Positions 1 to 46,093 of a DNA stretch of 46,093 nt are shown here, in pieces. The notes beneath the pieces were generated by a model. The model made no database searches and was not told the origin of the DNA. It saw nothing but the letters and a program-made list of their open reading frames with translations. The DNA is from Akkermansiaceae bacterium. GTDB lineage: Bacteria > Verrucomicrobiota > Verrucomicrobiia > Verrucomicrobiales > Akkermansiaceae. A program made the position numbers and the translations under genes. The DNA is taken from assembly GCA_026461385.1 (NCBI GenBank), contig JAPJNB010000197.1, positions 1 to 46,093 on the forward strand, written 5' to 3'. Numbering within the stretch: position 1 is the first letter of the stretch; every line of letters begins with the position of its first letter.

Positions 1-303
1 CGAATAAATCGTGGTGCCCGAGCGCGCTTGGTCGATCCGGATCTTCAGCTCGTAGCTTTGGTCGATTTGGCTCGAAGTGACCGGCGTGCGGGCCATTTCT
101 TTGGTGCCCTTGAGCAGAACCACCTCGGCACCTTCGGCGGTGATCGTCTGGCCGACTTGGTCCCGCACGATCCCGAAAAGCGTGTAATACGGAGCTGGTG
201 GGAAGGCGTGCACCGAGGTCGTGAAGAAAAACCAACCGATTGCCAAAACACCCCAGAGCAATTGGCACTTAACCCGAGTGAAGCGCTTTAAAAATATCCG
301 CAT
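1..303 (-). CDS. Secreted protein, N-terminal part (runs off window)
   Basis: This is an open minus-strand frame of 101 codons from an ATG at 303 to the first base of the window with no stop. The ORF track omits it because it is incomplete. The start MRIFLKRF is followed by a hydrophobic stretch (LLWGVLAIGWFFF) and a likely cleavage after SVHA, so it reads as a Sec signal peptide. The mature part begins FPPAPYYTLFGIVRDQVGQ and continues as a beta-rich region (GAEVVLLKG, YELKIRID). It resembles the first domain of large extracellular proteins I associate with Verrucomicrobia, whose function is unknown. The competing small ORFs in other frames (28..291, 45..251) lack these features. The function cannot be given from the visible part. 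Confidence 0.7.
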   Translation of the reverse strand, partial: MRIFLKRFTRVKCQLLWGVLAIGWFFFTTSVHAFPPAPYYTLFGIVRDQVGQTITAEGAEVVLLKGTKEMARTPVTSSQIDQSYELKIRIDQARSGTTIYS

Positions 304-449
304 GGGCGGAGATGGCCCCAAAAGCCATTCACTGGCAATGATCAAATGCGAAAAAATGCAATTCAATGTACGATTTCTGCAACAAACTCGCCCACGTCTC
401 CGCTTTAGCATCGCGATCTCGGACGCATCGCTGCGGATTCAGCCTCAGC

Positions 450-1988
450 TCACTTTTTCTCGAGCAAGCTAACACCCGTCATTTCCGTTGGTTTTGGAAG
501 TCCGAGCATTTCGAGCAGGGTTGGAGCTACATCAGCCAAAACGCCGTCCCTGACTTGGTAGCCCGAGGCATCCGCCGCGACATAAAATAAGTGCACGAGA
601 TTGGTCGTGTGGGCGGTGTTCGGCGAGCCGTCAGGATTGCGCATGTATTCGCAATTTCCATGGTCGGCCGTGATGAGAAGCTTGCCACCCAAGCGCAGCG
701 TCTCCTCAGCGACTGCTTGGACATCGGCATCGATCACCTCCACCGCTTTGATGGCAGCCTCCACGACTCCCGTGTGCCCCACCATGTCCGGATTGGCGAA
801 ATTTAAAATCACCAAGTCGTAGTCCTTGAGCTTCGAGACCACCGTCTCCGTCACTTGGCCGGCGCTCATTTCTGGCTTAAAATCATAGGTCGGCACATCC
901 TTCGGCGACGGGATGATCACCCGATCTTCCCCCGCATAGGCGGCTTCCTCGCCCCCGTTGAAGAAATAAGTCACGTGGGGGTATTTCTCGGTCTCCGCAA
1001 TTCGCATCTGGGTCAACCCGGCATTGGCCACGACCTTGCCAAGGACATTCTCCAAGGTCTGGGGCGGGAAAATCGCCTCACAGTCGAACTTCTCGTCGTA
1101 CTGAGTCAGCGTCACAAAGTGAACCTTCGGCGTCACCACTCGATCAAAGCCATCGAAGTTTGCATCGAGAAACACCTCGGAGAGTTCCCGGGCTCGATCC
1201 GACCGGAAGTTGAAAAACAAGACCACATCACCATCTCTCACGCGCTGCGTGTCGGCCTCCGTGAAAATCATCGGCGGCATGAATTCGTCGGTTTTATCCA
1301 AGCGGTAGTAGTCGGCGACCGCCTCACTGGCGAGAACGTCGCGCTTCTCGCCCTTGCCAAGCACGATCGCATCCCACGCGAGTTTTACCCGATCCCAGCG
1401 CTTGTCGCGATCCATCGCAAAGTAGCGCCCGACCACCGTTGCGATGCGAGCACCCGACTTCGCCGCCTCATCTTCCACCTTGGTGAGATAAGCTTCACCA
1501 CCGGTCGGCGAAGTGTCACGACCGTCGGTGATGGCGTGAATGAAAATGTCACTTACACCCGCTTGTTTCGCGAGGTTGACCATGGCGACGAGTTGATCCT
1601 GGTGGCTGTGGACGCCGCCATCAGAGACAAGCCCAATAAAATGCAGGCGCCCTGACTTGGCTTTTTCGAGTGCTCTCGCAAACACGGAGTTGGTAGCGAG
1701 AGTCCCTTCATCGATCGCCTTGTTGATCCGCGTGAGGTCTTGATAGACGATCCGGCCCGCGCCAAGATTGAGATGACCGACCTCCGAGTTGCCCATTTGG
1801 CCCGGCGGCAAGCCGACATCGAGTCCAGAGGCGCTGATGAAACCCTTTGGATATTTCGCAAACATCACCTCATGGAAAGGAGTCTTCGCCAATAAAGTCG
1901 CATTTCCGTCCTTCATCGCGGTTTCCTCACCACCGGGATTCACACCCCACCCATCGCGAATGATCAGTACAACTGGTTTCTTATCCAT
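450..1988 (-). CDS. gpmI: 2,3-bisphosphoglycerate-independent phosphoglycerate mutase
   Basis: Cytoplasmic glycolytic and gluconeogenic enzyme that interconverts 3- and 2-phosphoglycerate through a phosphoserine intermediate using two Mn ions. The protein shows the alkaline-phosphatase-fold hallmarks in order: DGWG near the N terminus (metal), GNSEVGH with the nucleophilic serine, HSHQDQL, DGRDTSP, RSDRARE, then ADHGNCE and HTTNLVH near the C terminus (metal). The track start at 2042 adds 18 residues with no family character. The ATG at 1988 gives MDKKPVVLIIRDGWG and 512 residues, the usual length. It is divergent from the fumarase gene across a 146-bp gap, and both enzymes are central carbon metabolism. 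No gene shares its strand nearby, so it is probably monocistronic. Confidence 0.95.
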   Translation of the reverse strand: MDKKPVVLIIRDGWGVNPGGEETAMKDGNATLLAKTPFHEVMFAKYPKGFISASGLDVGLPPGQMGNSEVGHLNLGAGRIVYQDLTRINKAIDEGTLATNSVFARALEKAKSGRLHFIGLVSDGGVHSHQDQLVAMVNLAKQAGVSDIFIHAITDGRDTSPTGGEAYLTKVEDEAAKSGARIATVVGRYFAMDRDKRWDRVKLAWDAIVLGKGEKRDVLASEAVADYYRLDKTDEFMPPMIFTEADTQRVRDGDVVLFFNFRSDRARELSEVFLDANFDGFDRVVTPKVHFVTLTQYDEKFDCEAIFPPQTLENVLGKVVANAGLTQMRIAETEKYPHVTYFFNGGEEAAYAGEDRVIIPSPKDVPTYDFKPEMSAGQVTETVVSKLKDYDLVILNFANPDMVGHTGVVEAAIKAVEVIDADVQAVAEETLRLGGKLLITADHGNCEYMRNPDGSPNTAHTTNLVHLFYVAADASGYQVRDGVLADVAPTLLEMLGLPKPTEMTGVSLLEKK

Positions 1989-2093
1989 GCGGAAGGCGTT
2001 TAGCCGTTCAAAGCCCGTTTCGCAAGCCTTGAAAGCCCGCATCGGCGGTAAAATCTGGGCAAAACCCCGAAATTGCTAATTTCAGGAAACGGT

Positions 2094-2122
2094 TTGCACC
2101 CCCAGCCTGGCCTGCATAGAAA
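2094..2122 (+). promoter_or_regulatory. Candidate sigma70-type promoter for fumarase
   Basis: TTGCAC (2094-2099) and TAGAAA (2117-2122) are separated by 17 bases and lie just upstream of the fumarase ATG at 2135. Spacing is ideal; the -10 match is moderate. This would give a very short leader. Confidence 0.35.
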
Positions 2123-2134
2123 CGGTCGCACGCC

Positions 2135-3769
2135 ATGTCCGACAAACCATTTTTCTATCAAGACCCCTTCCCGCTCGGTCCCGACACCACCGAGTACGAG
2201 TGCATCAGCACCGACCACATTTCGCTGTCTGAATTCGAGGGCAAGCCGATCTTAAAAATCGAACCCGAGGCGCTGACCTTGTTGGCCGCCGAGACGATCA
2301 AGAGCATCAATTTCACCCTCCGCGCCTCGCATTTGGAGCAAGTTGCGGCGATTCTCGATGACCCCGAGGCCTCGGAAAACGACCGCATGGTCGCGCTCAT
2401 GCTGCTGAAAAATGCAGAAATCGCAGCGCACGGGATTCTGCCATTTTGCCAGGACACCGGCACCGCCACGATCATCGGGAAAAAAGGCCAAACCGTCTGG
2501 ACCGGCTGCGATGATGCGGAATTTCTATCCAAAGGAATCTACCAAACCTACACGCGCGAGAACCTACGCTACTCGCAAACCGCACCACTCGCGATGTACG
2601 ATGAGGTCAACACCAAGACCAATCTTCCTGCGCAGATCGACCTCTACGCCACCTCGGGCGATGCCTACCAGTTTCTCTTCGTCAGCAAAGGCGGGGGGTC
2701 GGCAAACAAAACGTTTCTCTATCAGGAAACCAAGGCACTCCTCAACCCGAAGCGCCTCAAGGAGTTCTGCGTGGAAAAAATGGCCTCGCTCGGCACCGCC
2801 GCCTGCCCACCCTACCACCTCGCATTTGTGATCGGTGGCACCTCCGCAGAAAACTGTCTCAAGACGGTGAAGCTCGCCTCGACCCGCTACTACGATGCCC
2901 TCCCGACCTCGGGCAACGAGCACGGACAGGCATTCCGCGACACCGAACTCGAAAAAGAACTGCTCGCTCTCGCCCGCGAGGTCGGCATCGGCGCGCAGTT
3001 CGGCGGCAAGTACTTTGCGCTCGACGTCCGAGTCATTCGTTTGCCGCGCCACGGTGCATCTTGCCCCGTCGGCATCGGCGTCTCGTGTTCGGCGGATCGC
3101 CAAGCCAAAGCCAAAATCACCCGCGACGGGATCTTCATCGAGAAACTCGAAAAAAATCCCGGCCGCTTCATTCCCGAAAAATTCCGCGACTGGAAGTTCA
3201 AGGGGGTCCCAATCAATCTAGACCTCGGCATGGAGGAAACCCTCAAAACCCTCGCGAAATACCCCGTCACCACGGCGCTCTCCCTCACCGGGACGATCAT
3301 CGTCGCCCGCGACATCGCTCACGCCAAACTCAAAGAAATCCTCGATGACACCGGCGAACTTCCCGATTATTTCAAAAATTTCCCCGTTTACTATGCCGGT
3401 CCAGCAAAGACGCCCGCTGGCATGGCATCCGGCTCATTCGGCCCAACCACGGCTGGACGCATGGATGGCTACGTCGATCTCTTCCAAGCGCACGGCGGCT
3501 CCATGGTGATGCTTGCCAAAGGCAATCGCTCGAAACAAGTGACCGACGCCTGCCAAAAACACGGCGGCTTCTACCTCGGATCGGCTGGCGGACCCGCGGC
3601 GCTCCTCGCTCAAGACCACATCCGGTCGCAGGAGGTCATCGCATTCCCAGAGCTGGGCATGGAGGCCGTCTGGAAAATCACGGTGGAAAATTTCCCTGCG
3701 TTCATCCTCGTGGACAACAAGGGTCACGACTTTTTCACCTCACTCAACACCTGCCCCGTTTGCCACTGA
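2135..3769 (+). CDS. fumA: Class I (iron-sulfur) fumarate hydratase
   Basis: Converts fumarate and L-malate in the TCA cycle using an oxygen-sensitive [4Fe-4S] cluster. The 544-residue length fits the single-chain class I family (FumA/FumB type), not the iron-free class II FumC. The expected cluster cysteines lie in [21 protein letters not shown] and [42 protein letters not shown] and the C-terminal [10 protein letters not shown] also match the family. The N-terminal alpha domain and the C-terminal beta domain ([17 protein letters not shown]) are in one chain. The ATG at 2135 follows a plausible promoter. The next gene, tatA, starts about 100 bp later on the same strand and probably has its own promoter. 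Which of fumA or fumB it corresponds to cannot be decided, so the symbol is generic. Confidence 0.93.
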
Positions 3770-3821
3770 GGTGGAAAAATCAAGCCGTTGGAAGATGGTG
3801 CTTTTTTCCCAAGTAAATGAA

Positions 3822-3849
3822 TTGCAAGTGCGTCGAACAAGATTACGCT
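3822..3849 (+). promoter_or_regulatory. Candidate promoter for tatA
   Basis: TTGCAA (3822-3827), a 16-base spacer and TACGCT (3844-3849) stand 24 bp before the tatA ATG. The -10 is imperfect, so this is a suggestion from spacing and position only. Confidence 0.3.
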
Positions 3850-3873
3850 CCAAATACCAACAACACGAAAATT

Positions 3874-4086
3874 ATGGGACCTATTGGAATGCCAGAGATG
3901 ATGATGATTTTTATCGTAATCTTGTTGCTCTTCGGAGCCAAGAAGCTTCCCGAGCTCGCTCGCGGTGTCGGTAAAAGCATGGGGGAATTCAAAAAAGCAC
4001 GGGACGATTTTGAGCGTGAAATCACCCGCACCGAGGCAGAAACCCGAGTCAAGGAAGTCCCAGGTAAAGAACCACATGAGTCCTAG
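3874..4086 (+). CDS. tatA: Twin-arginine translocase subunit TatA/E
   Basis: Small membrane protein that forms the translocation element of the Tat pathway for folded, often cofactor-containing, proteins. From the ATG at 3874 it has 70 residues: a short N-terminal part (MGPIGMPEMMMIF), one transmembrane helix (IVILLLFGAKKLPEL, with the family's FG-x-KKLPEL hinge), then the amphipathic helix ARGVGKSMGEFKKA and an acidic, charged tail. The ORF track starts 19 codons upstream at 3817, but that extension (NCKCVEQDYAPN) precedes the conserved part without any family similarity. Tat substrates are likely in this window: the DUF1501 protein and ActB both carry RR-x-F-L type leaders. The stop overlaps the start of the next gene by 11 bp. 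Confidence 0.9.
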   Translation: MGPIGMPEMMMIFIVILLLFGAKKLPELARGVGKSMGEFKKARDDFEREITRTEAETRVKEVPGKEPHES

Positions 4087-5134
4087 GCGAATGGGATTTC
4101 ATCCATTTCTCGCAAGCCTGCCCAAGCGGACACTCGGCATCGCAGGGGCATCTCTAGCATCGCTTGCCCTATTCTCTGGCACGGCATCCGAGCTTCACGC
4201 CGCCACGCCCACTTGGGAAAAGCAGGCCGCTCAAGCCGCCCCACCCGCCGAGGTGCTAACGCCCGAGGCCACGGCGAAACCCGCCACCGAGGGCACCGCA
4301 CCCGCATCCACCGAGGCCGTCCGCTTCATCAGCTACAACGTCGAGAACTGGCTCACGATGGACCGCTTCGTGGATGGCAAATCTCTCAAGGGCGCACCCA
4401 AGCCAGATCCCGAAAAACAAGCGGTGACCGAAATCCTCGCGCGCCAAAAACCGGACATTCTCGGTCTGTGTGAAATTGGCCTAGCTTCGGATCTCGCCGA
4501 TGTTCAGCAACGCCTCAAGGCCGCCGGCCTCGACTTGCCAAACTCTTATTACACCGGTGGCTCCGACCCGGTCCGCCACCTTGGGATCCTTTCACGATTC
4601 CCAATCACCTCGACGTCCAATTCAGCGATCCTCGAGTACCAACTCGCCGGCAAAACCTTTCAAATCAATCGCGGCATCCTCGATGCCACCATCGAAGCTC
4701 ACGGGAAGCCCTACCACTTCATCGGTCTGCACCTCAAATCCAAACGTGACAGCGAACAAGGTGACCAAGAGACCATCCGCCTCAATGAGGCACGCCTCGT
4801 GCGCAACCACATCGAAAACCTCCTAAAAGCCAATCCCAACGAACGGATCATCGTCTATGGGGACTGCAACGACACCCGCGGCACACCCGCGATCAAACTG
4901 CTCGTCGGCAAATACAGCAGCCCGAACTATCTCACCGCGATCCCCATGAAGGACTCTCGCCAAATGGCATGGACTCACTACTGGGCGGCGCAAGACATCT
5001 ACTCTCGCATCGATTTCATCATGGTAAGTCAGAAGATGAAAATGGATGTGGATTTCCCCGCTTCACGGATCATCGATGACACCGAGTGGAACAAGGCCTC
5101 GGATCACCGACCCATCCTCGCAATCTTCAAGTAA
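4076..5134 (+). CDS. Secreted endonuclease/exonuclease/phosphatase family protein
   Basis: Phosphodiesterase of the EEP fold (DNase I/exonuclease III-like); the substrate is unknown. From the ATG at 4076 (352 residues) the N terminus MSPRRMGFHPFL plus a hydrophobic segment (GIAGASLASLALFSG) and an AxA-like site (LHAAT) indicates export. A Pro/Ala/Thr-rich linker follows. The catalytic domain shows FISYNVENW, KPDILGLCEIG with the metal-binding Glu, GLHLKSKR, GDCNDTRGTPA, RIDFIMVS and the terminal ASDHRPIL motif with Asp-His. All key residues are present. The start overlaps the end of tatA by 11 bp, suggesting translational coupling; a start at 4091 (MGFHP) is also possible. The track start at 3965 lies deep inside tatA and is rejected. 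Confidence 0.85.
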   Translation: MSPRRMGFHPFLASLPKRTLGIAGASLASLALFSGTASELHAATPTWEKQAAQAAPPAEVLTPEATAKPATEGTAPASTEAVRFISYNVENWLTMDRFVDGKSLKGAPKPDPEKQAVTEILARQKPDILGLCEIGLASDLADVQQRLKAAGLDLPNSYYTGGSDPVRHLGILSRFPITSTSNSAILEYQLAGKTFQINRGILDATIEAHGKPYHFIGLHLKSKRDSEQGDQETIRLNEARLVRNHIENLLKANPNERIIVYGDCNDTRGTPAIKLLVGKYSSPNYLTAIPMKDSRQMAWTHYWAAQDIYSRIDFIMVSQKMKMDVDFPASRIIDDTEWNKASDHRPILAIFK

Positions 5135-5243
5135 GTCTCGCGCCTCGCTTCCCGCACAGGCCTTGATGATCTCAAGAAACCGCCACTCGCCCTCAGCGAG
5201 TCTCAATCGGCTAACTCCCTTTGCCAACTGGCACGTTCCTTCC

Positions 5244-6125
5244 ATGATTTCCCACTTACTCGCCATCACGCTCCTCGGAATCCTTCCAACCTTGAGCGCA
5301 GAATTCAAGGTCGCTGTCCTCCACCCGCTCCTCGGCGATCTTGCAAAACAAGTCGGCGGCGACCTCGTGGAAGTCGTGGACCTCATCGGCCCAAATGGCG
5401 ACCCGCATCACTTCGAACCCAAGCCCTCCGACTTGCAACGCGCCCAAGGCGCATCGGTCTATCTGGTCGCGGGCATGGGACTCGAGAGCTACTTGCCAAA
5501 ACTCAAGGCAATCATCGCCACCGACGCCACGCTCATCGAAGTCGGCGCCACGCTTCCAGCAATCGAAGGCGCATGCGACCACGACGATGCCGACTCGAGC
5601 GAGCACCATCACAACCTCGACCCCCATTGGTGGCACTCGATCGACCGATTCCGCCGAGCAACCGGAATCGTCGCAGACGCCCTTGCCGCCGCCTCACCCA
5701 AAAACACGGCAGCCTTCCAGCAACGCGCCAGCGCCTACCGCCAGGAACTCGACGAACTCGAGCGCTGGGCAAGACGCGAGCTCTCGAAAGTGCCGCGAGA
5801 CAAGAGACACCTCGCCACCACCCACGCAGCATTCAACTATCTCTGCAACGATTTCGGTTTCACCCCGCATCCCGTCCAAGGGATGAACCGCGAACAAATG
5901 CCAAACCCTCAGGAACTCGCAACCTTGATCATCGATCTCAAAAATAACCACGTCGCGGCCATTTTCCCCGAAAAAGAATCCAATCCCAAGATCCTCAAAA
6001 CCCTCACCACCGACACCGGAATTGCACTCGGAGAACCTTTGATTGCCGACGGAACCGGCGGAACGAACTACCAACAAATGATGCGCCAAAACGTGCGCCA
6101 CATCGTAGAGGCGCTCACCCGCTGA
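5244..6125 (+). CDS. znuA: Zinc/manganese ABC transporter substrate-binding protein (ZnuA-like)
   Basis: Periplasmic cluster A-I solute-binding protein that hands a divalent metal, most likely zinc, to an ABC importer. From the ATG at 5244 it has 293 residues with a signal peptide (ISHLLAITLLGILPTLSAEF). Metal-ligand positions are visible: the first His in GDPHHFEPKPSD, a second in LDPHWWHS, a third in TTHAAFNYL and the acidic ligand region FPEKESNPK. A short His/Asp-rich loop (CDHDDADSSEHHH) precedes the second ligand, as in zinc-specific members. The ORF track start at 5046 lies in the preceding gene and is not credible. No ABC ATPase or permease gene is adjacent, so this is an orphan binding protein; partners would have to be elsewhere. 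Confidence 0.87.
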   Translation: MISHLLAITLLGILPTLSAEFKVAVLHPLLGDLAKQVGGDLVEVVDLIGPNGDPHHFEPKPSDLQRAQGASVYLVAGMGLESYLPKLKAIIATDATLIEVGATLPAIEGACDHDDADSSEHHHNLDPHWWHSIDRFRRATGIVADALAAASPKNTAAFQQRASAYRQELDELERWARRELSKVPRDKRHLATTHAAFNYLCNDFGFTPHPVQGMNREQMPNPQELATLIIDLKNNHVAAIFPEKESNPKILKTLTTDTGIALGEPLIADGTGGTNYQQMMRQNVRHIVEALTR

Positions 6126-6188
6126 GAAAATCCAAGTGCCGGCGCGCAGATTCTAACACACGCACCCGCACCTCTCGCAGATTTTCAA

Positions 6189-7358
6189 TTAGACTGATGC
6201 GCGCACCGGAGTCCAAGCAGCATTTGCTTTGGATGATGCAACCGCCGCCTCGATGAATGCCATGCCTTCGACGCCGTCGTCCACGGTCGGGAAATCGTAG
6301 CCCTCAGCACGCGGATAGGTTCCCGCGAGATGATCACGGATCGCCTCGGCGGCACCCAAGTAGACATTGGCAAAGGCTTCGAGGAAGGCCTCCGGGTGAC
6401 CGAAGGGCAAGCGGGTGTATTTCGATGCTTCAGGCCCGTTGTAGCTGTTGCCGCGACGCCAAATCTGGCGGGGTGCCTCGGCAAATTTCACGATCAATTC
6501 GTTCGGGTGCTCTTGATGCCACTCCAGCGAGGCCTCGGTTCCATACACACGGATGTTGAGGTTATTTTCTTCCCCCGCAGAAATTTGTGAGGCGAAAAGC
6601 ACTCCACGCGCGCCGCCTTCGTAGCGGACCAACATGCTACCGTCATCGTCCAACTTACCGTTCGGGATGAAGGTGTTCAGATCGGCAGCGACCTCTTCAA
6701 GCTCGAGTCCCGTGATGTAGCGGGCAAGGTTTTCGGCATGCGAGCCAATGTCGCCGATGCAGTTAGAAACTCCGGCCACACTTGGGTCAGCACGCCAGTT
6801 AGAAATGGCCCCATCCGCTTGCTGCTTGAGTCCACCAATCGCATAGCCCTGCGGATACTCGACCACAATTTTCAGAATGCGGCCCAACGTGCCACCCTTC
6901 ACCATCGCACGCGCCTCTTTCACCATCGGATAACCCGTGTAATTGTGCGTGAGCGCAAAAACCAAGCCCGAGGCATCCACCAATTTTTTCAATTCCTTCG
7001 CTTCCTCAAGCGAGAATGCCAGCGGCTTTTCACAAATGACGTGAATGCCCGCTTCCAAGAATGCCTTCGCCACAGGGAAATGCAGGTCATTTCTCGTCAC
7101 GATGCTCACAAAATCCATGCGCTCGCCCAAGGGCAACGCACCCTCGCACGCGGCCATCTCGGCATACGATGCGTAGACGCGTGATGGATCAAGGAAAAGG
7201 TCCTCCCCAGACCGCTTCGACTTCTCAGGGTTCGACGAAAAACATCCAGCAACCAACTCGATCTTCCCATCAAGATTTGCTGCCATCCGGTGCACTGCGC
7301 CAATGAATGCGCCACGACCACCGCCCACCATGCCCATACGAAGTTTACGACTCATCAT
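6189..7358 (-). CDS. Gfo/Idh/MocA family oxidoreductase
   Basis: NAD(P)-dependent sugar or cyclitol dehydrogenase family, 389 residues. The N-terminal Rossmann domain begins RMGMVGGGRGAFIGAVHR, a slightly altered glycine motif, and carries VSIVTRNDLHFPVAKAFLEAGIHVICEKPLAFS with the conserved EKP lysine. The C-terminal alpha/beta domain includes the GDIGSHAENLARYITG segment, where His is expected to act at the active site. The substrate cannot be predicted. It lies 32 bp downstream of a second family member on the same strand and is convergent with znuA. The start could be either of two adjacent ATGs at 7358 or 7355. Confidence 0.88.
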   Translation of the reverse strand: MMSRKLRMGMVGGGRGAFIGAVHRMAANLDGKIELVAGCFSSNPEKSKRSGEDLFLDPSRVYASYAEMAACEGALPLGERMDFVSIVTRNDLHFPVAKAFLEAGIHVICEKPLAFSLEEAKELKKLVDASGLVFALTHNYTGYPMVKEARAMVKGGTLGRILKIVVEYPQGYAIGGLKQQADGAISNWRADPSVAGVSNCIGDIGSHAENLARYITGLELEEVAADLNTFIPNGKLDDDGSMLVRYEGGARGVLFASQISAGEENNLNIRVYGTEASLEWHQEHPNELIVKFAEAPRQIWRRGNSYNGPEASKYTRLPFGHPEAFLEAFANVYLGAAEAIRDHLAGTYPRAEGYDFPTVDDGVEGMAFIEAAVASSKANAAWTPVRASV

Positions 7359-7376
7359 GAATTGTATTAGATTATT

Positions 7377-7400
7377 GAATTTTTATTGGTTTAAAATGAA
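7377..7400 (-). repeat. Leader repeat copy 2 (upstream of Gfo/Idh gene)
   Basis: This 24-base element matches the sequence immediately upstream of the neighbouring Gfo/Idh gene (8474-8497) at 21 of 24 positions, sharing the core TTCATTTTAAACC on the minus strand. This copy overlaps the stop codon of the gene at 7391. It could be an operator or a relic of tandem gene duplication. Confidence 0.45.
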
Positions 7401-8473
7401 ACAGGTTTTCCGGTCGAAGCCGACTGATAGATCGCATCGATAATTGCCATCAGACGCAGCGCTTGGTCTGGTGTGTTGAGCGGCTCGGCGATTCCTTCGA
7501 TGGCGGCGATGAAGTTCTGAGCGGATTGGCTACGACCCATATCCTCGCAAGCAGGAGCCAAAATCTGACGATTCACGCTCACGCCATTTTCTTGGACATA
7601 CAATTCACAAGCATCGACAGCCGCTTGATCCATTCCATCGCTGCGGAACAACCGCTCGACCTTCCCTCCAGCCGCAGTGCCTTGGAAGACCACCGAGACC
7701 TCCTCGCACTTCACCATCTCAGCCCATGAAACTTGGATGGTCAGCACCTGTCCGGTCTTGAACGTCACGAAGCCATGGGCCGCAGCTTCCACATCGTTGG
7801 TCCCACCCGCTTGATCTGGAATCCCCCATGGTCCCTTGAAACCCGGATCGGTGCTGAACGTGTTGAAGGTCGTCGCCAACACATGCGCCGGTTCCGGATA
7901 CCCCATGAAATACAACGCAAGGTCGATCATGTGAAGCAGGTCCACCACCGGACCACCGCCCGAAAGCGCCTTCGTCGTGAACCATCCGCCAAAACCTGGA
8001 ATGCCCGTGCGACGAATCCATTTCGCCTGCGCCGAGTTGATCGTCCCAACGACGCCGCGGTCGATGTAGGCCTTGATCGCTTGCGAGTCGGGTCGTGCCC
8101 GGTTGTTGAAATTGAAAACCAATTTGCGATCGGCCCGCTGCACCGCGTCCATCATCTGCTGGACCTCAGCCGCGTTGAGCGCCGGTGGTTTTTCACAAAA
8201 AACATGCAGCCCCGCATCAAGGCATCGGATCGCGAGCGGCGCATGAAATTTATTAGGAACAATGATGCTCACCGCATCCAACTCCGTGCACTCGGCGATC
8301 ATGGCATCCACCGATTCAAAGGCCTTGCCGATGCCCCATTGAGCTGCCGCCTTGGACGCCGCACCCGGCACCACATCGGCGATGGCGACCACCTCCGCAC
8401 CCGCAATACGAAACCCCTCGACATGATATTTTAACATGCCGCCCGCACCGATAATTCCAACTTTCTTTGCCAT
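7391..8473 (-). CDS. Gfo/Idh/MocA family oxidoreductase
   Basis: Second NAD(P)-dependent dehydrogenase of this family, 360 residues. The Rossmann motif is KKVGIIGAGGMLKYHVEGF, followed by IADVV after the second strand and AVSIIVPNKFHAPLAIRCLDAGLHVFCEKPPALN with the EKP lysine. The middle GGGPVVDLLHMIDLALYFMGYPEP carries the aspartate and histidine pattern typical of the catalytic region. It is diverged from its neighbour (different glycine motif, shorter), so it probably acts on a different substrate or step. The gap to the downstream family member is 32 bp and accA lies 48 bp upstream. The context gives no substrate; pairs like this are common in Verrucomicrobia and Planctomycetes. Confidence 0.88.
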   Translation of the reverse strand: MAKKVGIIGAGGMLKYHVEGFRIAGAEVVAIADVVPGAASKAAAQWGIGKAFESVDAMIAECTELDAVSIIVPNKFHAPLAIRCLDAGLHVFCEKPPALNAAEVQQMMDAVQRADRKLVFNFNNRARPDSQAIKAYIDRGVVGTINSAQAKWIRRTGIPGFGGWFTTKALSGGGPVVDLLHMIDLALYFMGYPEPAHVLATTFNTFSTDPGFKGPWGIPDQAGGTNDVEAAAHGFVTFKTGQVLTIQVSWAEMVKCEEVSVVFQGTAAGGKVERLFRSDGMDQAAVDACELYVQENGVSVNRQILAPACEDMGRSQSAQNFIAAIEGIAEPLNTPDQALRLMAIIDAIYQSASTGKPVSF

Positions 8474-8497
8474 GATTTTCTATAGGTTTAAAATGAA
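8474..8497 (-). repeat. Leader repeat copy 1 (upstream of Gfo/Idh gene)
   Basis: The first copy of the 24-base leader element ends immediately before the ATG of the gene at 8473. It shares the core TTCATTTTAAACC and most of the following A/T-rich bases with the copy at 7377-7400. Spacing to the start codon differs between copies (0 versus 18 bases), which argues against a simple ribosome-binding role. Confidence 0.45.
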
Positions 8498-8521
8498 TTC
8501 CTCTTGAGTGTTCCGAACAAA

Positions 8522-9499
8522 TCAGCCTTCCGCGCTCGCGCCCTCAGCTTTCCCCTGCCAATCGCCAAATTCACGGAATTTGGCGTAGCGTTGGTCGAGT
8601 AACTGCTCCGTGCTCAACGCGAGCAACTGATCGAGTTGACCGAGAATCTTCTCGCGGAATGAATCCGCAGTGACCTGATGATCATGATGAGCCCCACCCG
8701 TCGGCTCAGGAACAACATCATCAATGAGCCCCAGCTTCAGGAGATCTGGCGCGACCAATTTCATCGCATCAGCAGCCTCAGGCGCGTGTTTGCGATGCTT
8801 CCAAAGGATCGCCGCACAACCTTCCGGACTGATGACCGAGTAATAAGCATTTTCCATCATGATGACGCGATCGGCCACACCGATCCCGAGCGCCCCACCC
8901 GAGCCACCCTCACCCAAAATGACCGCGATGACCGGCACCTTGAGCAACATCATTTCACGGAGGTTGTAACCGATCGCCTCAGCGATGTTTCGCTCCTCCG
9001 CACCGATCCCCGGAAAGGCACCCGGCGTATCGATCAAGGTGATGATCGGCAGGCCAAATTTCTCGGCGGTCTTCATCAACCGCATCGCCTTACGGTATCC
9101 TTCGGGATGCGCGCTACCGAAGTTTCGCTTGAGATTTTCCTTGGTGTCCCGGCCCTTCTGGTGGCCCACCACCACCACCCGGTGCGGACCAAGCCGCGCA
9201 AAACCGCCGGGCATCGAGGCATCATCCCCGATATGCCGGTCGCCATGGAGCTCACAAAAATCCGTGAACGCCAGAGAAACATAATCGAGCATGAACGGCC
9301 GATTCGTGTGACGAGCGATCTGAACACGCTGCCATGGCGTCAGGTTCCGATAAATCTCTGCCCGCGTCTCCGCCAGCTTCTTCTCCATCATGGAAATTTC
9401 TGCCGACATATCGATGTCTTGCGATGCGGACTTCGAGCGAAGCTTTTCAAGTTCGCGTTCCAGTTCTGCGGCTGGTTTTTCAAATTCGAGGAGCTGCAT
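8522..9499 (-). CDS. accA: Acetyl-CoA carboxylase carboxyltransferase subunit alpha
   Basis: Alpha subunit of the carboxyltransferase that makes malonyl-CoA for fatty acid synthesis together with AccD, AccB and AccC (none in this window). The 325 residues match AccA: an N-terminal helical region (LLEFEKPAAELERELEKL), WQRVQIARHTNRP, then the crotonase-fold core with FARLGPHRVVVVGHQKGRDTKEN, NFGSAHPEGYRKAMRLM, LIDTPGAFPGIGAEERN and GEGGSGGALGIGVADRV, and SPEGCAAILWK. The ATG at 9499 gives the usual N terminus. It is upstream of two oxidoreductase genes on the same strand, but a functional link is not obvious. Confidence 0.95.
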   Translation of the reverse strand: MQLLEFEKPAAELERELEKLRSKSASQDIDMSAEISMMEKKLAETRAEIYRNLTPWQRVQIARHTNRPFMLDYVSLAFTDFCELHGDRHIGDDASMPGGFARLGPHRVVVVGHQKGRDTKENLKRNFGSAHPEGYRKAMRLMKTAEKFGLPIITLIDTPGAFPGIGAEERNIAEAIGYNLREMMLLKVPVIAVILGEGGSGGALGIGVADRVIMMENAYYSVISPEGCAAILWKHRKHAPEAADAMKLVAPDLLKLGLIDDVVPEPTGGAHHDHQVTADSFREKILGQLDQLLALSTEQLLDQRYAKFREFGDWQGKAEGASAEG

Positions 9500-9815
9500 G
9501 GTCTGAGTTGCGGAGAATCTGGATTTTTAGCTCAAGATGCAAGACTAGAAATGGCGTTGAATTCACCTAGGCAGGCAGATTGGCTGGAAACTTCATCGTT
9601 GAGAATGGGTGAGAAAGGTGAGGTTGATGGCACAGGATGGGCATTGCGGGCCAGCGCGAGAATCTACCCAACACGCGACCGACGCTACGGCAGATTGATG
9701 CGCAGATTGCTGGATCGACAGAAACCAGCCACCTCGATCACAGGGCTCGTGGCGAGGAGCACATCGATGAAAAAATTCTCATGGCCGATGCAAATGTTGA
9801 ATGCCTGAAAGACCG
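9500..9815. other. Intergenic region, no gene seen
   Basis: This stretch separates the divergent accA and PSD1 genes. ORFs in it are short, overlap accA antisense or have no recognisable motif. It must hold the accA promoter, which I could not fix, and the PSD1 promoter near 9816-9844. Confidence 0.5.
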
Positions 9816-9844
9816 TTGACAAATCGAGAAGAACTCAGTCGTAC
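9816..9844 (+). promoter_or_regulatory. Candidate promoter for the PSD1/DUF1501 pair
   Basis: A perfect -35 hexamer TTGACA (9816-9821), a 17-base spacer and TCGTAC (9839-9844) end 8 bp before the ATG at 9853. The -10 match is weak, and the transcript would be almost leaderless. Confidence 0.35.
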
Positions 9845-9852
9845 CATCGCCT

Positions 9853-12696
9853 ATGAAATGCTTCGGCTTGTTCTCCCCCATCATCCCGATCCTCCTCACC
9901 TCGTTCGCTCGCGGCGCGGAGCCTGTTGATTTCAATCACGAAATCCGCCCGATCCTCACCAAGCACTGCACCAGCTGCCACGGCGGAGTCAAAGAGGCAG
10001 GGCAAATCTCATTCATCTATCGGGAGAAGGCCGTCGCTCCAGGCAAATCAGGAAAAATCCCCATCGTCCCCGGAAAACCTGCCGAATCCGAGGTGATGCA
10101 CCGCCTCCGCAGCACCGACCCCGACGAGGTGATGCCAAAACCCAAACACGGCCCGCCCCTCCCCCAGACCGAAATTGCCCTCATCGAACGTTGGATCTCC
10201 GAAGGCGCACCATGGCAAGCCCACTGGGCATTCGTCGCCCCGAAAGAATCGGCGGTCACTGCCTTGTCAGACGAGAAATGGCCATCTTCTCCACTGGATC
10301 GATTCGTCCTCCAACGCCTCGATCAAGAAAAACTCAAGCCAGCCAGGGAAGCCGCCCCAGCAGAGTGGCTCCGCCGCGTCACCTTCGATCTGACAGGTCT
10401 TCCACCGTCTCCAGAGGAGCTCGCCGGGTTTCAAGAAGCCTTGGAAAAAGACGCTCCCACCGCCCGCACCGCAGTCGTTGACAGGCTACTCGCATCTCCG
10501 CATTTCGGGGAAAGGTGGGCGGCCGTCTGGCTCGATCTCGCCCGGTATTCGGATACCTACGGATTCGAAAAAGACCCGGCTCGCGACATTTGGCCATTCC
10601 GTGATTGGGTCATCCGCGCCTTCAATGCAGATATGCCATACGATCAATTTACGATCGAACAACTCGCCGGTGACCTCCTTCCAAACGCCACTGCGGACCA
10701 GCGCCTCGCAACCGCATTTCATCGCAATACCCAGAACAACACCGAAGACGGAACCGACGACGAGGAATACCGACTGGCCGCCGTCATCGATCGCTCCAAC
10801 ACCACGTGGACCACTTGGCAGGCCACCACTTTCGGCTGCGTGCAATGCCACTCCCATCCGTACGACCCCATCAGACACGAAGAATTTTATCAGTTTCTCG
10901 CCTTCTTTAACAACACCGCAGACTACGATCTCAATGACGATTTTCCTCGCATGAAGGTCGCCGCTGATCCTGCCCAAACGTCCGAAGCATCGGCCTTGGA
11001 AATTCAGCTCCGGATCCTTCGCGAGCAGCTCAATGCCGCAGGGGCTCCATTGGCAAAATCGACGACGGATTGGAAGAAATTCACGCCCGATGCGTTTGCA
11101 CCGTCTCACGGAAAACTTGCGATCGCACCAGACGGCACCATCCGCAGCGAGGGGACAACCCCCGTCGGAAACACCCATAAAGTATCCGGTCCCGCGCCAT
11201 CCTTCACGGCTCTTCGGCTCAACATCTTCCCGGAAAACGAGAACCCGAAAAAACTTCCAGAGCGCGGCTCGATTGCCAGCAAGTTCCAGGTCAACCTGAT
11301 CGAGCCAAACGGCAAATCCACACCCGTGCCGATGCAGGAAGTTTTTGCCGACCACCTCGGCGGTTTCTACGAACCAAACCCGAATGGAGCCGTTGGCGCT
11401 TATCCAAAACTCGAAGGCCCGCGTTGGTATGTGTTCGTCCCGGCCGCAGCGGTGACGCCCGCCGAAGGAGACCGCCTGGAAGTCGTGATGGTTCATCAAT
11501 ATCGGACTTCGGGAAACCAGTCCACGACGATCCGGCGATTCACCTTGGAAACCTCCGCCCGCCCTGACTGGACCAGCCTTGTGCATGATCCAAGCCGCTT
11601 GGAAACAAGCAAAACTCGCAATGAAATCTCCGCGAAATTCAATGCCATCAAAGGAACCATGGTCCCGGTGATGGTCGAGGGCCCCGGCCGGGAAACACGT
11701 GTCTTCGCCCGCGGAAACCGCCTTTCAAAAGAAAATATCGTTTCAACGGGCGTCCCCGCTTTACTGGCAAACAGCCACTCAAAAGCCGGCATGTCCCGCC
11801 TCGATATGGCACGTTGGATCGCGTCCCCCGAAAACCCCCTCACCGCACGCGTCATGGTGAATCGGCTCTGGGGCGAACTCTTAGGCACCGGCATCGTCGC
11901 AACCGCTGAGGACTTTGGAACCTCCGGCACGCCACCAAGCCACCCCGAACTCCTCGATCACCTTGCACTCCGATTTGAAAACAATTTCAAGTGGTCGATC
12001 AAATCTATGCTGCGCGAAATGGTTCTCTCATCGACCTATCGGCAAACATCCCGCGCGGCAAAATCCCTCGTCGAGCGCGATCCTAACAACCGCCTGCTCG
12101 CCCGTGGTCCGCACAACCGGCTCTCTGCGGAGATGATTCGGGATCAGGCGCTTGCTGTCGCTGGACTGCTATCACCCAAGATGTCCGGTCCACCCGTTTT
12201 CCCGCCTCAACCCAATGGAATCTGGAGCTCCGTTTACAACGGCAAAAACTGGGAGGAATCCAAAGGGGAAAATCGCTATCGCCGTGGAATTTATACCTAT
12301 TCCAAGCGCACCAGCGGCTTCCCCGGATTCCTAACATTCGATGCGCCGAGCCGCGATCTATGCAGTGCGCGCAGGATTGTTAGCAACACACCGCTGCAAG
12401 CGCTGGTGACTCTCAATGATCCCGCACACATCGAAGCAGCCCAAGGATTCGCGAAACGGATGGCCGCCCACGCTCCCGATCTCCGTGCTCAACTTGCCTT
12501 CGGAGTCGCTCTCGCAACTCAGCAGACAGCCACTCCGGCAATGATCGATGAGCTCGTTTCTCTCACAGCCGACACGACCCAATCTTACGGAAAGGATCCA
12601 GCACTTTCGCTGAAACTTGCCGATCGGCCCGCTGCCGCAGCCCTCGTGGTAACCGCCAACACCATTCTCAACCTGGACTCCGCCCTCACCCGTTAG
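9853..12696 (+). CDS. Planctomycete-type cytochrome c / DUF1549 / DUF1553 protein
   Basis: Large exported protein (947 residues) of the PSC1-PSD1 family abundant in Planctomycetes and Verrucomicrobia. The biochemical role is not established; these proteins are often encoded near sulfatases and glycan-degradation genes. A signal peptide (MKCFGLFSPIIPILLTSFARGAE) is followed by a cytochrome-like domain with HCTSCHGG (residues about 37-42) and the EIRPILTKHC signature. Next come the DUF1549 region (DRFVLQRLDQEKLKPA, RRVTFDLTGLPPSPEEL, WLDLARYSDTYGFEKD) with a second CXXCH in TFGCVQCHSHPYDPI, a less conserved middle, and the C-terminal DUF1553 region (NPLTARVMVNRLW, GTPPSHPELLDHLA, SSTYRQTS, NRLLARGPHNRLSAEMIRDQAL, NTPLQALVTLNDP). 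It is 13 bp upstream of the DUF1501 gene, the usual pairing. Confidence 0.9.
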   Translation: MKCFGLFSPIIPILLTSFARGAEPVDFNHEIRPILTKHCTSCHGGVKEAGQISFIYREKAVAPGKSGKIPIVPGKPAESEVMHRLRSTDPDEVMPKPKHGPPLPQTEIALIERWISEGAPWQAHWAFVAPKESAVTALSDEKWPSSPLDRFVLQRLDQEKLKPAREAAPAEWLRRVTFDLTGLPPSPEELAGFQEALEKDAPTARTAVVDRLLASPHFGERWAAVWLDLARYSDTYGFEKDPARDIWPFRDWVIRAFNADMPYDQFTIEQLAGDLLPNATADQRLATAFHRNTQNNTEDGTDDEEYRLAAVIDRSNTTWTTWQATTFGCVQCHSHPYDPIRHEEFYQFLAFFNNTADYDLNDDFPRMKVAADPAQTSEASALEIQLRILREQLNAAGAPLAKSTTDWKKFTPDAFAPSHGKLAIAPDGTIRSEGTTPVGNTHKVSGPAPSFTALRLNIFPENENPKKLPERGSIASKFQVNLIEPNGKSTPVPMQEVFADHLGGFYEPNPNGAVGAYPKLEGPRWYVFVPAAAVTPAEGDRLEVVMVHQYRTSGNQSTTIRRFTLETSARPDWTSLVHDPSRLETSKTRNEISAKFNAIKGTMVPVMVEGPGRETRVFARGNRLSKENIVSTGVPALLANSHSKAGMSRLDMARWIASPENPLTARVMVNRLWGELLGTGIVATAEDFGTSGTPPSHPELLDHLALRFENNFKWSIKSMLREMVLSSTYRQTSRAAKSLVERDPNNRLLARGPHNRLSAEMIRDQALAVAGLLSPKMSGPPVFPPQPNGIWSSVYNGKNWEESKGENRYRRGIYTYSKRTSGFPGFLTFDAPSRDLCSARRIVSNTPLQALVTLNDPAHIEAAQGFAKRMAAHAPDLRAQLAFGVALATQQTATPAMIDELVSLTADTTQSYGKDPALSLKLADRPAAAALVVTANTILNLDSALTR

Positions 12697-12709
12697 ACCG
12701 ACGTCTCAA

Positions 12710-14200
12710 ATGAAACCAGACCATTTCGCCCAGCTTCAACATCAACAGCTTCAACACCTCACCCGTCGGCATTTCCTGTCAAAATGCTCGACTGGCCTCG
12801 GCGCTATGTGGCTTGCGGGCAGCACCGGCAGCACCTGGGGATCATCTAGCAGATCCCAAAAGGACTCGACCAACCCGTTGCTGCCGGACATGCCGCAGTT
12901 TCCAGCCAAGGCAAAACGCGTCATTTACCTTCACATGGCGGGAGCGCCATCGCAGCACGAGCTGTTCGATTACAAACCCGAATTGCTCAAACTGAATGGA
13001 AAGCAATGTCCCAAAGAATTTCTTGAGGGCAAACAGTTTGCTTTCATCCAAGGTGTTCCAAAAATGCTCGGTCCCCAATACGAGTTTAAGCAATACGGTC
13101 AATCCGGCGCTTGGCTTTCCGACCGCTTGCCACACTTCTCGACCGTCGTGGATGATGTTTGTTTCGTGAAATCCATGTACACGGACCAGTTCAATCACGG
13201 ACCCGCCCAGCTGCTTGTCCACACCGGCACTCAGAATCTCGGCGCACCGTCGATTGGCGCATGGGCGACTTACGGGCTCGGTTCGGAGAACCAAAACCTA
13301 CCCGGCTTCATCGTCCTAACATCGGGCGGGAAAAACCCGGACGCGGGAAAATCCGTCTGGGGTGCCGGCTATTTGCCATCCGTTTATCAAGGCGTGCAAT
13401 GCCGTTCACAAGGCGAGCCGGTCCTGTATCTCGGCGATCCGGCAGGCATCTCCCGCGACATCCGCCGCCGTTCTCTCGACACGCTCGATCGGCTCGATCA
13501 AAAGATCTTCGAAGAGGTGGGTGATCTGGAAACAGTCACCCGGATCGCTCAATACGAGATGGCCTATCGCATGCAAATGCACGCGACCGATGCCTTCGAT
13601 TTGAAACAGGAATCTGAAGCCACCCATCAAAGCTATGGCACACAACCCGGCAAAGAATCGTTTGCCAACAATTGCTTGTTAGCCCGCCGCCTCGCCGAAC
13701 GGGGCGTGCGCTACATCCAACTTTTCCACTGGGGTTGGGACTCACATGGTGTGGCTGATGGGGAAGCCCTGAACAGCGGATTCAAAGACCGGTGCAAAGA
13801 AGTGGACCAGCCGATGACGGCGCTTTTAAAAGACCTCAAACAGCGAGGCATGTTAGAGGATACCTTGGTCGTTTGGGGCGGTGAATTCGGCCGGACCCCG
13901 ATGCTGGAAAACCGCGGCGGCAACGATAACCCCCTGGTCGGACGCGATCACAATCCCGGAGGATTCACGATCTGGATGGCCGGCGGCGGCGTGAAGCCCG
14001 GCATCTCTTATGGCGAAACCGATCCGATCGGATATGAAGCGATCAAGGATAAGGTTTCGGTACACGACCTCCACGCAACGATGCTTCACCTCATGGGTTT
14101 CGACCACGAAAAGCTGACCTACGACTCGCAAGGCGCACCGCAGCGCCTCACCAACATCACCAAGCCCGGCACCGAAATCGTGCGCGGAATCTTGGCTTGA
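12710..14200 (+). CDS. DUF1501 domain-containing protein (Tat-exported)
   Basis: Sulfatase-like, alkaline-phosphatase-superfamily protein of unknown substrate, 496 residues, almost always encoded with a PSD1 protein as here. The N terminus contains TRRHFLSKCSTGLGAMWLAG, a twin-arginine leader. Family motifs are the AKRVIYLHMAGAPSQHELFDYKP start of the domain, SMYTDQFNHGPAQLLVHTG, GAWATYGLGSENQNLPGFIVL, GVRYIQLFHWGWDSHG, LVVWGGEFGRTP and GRDHNPGGFTIWMAGGGVKPGISYGETD, and the terminal HDLHATMLHLMGFDHEKLTY. Asp and His residues in these motifs are plausible metal ligands. It probably acts outside the cytoplasm with the upstream cytochrome-like partner in the same operon. Confidence 0.9.
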   Translation: MKPDHFAQLQHQQLQHLTRRHFLSKCSTGLGAMWLAGSTGSTWGSSSRSQKDSTNPLLPDMPQFPAKAKRVIYLHMAGAPSQHELFDYKPELLKLNGKQCPKEFLEGKQFAFIQGVPKMLGPQYEFKQYGQSGAWLSDRLPHFSTVVDDVCFVKSMYTDQFNHGPAQLLVHTGTQNLGAPSIGAWATYGLGSENQNLPGFIVLTSGGKNPDAGKSVWGAGYLPSVYQGVQCRSQGEPVLYLGDPAGISRDIRRRSLDTLDRLDQKIFEEVGDLETVTRIAQYEMAYRMQMHATDAFDLKQESEATHQSYGTQPGKESFANNCLLARRLAERGVRYIQLFHWGWDSHGVADGEALNSGFKDRCKEVDQPMTALLKDLKQRGMLEDTLVVWGGEFGRTPMLENRGGNDNPLVGRDHNPGGFTIWMAGGGVKPGISYGETDPIGYEAIKDKVSVHDLHATMLHLMGFDHEKLTYDSQGAPQRLTNITKPGTEIVRGILA

Positions 14201-14634
14201 TTTGGCGCCGCGAAATACCGGCGACCGCGCGAGCAGCGCATCATGGATTTTTCCCAAAATCCCCGCAGCGCTTTGGATGAATGCCTGTTCACACAGTTGC
14301 ACTCAGACGTTGATCGTCTCAATGTCGCGAGGTCCACTTCCAACCCAAATTGGTATACCCTTTTTCCCTGCCGAATCAATGCTGCGACGACGCGGGCGAC
14401 AACCTACGGATCCAGATCAATCGTGGTCAGCAAGAATCGTCCTTCTACCCACAGAAAGCGCTCGTTAGAATTCTGCGGAGTTCCAGCTTCCGGGGCCGGG
14501 AAGTTCACCGACCTCTGGAATGCTCGGCAACTCTCTAAAAATTCAACGTTGCTCTTTTAGCTCATGATTCCGGAAATCGTCTGCATTCAGGTATCATTCG
14601 ACTTGGCTCAATGCGCTCCGAATTCCGAATTTAA
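14201..14634. other. Intergenic region, no gene seen
   Basis: About 500 bases lie between DUF1501 and the KaiC operon. The track ORFs here (14202, 14243, 14350, 14564 plus-strand; 14119 minus-strand) overlap one another, show no domain pattern and have biased composition. I see no clear terminator hairpin with a T tract. It may contain a degraded gene, but I cannot name one. Confidence 0.45.
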
Positions 14635-14663
14635 TTGCATGGGGCCACGAATGGCGGTATGTG
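14635..14663 (+). promoter_or_regulatory. Candidate promoter for the KaiC operon
   Basis: TTGCAT (14635-14640) and TATGTG (14658-14663) are separated by 17 bases, about 42 bp before the ATG of the 144-residue gene. No strong Shine-Dalgarno follows. Confidence 0.3.
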
Positions 14664-14705
14664 TGATGCTACTTGTTTTCTCACCGCCCTCTATCCCCTC
14701 CCCCA

Positions 14706-15140
14706 ATGAACCTGGCGACTACCGATGTACGTCACCTTGCCGAGCGAATTCTCGCGTTCGAGAAGGCGATCATTGCCCCTAATGACCAGCCATCTTCCGC
14801 CTTTTTCATCTTCGAAAAAATCAGCCCGCATTTCATCACGATGATGGGAAGCTACGGGTACCAACAACTGCTCGAGCGGGCGCTGGTGCTGGCCAGCAAG
14901 GAGTTCCCATGGCTATCGAAAGCCAACATCAACAACGATGGACTGCTCGATGAAATGAGCGAAATCGATCTTAACATCACCCCTGAGGATTTTTCAGCAG
15001 GCAAGTTGGCACTCCTCACCCACCTGCTACGGCTGCTCAATGACATCATTGGCGAAGGGATGACTCTAAGGCTACTCAGGGACGTCTGGCCGGAGCTTGC
15101 GGACAAAACGATGAGCATAAACCAAGGTAAAACACCATGA
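14706..15140 (+). CDS. Uncharacterised 144-aa KaiC-operon protein
   Basis: I do not recognise a named family. From the ATG at 14706 the protein is soluble and predicted mostly helical: an N-terminal helix (VRHLAERILAFEKAI), a central helical segment (MGSYGYQQLLERALVLASKEFPWL), an acidic stretch (NNDGLLDEMSEIDLN) and a C-terminal helical pair (LALLTHLLRLLNDIIGEGMTLRLLRDVWPEL). It has no signal peptide, no thioredoxin-like KaiB pattern and no catalytic motif. The stop overlaps the KaiC start in an ATGA, so the two are translationally coupled and the protein is a good candidate KaiC partner or adaptor. From memory, similar short proteins lie next to KaiC-like or signalling genes in other bacteria, but I could not verify that here. 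The track start at 14673 adds only 11 low-complexity residues. Confidence 0.8.
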   Translation: MNLATTDVRHLAERILAFEKAIIAPNDQPSSAFFIFEKISPHFITMMGSYGYQQLLERALVLASKEFPWLSKANINNDGLLDEMSEIDLNITPEDFSAGKLALLTHLLRLLNDIIGEGMTLRLLRDVWPELADKTMSINQGKTP

Positions 15141-16708
15141 AACCAACACATCCAACCGGACCAACGTCTGCAAAAAACCCTCTCCCCCCAGAGGATTACC
15201 GACCGCATATCCGGAAAATATCATCGGGCGTTCGTGGCCTTGATGAAATCTTTGGAGGGGGCATTCCCGAGTACTCGTTCAATGTGATCGCAGGCACCCC
15301 AGGCTGTGGCAAGACCACCATGGCTCACCAAGTCGCATTCGCCAACGGAACGGAGGAAAAGCCAGCGCTCTATTTCACCGTGCTGGGTGAGCCTTCGATC
15401 AAAATGATCCGCTACCAACAGCAGTTCGGGTTTTTTGACATTCAGAAGATCGGGAAATCGGTCCGTTTCATCAATCTATCAGATTTTCTAATCAAACAAG
15501 GAATGCCCGCCGTCATCGATGAAATCTCAAAGCAGGTCAAGGCCGCTGACCCATCGATTGTCGTGGTGGACTCGTTCCGCTCGGTGGTTCGTACCCAATC
15601 CGGCAATGCTAGCGAGAAAGAAATGCAGCTTTTTGTTCAGCAACTCAGCCAATTTCTAACAGGTTGGCAGGCCACGACTTTTCTGGTCGGCGAATATGAC
15701 ATCACCGAGTTTCGTGACAATGCCCTGTTCACGGTCGCCGACGGAATCTTCTGGCTTTCTCAAGAAACCGAACGGAACTCGGTGGTCCGCAAACTTCAAG
15801 TCATCAAGATTCGTGGCCAGAAGTCGGTTCCTGGCCTACACACCATCCGCATCACCGACTTTGGCCTTGAAGCATTTTCACGCACCCTCGGCCTCGGCGA
15901 GAAAAAATCGACCGTGGTTGCCGGGAAACACCCACGCCGCCGAATCTCACTCGGCATCCCGGAGTTAGATACGATGCTCGATGGTGGGATTTTTGAAGGA
16001 GACAGCTTACTCGTGACCGGCCCATCGGGTTCCGGCAAATCGGCCTTAGCAACCCAATTCATCGCCGCGGGCATCCGCAATGGTGAACCAGGAATCATGG
16101 CGATCTTTGAAGAACGCCCCCAAGGTTACTCGGATCGCGCTCAAAGCTTCGGCCTCAATTTTGACCTGCCACAGGATCAAGAAAAACTGGAGATCCTCTA
16201 CCTCCGCCCCCTCGATCTCTCGGTCGACGAGACGATGCAAGCGATCCTCGAGGCCATCCAGAAAATTGGGGCCAAACGCCTCGTCATCGACTCTCTCGTC
16301 GGATTTGAGATGGCCTTGGCTCCCAGTTTCCGAGCCGATTTCCGCGAGTCACTCTATCGGATGATCGGAGCACTCACCGGAGCGGGCGTCACGATCCTGA
16401 GCACCGTCGAAGTCGAAGACACCTTCGGGTCGCTCCAATTGAGCCACTATGCGATTTCATTTCTAACCGACGACATCATTCGCTTGCGGTATGTCGAGAT
16501 CGACGGCCAACTCCGCAAGGTCCTCATTGTGATCAAGATGCGGGGTGGCAACCACAGCAAAGACATCCGCGAGTACATCATCACGGACAAAGGAATCGTG
16601 ATCATCGCACCACGCCGGACCGATTACATCGGCCTCACCTCAGGCCTTGCCCAGAAGAGCGGCCAGCGCCTTGAAATCGCTCCAGAACCGAAAATCCTCG
16701 GAGGATAG
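15137..16708 (+). CDS. kaiC: KaiC-like double-domain ATPase
   Basis: RecA-superfamily ATPase with two KaiC domains (523 residues), related to the cyanobacterial clock protein but probably a general signalling KaiC. Domain I (about 28-260) has Walker A AGTPGCGKTT (52-61), Walker B-like SIVVVDSF, and LGEP where cyanobacterial CI has the catalytic Glu-Glu. Domain II (about 265-510) has Walker A TGPSGSGKSA (about 294-303), an intact Glu-Glu pair in IFEERPQGYSDRAQSFG (E325-E326), Walker B RLVIDSLVGFEMA and KMRGGNHSKDIREYIITDKG. The CII phosphosite region reads AISFLTDD, so Ser431 is conserved (S441) and Thr432 is Phe. The start overlaps the previous gene by 4 bp. No kaiA or kaiB is present. The BLUF gene converges 52 bp downstream. 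Confidence 0.92.
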   Translation: MKPTHPTGPTSAKNPLPPEDYRPHIRKISSGVRGLDEIFGGGIPEYSFNVIAGTPGCGKTTMAHQVAFANGTEEKPALYFTVLGEPSIKMIRYQQQFGFFDIQKIGKSVRFINLSDFLIKQGMPAVIDEISKQVKAADPSIVVVDSFRSVVRTQSGNASEKEMQLFVQQLSQFLTGWQATTFLVGEYDITEFRDNALFTVADGIFWLSQETERNSVVRKLQVIKIRGQKSVPGLHTIRITDFGLEAFSRTLGLGEKKSTVVAGKHPRRRISLGIPELDTMLDGGIFEGDSLLVTGPSGSGKSALATQFIAAGIRNGEPGIMAIFEERPQGYSDRAQSFGLNFDLPQDQEKLEILYLRPLDLSVDETMQAILEAIQKIGAKRLVIDSLVGFEMALAPSFRADFRESLYRMIGALTGAGVTILSTVEVEDTFGSLQLSHYAISFLTDDIIRLRYVEIDGQLRKVLIVIKMRGGNHSKDIREYIITDKGIVIIAPRRTDYIGLTSGLAQKSGQRLEIAPEPKILGG

Positions 16709-16760
16709 TGCCCCCCAATCTCTCACTCTAACATCTGCCGCAAAGGAATCTGCCACAACG

Positions 16761-17198
16761 TTACAGCCCACACATCTCTGCAAGAAACGCCCGAACCTTT
16801 GAGGGGTATCGCTTCAATTCAATTTGGCTCAGCTCCATGTTGAAAATTTCCTCAAAGCCCTCAGGAGCCCCACTCGCATCCAAATCCAGATTGCGGAACG
16901 CCATGGACCACTTTGAAAACTCACGTTCTCGAATCGGCTCTTCAAACAAGGTGGTTACGGTGCGGTGGAGCTGATCTTTTTGAATCTTCGCGTAAAGCCT
17001 CCGAATCGCCGCTTCCTCGCCCTCGATCACTTGCAGGAAATAGCCGTCATGATAAAACAAAGCGCCCGTGATTCCTGCCGAGTGATTGAAGGCCCGGAAT
17101 TTTTCCAACAAAGCCACAAGTACGGCCGGTGACATTGGCGCAACGGCATGGCTGATATAGATGATATGGAACACTGGGGGAAAAGTGCGAAATACCAT
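16761..17198 (-). CDS. BLUF-domain blue-light sensor protein
   Basis: FAD-binding blue-light photoreceptor, 145 residues from the ATG at 17198. It is a single BLUF domain plus a short C-terminal extension with no output domain. The photoactive residues are all present with the same spacing as in AppA: Tyr14 (IIYISHA), Asn38 (FNHSAGITG), Gln56 (GYFLQVIEGEE), Trp97 and Met99 (FSKWSMAF). A stand-alone BLUF protein normally signals by protein-protein contact. It faces the KaiC-like gene with 52 bp between the stops, so a light input to the KaiC module is possible but unproven. The track start at 17339 adds 47 residues without family similarity. tRNA-Thr lies upstream on the same strand. Confidence 0.9.
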   Translation of the reverse strand: MVFRTFPPVFHIIYISHAVAPMSPAVLVALLEKFRAFNHSAGITGALFYHDGYFLQVIEGEEAAIRRLYAKIQKDQLHRTVTTLFEEPIREREFSKWSMAFRNLDLDASGAPEGFEEIFNMELSQIELKRYPSKVRAFLAEMCGL

Positions 17199-17385
17199 AT
17201 TTCGCTCTGGATTGTTAAAGATTTCACAAGACTGACGATATACAACACAAAAGGGTGAAGCTGTCGACAATGCGCAATGCTTCGGACTGGAAAGCCGGAT
17301 GCAGTCATGGCGGAATCTCTCAAGCAGTTGGGAACCCACTCAAATTTCTGCTAGATCAAAAGTCCCACAACCCAATGATAAACGA

Positions 17386-17460
17386 TGGAGCCGGCTGCGA
17401 GAGTCGAACTCGCGACCTACTGATTACAAATCAGTTGCTCTACCACTGAGCTAAGCCGGC
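17386..17460 (-). tRNA. tRNA-Thr (anticodon TGT)
   Basis: The minus strand folds as a complete cloverleaf of 75 nt including an encoded CCA. The acceptor GCCGGCT pairs with AGCCGGC, the D arm is GCTC-AGTGGTAGA-GC, the anticodon stem/loop is ACTGA-TTTGTAA-TCAGT giving anticodon TGT, and the T arm GCGAG-TTCGACT-CTCGC contains the invariant TTCGA. The discriminator is T, followed by CCA. The track ORF at 17255..17449 reads through it and is spurious. Confidence 0.97.
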
Positions 17461-17621
17461 CAGCCAGAGCAAATCTTCTGGGAGACGCCCCGTGTGACGC
17501 AATTGATCGCGAGACACAGCGAGGACACGCGATTTGTAACACGCAGAGCATGCTTGGCAATTTCAATCTGGGAAATGAGTGTGAAAAAACCGCAAGCGCT
17601 TCCCGCTGGGCCTTTCACCAA

Positions 17622-18808
17622 TCAAGGCGCGCACTTCTTCAGCGCTGCGGCATAAAATCCGTCAAAACCCGTGGCCGCAGGGGAAACTGGATGCTCCTCC
17701 AACAAAGTGAAGCCCCCACCCTCCAGCAAGCGATCCATGGCTGCACGGTTCTCAGATGGCAAAATCGAGCAAGTGGCATAAACCAAACGCCCACCCGGTT
17801 TAAGCATTGCGGTGTAATTTTCTAACAGCTCCCTCTGAATTCCTCGGAGGCGTTCCAACTGAGCGGGCTTGAGCCGCCACTTCAAATCAGGCTGACGCTT
17901 CAAAGTGCCAAGACCGGAACACGGCGCATCGATCAGCAAGCGGTCGGCGACCTCGGCGAAGTCCACCGCCGTCGCTGCCGTGATTTCCTTGGCCTTCACG
18001 CAGCGATGAGCACCCGCGCGTTTGGCCCGACGTTCGAGTTCAACTAGCTTTTTCACATCGATGTCCATGCCGAAGACCCGCCCTTCGTTCTTCATGAGAG
18101 CCGCAAGATGCAGGGATTTTCCACCTGCGCCAGAGCACGCATCAATGATTCTCTCGCCCGGCAGCGGTGCAACCAACGGCGCAATCATCTGGGAGCCAGC
18201 ATCTTGGATTTCGACCCGGCCATCCAACCGCAACGCCTTCGGCAACGCCTTTCCGGCTGCGAGCACGAGGGCATCTGGCAGATTTGGAACCTCGCTTGCC
18301 ACCACATTGAAACTGGCAAGCCACGCGATGGCCTCAGGGCGTGTGGTGCGCAAGGTGTTCACTCGTAGAAAAACCGGAGCACGCTGATTGAGTGCCGCAA
18401 GTTCTGCGTCCCAAGCGCTGCCAAGTTCCAAAACACCAAGCTCATCGAGCCAATCTGGAATCGACTCTCTCACCGCTCGAGGTTGTTGGCTCAACTCCTC
18501 CTCACGTGCCTTGATTTCATCGGCGGATCGGCCGTGATAGACCCACCAGTCGGGGAGTTCGAAACCCATGCGAACCCACTGGGCTGCACACAGTGCGGTG
18601 GTCTCCTCGCTCTCCACAAGGAATCCAAGCGCACGCCGCCATCGCGCGACCTCAAACACCGTCTCCGCGATGAAGCTACGATCTCGTTTCCCCACTTCGG
18701 GTTTTCCTCAAAAGCGGCCGCCAATTCGTGATCCAGAACCTTGTGCTCACGAAAAACGGATTTGGCGATGTTAGAGGCTGCCTCTGCGAGGATGCGGTGC
18801 ATTTTCAT
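17622..18808 (-). CDS. RsmB/NOP2-type rRNA m5C methyltransferase, split by a -1 frameshift
   Basis: SAM-dependent RNA cytosine-5 methyltransferase of the RsmB/NOL1/NOP2 family. The coding sequence is in two frames. The first starts at ATG 18808 (MKMHRILAEAASNIAK) and reads to NPKWG. The second (track ORF 17622..18695) continues KRDRSFIAETVFEVARWRR, which is the same conserved N-terminal domain. The switch lies at 18694-18686, where TGG GGA AAC forms a G GGA AAC slippery heptamer in the correct register for -1 slippage. Downstream motifs are intact: DACSGAGGKSLHLA (SAM), DAPCSGLGTLKRQPDLKWR and YATCSILPSEN (the two catalytic cysteines). The GTG at 18695 as a start would remove about 38 family residues. 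Either programmed frameshifting, a real mutation or a one-base sequencing error explains it. The product would be about 395 residues. Confidence 0.85.
18640..18672 (-). other. Hairpin downstream of the slippery heptamer
   Basis: CATCGCG (18672-18666) pairs perfectly with CGCGATG (18646-18640) across a 19-base loop. It could act as a stimulatory element, although the 13-base spacer is longer than the usual 5-9. A G+C-rich coding region yields such stems by chance fairly often. Confidence 0.35.
18686..18694 (-). promoter_or_regulatory. Putative -1 ribosomal frameshift site (G GGA AAC)
   Basis: In the upstream frame the minus strand reads TGG GGA AAC, where the last base of TGG plus GGA AAC forms an X XXY YYZ heptamer. 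Slipping back one base re-pairs on GGG and AAA, and the next codon CGA is in the methyltransferase frame. A 7-bp stem lies 13 bases downstream. A run of four instead of five Gs gives the same outcome by simple deletion. Confidence 0.45.
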
Positions 18809-18892
18809 AAAACAACACCCTTCCCTAAACCAAGGGGGCTGGCAAACGAAACAAGCACAACGCGAGTGAAACCCATGTCCGCTCAAAAATTC

Positions 18893-19477
18893 TTAGCTGA
18901 ACCCAAGCGCGACATCGATCTCAAGCGCCTTGGCCAGCACGAGATGATATTCCTTCCGCGAAAGCTCATAGCCGCCAAATTGCTGCAGGTGCGGGGTCAT
19001 CCACTGCGTGTCCAACAAAACAAATCCTCGCTCCCGCAACCGATCGACTAAGGAAACCAACGCGATCTTTGAGGCATCCGTCTTCCTTGAAAACATACTC
19101 TCTCCAAAGAAAACTCCGCGCAGCGAGACCCCGTAAAGCCCACCCTGCAACCCATCCGCATCCCAACACTCGACGGAATGCGCGTAGCCGGCCTCGTGAA
19201 GCGTGCAGTAGCTTGTGAGGATCGCATCATCGATCCATGTCTCCTCCCGTGTGGCACAACCCAGCATGACCTCGCGAAATGCCGTATTCCAGCGGATCTC
19301 AAACGGCTTGCGTTTCAAGCTGCGAAGCAATCCATGCGGCACATGAAATCGCTCATCTAACGGAACCAGCCCGCGCCATTGGGGCGAAAACCAAAGGATC
19401 TCGCCGCCCTCCGCCATGGGAAAAATTCCCTGCGCGTAGGCGTCCAACAGAACTTCCGGCGGGATGGTCGAGTGCAA
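18893..19477 (-). CDS. aat: Leucyl/phenylalanyl-tRNA--protein transferase
   Basis: N-end-rule enzyme that adds Leu or Phe from aminoacyl-tRNA to proteins with N-terminal Lys or Arg, marking them for ClpS/ClpAP. The 194 residues cover the family: PPEVLLDAYAQGIFPMAEGGEILWFSP at the start, RGLVPLDERFHVP, WIDDAILTSY, HEAGYAHSVECWDADGLQGGLYGVSLRGVFFGESMFSRKTDASK and a C-terminal LDTQWMTPHLQQFGG. The start is a TTG at 19477 because no ATG or GTG is available before the conserved PPEVLL; this gives the normal N terminus. It lies 11 bp after the folE2 stop and 84 bp before the rsmB-like gene, so it is probably co-transcribed with the queuosine genes. Confidence 0.93.
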   Translation of the reverse strand: MHSTIPPEVLLDAYAQGIFPMAEGGEILWFSPQWRGLVPLDERFHVPHGLLRSLKRKPFEIRWNTAFREVMLGCATREETWIDDAILTSYCTLHEAGYAHSVECWDADGLQGGLYGVSLRGVFFGESMFSRKTDASKIALVSLVDRLRERGFVLLDTQWMTPHLQQFGGYELSRKEYHLVLAKALEIDVALGFS

Positions 19478-19488
19478 TCGGATGGGGG

Positions 19489-20304
19489 CTACTCGGCGGC
19501 GTGTCCGATGATCGTCGCAAATGCGTTGTGGTCATGAATGCTCTCATGGTTCACCGCCTTCACCGAAAATGAGGAAACCCGCCGGTCAGCACGCAGAAGC
19601 GCCGCCGCATTCCGAACCACATCTTCAACGAAGACCGGATTGTCATATGCCTGCATCGTCACGAAACGCTCGTCGGTGCGTTTCAACAACGCATAAAGCG
19701 GCGCAGAACCCGATTTCTCGGCGATCTCGATTAGATCCTCGATGAGGATCAACTCCCACCCACCCACGGTTGCCTTAGGCCGGACCTCCAAGGTCACATA
19801 CCCGCGCTGATTGTGCGCCCCATATTCACTGATCTCCTTACTGCATGGACAAAGCGTGGTCACTGGAACGGTCACACACAGAACGAAATCATCGACCTTG
19901 CCATTCGATTTCCCTCTAAATACACAATCGCATCCAACCTTCGCCGCAGCCCCAGAAACCGGTGCTTTCTTCGTTACGAAATAAGTGAAGGCCACCTCGA
20001 TATGCGCTTCTTCTGCATCTAACCGCTTCTTGAGATCATGCAGAATTTCTGGCAGCGTTCGCATCGTCACCTCGCCCTCGTGTTGACTGAGCACCTCAAG
20101 GAACCGACTCATGTGAGTGCCCTTGAAATGATGCGGCAGATGAACTGACATAGAAATTTTTGCAACCGTCGGGAATGGCCGACCTTCCTGATCCAGCACT
20201 TGGATCGGGTAGCGCAGGTCCGAGACCCCCACCTGGTCAATCGCGATCCCACGGGTGTCGGGAGTCGCTTGGATGTCCGGCAATAAAGAATTCTGGTTAG
20301 ACAT
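19489..20304 (-). CDS. folE2: GTP cyclohydrolase I, type IB (FolE2)
   Basis: Converts GTP to 7,8-dihydroneopterin triphosphate, the first step of both folate and 7-deazaguanine (queuosine) synthesis. FolE2 is not obligately zinc-dependent, unlike FolE. The 271-residue protein has the family signature: GVSDLRYPIQVLDQEGRPFPTVAKISMSVHLPHHFKGTHMSRF near the N terminus, VTVPVTTLCPCSKEISEYGAHNQRG with the key cysteine, and KAVNHESIHDHNAFA near the C terminus. It sits 3 bp downstream of queD and within a queD-queC-queF cluster, so here it probably feeds queuosine synthesis, with folate as the other user. Confidence 0.95.
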   Translation of the reverse strand: MSNQNSLLPDIQATPDTRGIAIDQVGVSDLRYPIQVLDQEGRPFPTVAKISMSVHLPHHFKGTHMSRFLEVLSQHEGEVTMRTLPEILHDLKKRLDAEEAHIEVAFTYFVTKKAPVSGAAAKVGCDCVFRGKSNGKVDDFVLCVTVPVTTLCPCSKEISEYGAHNQRGYVTLEVRPKATVGGWELILIEDLIEIAEKSGSAPLYALLKRTDERFVTMQAYDNPVFVEDVVRNAAALLRADRRVSSFSVKAVNHESIHDHNAFATIIGHAAE

Positions 20305-20307
20305 GAT

Positions 20308-20769
20308 TCAAAGAGAATGTTCGTATTCCGCCCATGAGGATGAAGTCTCCCAAACTCTGACACGGACGAGGCGGACTCCAGGAGCGAGTCGATAGGGAGC
20401 ATCGGCACGAGCCGCATACGCCACCAATGATTTTACCGTATGCTCAAAAATCGTGCGCGCCATCAGTTCGGTCGTCGGATCTTGTTGGTCAAATCCAATC
20501 ACACGATCCCCGTAACGCTCCTTGAAATCGGCGTAAGCGGGATCCGCAGTGTTCATGCACATCGCATGATCAAATGTTTCTAACCAATCACCGACCGCCT
20601 CTTTGATCATCTTGAAATCACAGACCATTTCGTTGCCGTCAAGTTCATCAGCCTCCAACACGAACTCGATCTTCCGCGTGTGCCCGTGTGGAAACTGGCA
20701 CTTGTCGGGATGCTTGCTGAGCATGTGGCCATTCTCAACCTCGAGCGATTTGCAGATTCGGTAGGGCAT
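20308..20769 (-). CDS. queD: 6-carboxy-5,6,7,8-tetrahydropterin synthase
   Basis: Second enzyme of the queuosine pathway: dihydroneopterin triphosphate to 6-carboxytetrahydropterin. From the ATG at 20769 (MPYRICKSLEVENGHMLS) it has 153 residues. Zinc-binding histidines are in VENGHMLSKHPDKCQFPHGHTRK, with the catalytic Cys in DKCQFPHGH. MVCDFKMIKEAVGDWLETFDH gives the conserved Asp-Phe and Asp-His. PTTELMARTIFEH and VRVWETSSSWAEY at the C terminus complete the pattern. The upstream track start at 20820 adds 17 residues without similarity. There is a 77-bp gap to the upstream queC and a 3-bp gap to folE2. Confidence 0.93.
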   Translation of the reverse strand: MPYRICKSLEVENGHMLSKHPDKCQFPHGHTRKIEFVLEADELDGNEMVCDFKMIKEAVGDWLETFDHAMCMNTADPAYADFKERYGDRVIGFDQQDPTTELMARTIFEHTVKSLVAYAARADAPYRLAPGVRLVRVRVWETSSSWAEYEHSL

Positions 20770-20846
20770 GAAGGGTAAAGTAATGTTTCGAACGAGAGGC
20801 GAGACGATAAATGAAAACAAGATGGATTTGAACGCCTATTTGAACT

Positions 20847-21527
20847 TTATCGCAAAACGGGCAGATCCGGAGTTTGTTCGTAATGGGTCGGATCCTGCAA
20901 ACTCGCCAGCGCAAACGCCTCACGCCGCTCAACGCAGGTCCCGCACACCCCACAATGAATCTCCCCGCCTTTATAACACGACCACGTCTCTGAGAAATCC
21001 ACTCCAAGCTCAACCCCACGCTTGGCAATCCCAGCCTTGTCGGTGGCAATGAACGGCCGCAGCAATTGAATCCGCGCATAAGTTCCCTCGATCATGGCGG
21101 TGGCCATCGCCTGCATGAAGGGCTCACGACAATCTGGATAGATCGCATGATCGCCCGAATGCGCAGCAATCACCAACCCCTCCGCATCGATGCTCTCCGC
21201 ATACCCTGCAGCGATCGCCAACATGATGCCATTTCGAAACGGCACGACCGTTTGCTTCATCGACTCCTCCGCATAGTGGCCGTCAGGGATCTCACCGCCG
21301 GACTGCAGGAGATCGGACTTGAACAACCGATTCATAAAATCTAACGAAATCACTTGATGAGTCACTCCCGCACGATCCGCATGCAACTTCGCAAACGGAA
21401 TCTCCCGTGCGTTGTGCTTCGATCCGTAATCAAACGAGAGGCACGCCACCACATCATGCTCGCCGAGCACCTCATGCAAGGCAGCTACCGAATCCATGCC
21501 GCCACTCAGCAACACACAGACTTTCAT
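20847..21527 (-). CDS. queC: 7-cyano-7-deazaguanine synthase
   Basis: ATP-dependent enzyme that turns 7-carboxy-7-deazaguanine into preQ0. The 226-residue protein begins with the N-type ATP pyrophosphatase loop VLLSGGMDSVAAL, followed by CLSFDYGSKHNAREI and VPFRNGIMLAIAAGYAESI. A C-terminal zinc site CYKGGEIHCGVCGTCVERREAF supplies the four cysteines. The start overlaps the end of queF by 4 bp (ATGA), so the two are translationally coupled. queE, which supplies its substrate, is not in this window. Confidence 0.96.
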   Translation of the reverse strand: MKVCVLLSGGMDSVAALHEVLGEHDVVACLSFDYGSKHNAREIPFAKLHADRAGVTHQVISLDFMNRLFKSDLLQSGGEIPDGHYAEESMKQTVVPFRNGIMLAIAAGYAESIDAEGLVIAAHSGDHAIYPDCREPFMQAMATAMIEGTYARIQLLRPFIATDKAGIAKRGVELGVDFSETWSCYKGGEIHCGVCGTCVERREAFALASLQDPTHYEQTPDLPVLR

Positions 21528-21955
21528 GGCTGCGCCGAAATCGTGTCGGGATACGTGGCCTCCGTCGTCAATTGAATGCCACCCCGTGGCGCAAACTCAC
21601 CCCGCACCACCAACTCCGCTGGCGCCATCGCAGCCACTAGATCATCCAAAATCCGATTAACGATTTCCTCGTTGAACGCCGGTTGATTGCGGAACGAAGC
21701 GAGGTAGAACTTCAGACTCTTGGTTTCCACACAAACCTGATTCGGCACATAGCGGATCACGATCTTTGCGCTGTCAGGTTGGCCGGTGACTGGACACAAC
21801 GATGAGAATTCAGGGCAATTCAGTGTGATCCAATATCGACGACCTGGGCGTTGGTTTGGAAAAATTTCCAATTTCGCCTCATCGGGGCTCGCGGGAAGGC
21901 GGGTCTCCGCTTTCCCGAGCAGAGAGAGGTTCTTAAGATCTTCGCGATCGGACAT
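21524..21955 (-). CDS. queF: NADPH-dependent 7-cyano-7-deazaguanine reductase
   Basis: Reduces the nitrile of preQ0 to the aminomethyl of preQ1, which Tgt then inserts into tRNA. This is the short, unimodular QueF type (143 residues from ATG 21955, MSDREDLKN). The catalytic cysteine and aspartate are in FSSLCPVTGQPDSAKI. VCVETKSLKFYLASFRNQPAFNEEIVNRIL and VRGEFAPRGGIQLT match the T-fold family. It overlaps queC by 4 bp. The nine extra track residues upstream (MRVGFQNSA) are unnecessary. Confidence 0.95.
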   Translation of the reverse strand: MSDREDLKNLSLLGKAETRLPASPDEAKLEIFPNQRPGRRYWITLNCPEFSSLCPVTGQPDSAKIVIRYVPNQVCVETKSLKFYLASFRNQPAFNEEIVNRILDDLVAAMAPAELVVRGEFAPRGGIQLTTEATYPDTISAQP

Positions 21956-22035
21956 GGCCGAATTCTGAAACCCTACGCGCAAAGGTCGATCCCTTTTTCG
22001 CCCCGACCCAACGAAACCTGCATGCTTCGATGGCG

Positions 22036-22353
22036 CTACTCGAAATCAAACGACTTGCTTCGAACGGGGCGTAAGCGAAAGCGCCCCCCATTTGCATGGC
22101 GCAACGGCTCGAAAACAGAATCCATCCCGACCGCTTTGATTTCACAAACTTGGGCCATCAACTCGCCCAATCGGCCTTTTGGGAAACCGCGTTCCTGAAA
22201 CCAACTCAAATACTCCGGCGGCAAATCCATGATCGGGACACCGCTCGGAGGATAAAACTTGATCCCAAATTTTCCGAACGGAATCCGCGTCTTACCAATC
22301 TCAATCAGAAGATTTCTGAAATCCTCACGATCGATCTCGGTGATATCTGCCAC
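22036..22353 (-). CDS. DUF3820 family protein
   Basis: A 105-residue cytoplasmic protein of the DUF3820 family, sometimes labelled a quorum-sensing-regulated virulence factor on thin evidence; the function is unknown. It starts with GTG (MADITEID). The conserved pattern is TRIPFGKFG at about 22-30, IMDLPPEYLSWFQERGFPKGRLGELMAQVCEIKA and a C-terminal LRPVRSK. It lies 80 bp upstream of queF and only 9 bp downstream of the last gene of the respiratory operon. It may be co-transcribed with either, and the context gives no clear role. Confidence 0.8.
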   Translation of the reverse strand: MADITEIDREDFRNLLIEIGKTRIPFGKFGIKFYPPSGVPIMDLPPEYLSWFQERGFPKGRLGELMAQVCEIKAVGMDSVFEPLRHANGGRFRLRPVRSKSFDFE

Positions 22354-22362
22354 GCAAAAAAT

Positions 22363-23157
22363 CTAGTTCTTTGCGGTCGCTGCAGGTGCTGGCTTCGGGC
22401 TGTTCGCCTTGAGCGCGGCATCGGTTTGTGAACTAAACCAAGTTCCGAACTGATCCTTCGGCAAAACCTCCATCGACCCAACCATGTTCCCATGGCCTTC
22501 ACCACAAAGCTGCGCGCAAACTACAAAAGTCTCCAAGGTCTTCACCGGGGTGAACCACATCGGGATTTCACGGCCTGGAATCGCGTCCTGCTGGATCCGC
22601 ATCGGAACGATGCAATAGTTATGAATCACATCCTTGGTGCCAATGTTGAGAACCACCGGCTTATTTACAGGCAACTTGAGAATTGGGCTCGTGAAGTCAT
22701 CGAGCGCATTCGGGTCGGTGTAGTCGATGCCAAGCTCATTGGAACCCGAGATCAACGCTGGGTCATGGCGACCAAACTTGTTGTCGGCACCTGGGTAATG
22801 GTAAGTCCATCCGAACTGCCAACCCACCACACGGACACGCAATGGATTCAAGTTCTGAACCGCTTTCCAGCTATCAACCCGCTCGGCCCAGAGTGGAAAT
22901 GCAAACCCAAGAAGCAAAACTGCCTCGATGATGATCACGCCAACTTCCAAGTGGCTCGAAAGATGGCTCCTCACCCCCTCATAGGATGCTTTTGGATGAT
23001 TCTTATGCCAGAAGCGAAAAATACAGTAGAAGAAAAATAAAGTCCACCCCACGAACAGCGCGATCATGAACCAATGAACCACGTCAATCATGTGATCAAC
23101 CTGACCACCGTGTGCTGAGAAATTTTCAGGAATGCCTAGGAATTTTGAGGGACTCAT
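22363..23157 (-). CDS. coxB: Cytochrome c oxidase subunit II (CuA, no haem domain)
   Basis: Carries the CuA centre that takes electrons from cytochrome c. The 264 residues have two transmembrane helices (WFMIALFVGWTLFFFYCIFRF and GVIIIEAVLLLGFAFPLWA) and a periplasmic cupredoxin domain. CuA ligands are visible: His in KDVIHNYCIVPMRIQQDAIPGR, then CAQLCGEGHGNMVGSMEV with both Cys, Glu, His and Met. The VGWQFGWTYHYPGAD segment is the aromatic electron-entry region. There is no CXXCH, unlike true caa3 subunit II, so separate cytochromes must donate. It is the last gene of the operon, which is unusual since coxB normally precedes coxA. Confidence 0.95.
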   Translation of the reverse strand: MSPSKFLGIPENFSAHGGQVDHMIDVVHWFMIALFVGWTLFFFYCIFRFWHKNHPKASYEGVRSHLSSHLEVGVIIIEAVLLLGFAFPLWAERVDSWKAVQNLNPLRVRVVGWQFGWTYHYPGADNKFGRHDPALISGSNELGIDYTDPNALDDFTSPILKLPVNKPVVLNIGTKDVIHNYCIVPMRIQQDAIPGREIPMWFTPVKTLETFVVCAQLCGEGHGNMVGSMEVLPKDQFGTWFSSQTDAALKANSPKPAPAATAKN

Positions 23158-23199
23158 ATGGAAGAAATTCGAGTTTAAAAAATGCTTTTGAAATAACTC

Positions 23200-23421
23200 T
23201 CAGCGCGAAACGTTCGGATTTACGTAATCGTCAGAAAGTGTGGGGTCAAAGTGGGTCTTCTCCCGTCGGGCAAGGCGAATCATAAAAAATCCAACGCCTC
23301 CAATCATCGCCAAAATCACGATGAGCAAAAAGAAGATCGACCACCCCGCAGCATCGCCTCCACCATCGATCATGGTTACCCGGCAGGTGGAGCAGCTTAG
23401 AAATGTTTGAGTGAAGTTCAT
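23200..23421 (-). CDS. Small single-span membrane protein, oxidase operon
   Basis: This is a 73-residue protein of unknown function. It has a short N-terminal region with a CXXC pair (FLSCSTCRVTMIDGG), one transmembrane helix (WSIFFLLIVILAMIGGVGFFMI) and a charged C-terminal tail (RLARREKTHFDP, DDYVNPNVSR). The CXXC lies before the helix and probably faces the periplasm, where it might bind copper or take part in disulfide chemistry; that is inference. It sits 42 bp upstream of coxB and 35 bp downstream of another tiny membrane protein, in the same direction. Good ATG start, sensible composition and location make it a real gene. Confidence 0.7.
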   Translation of the reverse strand: MNFTQTFLSCSTCRVTMIDGGGDAAGWSIFFLLIVILAMIGGVGFFMIRLARREKTHFDPTLSDDYVNPNVSR

Positions 23422-23456
23422 GAATGTTGGAATCGGTTCAATGGCTCTCTAAATTT

Positions 23457-23657
23457 TCAAATGTGGGCCCGAGTGATTTTCCGATAAAAGCAAACCCCAT
23501 AAATCGGCATCAAAATGGCACCGGTCACTCCCACGAACCCGAGCGCCGTTGAGACAGCGGATGGCTCAGGTGCCAACACGAAAGCCCACAATGCCAAGAA
23601 TACACAGAGAAGCGTCGAAACCGATACAAATACGATGTGAAATCCTTTGAGTGACAT
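23457..23657 (-). CDS. Small two-span membrane protein, oxidase operon
   Basis: This is a 66-residue protein from the ATG at 23657 (MSLKGFHIVFVSVS). It contains two predicted transmembrane helices: FHIVFVSVSTLLCVFLALWAFVLA and TALGFVGVTGAILMPIYGVCFY, with a basic tail (RKITRAHI). The function is unknown; a helper or minor subunit of the oxidase is likely from position alone. The 24-residue upstream extension in the track (from 23729) overlaps the coxD end and looks unlike a protein N terminus. Confidence 0.7.
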   Translation of the reverse strand: MSLKGFHIVFVSVSTLLCVFLALWAFVLAPEPSAVSTALGFVGVTGAILMPIYGVCFYRKITRAHI

Positions 23658-23679
23658 GACAAGAGTTGGGTTGGAAATT

Positions 23680-24021
23680 TCAGTGGCCCGAGTAGAAGAA
23701 CTTATCGAATATCGGATCGCCAAGCGCAAGGGCCGTTAGACCGGCAAGACTGCAAACCATGCAAAGCCCAGAGGCAAAAAGCCAGTAAACCGCCTTCTTC
23801 TCGTGATTGAGGTGCATGAAGATGAAAGCAACCAGCGACGCTTTGAAGGTCGCAATCGTCAAACCGAGGATACAGTCCATGGCGTCAAACCCGTGGTGGC
23901 CGAAATCCAGCCAAGGCACCGTGGCCACCAAGACGGTGACGATGGTACCTACGAATAAAATGGCTCCAACGAACATGTAAGTTCGGACGGACTTCTTGAT
24001 TGCTTCTGGGGTATCAGCCAT
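23680..24021 (-). CDS. coxD: Cytochrome c oxidase subunit IV (prokaryotic type)
   Basis: A 113-residue minor subunit of the aa3-type oxidase, with about three transmembrane helices: YMFVGAILFVGTIVTVLVATV, ILGLTIATFKASLVAFIFMHL and YWLFASGLCMVCSLAGLTALAL. The KASLVAFIFMHLNHEKK segment is the recognisable CtaF/COX4_pro pattern. It helps assembly and stability and has no redox centre. It lies 32 bp downstream of subunit III. Confidence 0.88.
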   Translation of the reverse strand: MADTPEAIKKSVRTYMFVGAILFVGTIVTVLVATVPWLDFGHHGFDAMDCILGLTIATFKASLVAFIFMHLNHEKKAVYWLFASGLCMVCSLAGLTALALGDPIFDKFFYSGH

Positions 24022-24053
24022 GGGATCGAAAGGTTCTGAGTGGGTCGCGTAAG

Positions 24054-25667
24054 TTACATCAAATACAAAATCGGGAAAACGAAGATCCAGACAAGGTCAA
24101 CAAAGTGCCAGAACAACCCACCGATTTCGACACGATTGGCAAGCCACTCTGGATTCGAAAGATACATCTTCTTTCCGAAAAACAAGTAGTATGCAAGCAC
24201 CAGCGCACCACCAATCACGTGGAGACCATGCAGACCGGTAATGGTGAAATAAATGGCATAATAGGTATTCCAAGCAGGCGTGAACTTTGAAGCAAATCCG
24301 ACCTGCTCGCGCGGCACCGAGAACCCTGGGAACGTCTCATCGCCCCGAGCTTCATAATTGGGTCCGAAGAATTCTTCCTTCGCCGCGTCTACGCCCGAAA
24401 GCTTCGCACGACCATGATCCTCAGCCATTTTTGCCAAGTCCTTCCATCCGATCCGATAAAGCTCTTTGTGAGTCGGCACATAGCGAGGCTTTCCGTTCTT
24501 GCCGACACCATGCGCCTCAAGCAGCTCGGCACTCAATTTTTTAATCTCACCTTGGTGCCATGCCCACGCATCCCTGACGAAGGCGCTATTTTTCATGGGC
24601 CATGAATTCTCAATCGCGACCTCAGGATCGATCCCCTTCTCCTTGGCCTTCATGACCAAATGTTGGAAGTCGATCGCGTCAATGTGATGAAAGACCATGG
24701 GGCTCGCAAGAAGCTTTCCATCGACCACCGTGTCATCACGAAGCCTGGACTGTCCCTCGGCGGCCTTGATGTCCCGCGGGCGAAAATCAAGCTTTGCAGG
24801 TGGATCTACCGAAAACGAGACCGTCGAGATTTCACCAAGCAATGTTGGCGCCAACGCTGCCATGTCGATGTTGACACCAGAGGCAATTTGCCAGCCCTTT
24901 TTGCCCGGATTCGCAGCCTTTGCGGTCACCCACTCGGCACGAAGCGCTTCGGTACGATTGGCCGCATTGTGGCTCCGAGCCGCAAGATGCGCTGCTTGAA
25001 TGCGATTGAGAAGCTCGACGGAAAGCGGTTCACCTGCCTTGGCGATGACCTCGGCGGGCTGGCCCACTTTGGTAATCGCAGTGACATCCGCAGCCAAGGC
25101 TACCTTCGAATGATGGTGCTCAGCTTGAGCCGAGAGTTCCTCAACCCATGGCTTGTAGAACCGGACCGTGTCAAAAGTCAGCTTCGACGCCTCCACAAAA
25201 ATAAGATTCTCCTCGATCGTGCTTCCTTTGTGATCGAGCACCGGTTTTCCATCCTCCGACTCCACACCGAGGTGACCCTCAACCACCGAATAGTCCTTCA
25301 ACTTCAGGGCTTGGTGATGAAGCTTCACGTTGTATTCGACGCCCTTGAGCACCATGAAAATCATCGCGCAGCCCACGGTAATCCCCATGAACAACTGAAA
25401 CTTGCGCCACTCGCGCAGCTTCAACGACGCCCATGCGAAGACCACCGTGACCGAGGAACCGATGAGTACGAACGTATTGATCAAACCCGGAAGCACAGGC
25501 AGCGTCCGCTCAGGCCATGGATAATCTGCGCCGAGACGTAGGAACACGTATGCCGAGAAGAAACCGCCGAAGAGCATGACTTCAGAGGCAAGGAACAACC
25601 AGATGGCGATCTTCGAATTGAAGAGTCCGGTATCCTTTCGAGGAGTGACGACGTATGGAATTTCCAT
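24054..25667 (-). CDS. coxC: Cytochrome c oxidase subunit III with large insertion
   Basis: Membrane subunit III of the aa3-type oxidase, normally about 200 residues but 537 here. The N-terminal part (1-118) has helices with KIAIWLFLASEVMLFGGFFSAYVFLR, GLINTFVLIGSSVTVVFAWA and AMIFMVLKGVEYN. The C-terminal part (about 455-537) has NTYYAIYFTITGLHGLHVIGGALVLAYY and GLFWHFVDLVWIFVFPILYLM. Both halves are normal for the family. Between them, after GVEYN, is a soluble, charged insertion of about 330 residues (includes EHHHSKVALAADV, MVFHHIDAIDFQHLVMKA, SAFVRDAWAWHQ). The reading frame is continuous and the composition is like the rest, so this is not a fusion of two ORFs. The role of the insertion is unknown; it must form an extramembrane domain. 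Confidence 0.92.
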   Translation of the reverse strand: MEIPYVVTPRKDTGLFNSKIAIWLFLASEVMLFGGFFSAYVFLRLGADYPWPERTLPVLPGLINTFVLIGSSVTVVFAWASLKLREWRKFQLFMGITVGCAMIFMVLKGVEYNVKLHHQALKLKDYSVVEGHLGVESEDGKPVLDHKGSTIEENLIFVEASKLTFDTVRFYKPWVEELSAQAEHHHSKVALAADVTAITKVGQPAEVIAKAGEPLSVELLNRIQAAHLAARSHNAANRTEALRAEWVTAKAANPGKKGWQIASGVNIDMAALAPTLLGEISTVSFSVDPPAKLDFRPRDIKAAEGQSRLRDDTVVDGKLLASPMVFHHIDAIDFQHLVMKAKEKGIDPEVAIENSWPMKNSAFVRDAWAWHQGEIKKLSAELLEAHGVGKNGKPRYVPTHKELYRIGWKDLAKMAEDHGRAKLSGVDAAKEEFFGPNYEARGDETFPGFSVPREQVGFASKFTPAWNTYYAIYFTITGLHGLHVIGGALVLAYYLFFGKKMYLSNPEWLANRVEIGGLFWHFVDLVWIFVFPILYLM

Positions 25668-25732
25668 TTGAAAATGTGTGGCTGGTGAGGTTTGGAACCG
25701 CTAAAAATTAGGTAAAGAATTGGTTTCGATGC

Positions 25733-27616
25733 TCAGTGACCGCCCGGTGGCTTCGCAGAGGAGCCGAGGTGCTTTGGCTCTGTCCACTGCGGCAGGAAGT
25801 CGCTATCGCAATCGGGACGGCTGTATTCATAGGGTCCACGGTAAGTGACCGGCTCTTTCAAGAAATTTCCGTGCCCCGGAGGTGTTGGTGTCGCCCACTC
25901 AAGGGTGGTTGCATTCCAGGGGTTGTCACCCTCAGCCTTTTTCCCAAACTTCCATGAGGTGAAGAGATTGATGATGAATGGAATTTGGAAAAGCGCCATC
26001 GTCCAAGCGCCCATGGACATGATGATGTTCATGTCAATGTGCTGCACCACTGTATTGCCGAAGATATTCACGCTATCGGCAGCCTTCGAAAGGTAGGCAT
26101 CTCCACCATTGTACCATCGGCGATGAAATCCCGCCATCCCCTGCACTAGCATTGGGAAGAAAATCAAATTCATGCAAATCAGGCTCGGCCAGAAATGGAG
26201 ATGATTGAGGGTCTTGCCCATGTAACGACCGGTGATCTTGGGATACCAGTGGTGGATCCCCGCAAAGAATCCAAACAAAATCCCCGGTGCCACCACATAG
26301 TGGAAGTGACCGATCACGTAGTAAGTGTCGTGAAGGTGGAGGTCAGCCAAATTGAATGCGAGCGGCAGGCCCGTGAGACCACCAATTCCAAACATCGGAA
26401 TAAACGCGCAGGCCCACATCATCGGAGTGGTGAAACGAATCGAACCACCCCATAGCGAGATCAACATCGCCGTGATGATCACCACCGAAGGCACAGAGAT
26501 CAAAACCGTGGTCGTTTGGAAGAAGGTCGAAACCGCAGCGCCCATGCCGGTCATGTACATGTGGTGAGCCCACACCACGAACGAGAGAAAACCGAGGAGG
26601 AGCACCGAGTAGACCATCGACTTGTAGCCCCAAAGTGGCTTGCGGCTATTCGCAGGAATGATTTCACTCACGCAAGCAAAAGCCGGCAGGAGAAGCACAT
26701 ACACCTCGGGGTGACCAAGAAACCAGAACAAGTGTTGGAACAAGAGCGGCGAACCACCACCCGAGAGATCCGCCAGCCCTTCACTCTTGGTGAACAGCCC
26801 GGAAGGCATGAAAAACGACGAGTGCACCACGCGGTCCATCAATTGCATGATGCCAGCGGCCTCAAGTGGCGGGAATGCGAGGAGCAGGAGGAATCCCGTC
26901 ACCAGCATCGCCCAGACAAAAAATGGCATCCGCATCCAAGTCATGCCACGCACCCGAAGGTTGATGATAGTTGTGATGAAATTGACCGAACCGAGAAGCG
27001 ATGAGGTGATCAGGCAAACAAGACCGATCAACCATTGGGTTTGGCCCGCCAACCACTGGTTCACCACTTGCCCATCGGCAAATCCAGCGAGTGGAGAATA
27101 GTTGGTCCAACCCGATTTGGCAGCACCAGACTCGAAGAAAAACGACGCACACATGATCAGACCACCCAAGAGATAAATCCAGTAGCTTGCCATGTTCAGA
27201 CGAGGAAATGCCATGTCGGGCGCACCGATCTGCAGTGGCGTCACGTAGTTACCAAACGCTCCGAAACCAAGTGGCACGATGCCAAGGAAAACCATAATCG
27301 TCCCGTGCATGGCACCGAACATGTTGTACGTTTGACCGGTCACCTTGCCGTCTTGCAGCCAGCGAGCCTTCCAACCATCGGTGAAGACCCAGCCCATCCA
27401 CTCCGGAAGCGGCTGATGCGGGTAAGCAATGCTCCAGCGCATCACCATCATTAAGTAAAACCCGAACGCTAGGAAACACAGTGCGGTAAGACCGTATTGC
27501 AAACCAATCATCTTATGGTCCGTGGAGAAAATCCATTTCTGGATGAATCCTGGATCGTGATGATGTTCGTCGTGATGGGCATCGTGCCCGGCAGGTGCTG
27601 TGGAGTGAGCGCTCAT
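25733..27616 (-). CDS. coxA: Cytochrome c oxidase subunit I (A-type haem-copper oxidase)
   Basis: Catalytic subunit with low-spin haem a and the haem a3-CuB site, reducing oxygen and pumping protons. 627 residues, about 12 helices. The low-spin haem His is in FGAMHGTIMVF. CuB ligands are FLGHPEVYVLLLPAF (His cross-linked to Tyr, plus the proton-channel Glu) and VWAHHMYMTG (two His). YVIGHFHYVVAPG holds the a3 and low-spin haem histidines. FGNYVTPLQIGAPDMAFPRLN has the D-channel aspartate, marking it as an A1-type enzyme. The N terminus is His-rich (GHDAHHDEHHHD). All catalytic residues are intact, in contrast to the CcoN-like gene upstream. Subunit III follows 65 bp later. Confidence 0.97.
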   Translation of the reverse strand: MSAHSTAPAGHDAHHDEHHHDPGFIQKWIFSTDHKMIGLQYGLTALCFLAFGFYLMMVMRWSIAYPHQPLPEWMGWVFTDGWKARWLQDGKVTGQTYNMFGAMHGTIMVFLGIVPLGFGAFGNYVTPLQIGAPDMAFPRLNMASYWIYLLGGLIMCASFFFESGAAKSGWTNYSPLAGFADGQVVNQWLAGQTQWLIGLVCLITSSLLGSVNFITTIINLRVRGMTWMRMPFFVWAMLVTGFLLLLAFPPLEAAGIMQLMDRVVHSSFFMPSGLFTKSEGLADLSGGGSPLLFQHLFWFLGHPEVYVLLLPAFACVSEIIPANSRKPLWGYKSMVYSVLLLGFLSFVVWAHHMYMTGMGAAVSTFFQTTTVLISVPSVVIITAMLISLWGGSIRFTTPMMWACAFIPMFGIGGLTGLPLAFNLADLHLHDTYYVIGHFHYVVAPGILFGFFAGIHHWYPKITGRYMGKTLNHLHFWPSLICMNLIFFPMLVQGMAGFHRRWYNGGDAYLSKAADSVNIFGNTVVQHIDMNIIMSMGAWTMALFQIPFIINLFTSWKFGKKAEGDNPWNATTLEWATPTPPGHGNFLKEPVTYRGPYEYSRPDCDSDFLPQWTEPKHLGSSAKPPGGH

Positions 27617-27688
27617 AATTCCGTCTTGCGGCTTTGTTGGAGTCTAGTGAAATTGGTTAAAATCGCGGAGTGGTCGTCGTTGCCAGAC

Positions 27689-28453
27689 TTAAGGAGCCTT
27701 TGCTGGAGCAAGGGTGATTGGATCGAGCAAAGTCTTTGGATCCATCATTGCGCCTGGCAGAGCCTTGACGTGGGCAGCGGTGAGCTCGACTGAAGTGACC
27801 GAATTGCCTGCATTCTTGCGAGCAGCGGAGATCTCGATGGCCGCCTTTGCCATCTCAGTGGTGATCACATCGCCCTTGGTGTTGCCAAAATTGTTGCGAA
27901 CGTAGGTCATGATTCCCGCGAGATCCTCGGGTGCCATCCCAATCCCCTGCGGCGGCATCACTCCGTACGTTTTTTCATCGCTCACCGGACCTTGCAAGCC
28001 GTTGAGAATGATCATCGAGAAGCGCTCGGTTTCCCCATTGGCCCAAGCCGAACCCACGAGCGATGGGAAGGTCGATCCATTGCCCTTCGCATCCGAACCG
28101 TGACAGCCATTGCACTTGGCGGAGTAAATCTTTGCTCCTTTCGCCATGTAAGCGGCGAGCGCTTCTTTCGGCACCGGCCCGCTGTCTGCCGCTCCCGGTG
28201 CTGGGGCACGGACGTAACCTTCACGGAAGGTCGCCTTGTATGAAAACAAATCGCCGCCACCCGCCAGAACACCACCCGCGATCAACAGAACGACACCACA
28301 AACGATCAAGGCCCAGATCGAGATCGGGCCGAGCCCATTGTCGACCACACGATTTTCACGGGCACAAGCGGCGGCCTCACGAACCGCCCGCTCATGAGCC
28401 TCACTCACATTGATCGAATCCTCTAGATCTGGATTTTGGTTAGGCAGAGACAT
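27689..28453 (-). CDS. Membrane-anchored monohaem cytochrome c
   Basis: A 254-residue c-type cytochrome. The N-terminal cytoplasmic segment (about 45 residues) is followed by one transmembrane anchor (ISIWALIVCGVVLLIAGGVLAGG) and a periplasmic domain with one haem site, AKCNGCHGSDAKGNG. The methionine ligand is likely in YGVMPPQG, and LAGIMTYVRNNFGNTKG closes the fold. A Pro/Ala-rich tail follows. It resembles the second cytochrome in this operon (30763..31521). Since coxB lacks a haem domain, this protein probably carries electrons to CuA. It is immediately upstream of coxA (72 bp) and downstream of the CcoO-like gene. Confidence 0.9.
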   Translation of the reverse strand: MSLPNQNPDLEDSINVSEAHERAVREAAACARENRVVDNGLGPISIWALIVCGVVLLIAGGVLAGGGDLFSYKATFREGYVRAPAPGAADSGPVPKEALAAYMAKGAKIYSAKCNGCHGSDAKGNGSTFPSLVGSAWANGETERFSMIILNGLQGPVSDEKTYGVMPPQGIGMAPEDLAGIMTYVRNNFGNTKGDVITTEMAKAAIEISAARKNAGNSVTSVELTAAHVKALPGAMMDPKTLLDPITLAPAKAP

Positions 28454-28482
28454 GATTTAAATAAGTTAGAAAATGATAATTC

Positions 28483-29190
28483 TCAACGGGCACCCTTGGC
28501 TTTCGGTGGCGCGAAATTGAGCACCGCAGGAACCACTTGGTCTTTCTTGAGCGATAATAGGTAGGATACGAGCGCGTTTGCTTCTGCGCAAGGCACCAAC
28601 TCTTCGCCAAGTTCCGCGCCGAAAGGCATAGCCTCGTCTGAGGGATTCCCCTTGATCTTGCGCTTCTCAAACAAGAACCGATGGGGTGGGCAAGTGGACT
28701 TCCAGCGATCCGCCTCAAGGCGAGGATTGTAAAGGTGACTGAGCAACCATTGCGACGCCTCAAGTGGGCTCGCATACTCGGACTCCACTCGGCGACCGAG
28801 GTTCGATAAATCAGGGCCCATGCGTGAAACCCCGACTTGCGCAAATTTCTCGCCGTAGAAGTCGTAGGCATTGGTCTCACGGCGAGTATCACCTCGGTCA
28901 GGATCCGCTTTCAAGCCACCCCAATCCGCGCGATAGAGGTCATTTCCCGCATAAGTGGGTCGCACGACCTGCGTGTGACAGAGATAGCAACCATTCTCAG
29001 CATAAACCTTCGCCCCGTCAGCGATACGCCCAGTGCGCTTCGGGAAAAAGATGCCAGTCGAACCATCATTCGCCTCCGAAAGCTGGATCGGCTCAAGGTT
29101 GCGCATCGTGATGAATGGCACGACGACGATCGCGAGCCAGGCGGCGCCAAAACTGGCGGATAAACCGAGGATGAATGTGCGGAAGCTCAT
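28483..29190 (-). CDS. ccoO: CcoO-like membrane cytochrome c
   Basis: Homologue of CcoO, the monohaem subunit of cbb3 oxidases, 235 residues. The N terminus has one transmembrane anchor (ILGLSASFGAAWLAIVVVPFIT). The haem site is ENGCYLCHTQVVRPTYAGNDLYRADWGG, which matches the CcoO pattern, followed by RRETNAYDFYGEKFAQVGVSRMGPDLSNLG. Where CcoO has the axial methionine (SNMPAYPWL) this protein reads STCPPHRFLFE, so the usual ligand seems replaced, perhaps by Cys or His. The C terminus EANALVSYLLSLKKD is typical. It is 38 bp downstream of the CcoN-like gene. Known CcoO passes electrons to CcoN; here the partner lacks an active site, so another acceptor is likely. Confidence 0.88.
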   Translation of the reverse strand: MSFRTFILGLSASFGAAWLAIVVVPFITMRNLEPIQLSEANDGSTGIFFPKRTGRIADGAKVYAENGCYLCHTQVVRPTYAGNDLYRADWGGLKADPDRGDTRRETNAYDFYGEKFAQVGVSRMGPDLSNLGRRVESEYASPLEASQWLLSHLYNPRLEADRWKSTCPPHRFLFEKRKIKGNPSDEAMPFGAELGEELVPCAEANALVSYLLSLKKDQVVPAVLNFAPPKAKGAR

Positions 29191-29228
29191 TAGGAAAATT
29201 GCTGAAATTCAAAATCTAACATTCCATA

Positions 29229-30734
29229 TCAATGTGCGGCAGCGTGACCTAGGCCAGCGTTGTCGATATCGCCCTCCTCACCGTGAGGACCGGGACCATG
29301 GTGAGCATCTGAAACCAACAGCGTCGGATGGAGACTGCGCCGTCCAAGACGCAGCCACATCAAAGCAAGGTGGATGAAGAAGAAAACATTGGAGAACAGG
29401 ATGAAGCACCATGCGATGGTGGTTGCAACGGCGTATGGGTAGGCCCGTGTGGCGGCCCCTTGCCAAGGCTGCTGCCATTCCTCTTGGCCGATCCCCTGCT
29501 GGAGCCCTCCGAAGAGAGCAACTGCGGCGACGGTGATGATTCCGTACACCGAAAACAAAAAGTGAATCTTGATCAGGCGACGGGAAAGCCACTCCCTGCC
29601 GGTGACTCGGGGCACAATGAAGTAAACCGCACCAAACATGACAAAACTGAAAAACCCGTAGATCGCAAGGATTTCAAACCCATAGCCAGAAAGCGAGAAC
29701 TGGGTGAGTGGCAGTGTCGACCCAGGAAGATTCAGCCAGACGGCTGCTAAGCCAAGAAGGACGAGGCCAGCAATGCCGGTGATCATGAAGCGAAGTGATG
29801 GACTGCTCGCGACGACTTCTGGAGAAGACAAGGTCGTGCGGAGAATGTTGATTGCCGCACAAACTGCTGGGACAAAAAACAGCACGGTGGCTGCAGCCCC
29901 CACATAGGGAAGGAAAAACGGGATGGGTACGCCCATTAACTTCTGCATTCCAGCCCAAGGGGCGATGATCGCAAGCGACCAAAATCCAAGTTTGGCAAGC
30001 GAGTAACTGAAGACCGGCCGCCCCGTCACCTTAGGAGCAAGATAATACGCGGCCGCCAAAGCGACTGGAGTAAAGAATAAGAAAATGAGTGCAGACCGAT
30101 ACCAAGCATTGATGCCTGCGGCCATGAGCGGATGACCAGGAATGCAATGAAGCAATGTGTTTGCAGTGACAAACACCCATGGGAACCAAACCATTGCGGC
30201 GAGAAGATACCACTGGGAAATGTAAACATGCCCCTCGGGCCGCACGCGAAACTGAATGAACGATCCGATGACGATGGCAGTGTACGCCACCAAAAACACG
30301 GGCCACACGAACGAAGGAAACTCCATCCAAGGCATCCCAGTGCCGTTGCCCGAGAGAATTCCGACAAGGCCAAGCGAGACACCAAGGTTCCAAATGTGCC
30401 CCGCAGTCAGGATGATACCAGCCGAGGTGCACTCTTTACGCGAAAGGCGCGCCATCAACCAAATGATCACCGCAAACGCCGCTTGAAAGCCCCAACCATA
30501 AATCAACGCGTTGATGTGGGAAGGAAATACCCGACCATAGTCAAGCCAAGCGCAGCCAGACATGAAGCTAGGGCTGTGCACCTTGGCCGATGCAATGATT
30601 CCCAAGACGATGGACACCGCGAGCCATGCGGCCCCGCTGGTCATAAAAAACATCACTGGGTGACGAAGCGAACGATCGATCCCCGCACGCAGCAAGGCGT
30701 CCTGATCACTGGAATTTTGGATGGCAGATGACAT
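29229..30734 (-). CDS. ccoN: Degenerate CcoN-like haem-copper oxidase subunit (no active site)
   Basis: Homologue of cbb3 oxidase subunit I, 501 residues from ATG 30734, about 12 helices. The fold is clearly CcoN: YGRVFPSHINALIYGWGFQ (helix II, His73 at the low-spin haem position), AYYLAPKVTGRPVFSYSLAKLGFWSL, AVYFIVPRVTGREWLSRRLIKIHFLFSVYGI. The active-site residues are missing, however. CcoN WYGHNAV is WYRSALI, WAGPHHLHY is WAGMQKLMG, and TIGHVHSG is LSGYGFEI, so all CuB histidines, the b3 ligand and the second low-spin haem ligand are gone. It cannot reduce oxygen in the normal way. Automatic annotation would call it a cbb3 oxidase. The track's TTG start at 30761 is less likely than the ATG. 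It lies between two cytochrome genes, directly before ccoO. Confidence 0.88.
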   Translation of the reverse strand: MSSAIQNSSDQDALLRAGIDRSLRHPVMFFMTSGAAWLAVSIVLGIIASAKVHSPSFMSGCAWLDYGRVFPSHINALIYGWGFQAAFAVIIWLMARLSRKECTSAGIILTAGHIWNLGVSLGLVGILSGNGTGMPWMEFPSFVWPVFLVAYTAIVIGSFIQFRVRPEGHVYISQWYLLAAMVWFPWVFVTANTLLHCIPGHPLMAAGINAWYRSALIFLFFTPVALAAAYYLAPKVTGRPVFSYSLAKLGFWSLAIIAPWAGMQKLMGVPIPFFLPYVGAAATVLFFVPAVCAAINILRTTLSSPEVVASSPSLRFMITGIAGLVLLGLAAVWLNLPGSTLPLTQFSLSGYGFEILAIYGFFSFVMFGAVYFIVPRVTGREWLSRRLIKIHFLFSVYGIITVAAVALFGGLQQGIGQEEWQQPWQGAATRAYPYAVATTIAWCFILFSNVFFFIHLALMWLRLGRRSLHPTLLVSDAHHGPGPHGEEGDIDNAGLGHAAAH

Positions 30735-30762
30735 CGGCTTGAAAGATGAAAGGAGAATCAAA

Positions 30763-31521
30763 TTAAGGATTTACGAGTTCCTCGGTGGGAAGTTGTGGCT
30801 TTCCGACTTCGCTGCGAAGCGCAGCCACTTGGGCAGCCGTCACTGCGGAGGCCTTATTTCCGAAGCTGTTGCGAACGTAAGTCAGAACCCCGGCGATTTG
30901 CTCGTCCGTCTGGTAGCTGAGTGCCGCCATCCCAACCACAAAGTTGTAGTCCTTGCCGGCGACCTTAAGCGGTCCCTTGAGACCACGCAGCTGGATGCGA
31001 ATGAGATTGGACACAGGTCCCTTCACCCACTCAGAACCCGCGAGCGGCGGCGCGATCGGCCCACCCTCACCGTTTTGACCGTGGCACGCACTGCAAACCA
31101 AAAAGGAAGCCTTGCCTGAAGCCATCACCGCAGGATCGATCGGCGCATCAGCACTCGCAGTGGCGGCATCGACCGCCTTGGTATCCACCGCTGGAGCGGC
31201 TGCAAGTTTCTTAGCCGTATCCGACCCAGGAACGACTTGGGCTGGGACGCTCACGGCAACTGGCTTTGAATCCGCGAGATGCTTGGCCACTGTCACAGCA
31301 GCCGCTTCGATCGACTCGGGAGAAAGATTCGCAGCCTGAGCAGCATCGATCTTGGCCTTGGTCGCGTAGCGCGGCTTAGCAGCAGCATCCTCCAGCGAGG
31401 CGGGCTCAGGACGGACAAAAAGCCAGATCGCCGCAAGCAATGCAGCAAAGATGAGGAAGGTGCCAATGCCCCACCAAAATGTGGTGAAACGGATCAGCGG
31501 ATTATCGCGGGATGGGTCCAT
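30763..31521 (-). CDS. Membrane-anchored monohaem cytochrome c
   Basis: A 252-residue c-type cytochrome: a transmembrane anchor near the N terminus (FTTFWWGIGTFLIFAALLAAIWLFV), a long Ala/Lys/Asp-rich linker (about residues 40-125) and one haem domain with FLVCSACHGQNGEGGPIAPPLAGSEW. Candidate Met ligand is in VVGMAALSYQTD. The ending AGVLTYVRNSFGNKASAVTAAQVAALR parallels the other monohaem cytochrome of the operon, suggesting duplication. The flexible linker would let the haem domain swing between ActE/ActA and an acceptor. It is 17 bp downstream of actF and 28 bp upstream of the CcoN-like gene. Confidence 0.88.
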   Translation of the reverse strand: MDPSRDNPLIRFTTFWWGIGTFLIFAALLAAIWLFVRPEPASLEDAAAKPRYATKAKIDAAQAANLSPESIEAAAVTVAKHLADSKPVAVSVPAQVVPGSDTAKKLAAAPAVDTKAVDAATASADAPIDPAVMASGKASFLVCSACHGQNGEGGPIAPPLAGSEWVKGPVSNLIRIQLRGLKGPLKVAGKDYNFVVGMAALSYQTDEQIAGVLTYVRNSFGNKASAVTAAQVAALRSEVGKPQLPTEELVNP

Positions 31522-31538
31522 GGGAAGAGAAGATAAAA

Positions 31539-32849
31539 TCAGTTAGAAACGTTCGCGGATTCCAGGATGCGCGGATCGCGGTTCGGATAGAGTGAATGCT
31601 GACCAAGCGCACGCAGCAGGAAGAAAATGAACGCCGCACCGATCGTCACAAAGGCGAGGATGTCGCCCCAAAACGCACCTGGGATCGACACTTGGATATC
31701 GCCGAACACCTCAGGCTTGATGTTACCCAACGAAACGCCGCGCTCAGGAATGGTGATCAAGTAGTGGTCGAGCGCGTGCATGCACAACGTGTAAACGGCG
31801 ACGATCGAAAGCAATTTCGGATTCTTCTTCAGCCAAGCTTGCAAAAGAACCACGAAGGGCACCACGAAATGGCCGAACACGAGGAAATACATCGCCACGT
31901 TCCAATTGCCGGTGTTGCGAATGGCAAAGTAGGAAGTTTCCTCCGTAATGTTTGCATACCAGATGAGGAAAAACTGCGAGAATGCGATATAGGCCCAGAA
32001 CGTCGTGAACGCGAACATTAGCTTACCCATGATGTGGAAATGCTCCGGTCCGGTGACATGCTTCAGGTGGCCCTGACTCTTCAACCAAGTGCAGACGAGC
32101 ACGATGACCGCCATCGAGTTGAGTGCGGTGCCTGCGAATAGATACACACCCCACATGGTCGAGAACCAGCGGTAGTCTAGGCCCATCAAGAAGTCGAATC
32201 CAGTGAACGTAATCGTCAACGCGAAAATGATGAGCGTGTAGGTCGAATGAAAACGTGCCTTCAACAACCGGCTCGTTCCCGGATTCGGATCGGTGTCTTG
32301 GGCGGTCGAAAGTTTGCGGAGCCCATAGATTACGGCGCTGAGACCAAGCGCATAAAATGCCACCCGGCCATACCAAAACGGCTGATTCATGAACCAATAC
32401 TTATTGTAGAGAAGATGGTCGTGGTGGTGAAGATACTCCTTTACGGCACCGGGTGCCTTGTTGTGGGTGTTCATCCACTCATAGAGGTAAACTTGCACTT
32501 TTGGAAATAGCAGCGGCGTGCCGAACAAGAACACCCAAGGGAACGTCGACCCCAAGTTTTCAAACGTGCGACGCACCGAAGTTCCCCACCCCGAGTTCGA
32601 CACATTGTGGAGCAAGGTCCAGAACACCCCACCGATCGAGAGAGTGAGGAAATAATAAAAAGCGAACAGCCAAGAATAAGCGAAGGGCCCGCGAAGTTTC
32701 TCCGGCGCGAAGAACAAGAGATAAATGCTGGCTGCGGTGCCGAGAACCGCAAGGGTCAAAGCGACGCTCTTCAACTTCGAGGTCTTCGAAGCATCCAGAT
32801 GGTCGCCGTGGATCGCGATGTCGGCGGAGGTGACGTGGTGATGGGCCAT
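31539..32849 (-). CDS. actF: Alternative complex III membrane subunit ActF
   Basis: Quinol:cytochrome c oxidoreductase quinone-binding subunit of alternative complex III, an NrfD/PsrC-related protein of 436 residues with about 10 helices. An N-terminal His-rich stretch (MAHHHVTSADIAIHGDHLD) precedes the helices. Recognisable segments are FYYFLTLSIGGVFWTLLHNVSNSGWGTSVRRTFENLG, SRLLKARFHSTYTLIIFALTITFTGFDFLMGLDYRWFSTMWGVYLFAG and FGHFVVPFVVLLQAWLKKNP. ActF pairs with ActC in the membrane; whether it binds quinone itself is less clear than for ActC. It is 21 bp downstream of actE. Confidence 0.93.
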   Translation of the reverse strand: MAHHHVTSADIAIHGDHLDASKTSKLKSVALTLAVLGTAASIYLLFFAPEKLRGPFAYSWLFAFYYFLTLSIGGVFWTLLHNVSNSGWGTSVRRTFENLGSTFPWVFLFGTPLLFPKVQVYLYEWMNTHNKAPGAVKEYLHHHDHLLYNKYWFMNQPFWYGRVAFYALGLSAVIYGLRKLSTAQDTDPNPGTSRLLKARFHSTYTLIIFALTITFTGFDFLMGLDYRWFSTMWGVYLFAGTALNSMAVIVLVCTWLKSQGHLKHVTGPEHFHIMGKLMFAFTTFWAYIAFSQFFLIWYANITEETSYFAIRNTGNWNVAMYFLVFGHFVVPFVVLLQAWLKKNPKLLSIVAVYTLCMHALDHYLITIPERGVSLGNIKPEVFGDIQVSIPGAFWGDILAFVTIGAAFIFFLLRALGQHSLYPNRDPRILESANVSN

Positions 32850-32870
32850 TTCGATGGATTCAGGAAAAAG

Positions 32871-33521
32871 TTATTTAGCCTTGGCTTGAGCCTCTTTGGC
32901 GGTTTGCAAGGTGCGGACGTAGGCGATGATCGCCCAGCGGTCGTTGACCGGAATGTTGTAGCCGTATGCACCCATCATGCCCTTGCCGAGCGTGATGGTT
33001 TCAAAAATCCGACCGTCGGGATAGGAAGCAGGCTTGAAGGCATCCAAGTGGAAGTTCGCAATTCCGGGAACCCCATACTGCCCCGTCACCCCCTGACCGT
33101 CGCCCGATTTGCCGTGGCACACTGCGCAATAGATCCCAAAGCGTTCCTTGCCACGTTGGATCAGGGCACTCGCGCTTTCCTCGTTCAGCTTAAGCTCTTC
33201 TGGCATGCCAGAGCCGAAATAATCTCCCACGTGACCGGTGTAATAGTAGCCGGTTTGGCCGCCAAATTCGTACTCAGGAATTCCGCCAATCGACTTGGCA
33301 CCCGAATCATTGAATCCACGCGGTTGGGTTTCAGCGACGGGTCGGCGTGAGCCATGACCATCTGCGAAAAAGGGATCGGGCTTCTGCGCACGCAACTTGT
33401 CCTGCTCGTCCATGTCCGGGAAGATCCGAATCGGAGGCTTGGAAAACTTCTGGCCGCGGAACCCAAAAAGGCCAACGACTAGCAACGCAATCAGCGCGTA
33501 AGTGAGAAAAAAGTAACGCAT
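32871..33521 (-). CDS. actE: Alternative complex III monohaem cytochrome ActE
   Basis: Periplasmic monohaem cytochrome c of alternative complex III, 216 residues. The N-terminal anchor is MRYFFLTYALIALLVVGLFGF. The mature domain has IRIFPDMDEQDKLRAQKPDPFFADG, a signature of ActE, and one haem site GIYCAVCHGKSGDGQGVTGQYG. The Met ligand is likely in LGKGMMGAYGYNI, followed by DRWAIIAYVRTLQ. It takes electrons from ActA and passes them to an oxidase or soluble carrier. A set of four 7-base direct repeats lies in the spacer in front of it. Confidence 0.93.
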   Translation of the reverse strand: MRYFFLTYALIALLVVGLFGFRGQKFSKPPIRIFPDMDEQDKLRAQKPDPFFADGHGSRRPVAETQPRGFNDSGAKSIGGIPEYEFGGQTGYYYTGHVGDYFGSGMPEELKLNEESASALIQRGKERFGIYCAVCHGKSGDGQGVTGQYGVPGIANFHLDAFKPASYPDGRIFETITLGKGMMGAYGYNIPVNDRWAIIAYVRTLQTAKEAQAKAK

Positions 33522-33530
33522 CTAAAGTGT

Positions 33531-33558
33531 GGAATTTAAGATTTACGATTTGAGATTT
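33531..33558 (-). repeat. Four 7-base direct repeats before actE
   Basis: On the minus strand the spacer between actD and actE reads AAATCTC, AAATCGT, AAATCTT, AAATTCC in tandem (28 bp). The first four bases AAAT are constant. It ends 10 bp before the actE ATG, so it may affect translation initiation or be simple A/T-rich drift. Confidence 0.4.
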
Positions 33559-33564
33559 CCCCGA

Positions 33565-34119
33565 TCAGTCCTCCTCCTCGACCAGCTCGATGTTTGACCC
33601 ACCAACCTCGGCGAGCAAGTCATGCGTCCCTGTCGGACTGAACATTGGATCACGAGCCTCGATGGCGATGAAAAAACCGTCATCTGTTGCGCGGCTGAAC
33701 TGGTCGCTTGCAAACAACGGGTGGTTAAGGCGTGGCAACTGGATCAAGGCGAGAAGGCCAAACAAGACGGTGAAGCCTGAGAACAAAATCGTCAGCTCGA
33801 ACATGATTGGGAAAAAGGCAGGAACGGTGAAGATGTTCGCGGGCTTTGCCTGAACAATCGTCGGGTAAATGACCACCTGTGTGCTGTAGGCAAGCGTGAA
33901 GGCGGTCGCGGTGCCGGTCATCCCCCCGAAGAAAACGAACCAAGGCAGGATCGAGCGCTTCATGCCCATCGCCCCGTCCAAGCCGTGGATCGGATAGGGA
34001 GAATAGCAATCCCACTTCTTGAAGCCGGCGTCGCGGATTTTCTCCGCACCCTTGTAGAGAGCGGATGCGCTCTTGAACTCGGCTAGGTAGCCATAAACGC
34101 GTTTGCGGGTGGTGCTCAC
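33565..34119 (-). CDS. actD: Alternative complex III membrane subunit ActD (DUF3341)
   Basis: Small membrane subunit of alternative complex III without redox cofactors, 184 residues, DUF3341. It starts with GTG (MSTTRKRVYGYLAEFKSASALYKGAEKIRDAGFKKWDCYSPYPIHGLDGAMGMKRS), a very recognisable N-terminal cytoplasmic domain. Two helices follow (ILPWFVFFGGMTGTATAFTLAY and FFPIMFELTILFSGFTVLFGLLALIQL). The acidic C terminus (GGSNIELVEEED) is typical. It lies between actC and actE in the usual order. Confidence 0.93.
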   Translation of the reverse strand: MSTTRKRVYGYLAEFKSASALYKGAEKIRDAGFKKWDCYSPYPIHGLDGAMGMKRSILPWFVFFGGMTGTATAFTLAYSTQVVIYPTIVQAKPANIFTVPAFFPIMFELTILFSGFTVLFGLLALIQLPRLNHPLFASDQFSRATDDGFFIAIEARDPMFSPTGTHDLLAEVGGSNIELVEEED

Positions 34120-34149
34120 GGTGAAAAGTTGAAGGTGATTCGTTAGAAG

Positions 34150-35625
34150 TTATTTAGAGGAAACGAGCTCTTTTTGATAAGCAGCCTCGGTGACCACGCC
34201 ATGGTCAGGATGATCTTGGATATCGTCGAAGTGCGGATCGGACTCAAGCAAGGTCCACTTCACTTCTGCAATGTTGATGCAAGGCAAGAAGCGCAAAAAC
34301 ATAAGGAAAAGCGCCAGGAACAAGCCGATGGTACCCACGAAGGTCATCAACTCAACCCCACTGGGGGAATAAGTTTTCCAATCCCCCGGCAGCCACATGC
34401 GGGCCAAAGTGGTGCAAATGATCACAAAGCGCTCGAACCACATCCCGACGTTCACACACATCGCGACGATCATGATCACCCAAAGGTTTTCGCGGCACGC
34501 CTTGAACCAAAACACCTGTGGCGAAAGCACGTTGCAGCTCATCATCGCGGCGTAGGCCCACCAGTATGGACCAGCGATCCGGAACTTAAACGCATCCATT
34601 TCATAGATAGCACCCGAGTAGAACGCGACGAACAACTCCATCAAGTAGGCATAACCCACGATAGTTCCGGTCAGTAGAATGATCTTCGCCATGTTGTCGA
34701 TGTGCTTCATGGTGATCACATCCTGAAGTCCGTAGATGAAGCGGGCAGGAACCATGATCGTGAGCACCATCGCAAATCCACCGAAAATGGCACCGGCGAC
34801 GAAGTAGGGTGGGAAGATGGTCGTGTGCCAGCCCGGCACCACCGAGGTTGCAAAGTCGAACGAAACCACTGAGTGAACCGAGAGCACGAGCGGAGTGGAA
34901 AGAGCGGCGAGCAACAGATAGGCCATTTCGTAGTGACTCCACTGGCGATTGCCCCCACGCCAGCCGAGCGAGAAGATCCCATAGAGCACCTTGCGGATGC
35001 CTGGCTTGCAGCGGTCGCGGATGGTGGCAAGGTCAGGAACCATGCCGAGGTACCAGAAAATCAACGAGATGGTGAAATAAGTGGAAACCGCGAACACGTC
35101 CCAGAGGAGTGGTGACTTGAAGTTTTGCCAGATGGCATTCGCATTCGGAACGGGAGCGAGGAACCAAGCGAACCAAACCCGACCGACGTGGAAGGCAGGG
35201 AAAATTCCAGCGCAAATCACCGCAAAAATCGTCATGGCCTCCGCCGCACGATTGATCGAGGTCCGCCAATTTTGGCGAGTCAGGAACAACACCGCAGAAA
35301 TCAGTGTACCTGCGTGTCCGATCCCGATCCAGAACACGAAGTTCGTGATATCAAATCCCCAGAAAACTCGGTTTGACATCCCCCACACCCCCACACCCGT
35401 TGAGACCAGATAAGTGAGTCCACCGCCCACCCCGATCATCGCGATCAATGCGGAAGGAATGAACAGCAACCACCAGAGGAAGGGTTGACGGTTTTCAAGA
35501 ACGCCACAGATGCGCTCGGTGATCCAGTGATACGAACGACCGCTGAGGATGAGCTTTTCGCGCTCAAGCACCGGTAACTTGACCCCAGTGTGGGTCTCAG
35601 GTGCGGTTTGGGTGGTGGAAGCCAT
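34150..35625 (-). CDS. actC: Alternative complex III quinol-binding subunit ActC
   Basis: NrfD/PsrC-like membrane subunit that binds menaquinol, 491 residues with about 10 helices. Recognisable segments are [98 protein letters not shown] and [27 protein letters not shown]. The His/Asp residues near the periplasmic side are the quinol site in known structures. It follows actB by 35 bp and, with ActB, forms the electron-wire entry point. Confidence 0.94.
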
Positions 35626-35660
35626 GGTTAGATGAAATTAAAAGCTCAGATTGAAATGGA

Positions 35661-38600
35661 TCAGACCATGTGAACGGTCGCCTTGCCGACGAACTTCGCG
35701 TCGGGCATTTTCGGATTCGGATTCTTAACACGCGCCAGATAGCTGGTGCGTGGGCGGGTGCCGATGTAGTTGAGTAGGTCGTAATTCCGCTCAATTTTCT
35801 TGCTGCGAACCAAGACGGATTTTTCTTCGTCGAGCAGATTGCCGAAGGTGATGGCTCCAGCAGGGCAAGCGTCTTGGCATGCGGTCTTCACCGAATCCAC
35901 CGGGATCCGGAGGGTGTGGAGATCGACTTTCATCTCGGTCGATGGCTTGCCAGCCACGAGCGCCTCTTGCTTTTGGCCGCGCTTCTGACGGATTACCGCA
36001 TCCTTGAGACGCTGCACGCAATAGGTACACTTTTCCATCACACCGCGCATGCGGACCGTGACGTTCGGGTTCTTCTGAAGGTGAGGTGCTTCGCCGGTTT
36101 GCTTCTCACCAAATGGTCCCTTGTAGAGGTTGTGAGAAATGAGCGGGTTGCGCTTGTTGTAATCGAAATAGTTGAATCGACGCGCCTTGTATGGGCAGTT
36201 GTTCGCACAATAGCGGGTTCCGATGCAACGGTTGTAGGCCATCGCATTGAGGCCGTCCTCCGTATGGATCGTCGCATTGACTGGGCAAACGGTTTCACAG
36301 GGGGCGGACTCGCACTGCACGCAAGCCACTGGTTGCGGGACCATCTCCGGATTGTCTTCGTCGAAGGTGTTGTCCTTCTGTGCCGCAAAATAACGATCCA
36401 TCCGGATCCAGTGCATTTCACGACCCATCCCAACCTGCTTTTTGCCGACGATTGGAATGTTGTTTTCCGATTGGCAAGCGACGAGGCAGGAATTGCAACC
36501 CATGCAGGAAGAAAGGTCGATCGACATTCCCCACTGATGCAGCGGGTCATTGATGAGCGGCTGGTCCTTGCGGTTGTTGGGCTTGTAGAGCGAAAGATTT
36601 GGCGGAGCGTGAGCGTCGTTGCCCTGCTTGGGCACATTGGCCAACTGAGCGGCGAACGATCCCTTTTCCTCGTCCACCATCGTGGAAACCTCACGAGCGA
36701 GTGCGCGACCATACATCGCGTGGTGCTCTTGCGTCAGCGAGACCGAGTAGCGTTTGCCCGTGGGCTTCGCGGTAGCACCCGTGGCAAAATACGAAGTGGC
36801 GGTGGTGCGCAACGGATAGGCATCAAACCCGCGGTTGACGCCGACAAGGCCAACATGGCACTCGTTTTTCGGTCCACGCTTCAACTCATCGTGCTCGTCG
36901 AATCCTTGACCGTAGCCGAGCGGGATCACGAGAGTATTTTCTGCTTGGCCGAAGGAAACCAACACCGGAATCTCAAGGGATTTCCCGTTCACCGTGACCA
37001 GAATCATCGGCGAGGTGCGGTTCTGCGCCTCATCGTCGGGCGAGCGAGAACCAAAAGGGGTTTCAAGCGCGATGATCTGATCGTAAACCCCAAGCTCCTT
37101 GGCGGTCTTCGGTGCGACGAGAGCAACGTTGTCCCATGTCAATTTGGAAACCGGATCCGGTGCCTCTTGCAACCAACCGTTGTCGATCCAGCGACCGTCG
37201 AAAATAGACGAATCCGTCGCAAAAATAACCTCGAGCGAAGTTTTGGTTGGGGCCGTGGCCACCAGCGGTGCAGAGGTATCCTCCCGAACGGCTGGGGTCA
37301 CGGATGCGTATGAAGCGCCGGCAAAGAACCCATCGCGGAGCAATTGCTTCCAAGCGGTTTCACCCTCGCCGCCAAATCCAGTGAACGTCTTCCGCACGGC
37401 AGTGTATGCAGGTGACGCAGCACCTTTTGCGCCCTCGCCGCTGAGCAGCTTGCCGTCGAGCGAAAGCAAGGCCAAGAGAAGCTCCAACTCCGACACGCAA
37501 TCGGGATAGAGCGGAAGGATCATCGGCTGCACCATCGTGTAGGTGCCACGCGCGCTTCGGGCATCACCCCATGACTCCAAGTAATGCGCGGCTGGGACGT
37601 GCCAGGTGGCCGCATGAGCCGTTGCATCAGTCCGCATTCCCAAATGAATACTGGTCTTCAGCTTGGCAAAGGATTCCGCAAATTTCAAATCTGCGGGTGC
37701 GTCGTGGAGCGGGTTCGAAGGAGTCATCACGACCAGCGTTTCAACCGCACCGGCATCGATGTCTGCCTTCAGGCTGGCAATGGAGCCGAGGCCTTTGGTC
37801 TCGGTTTGGAGTGCAACGAGTGGCTTGCCTTCGCCGATGTTGCCGAGCGCCACGTTGATCGCGTGAGCGAGCAAATGCACCGAGAGCGACTGACGCGAGC
37901 CCGCAAGCACCAATGACTTACCCGCATGCTCCTTGAGATCCTCGACAAGACCTGCAACCCAAGCGACTTGCTTCGCATCGGAGAGTTCCGGAGAAACGAT
38001 CGCCACCCCGGCCTTAACGCCAAGCCCGCGGGCAACCTGCGCCGCCACGGCATTCACTTGGCTCGGCGCAACCCGCAAACGGTGATCGGCCATGCCACCG
38101 GTAAGGGTGAACGCCGCTTCCACCGCATAGAGGCGGTTCATCTTCTTCGCGTCTGGCTTTTCCGAGTAAAATTTGCCTTCAGGCTTGCGGCGATCGAAGA
38201 ACGAGGTGACCGGCCCTTGGGAATCGGTCCCTGCGAAATCACAGTCCAACGAAAGAATCCGGTCTGCCTTCGCATAGTTGGCGACCAGTTTCACCCCGTC
38301 GCCCAGCGCCGTCGCAGCCGCATCACCCGTGAGAGCCTCGTATTGATAAAACTTCGCAGCAGAAAACTTTACCGCCAATTCTTTGGTGAGCCGTACCCGG
38401 GTCGGGCTGTCATCCGCACCGAACAAGAAGCCGATTTTTGCAGCCGGATCGGCAGCCAGCGAAGCGATGACCGCTTCAAAATCGCCGCGTTTCGCGACCT
38501 GAGCCTTCTTGAGGATCTTGCGCGAGCGCGACGGCGAGTAAAGATCCAAGACCGAAGCTTGGGCGAATGCATCCGTACCCTCGGCATCTGGATGCAGCTT

Positions 38601-38993
38601 ATTTGGCGCCAGCTTGGTTGGGCGACCCTCGAAGGTGGTCACCACCAGTGGCGTCGCCCCATGGGCCCGCGGCATGGATGACGCGTAGTAGGTTGCATTT
38701 CCGGGGATCACCCACTCCGGCGCCTTGGTGTAAGGGACAATATACCCCTCTGGGCGGCGACAGGCAGCCATGCCAAAACCCGCCAACGCCGGCGAGGCCC
38801 CCATCAATTTCAAAAAAGAGCGCCGGGAGTTCTCAGACTCCTCTCCATTCGCCAACTCCGCAGCACCCTGCGGGAACTCACGATCCAGCCACTGACGGAA
38901 TTCTGCCGTGTCCTCAAGTTGACCCGCACTGCGCCAAGCGACGGTGGTTTCGCCGGCGGGAACTTCGGGGTGGTGCCAAATACGCTTGCTCAT
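35661..38993 (-). CDS. actB: Alternative complex III iron-sulfur protein ActB (fused)
   Basis: Large peripheral subunit, 1110 residues, a fusion of a molybdopterin-oxidoreductase-like domain (cofactor-free) and a ferredoxin-like domain with the Fe-S wire. The N-terminal region has NSRRSFLKLMGASPALAGFG, a twin-arginine motif, so it is exported by Tat. The first domain (about 90-780) lacks molybdenum-site cysteines, as is usual for ActB. The C-terminal domain has CMGCNSCLVACQSENN, CVQCESAPCETVCPVNA, RCIGTRYCANNCPYKARRF and CTYCVQRL/CQDACPAGAITF. The third motif has Thr in place of one Cys, the known [3Fe-4S] position, and the others hold [4Fe-4S] clusters. Electrons from quinol in ActC pass along these to ActA. 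Confidence 0.95.
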   Translation of the reverse strand: MSKRIWHHPEVPAGETTVAWRSAGQLEDTAEFRQWLDREFPQGAAELANGEESENSRRSFLKLMGASPALAGFGMAACRRPEGYIVPYTKAPEWVIPGNATYYASSMPRAHGATPLVVTTFEGRPTKLAPNKLHPDAEGTDAFAQASVLDLYSPSRSRKILKKAQVAKRGDFEAVIASLAADPAAKIGFLFGADDSPTRVRLTKELAVKFSAAKFYQYEALTGDAAATALGDGVKLVANYAKADRILSLDCDFAGTDSQGPVTSFFDRRKPEGKFYSEKPDAKKMNRLYAVEAAFTLTGGMADHRLRVAPSQVNAVAAQVARGLGVKAGVAIVSPELSDAKQVAWVAGLVEDLKEHAGKSLVLAGSRQSLSVHLLAHAINVALGNIGEGKPLVALQTETKGLGSIASLKADIDAGAVETLVVMTPSNPLHDAPADLKFAESFAKLKTSIHLGMRTDATAHAATWHVPAAHYLESWGDARSARGTYTMVQPMILPLYPDCVSELELLLALLSLDGKLLSGEGAKGAASPAYTAVRKTFTGFGGEGETAWKQLLRDGFFAGASYASVTPAVREDTSAPLVATAPTKTSLEVIFATDSSIFDGRWIDNGWLQEAPDPVSKLTWDNVALVAPKTAKELGVYDQIIALETPFGSRSPDDEAQNRTSPMILVTVNGKSLEIPVLVSFGQAENTLVIPLGYGQGFDEHDELKRGPKNECHVGLVGVNRGFDAYPLRTTATSYFATGATAKPTGKRYSVSLTQEHHAMYGRALAREVSTMVDEEKGSFAAQLANVPKQGNDAHAPPNLSLYKPNNRKDQPLINDPLHQWGMSIDLSSCMGCNSCLVACQSENNIPIVGKKQVGMGREMHWIRMDRYFAAQKDNTFDEDNPEMVPQPVACVQCESAPCETVCPVNATIHTEDGLNAMAYNRCIGTRYCANNCPYKARRFNYFDYNKRNPLISHNLYKGPFGEKQTGEAPHLQKNPNVTVRMRGVMEKCTYCVQRLKDAVIRQKRGQKQEALVAGKPSTEMKVDLHTLRIPVDSVKTACQDACPAGAITFGNLLDEEKSVLVRSKKIERNYDLLNYIGTRPRTSYLARVKNPNPKMPDAKFVGKATVHMV

Positions 38994-39039
38994 GTTAAAC
39001 TGCGGAAAATTTGAGAATTGGGAAAATCGGGATGGAAGA

Positions 39040-39738
39040 TCAATGGTGACAGGTGGCGCAAGTGACCTTGGGCTTCACCATGAACTGCTCTTTCAGCTTC
39101 AGGCCGAGATCCTGGGTGGTCTTAACTGATGCATCCTTGGTGTATTTCGACACATCGCTGTCGCTGTAGGCAAAGTTGTAAACCTCCTCTAGCGGGCGAA
39201 GATTTTTCTCCGGTGCACGGTGACACTCAAGACACCAGCCCATCGAGTGCGGCTCTGCTTGGTAAACCACTTCCATCTTGTTCACGTTGCCGTGGCAGCT
39301 CTGGCAGGAAATCCCCCGGTTCACGTGCGCCGAGTGGTTGAAGTAAACGTAGTCAGGAGCCTTGTGGACCCGGACCCATTCGATCGGCTTTCCATCGTAA
39401 CCCGGATAATTCACATCCATCGACCGGTGAAGAGGTGCCAGCTTCGGGCTGTCACGCTGAACGTGCTGGTGGCAATTCCAGCAAGTGCTGCCCGTCGGCA
39501 CATTCGAGTGCCCCGCCACATCCACAAACGAGTGGCAATACCGACAATCCAAACCGAGCTGATCGACATGAATCTTGTGAGAAAATGGAATCGGCTGCGA
39601 CGGTTGATAGCCCACCACCAGCGTCTTGGGAGTCGCGTAATACGCAAAGGCGAGCGCCACACCCGCACCTGCGGTCCCAGCGCAGAATGCGATCTTGAAT
39701 GGTAGGAAGTTGGACCAGCGTGGAAAGATATTTGCCAT
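39040..39738 (-). CDS. actA: Alternative complex III pentahaem cytochrome ActA
   Basis: Multihaem cytochrome c that anchors and links the complex, 232 residues. One N-terminal helix (FLPFKIAFCAGTAGAGVALAFAYYAT) is followed by PIPFSHKIHVDQLGLDCRYCHSFVDVAGHSNVP. Five CXXCH sites are visible: CRYCH, CWNCH, CQSCH, CLECH and CATCH, the last at the very end of the protein. This matches the pentahaem ActA. It starts the operon, with actB 46 bp downstream. A CRP/FNR-like palindrome lies 34 bp upstream of its ATG. Confidence 0.96.
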   Translation of the reverse strand: MANIFPRWSNFLPFKIAFCAGTAGAGVALAFAYYATPKTLVVGYQPSQPIPFSHKIHVDQLGLDCRYCHSFVDVAGHSNVPTGSTCWNCHQHVQRDSPKLAPLHRSMDVNYPGYDGKPIEWVRVHKAPDYVYFNHSAHVNRGISCQSCHGNVNKMEVVYQAEPHSMGWCLECHRAPEKNLRPLEEVYNFAYSDSDVSKYTKDASVKTTQDLGLKLKEQFMVKPKVTCATCHH

Positions 39739-39771
39739 GAGAAGGGCGTTGCAGTGCTCGGAGATTGGACT

Positions 39772-39789
39772 TTGTGAAATTTTTCACAA
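39772..39789. promoter_or_regulatory. CRP/FNR-family operator-like palindrome
   Basis: TTGTGAAATTTTTCACAA is a perfect 18-base palindrome (8-bp arms, 2-base centre) that contains the TGTGA-N6-TCACA consensus of CRP/FNR-type regulators exactly. It lies in the 188-bp region upstream of actA, centred about 42 bp before its ATG. It may control the whole respiratory operon. Activation or repression cannot be told since the transcription start is unknown. Confidence 0.6.
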
Positions 39790-39824
39790 GCTCATTCGGA
39801 AAAAAATCAGAATCAGAAAATGTC

Positions 39825-39849
39825 GGCCGGAGGATGCAAGGGACCGGCC
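39825..39849. repeat. GGCCGG/CCGGCC inverted repeat upstream of actA
   Basis: GGCCGG (39825-39830) and CCGGCC (39844-39849) form a 6-bp, fully G+C stem around a 13-base loop. It lies in the otherwise A/T-rich actA upstream region. No T tract follows on either strand, so a terminator is unlikely; it could be a leader hairpin or a protein site. Confidence 0.35.
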
Positions 39850-39886
39850 ATGATGCAACCCGAAAAACACAAAATTTGGAGATTTA

Positions 39887-39900
39887 TCAAGTTTGCTTGA
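39887..39900. repeat. Short inverted repeat TCAAG-N4-CTTGA upstream of actA
   Basis: Five-base arms around TTTG lie about 155 bp before the actA ATG. It is short and A/T-rich, so chance is likely; noted because a stronger palindrome lies in the same region. Confidence 0.25.
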
Positions 39901-39926
39901 AATTTCGGACCTCTTAAAGACCCGCC

Positions 39927-40235
39927 TCAGGAATTCGACCAGTTCATGCCATTTTCCTGCCTCCACTGACGGTAGGCGGCGAACTGCTCCTTCTTGCCCA
40001 GTTTCCTCCGACTGGGATCTTCACTGAGAAAGGCCTCAAAGGCTCCACCCGAGGAGGTTTCCGCCACCGAAGGCGCTGCCTGTGGCGTTCCACCACGAAC
40101 CCTTTCCTCGGACAAAAACTGCATGATCAATGCCAACCCGCGGGTGATCTGATAAAGAAAAACCGTCGCGAGGCCCAACAAACCCGCACAAGTCGCCAGT
40201 AGGATGGCGAGCGTCGAAACTTCGAAATTGCCCAT
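39927..40235 (-). CDS. Small membrane protein, unknown function
   Basis: This is a 102-residue protein from the ATG at 40235 (MGNFEVSTLAILLATCAGLLGL). It has one N-terminal helix (TLAILLATCAGLLGLATVFLYQIT), a membrane-proximal helix (RGLALIMQFLSEERVRGG), a low-complexity middle (PQAAPSVAETSSGG) and a basic C-terminal region (SRRKLGKKEQFAAYRQWRQENGMNW). I recognise no family. It lies 70 bp downstream of hrpA on the same strand and 188 bp upstream of the respiratory operon. The track extension upstream to 40463 overlaps hrpA and has no protein-like pattern. Confidence 0.7.
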   Translation of the reverse strand: MGNFEVSTLAILLATCAGLLGLATVFLYQITRGLALIMQFLSEERVRGGTPQAAPSVAETSSGGAFEAFLSEDPSRRKLGKKEQFAAYRQWRQENGMNWSNS

Positions 40236-40305
40236 GCCCCACCCTTGTCGACCGCTTTCGATTTGAGAAGCCCGAATTCTCAGAACTTGCACGCCGCCGA
40301 AACCC

Positions 40306-43300
40306 TCACCGCCCGAGCATTTCCTCGATGCGCTTTTCAGAGACCTTGCCCAAAACCGTAATGTCAGGCGCAAAAATCGAGATCCGGTATTCATCCAGCG
40401 CCCACCCCAGCGGCCAAAGCTTGGCATCGTCCGGACGCTCCATCCAACGCACAAACCATCCATCCCACAGCCGCCGCAGACGCTCCATTTTCTCGATGTC
40501 TTTGATCAACGGCAACGAGGAGAGGCGACCCATCCTCGACCGGATGGCCTGCAGCCGTCGCGGATATTCGCGAATCCCCGCAAAACCCGCACGCCAGACA
40601 AAGTCCTTGCGGAAAAGCCAGGCAAGCTGCTGCTCAAGATCCTCGGCGATCCCGCCCAAGTTGCGATCGTCTCGGTTCGCGGCGATCCATTGCCGGATGT
40701 CGGGCAAGATCACCAAAATCTCGTCTAACGCCTTGCCGATGGCCGCCGCCGCCTCAAACCAACGCCCCCTCGCCTTTTCACTCACCCCACGGAACTCATC
40801 AGGCGACCGCGGAAACACCCCACCCGCCGCACCCTCGGCAGCTAACAGAATCAACCGATCCAGCGATGTGCCCCCTACGCCCAACCGAGGCAACTCGACC
40901 TTTGCCATCAACCCTAACGGAAATTTTTTTCGCAAGTACGCGACCTGATCGCCATGCGCCAACCACAACAACCGAGCCCCCCCCGCACGATGGGCCTCCA
41001 TCGCCTCCGCAGCACAGGTGAACGCACGCACCGCAACCGCCGCCCCCTCATCGACCAACGCAGGAAATGCCGAGCCGCCCGGCGTTTCGACCCGCTCGGG
41101 TAAGCTCTCGCCATCCCAGGAACTCATTCCCTTGCGCTCAATCTCCGCATTGGCCGCCGCCTCGAACCGAACCCGCATCCGCCCCGCAAGTTGCAACTTC
41201 AACACCGCCACATCGTCGCCCATGGCCAGTTCTTCCCCCTCGTCATCACAAACCCAAATCTTGGTCACCAGCTCTAACGGGACCTTGGCGAGATCGTAGG
41301 CCGTCACCGGCACATAAGCCCCCGTGCGCTCGCGAGCATACTCGGACAACGCCTGCAAAATCGGCCGATCCTTCGGCGAAAACATCCAAAGATCTGCAAA
41401 TCCGTCGGCCATCGGAGCGATCGGCTGACACACACGCCGGTAGTCTTTTGGCAACGACCTCAACAATATCTCCGCTCGTTCGCGAAGACTCCCATCGACC
41501 CCCCACCCTGCCAACCAATCCGGAAATTTAGGCAATTGATCGACGTGCACGCCAATCGTCACGCCATCATCGCGCTCACCTTGCTTGGCATGATAATAAA
41601 CCGAATACTCCTCACCGAGATGGTGGATGGTATCAGGAAAACCCGCCAGACCGAGATCTGCTAGATCTTCATCTAACACATCAACCAATTCTAACATTAG
41701 GCAATCTTCATTCGTCTCTAACCACCGATAAAACGCCGCTGCGGCATGAATGGCGTCAGGAATGCGCTCTTCAAAAAACCGCAGCACGGCCTCATCGCTC
41801 CAAAGCCCGTTAGGTCGCCGCAATTTCTGCTCGATGCTCTGAATTTCACCGCGCATTTCGGTGAGGTGATCGAGAAAACGACAGCGATTTCGCATGCCGT
41901 TGCCAACAATCCCCTCCCGCAAGAAGATATGCCGCGCCGCTTTTGGATCGACCCGCCCATAATGCACACGCCGCCCAACGACAACAGGAAGCCCACCACA
42001 AATCACCGTCTCCTTGCCGTAAACCGCCCCTTGGTTGTCATCCCAGTACCCCTCCCCATATTTGCTTTTGCACAAGTGCGGCGCGACCTTCTCAACCCAC
42101 AGGGGATCAATCCGCGCGACACGCCTTGCCCAAAGCCGCGAAGTCTCGACCAACTCCATGCCCATCACCCACTCGAAGCGCTTCGGCAGTGAAAACAACC
42201 CAGACCCGGGAAACACCGCGAAAAAACCGCCGTTGGCGCTGCGGTACGATTTCGACTCGCGGTCCCACACGCCAAACTGCCGGGGCACTCCGGACAAAAG
42301 CGATCGATGAATGCTCGCATAGGCTGCAGCACCTGATAGATCATTGCCAATCTCGCCCACTCGCAACTTCCACTCAGATTCTAACCGATCAGCGAGTTCA
42401 TCTCTCACATTTGCCCACTCCATCACGCGCCGCGCATTGAGAAACGAACTCCCACAATATTTCCGCAGAGCATTCCGCTTCCAACGACCCCGCTCGTCGC
42501 GAAACTGCGCAAGATCTTTCCACAACCGCAGCAACGCAATGAAGTCGCTCTCGCCATCTTTCCACTTGGCGTGCACCGCATCCGCCTCCCGCGCTTTCTC
42601 GGCCGGACGCTCGCGCGGATCGTTCGATTCCAAGGCCGCGATGATCGGCAAGACCTCGGCGAGGCATTGTTCCTTGCGGGCTTCAATCAACATCCGTCCC
42701 AGCCGCGGATCAACGGGCAAGCGCGACATCTGTCGCCCATAGTCGGTTAGATTTTTCTGCTGATCTAAAGCACCAACTTCCCGCAGGGTGCGATACCCTT
42801 CCGAAACCGCCTTAGGCGATGGCGGATCGAGAAATGGAAACTCATCGATCTCTGGCAGGCTGAGCGCCTTCATCCGCAGAATCACCCCCGCCAATGAGCT
42901 GCGGCGGATCTCGGGGTCGGTGAACTCCGGCCGATCGGTTAGCTCGGACTCGTCATAAAGCCTCACGCAAACTCCGTCCCGCACGCGGCCGCATCGGCCT
43001 TTCCGCTGGCGTGCACTCGCTTGACTCACCGGCTCGACCTGCAAGCGCTGGACGCCCTTCCCTGGGCTCCAACGGCTAACCCGCGCACTGCCCGAATCGA
43101 TCACGCAAGCGATCCTCGGAATCGTCAACGACGTCTCCGCGACATTGGTCGCAAGGATCAGGCGGCGGCGATTGCCCGGCTGAAACACCCGCTGCTGGTC
43201 ACCCAAGCTCAACCGCGCAAACAACGGAAGGACCTCCGTGCTGCGATACTGGCGGCCCTCAAGCACATCGGCACACTCGCGGATTTCGCGCTCACCCGGC

Positions 43301-44004
43301 AGAAAAATCAGCACGTCCCCATGCGGCTCCACCTCACCAAGGTAGTCGACCGCGCGCGCCACGTGCTGGCCCAATTCTTCATCGTCGAAGGGCGGGAGAA
43401 AAAATTCCACCACTGGGAACATCCGCCCCGGAGCCTCGATCACGGGAGCGGGAACCCCGTCGCACGAGAAAAATTCCGCAAAGGATCCCGCATCGAGCGT
43501 GGCCGATGAAATCACCAATTTGAGATCCTTCCGCCGATCTAACAACCGCTTCACATAACCCAGCAAGAAGTCGATGTTGAGCGAGCGCTCATGCGCCTCG
43601 TCGAGAATCAATGCCTCATATTGCATCAAATCATGGTCACCCTGAGTCTCTGCTAACAGAATGCCATCGGTCATGAACTTGATCCGAGTCTCTCGCGACG
43701 TCAGATCTTCGAAGCGCACCTGATAGCCCACATAGTCGCCTAGTGGGACCTGCAGTTCTTCCGCAACCCGCTTGGAGACGCTGGCCGCAGCAAGCCGCCG
43801 GGGTTGGGTACAGCCAATCCTCCCACCGTCCACGCCGAGTGCCTCGGCAACCATCTTTGGCAACTGCGTGGTCTTGCCGGACCCCGTCTCGCTCACAATC
43901 ACCACCCCGGGATGCGCACGAATGGCCGCAAGGATCTCCTCCCGATGTTCGACCACCGGCAGTTCCTTGGGATAATTCCACCTCATTTCTCGCCCCACCG
44001 ACAT
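40306..44004 (-). CDS. hrpA: ATP-dependent RNA helicase HrpA
   Basis: DEAH-box RNA helicase, 1232 residues from ATG 44004 (MSVGREMRWNYPKELPV), close to the usual 1300. In E. coli HrpA rescues stalled or collided ribosomes. Helicase motifs are SETGSGKTTQLP (Walker A), QPRRLAAASVSKRVAEE (Ia), ILDEAHERSLNIDFLLGY (DEAH), ISSATLDAG (III), LIFLPGEREIRE (IV), ATNVAETSLTIP (V) and QRKGRCGRV (VI). The ratchet/winged-helix region and the long C-terminal DUF3418-type region (LYYHAKQGERDD-like VYYHAKQGERDDGVTIGV) follow. The track start at 44088 adds 28 residues; an ATG at 43986 (MRWNYPKE) is also possible. It is divergent from patB. Confidence 0.94.
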   Translation of the reverse strand: MSVGREMRWNYPKELPVVEHREEILAAIRAHPGVVIVSETGSGKTTQLPKMVAEALGVDGGRIGCTQPRRLAAASVSKRVAEELQVPLGDYVGYQVRFEDLTSRETRIKFMTDGILLAETQGDHDLMQYEALILDEAHERSLNIDFLLGYVKRLLDRRKDLKLVISSATLDAGSFAEFFSCDGVPAPVIEAPGRMFPVVEFFLPPFDDEELGQHVARAVDYLGEVEPHGDVLIFLPGEREIRECADVLEGRQYRSTEVLPLFARLSLGDQQRVFQPGNRRRLILATNVAETSLTIPRIACVIDSGSARVSRWSPGKGVQRLQVEPVSQASARQRKGRCGRVRDGVCVRLYDESELTDRPEFTDPEIRRSSLAGVILRMKALSLPEIDEFPFLDPPSPKAVSEGYRTLREVGALDQQKNLTDYGRQMSRLPVDPRLGRMLIEARKEQCLAEVLPIIAALESNDPRERPAEKAREADAVHAKWKDGESDFIALLRLWKDLAQFRDERGRWKRNALRKYCGSSFLNARRVMEWANVRDELADRLESEWKLRVGEIGNDLSGAAAYASIHRSLLSGVPRQFGVWDRESKSYRSANGGFFAVFPGSGLFSLPKRFEWVMGMELVETSRLWARRVARIDPLWVEKVAPHLCKSKYGEGYWDDNQGAVYGKETVICGGLPVVVGRRVHYGRVDPKAARHIFLREGIVGNGMRNRCRFLDHLTEMRGEIQSIEQKLRRPNGLWSDEAVLRFFEERIPDAIHAAAAFYRWLETNEDCLMLELVDVLDEDLADLGLAGFPDTIHHLGEEYSVYYHAKQGERDDGVTIGVHVDQLPKFPDWLAGWGVDGSLRERAEILLRSLPKDYRRVCQPIAPMADGFADLWMFSPKDRPILQALSEYARERTGAYVPVTAYDLAKVPLELVTKIWVCDDEGEELAMGDDVAVLKLQLAGRMRVRFEAAANAEIERKGMSSWDGESLPERVETPGGSAFPALVDEGAAVAVRAFTCAAEAMEAHRAGGARLLWLAHGDQVAYLRKKFPLGLMAKVELPRLGVGGTSLDRLILLAAEGAAGGVFPRSPDEFRGVSEKARGRWFEAAAAIGKALDEILVILPDIRQWIAANRDDRNLGGIAEDLEQQLAWLFRKDFVWRAGFAGIREYPRRLQAIRSRMGRLSSLPLIKDIEKMERLRRLWDGWFVRWMERPDDAKLWPLGWALDEYRISIFAPDITVLGKVSEKRIEEMLGR

Positions 44005-44122
44005 GCGTTGTTCACTCGAATCTCCAAAAACCGGAGACGTTCCATTTCCAAGCAAGATTTGGTTCGGTTTGCCGCCGCAATCCATCACTTTTTTCGATCA
44101 CGTGCCGGCAATTCATGAAATT

Positions 44123-44138
44123 GGGGGGAATTCCCTCC
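44123..44138. promoter_or_regulatory. Near-perfect palindrome in the hrpA/patB intergenic region
   Basis: GGGGGGAATTCCCTCC is a 16-base inverted repeat with a single mismatched pair around a GGGAATTCCC core. It lies between the divergent hrpA and patB starts, 60 bp upstream of the patB ATG. It may be a regulator site; no factor can be named. Confidence 0.3.
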
Positions 44139-44197
44139 ACAGACACGCCAACCCGTGCTTGAAACTTCTTCGCCCACCACCGACAACTTCCCTCACC

Positions 44198-45334
44198 ATG
44201 CCATTCGATTTCGACTCGCCCATCATCCGCCGAGGCACCGGCTGCATCAAATACGACCGCCGACCCGAGTTGGATCCATTCTGGGTCGCTGACATGGACT
44301 TCGCCTCCGCACCGGCCATTCTTGATGCGCTGCATCGCCGGGTGGATCATGGGATTTTCGGATATGCCCAAGCGCATCAGGGACTCAACGAGGCACTGAC
44401 CACCTACCTTCAGGAACGCCGCCACGCGTCGATTCCGTTAGATCAAATCATCCACCTCGGCGGCCTCGTCCCAGCGCTATCCCTCGCCGCAAGAGCATTT
44501 TGCAAACCCGGTGACGCGGTGATGACCTGCACGCCGGTCTACCCGCCATTCATCGGCGTGCACCATGATGCGAATGTCTCGCTCATTGCGATCGATCACG
44601 TTCAAATCGATGGAACCTGGACTTTCGATTGGGACGCCATGGAGCAGGCAGTCACCCCACAGACCAAGGTCTTTCTTTTGTGCAATCCCCAAAATCCGTT
44701 AGGCAGAGTGTTTTCTGCCAAAGAAATCACTCAGCTCGCCGCATTTTGTCTGGCTCATGACCTAGTGCTCGTCTCGGACGAAATCCATTGTGACCTAATC
44801 TTTGATGAAACGGCGACGCCTCATTTCTCAGCACTTAACCTCCCGCCCGAGCTCGCAAAGCAGAGCATCACACTGCTGTCACCCAGCAAGACCTGGAACA
44901 TTGCAGGAATCGGCTACGCATTCGCCGTGATTCCAGACGACACGATCCGTCGCAAATTTGCCGCCGCTCGTGGCCACACGCTCACTGAAATCAGCGCCCT
45001 TTCCTATTACGCGGCCGAGTCCGCCTACCGCGATGGTGAACCTTGGCGGCAAGAACTCATCGCCTATCTGAAGTCTAACCGCGACACACTCGTCGATTTC
45101 ATCACCACGCGTTGCCCGGGGTTGTCCGTACAAGCAGGCGAAGCCACCTATCTCGCGTGGGTCGATGCCCGCCAGCTCGGCGTCGAAAACCCAGCCCAGT
45201 ACTTCGAGCAGAAAGCAGGACTCTTTTTATCCGATGGCGCCTTCTTTGGTTGGCCCGGATGGATCCGCTTCAACTTCGGCTGCCCGCGCGAGCGAATGCT
45301 CGAAGGCCTCGAAAAAATCGCCGCAGCCCTTTGA
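44198..45334 (+). CDS. patB: MalY/PatB-type cystathionine beta-lyase (PLP aminotransferase fold)
   Basis: Fold-type I PLP enzyme that cleaves C-S bonds such as cystathionine to homocysteine, pyruvate and ammonia. From ATG 44198 it has 378 residues. The N terminus GTGCIKYDRRPELDPFWVADMDFASAP is the MalY/PatB signature (K-x-D...W-x-ADMDF). HGIFGYAQAH, LCNPQNPLGRVFS, VLVSDEIHCDLIF and LLSPSKTWNIAGIGYAF follow, with the PLP lysine in SPSKTWN and the cofactor-binding Asp in VSDEIHCDL. GGTYLAW-like GEATYLAWVDAR and the terminal RFNFGCPRERMLEGLEKI complete it. The track start at 44003 extends 65 codons into hrpA upstream sequence and is wrong. It is divergent from hrpA by 193 bp. Confidence 0.93.
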   Translation: MPFDFDSPIIRRGTGCIKYDRRPELDPFWVADMDFASAPAILDALHRRVDHGIFGYAQAHQGLNEALTTYLQERRHASIPLDQIIHLGGLVPALSLAARAFCKPGDAVMTCTPVYPPFIGVHHDANVSLIAIDHVQIDGTWTFDWDAMEQAVTPQTKVFLLCNPQNPLGRVFSAKEITQLAAFCLAHDLVLVSDEIHCDLIFDETATPHFSALNLPPELAKQSITLLSPSKTWNIAGIGYAFAVIPDDTIRRKFAAARGHTLTEISALSYYAAESAYRDGEPWRQELIAYLKSNRDTLVDFITTRCPGLSVQAGEATYLAWVDARQLGVENPAQYFEQKAGLFLSDGAFFGWPGWIRFNFGCPRERMLEGLEKIAAAL

Positions 45335-45489
45335 AACCAAAAAGGAAAATGGCGCATTGCGCCAAGTAGAACGACACCGGCGGGCCAGCAAAAAAGGAGC
45401 TGAAGAAGGTCGTTACGCCAGAAAGAATGACACCCAGATGCAAGCGATATCTGGAATCATGAGTCAAAAGAGCAAAACGGAATATTTAG
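45335..45489. other. Gene-poor stretch downstream of patB
   Basis: Track ORFs here (45112, 45148, 45165, 45270) start inside patB in other frames and show no recognisable family. An inverted repeat TGGCGC-ATT-GCGCCA (45350-45364) lies just after the patB stop and may be a transcription terminator, although no T tract follows. Confidence 0.4.
45350..45364 (+). terminator. Possible terminator hairpin after patB
   Basis: TGGCGC and GCGCCA pair perfectly around a 3-base loop, 16 bp after the patB stop. Without a following U-rich tract, intrinsic termination is doubtful; it may only block exonucleases or be chance. Confidence 0.3.
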
Positions 45490-45636
45490 AGAGTTGCCAA
45501 GCGCGGTATCCAAATAGAAGCCGCTATCGGTGAGCTGATGAACATCGCAGAGTGCCGCGATCGCACCAAGCTTCGAAACCAGATTCTCAAGCCCCTACTT
45601 GAGGCGGGTCTCGTGGAAATGACCCTTCCGAACTAA
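45490..45636 (+). pseudogene. Remnant of an AlbA/RecG-like regulator, C-terminal tail
   Basis: A 48-codon open stretch (stop upstream at 45487-45489) encodes AAIGELMNIAECRDRTKLRNQILKPLLEAGLVEMTLPN followed by a stop. This matches the winged-helix tail of Schlafen AlbA_2/RecG-like ATP-binding proteins (typically GLKDRKHFRERYLNPALEAGLIEMTIP). The large N-terminal domains are absent, so it appears to be the end of a deleted gene. The match is from memory of the family pattern. Confidence 0.55.
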
Positions 45637-45770
45637 CTCAACAACAGACTCCAGAAATACCGGATCACTCGTTCCGCGATCACCTTTTGATTCGCGCTCC
45701 GCCGCATCCGCTTCGCGCGGAGTTTGAGAGTCTCGTGCAGATCCTCTGGAACATTTCGTATCGGTACCAT
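45633..45770 (-). CDS. Ribbon-helix-helix antitoxin (FitA-like), orphan
   Basis: A 45-residue protein from ATG 45770. MVPIRNVPEDLHETLKLRAKRMRRSANQKVIAERVIRYF matches the FitA/RHH pattern: a DNA-contacting strand (MVPIRNVP), helix 1 (EDLHETLKLRAKRM) and helix 2 (SANQKVIAERVIRYF). Such proteins repress their own operon and neutralise a VapC/FitB PIN-domain toxin. No PIN-domain ORF is found downstream (45632 down to patB), where the toxin should be, so the pair seems broken. Longer starts at 45818 or in another frame (45595..45969) add unmatched sequence. It overlaps the tail of the remnant gene on the opposite strand by 4 bp. Confidence 0.6.
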   Translation of the reverse strand: MVPIRNVPEDLHETLKLRAKRMRRSANQKVIAERVIRYFWSLLLS

Positions 45771-45818
45771 CTCTATGCCTGCACTCACCCAGCACATCGC
45801 CATCGAATCGACGTTCAT

Positions 45819-46093
45819 TTGACCGGTCCATGTCCCGAGGCATCAAACACCACACTTCTGGCAACTTCGCCTGCGAGGTTGAAATGCAATCACCCCTCCA
45901 GGACCGCACCAAGCCATGGATGCGTCGAGGGCGGGTCAGCACCCCAGCTCCAACCCCGGAGCAACTCATGAATGTTAGAATTTTCCTTGAGGCAGCTGCT
46001 CAAAAGTGAACGATCACGTGACACAGGGTTTGAAATTCTCTAAGAGTGAAACTTTTTTCAGATTTTTTGAGCGTATCCCCCTATTTGTCCCAC
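45819..46093. other. Right end of window, no gene seen
   Basis: The track frames here (45687 plus; 45595 minus) have no recognisable motif. The last 100 bases are A/T-rich and may be a promoter region for a gene beyond the window. Confidence 0.4.

Follow-up and report, generated by a model that had tools for sequence, protein, structure and literature searches.

Homologues of KaiC are widespread outside cyanobacteria, but for most of them neither partner nor input is known. In a 46,093-nucleotide stretch of DNA from an Akkermansiaceae bacterium with a 3.8 Mb genome (hereafter the window), a kaiC-like gene stands between the gene of a small protein, P0001, and that of a BLUF-type light sensor. 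This raises the question of whether either neighbour works together with KaiC, and whether the three proteins could form a timer or a switch that responds to light.

Organization of the locus and features of KaiC

The features of the locus are compiled in Table 1. In agreement with the original prediction, the stop codon of the P0001 gene overlaps the start of kaiC in an ATGA at 15137-15140, the BLUF gene runs towards kaiC across a gap of 52 bp, and a scan of 20 further proteins of the window found neither KaiA, KaiB nor a histidine kinase. The identical 4-base overlap is present in the sister species G463, in the related genome G430 and in two annotated Caballeronia loci. Because of its convergent orientation, the BLUF gene lies outside the P0001-kaiC operon. 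The candidate promoter of this operon is kept in the window, in G463 (TATAAG) and in a further relative, G437 (TATATA), amid otherwise diverged upstream DNA. It is absent from the list of a generic promoter scan, which gave a count at or below chance level for the window; a terminator scan returned 7 sites, with 3.7 +/- 2.0 expected. Selection on each of the three genes is purifying (dN/dS 0.08-0.33), with values of about 0.1 for kaiC, 0.13-0.33 for the BLUF gene and 0.25-0.32 for the P0001 gene.

Table 1. Coordinates of the P0001-kaiC-BLUF unit and its borders in the window
Feature	Position	Strand	Basis
P0001, 144 aa, predicted helical	14706..15140	+	ORF, ATG at 14706; no Pfam/NCBIfam match
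KaiC-like double-domain ATPase, 523 aa	15137..16708	+	Pfam PF06745 1.3e-74; alignments to solved KaiC
Short BLUF blue-light sensor, 145 aa	16761..17198	-	Pfam PF04940 1.3e-29; AppA alignment
Candidate P0001-kaiC promoter: TTGCAT, 17 nt, TATGTG	14635..14663	+	Inferred from conservation
tRNA-Thr (TGT), bordering the three-gene unit, beside RsmB	17386..17460	-	

With two tandem PF06745 stretches the ATPase belongs to the KaiC family, and it shares the KaiC fold, the two RecA-like domains and the FEE motif of CII (at 324) with KaiC of the cyanobacterial KaiABC clock. Walker A motifs are found at residue 53 (GTPGCGKT, CI) and at residue 295 (GPSGSGKS, CII), so that CII retains both its Walker A and its FEE motif. 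Assembly into a hexamer is expected. In contrast to the cyanobacterial system, which includes KaiA and KaiB, the catalytic glutamate pair of CI (E77/E78) is gone and aligned with L and G, in FTVLGEP at 80. This type of CI loss is conserved in the KaiC subfamily, with two Caballeronia sequences not matched by the pattern used. The phosphosite region (SHYAISFLTD at 436) also differs from the cyanobacterial one and presents the triad S/S/F, in which the serine at the S431 position is kept and T432 is replaced by Phe (Tyr in G430). Against the circadian KaiC equivalog TIGR02655 the protein scored 162.6 bits, below the cut-off of 546.25.

Of the timer or switch named in the original prediction, the timer is not supported, as the S/S/F triad and the loss of both CI glutamates speak against it. 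According to the Ramlibacter tataouinensis genome paper (PMC3164672), KaiC proteins unable to phosphorylate two residues are judged unlikely to sustain a cyclic timer; the SF and SY types of phosphosite listed there resemble the present case in that the sites are only partly kept. However, a single Ser431 site can suffice in the cyanobacterial protein, as stated in a review of work from the Kondo group cited in PMC11832031, and hence the phosphosites alone leave a timer possible. Our inference is a switch that depends on nucleotide and not a clock; a timer appears unlikely.

P0001 is a constant neighbour of this KaiC subfamily

P0001 belongs to no family in Pfam or NCBIfam, and six aligned homologues likewise gave no Pfam match. 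A structure model built from an input of two sequences is all-alpha, at low confidence (mean pLDDT 65). A Foldseek search with this low-confidence model found no significant match; VIA-align gave a best Z of 5.5, to a pyrin domain, a value that is not meaningful for a helical bundle. The C-terminal domain of KaiA was not listed among the structural matches of the model. The fold of KaiB is thioredoxin-like. The proposal that P0001 replaces KaiB is not supported, in view of the predicted, if low-confidence, all-helical structure and of the presence of P0001 at loci where a histidine kinase follows KaiC. Considered as a KaiB candidate itself, P0001 was rejected, as it matched no family and its relatives stand beside kinases.

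The tight coupling of P0001 and KaiC claimed from the overlapping genes is borne out by their identical distribution over genomes. Homologues of P0001 occur in 4 of the 188 genomes of the class, and this KaiC clade is found in the same four. Within the genus, KaiC is encoded in 6/73 genomes, each time with P0001 just upstream (6/6). A P0001 search of genome contigs returned the sister species only, and scans of viral contigs gave no match. Outside Verrucomicrobiota the survey covered plasmids, where the KaiC proteins of more than 45% identity were one from Paracoccus (59%) and three copies from Caballeronia (47-49%), with no others; a P0001-type gene of 138-144 aa precedes every one of them. 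The third Caballeronia kaiC (L016 5552-7355, plasmid NZ_CP049319.1) is unannotated and was matched in two pieces next to an intact P0001 gene; this kaiC copy may be broken.

P0001-KaiC is hence a conserved module. As the copies of class, genus and plasmids all carry P0001 upstream, P0001 is a constant neighbour of this KaiC subfamily in Verrucomicrobiota, Alpha- and Betaproteobacteria. Judged by this gene order and co-occurrence, P0001 is probably also the partner of KaiC, and its presence with kinase-coupled KaiC proteins suggests a general partner of the subfamily rather than a peculiarity of the window. It thereby provides a concrete partner to test for one KaiC subfamily across these three groups.

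The Polaromonas plasmid NZ_MG869620.1 encodes a distant homologue of P0001 at 22470-22859 (L008/L080; 97.5% probability in hhalign). No KaiC is annotated nearby; CheB and histidine kinases surround the gene, and a BLUF gene lies about 5 kb away. Judging by this homologue, proteins of the P0001 family may also have a role in two-component systems outside the KaiC context.

Absence of the adjacent kinase, and a BLUF protein in the same clade

For relatives with an intact, readable locus, the gene after kaiC was compared. A histidine kinase follows directly in G172, G081, G093, G425 and G424, the last being partial as the contig ends there. The following gene encodes an HWE kinase in Paracoccus; its counterpart in Caballeronia encodes a protein that combines GGDEF with a histidine kinase. 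No kinase of the relatives' type follows kaiC in the window, G463, G437 and G430. These four form one clade in the KaiC tree (support 100/99), and the same four-member clade is recovered in the P0001 tree (96/94). The histidine kinase encoded after kaiC is likely the output in most relatives. Apart from those of Caballeronia, the kaiC-linked kinases have in common a helical linker motif that approximates MNEALLISGLRQHEL and may be a helix on which P0001 or KaiC docks; it was seen in the kinases of loci L013, L011, L012, L072, L069 and L007. Histidine kinases are present elsewhere in the genome of the window; of the kinase loci retrieved from this genome, none has the linker motif. In G093 and G081 (L012, L013), a glycosyltransferase-like and a glycosidase-like gene form a conserved pair beside the P0001-kaiC-kinase locus and could be its output.

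The second and third KaiC groups of the kaiC-histidine kinase loci described in PMC3164672 resemble the present loci in having a double-domain KaiC without KaiA or KaiB and, for most relatives of the window, an adjacent signalling kinase. They differ in that here a small helical protein precedes every kaiC, and in that the clade of the window is devoid of the kinase and has the BLUF gene adjacent in three members; in the window itself kaiC is met by the convergent BLUF gene, with no kinase directly after it. The accessible part of that paper names no small helical KaiC partner and describes no physical link between KaiC and BLUF.

With 102.6 bits against PF04940 (cut-off 25) the light sensor is a member of the BLUF family. 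Its residues 14-105 align without gaps to AppA 21-112, which confirms the predicted AppA-like spacing: Y14, N38, Q56, W97 and M99 fall on Y21, N45, Q63, W104 and M106, and all flavin-site residues are present. Like the short BLUF proteins PixD/Slr1694, Tll0078 and BlrB, it consists of the BLUF domain and a C-terminal extension. As an enzymatic output domain is missing, it would be expected to signal by contact with another protein, in the manner of PixD, whose known partner is the response regulator-like PixE. Unlike for PixD, no PixE was seen at the window locus, and the tail KVRxFLxEMCxL is particular to the BLUF subfamily of the window.

BLUF genes are present in 10/73 genomes of the genus. 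The proteins of G463, G437 and G430 are 92%, 82% and 58% identical to that of the window and have the conserved tail in common with it, whereas the other BLUF proteins of the genus that were compared reach 31-38%. Within the genus, the BLUF subfamily of the window is hence confined to exactly the four KaiC genomes without an adjacent kinase. The gene is adjacent to and convergent with kaiC in three of them (the window, G463 and G437); in G430 the two genes are on separate contigs, both with other neighbours. The absence of BLUF near kaiC in all relatives, named in the original prediction as evidence against a link, thus applies outside these three closely related species and not within them. 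Between the window (16764-17174) and G463 (L002, 2894-3304) the dS of the BLUF gene is 0.11, less than half the 0.26-0.28 of kaiC and P0001, perhaps as a result of recombination.

Light input and alternative explanations

Our leading reading, to which we give slightly less than an even chance, is a KaiC signalling ATPase with P0001 as its obligate helical partner, in which the kinase output was lost in one clade and blue light may now enter through BLUF. P0001 and KaiC would be translated as a coupled pair. Binding and hydrolysis of ATP in CII would switch the conformation of KaiC, and P0001 would bind KaiC and transmit or gate its state. The short PixD-like BLUF protein would pass its blue-light state into the module via direct protein contact, the KaiC-P0001 complex being the obvious candidate target. 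The binding of P0001 to KaiC, the direction of signalling, the light input and the output target are all parts that we infer for this scheme.

The most serious alternative accepts P0001 and KaiC as a functional pair and regards BLUF as unrelated to them, a gene picked up by chance next to a labile tRNA/IS region and retained in a few sisters; we consider this quite possible, at somewhat below an even chance. No other relative has BLUF beside kaiC, and the same observations that weaken the light input fit this alternative well, namely the convergent genes and the unlinked BLUF and kaiC of G430. Kinase absence with BLUF presence, a single evolutionary event, also weakens the case for light input. 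The co-occurrence of KaiC and BLUF in the genus, with a raw p = 0.0025, rises to p = 0.06 without the sisters G463 and G437, no longer significant, and to p = 0.27 with the whole window trio removed. As the value depends on the sister copies in this way, it is not used as proof. Transposase-like DNA flanks the sites: the upstream flank of the unit in G463 (L002) is a transposase-like gene, and the tRNA-Thr (TGT)/RsmB border is a possible integration hot spot.

A chance neighbour is less easily reconciled with G437, where the DNA homology to the window spans 14617-17180 and no further. There, the P0001-kaiC-BLUF unit is located near an unknown gene, tpiA and pgk on its upstream side, and RsmB-tRNA-Thr is on another contig, running into unrelated DNA (tRNA at L097 899-973). 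The block thus occupies a different chromosomal site with changed flanks, and the three genes stayed together through the rearrangement. Moreover, the clade with this BLUF is exactly the clade without the adjacent kinase, and the sole other genome with the BLUF subfamily, G430, is one of the 3 other KaiC genomes among 70 (chance 3/70, ~0.04). In the RsmB tree, which is based on one marker gene with a partial G430 copy, G430 groups with G400 (88/88). As G400 (89% complete) has neither KaiC nor BLUF, the two appear to be patchy together. In view of the block kept in G437 and the restriction of the subfamily, within the genus, to kinase-less KaiC genomes, chance alone probably does not account for the association of BLUF with P0001-KaiC in the lineage of the window, and light control of the KaiC module is plausible, resting on this one lineage.

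A stricter form of the leading reading is a kinase-free, BLUF-gated KaiC switch, in which blue light would alter the contact of BLUF with P0001-KaiC and so set the ATPase state, replacing the kinase coupling; we regard this form as unlikely. In either form, the kinase-less, BLUF-bearing clade could show how KaiC receives environmental input without KaiA and KaiB.

Alternatively, P0001 may primarily be a partner or adaptor of signalling kinases that is bound to KaiC here only within a larger assembly. The Polaromonas homologue amid histidine kinases and CheB fits this explanation, but four genomes keep P0001 under purifying selection without an adjacent kinase and with KaiC always present, which makes it very improbable. 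The weakest explanation, a true hourglass timer entrained by BLUF with P0001 in the place of KaiB, can draw on the KaiC homology, the serine at the 431 position and the adjacent light sensor gene, but is hardly credible given the Phe (Tyr in G430) at T432, the change of the CI glutamates to L-G, the helical prediction for P0001 as opposed to the thioredoxin-like KaiB, and the occurrence of P0001 with kinase-coupled KaiC proteins.

Elsewhere in the window, a respiratory gene cluster at 28483-39738 encodes ActD of alternative complex III, a COX1-type oxidase subunit, a FixO-like protein and multihaem cytochromes.
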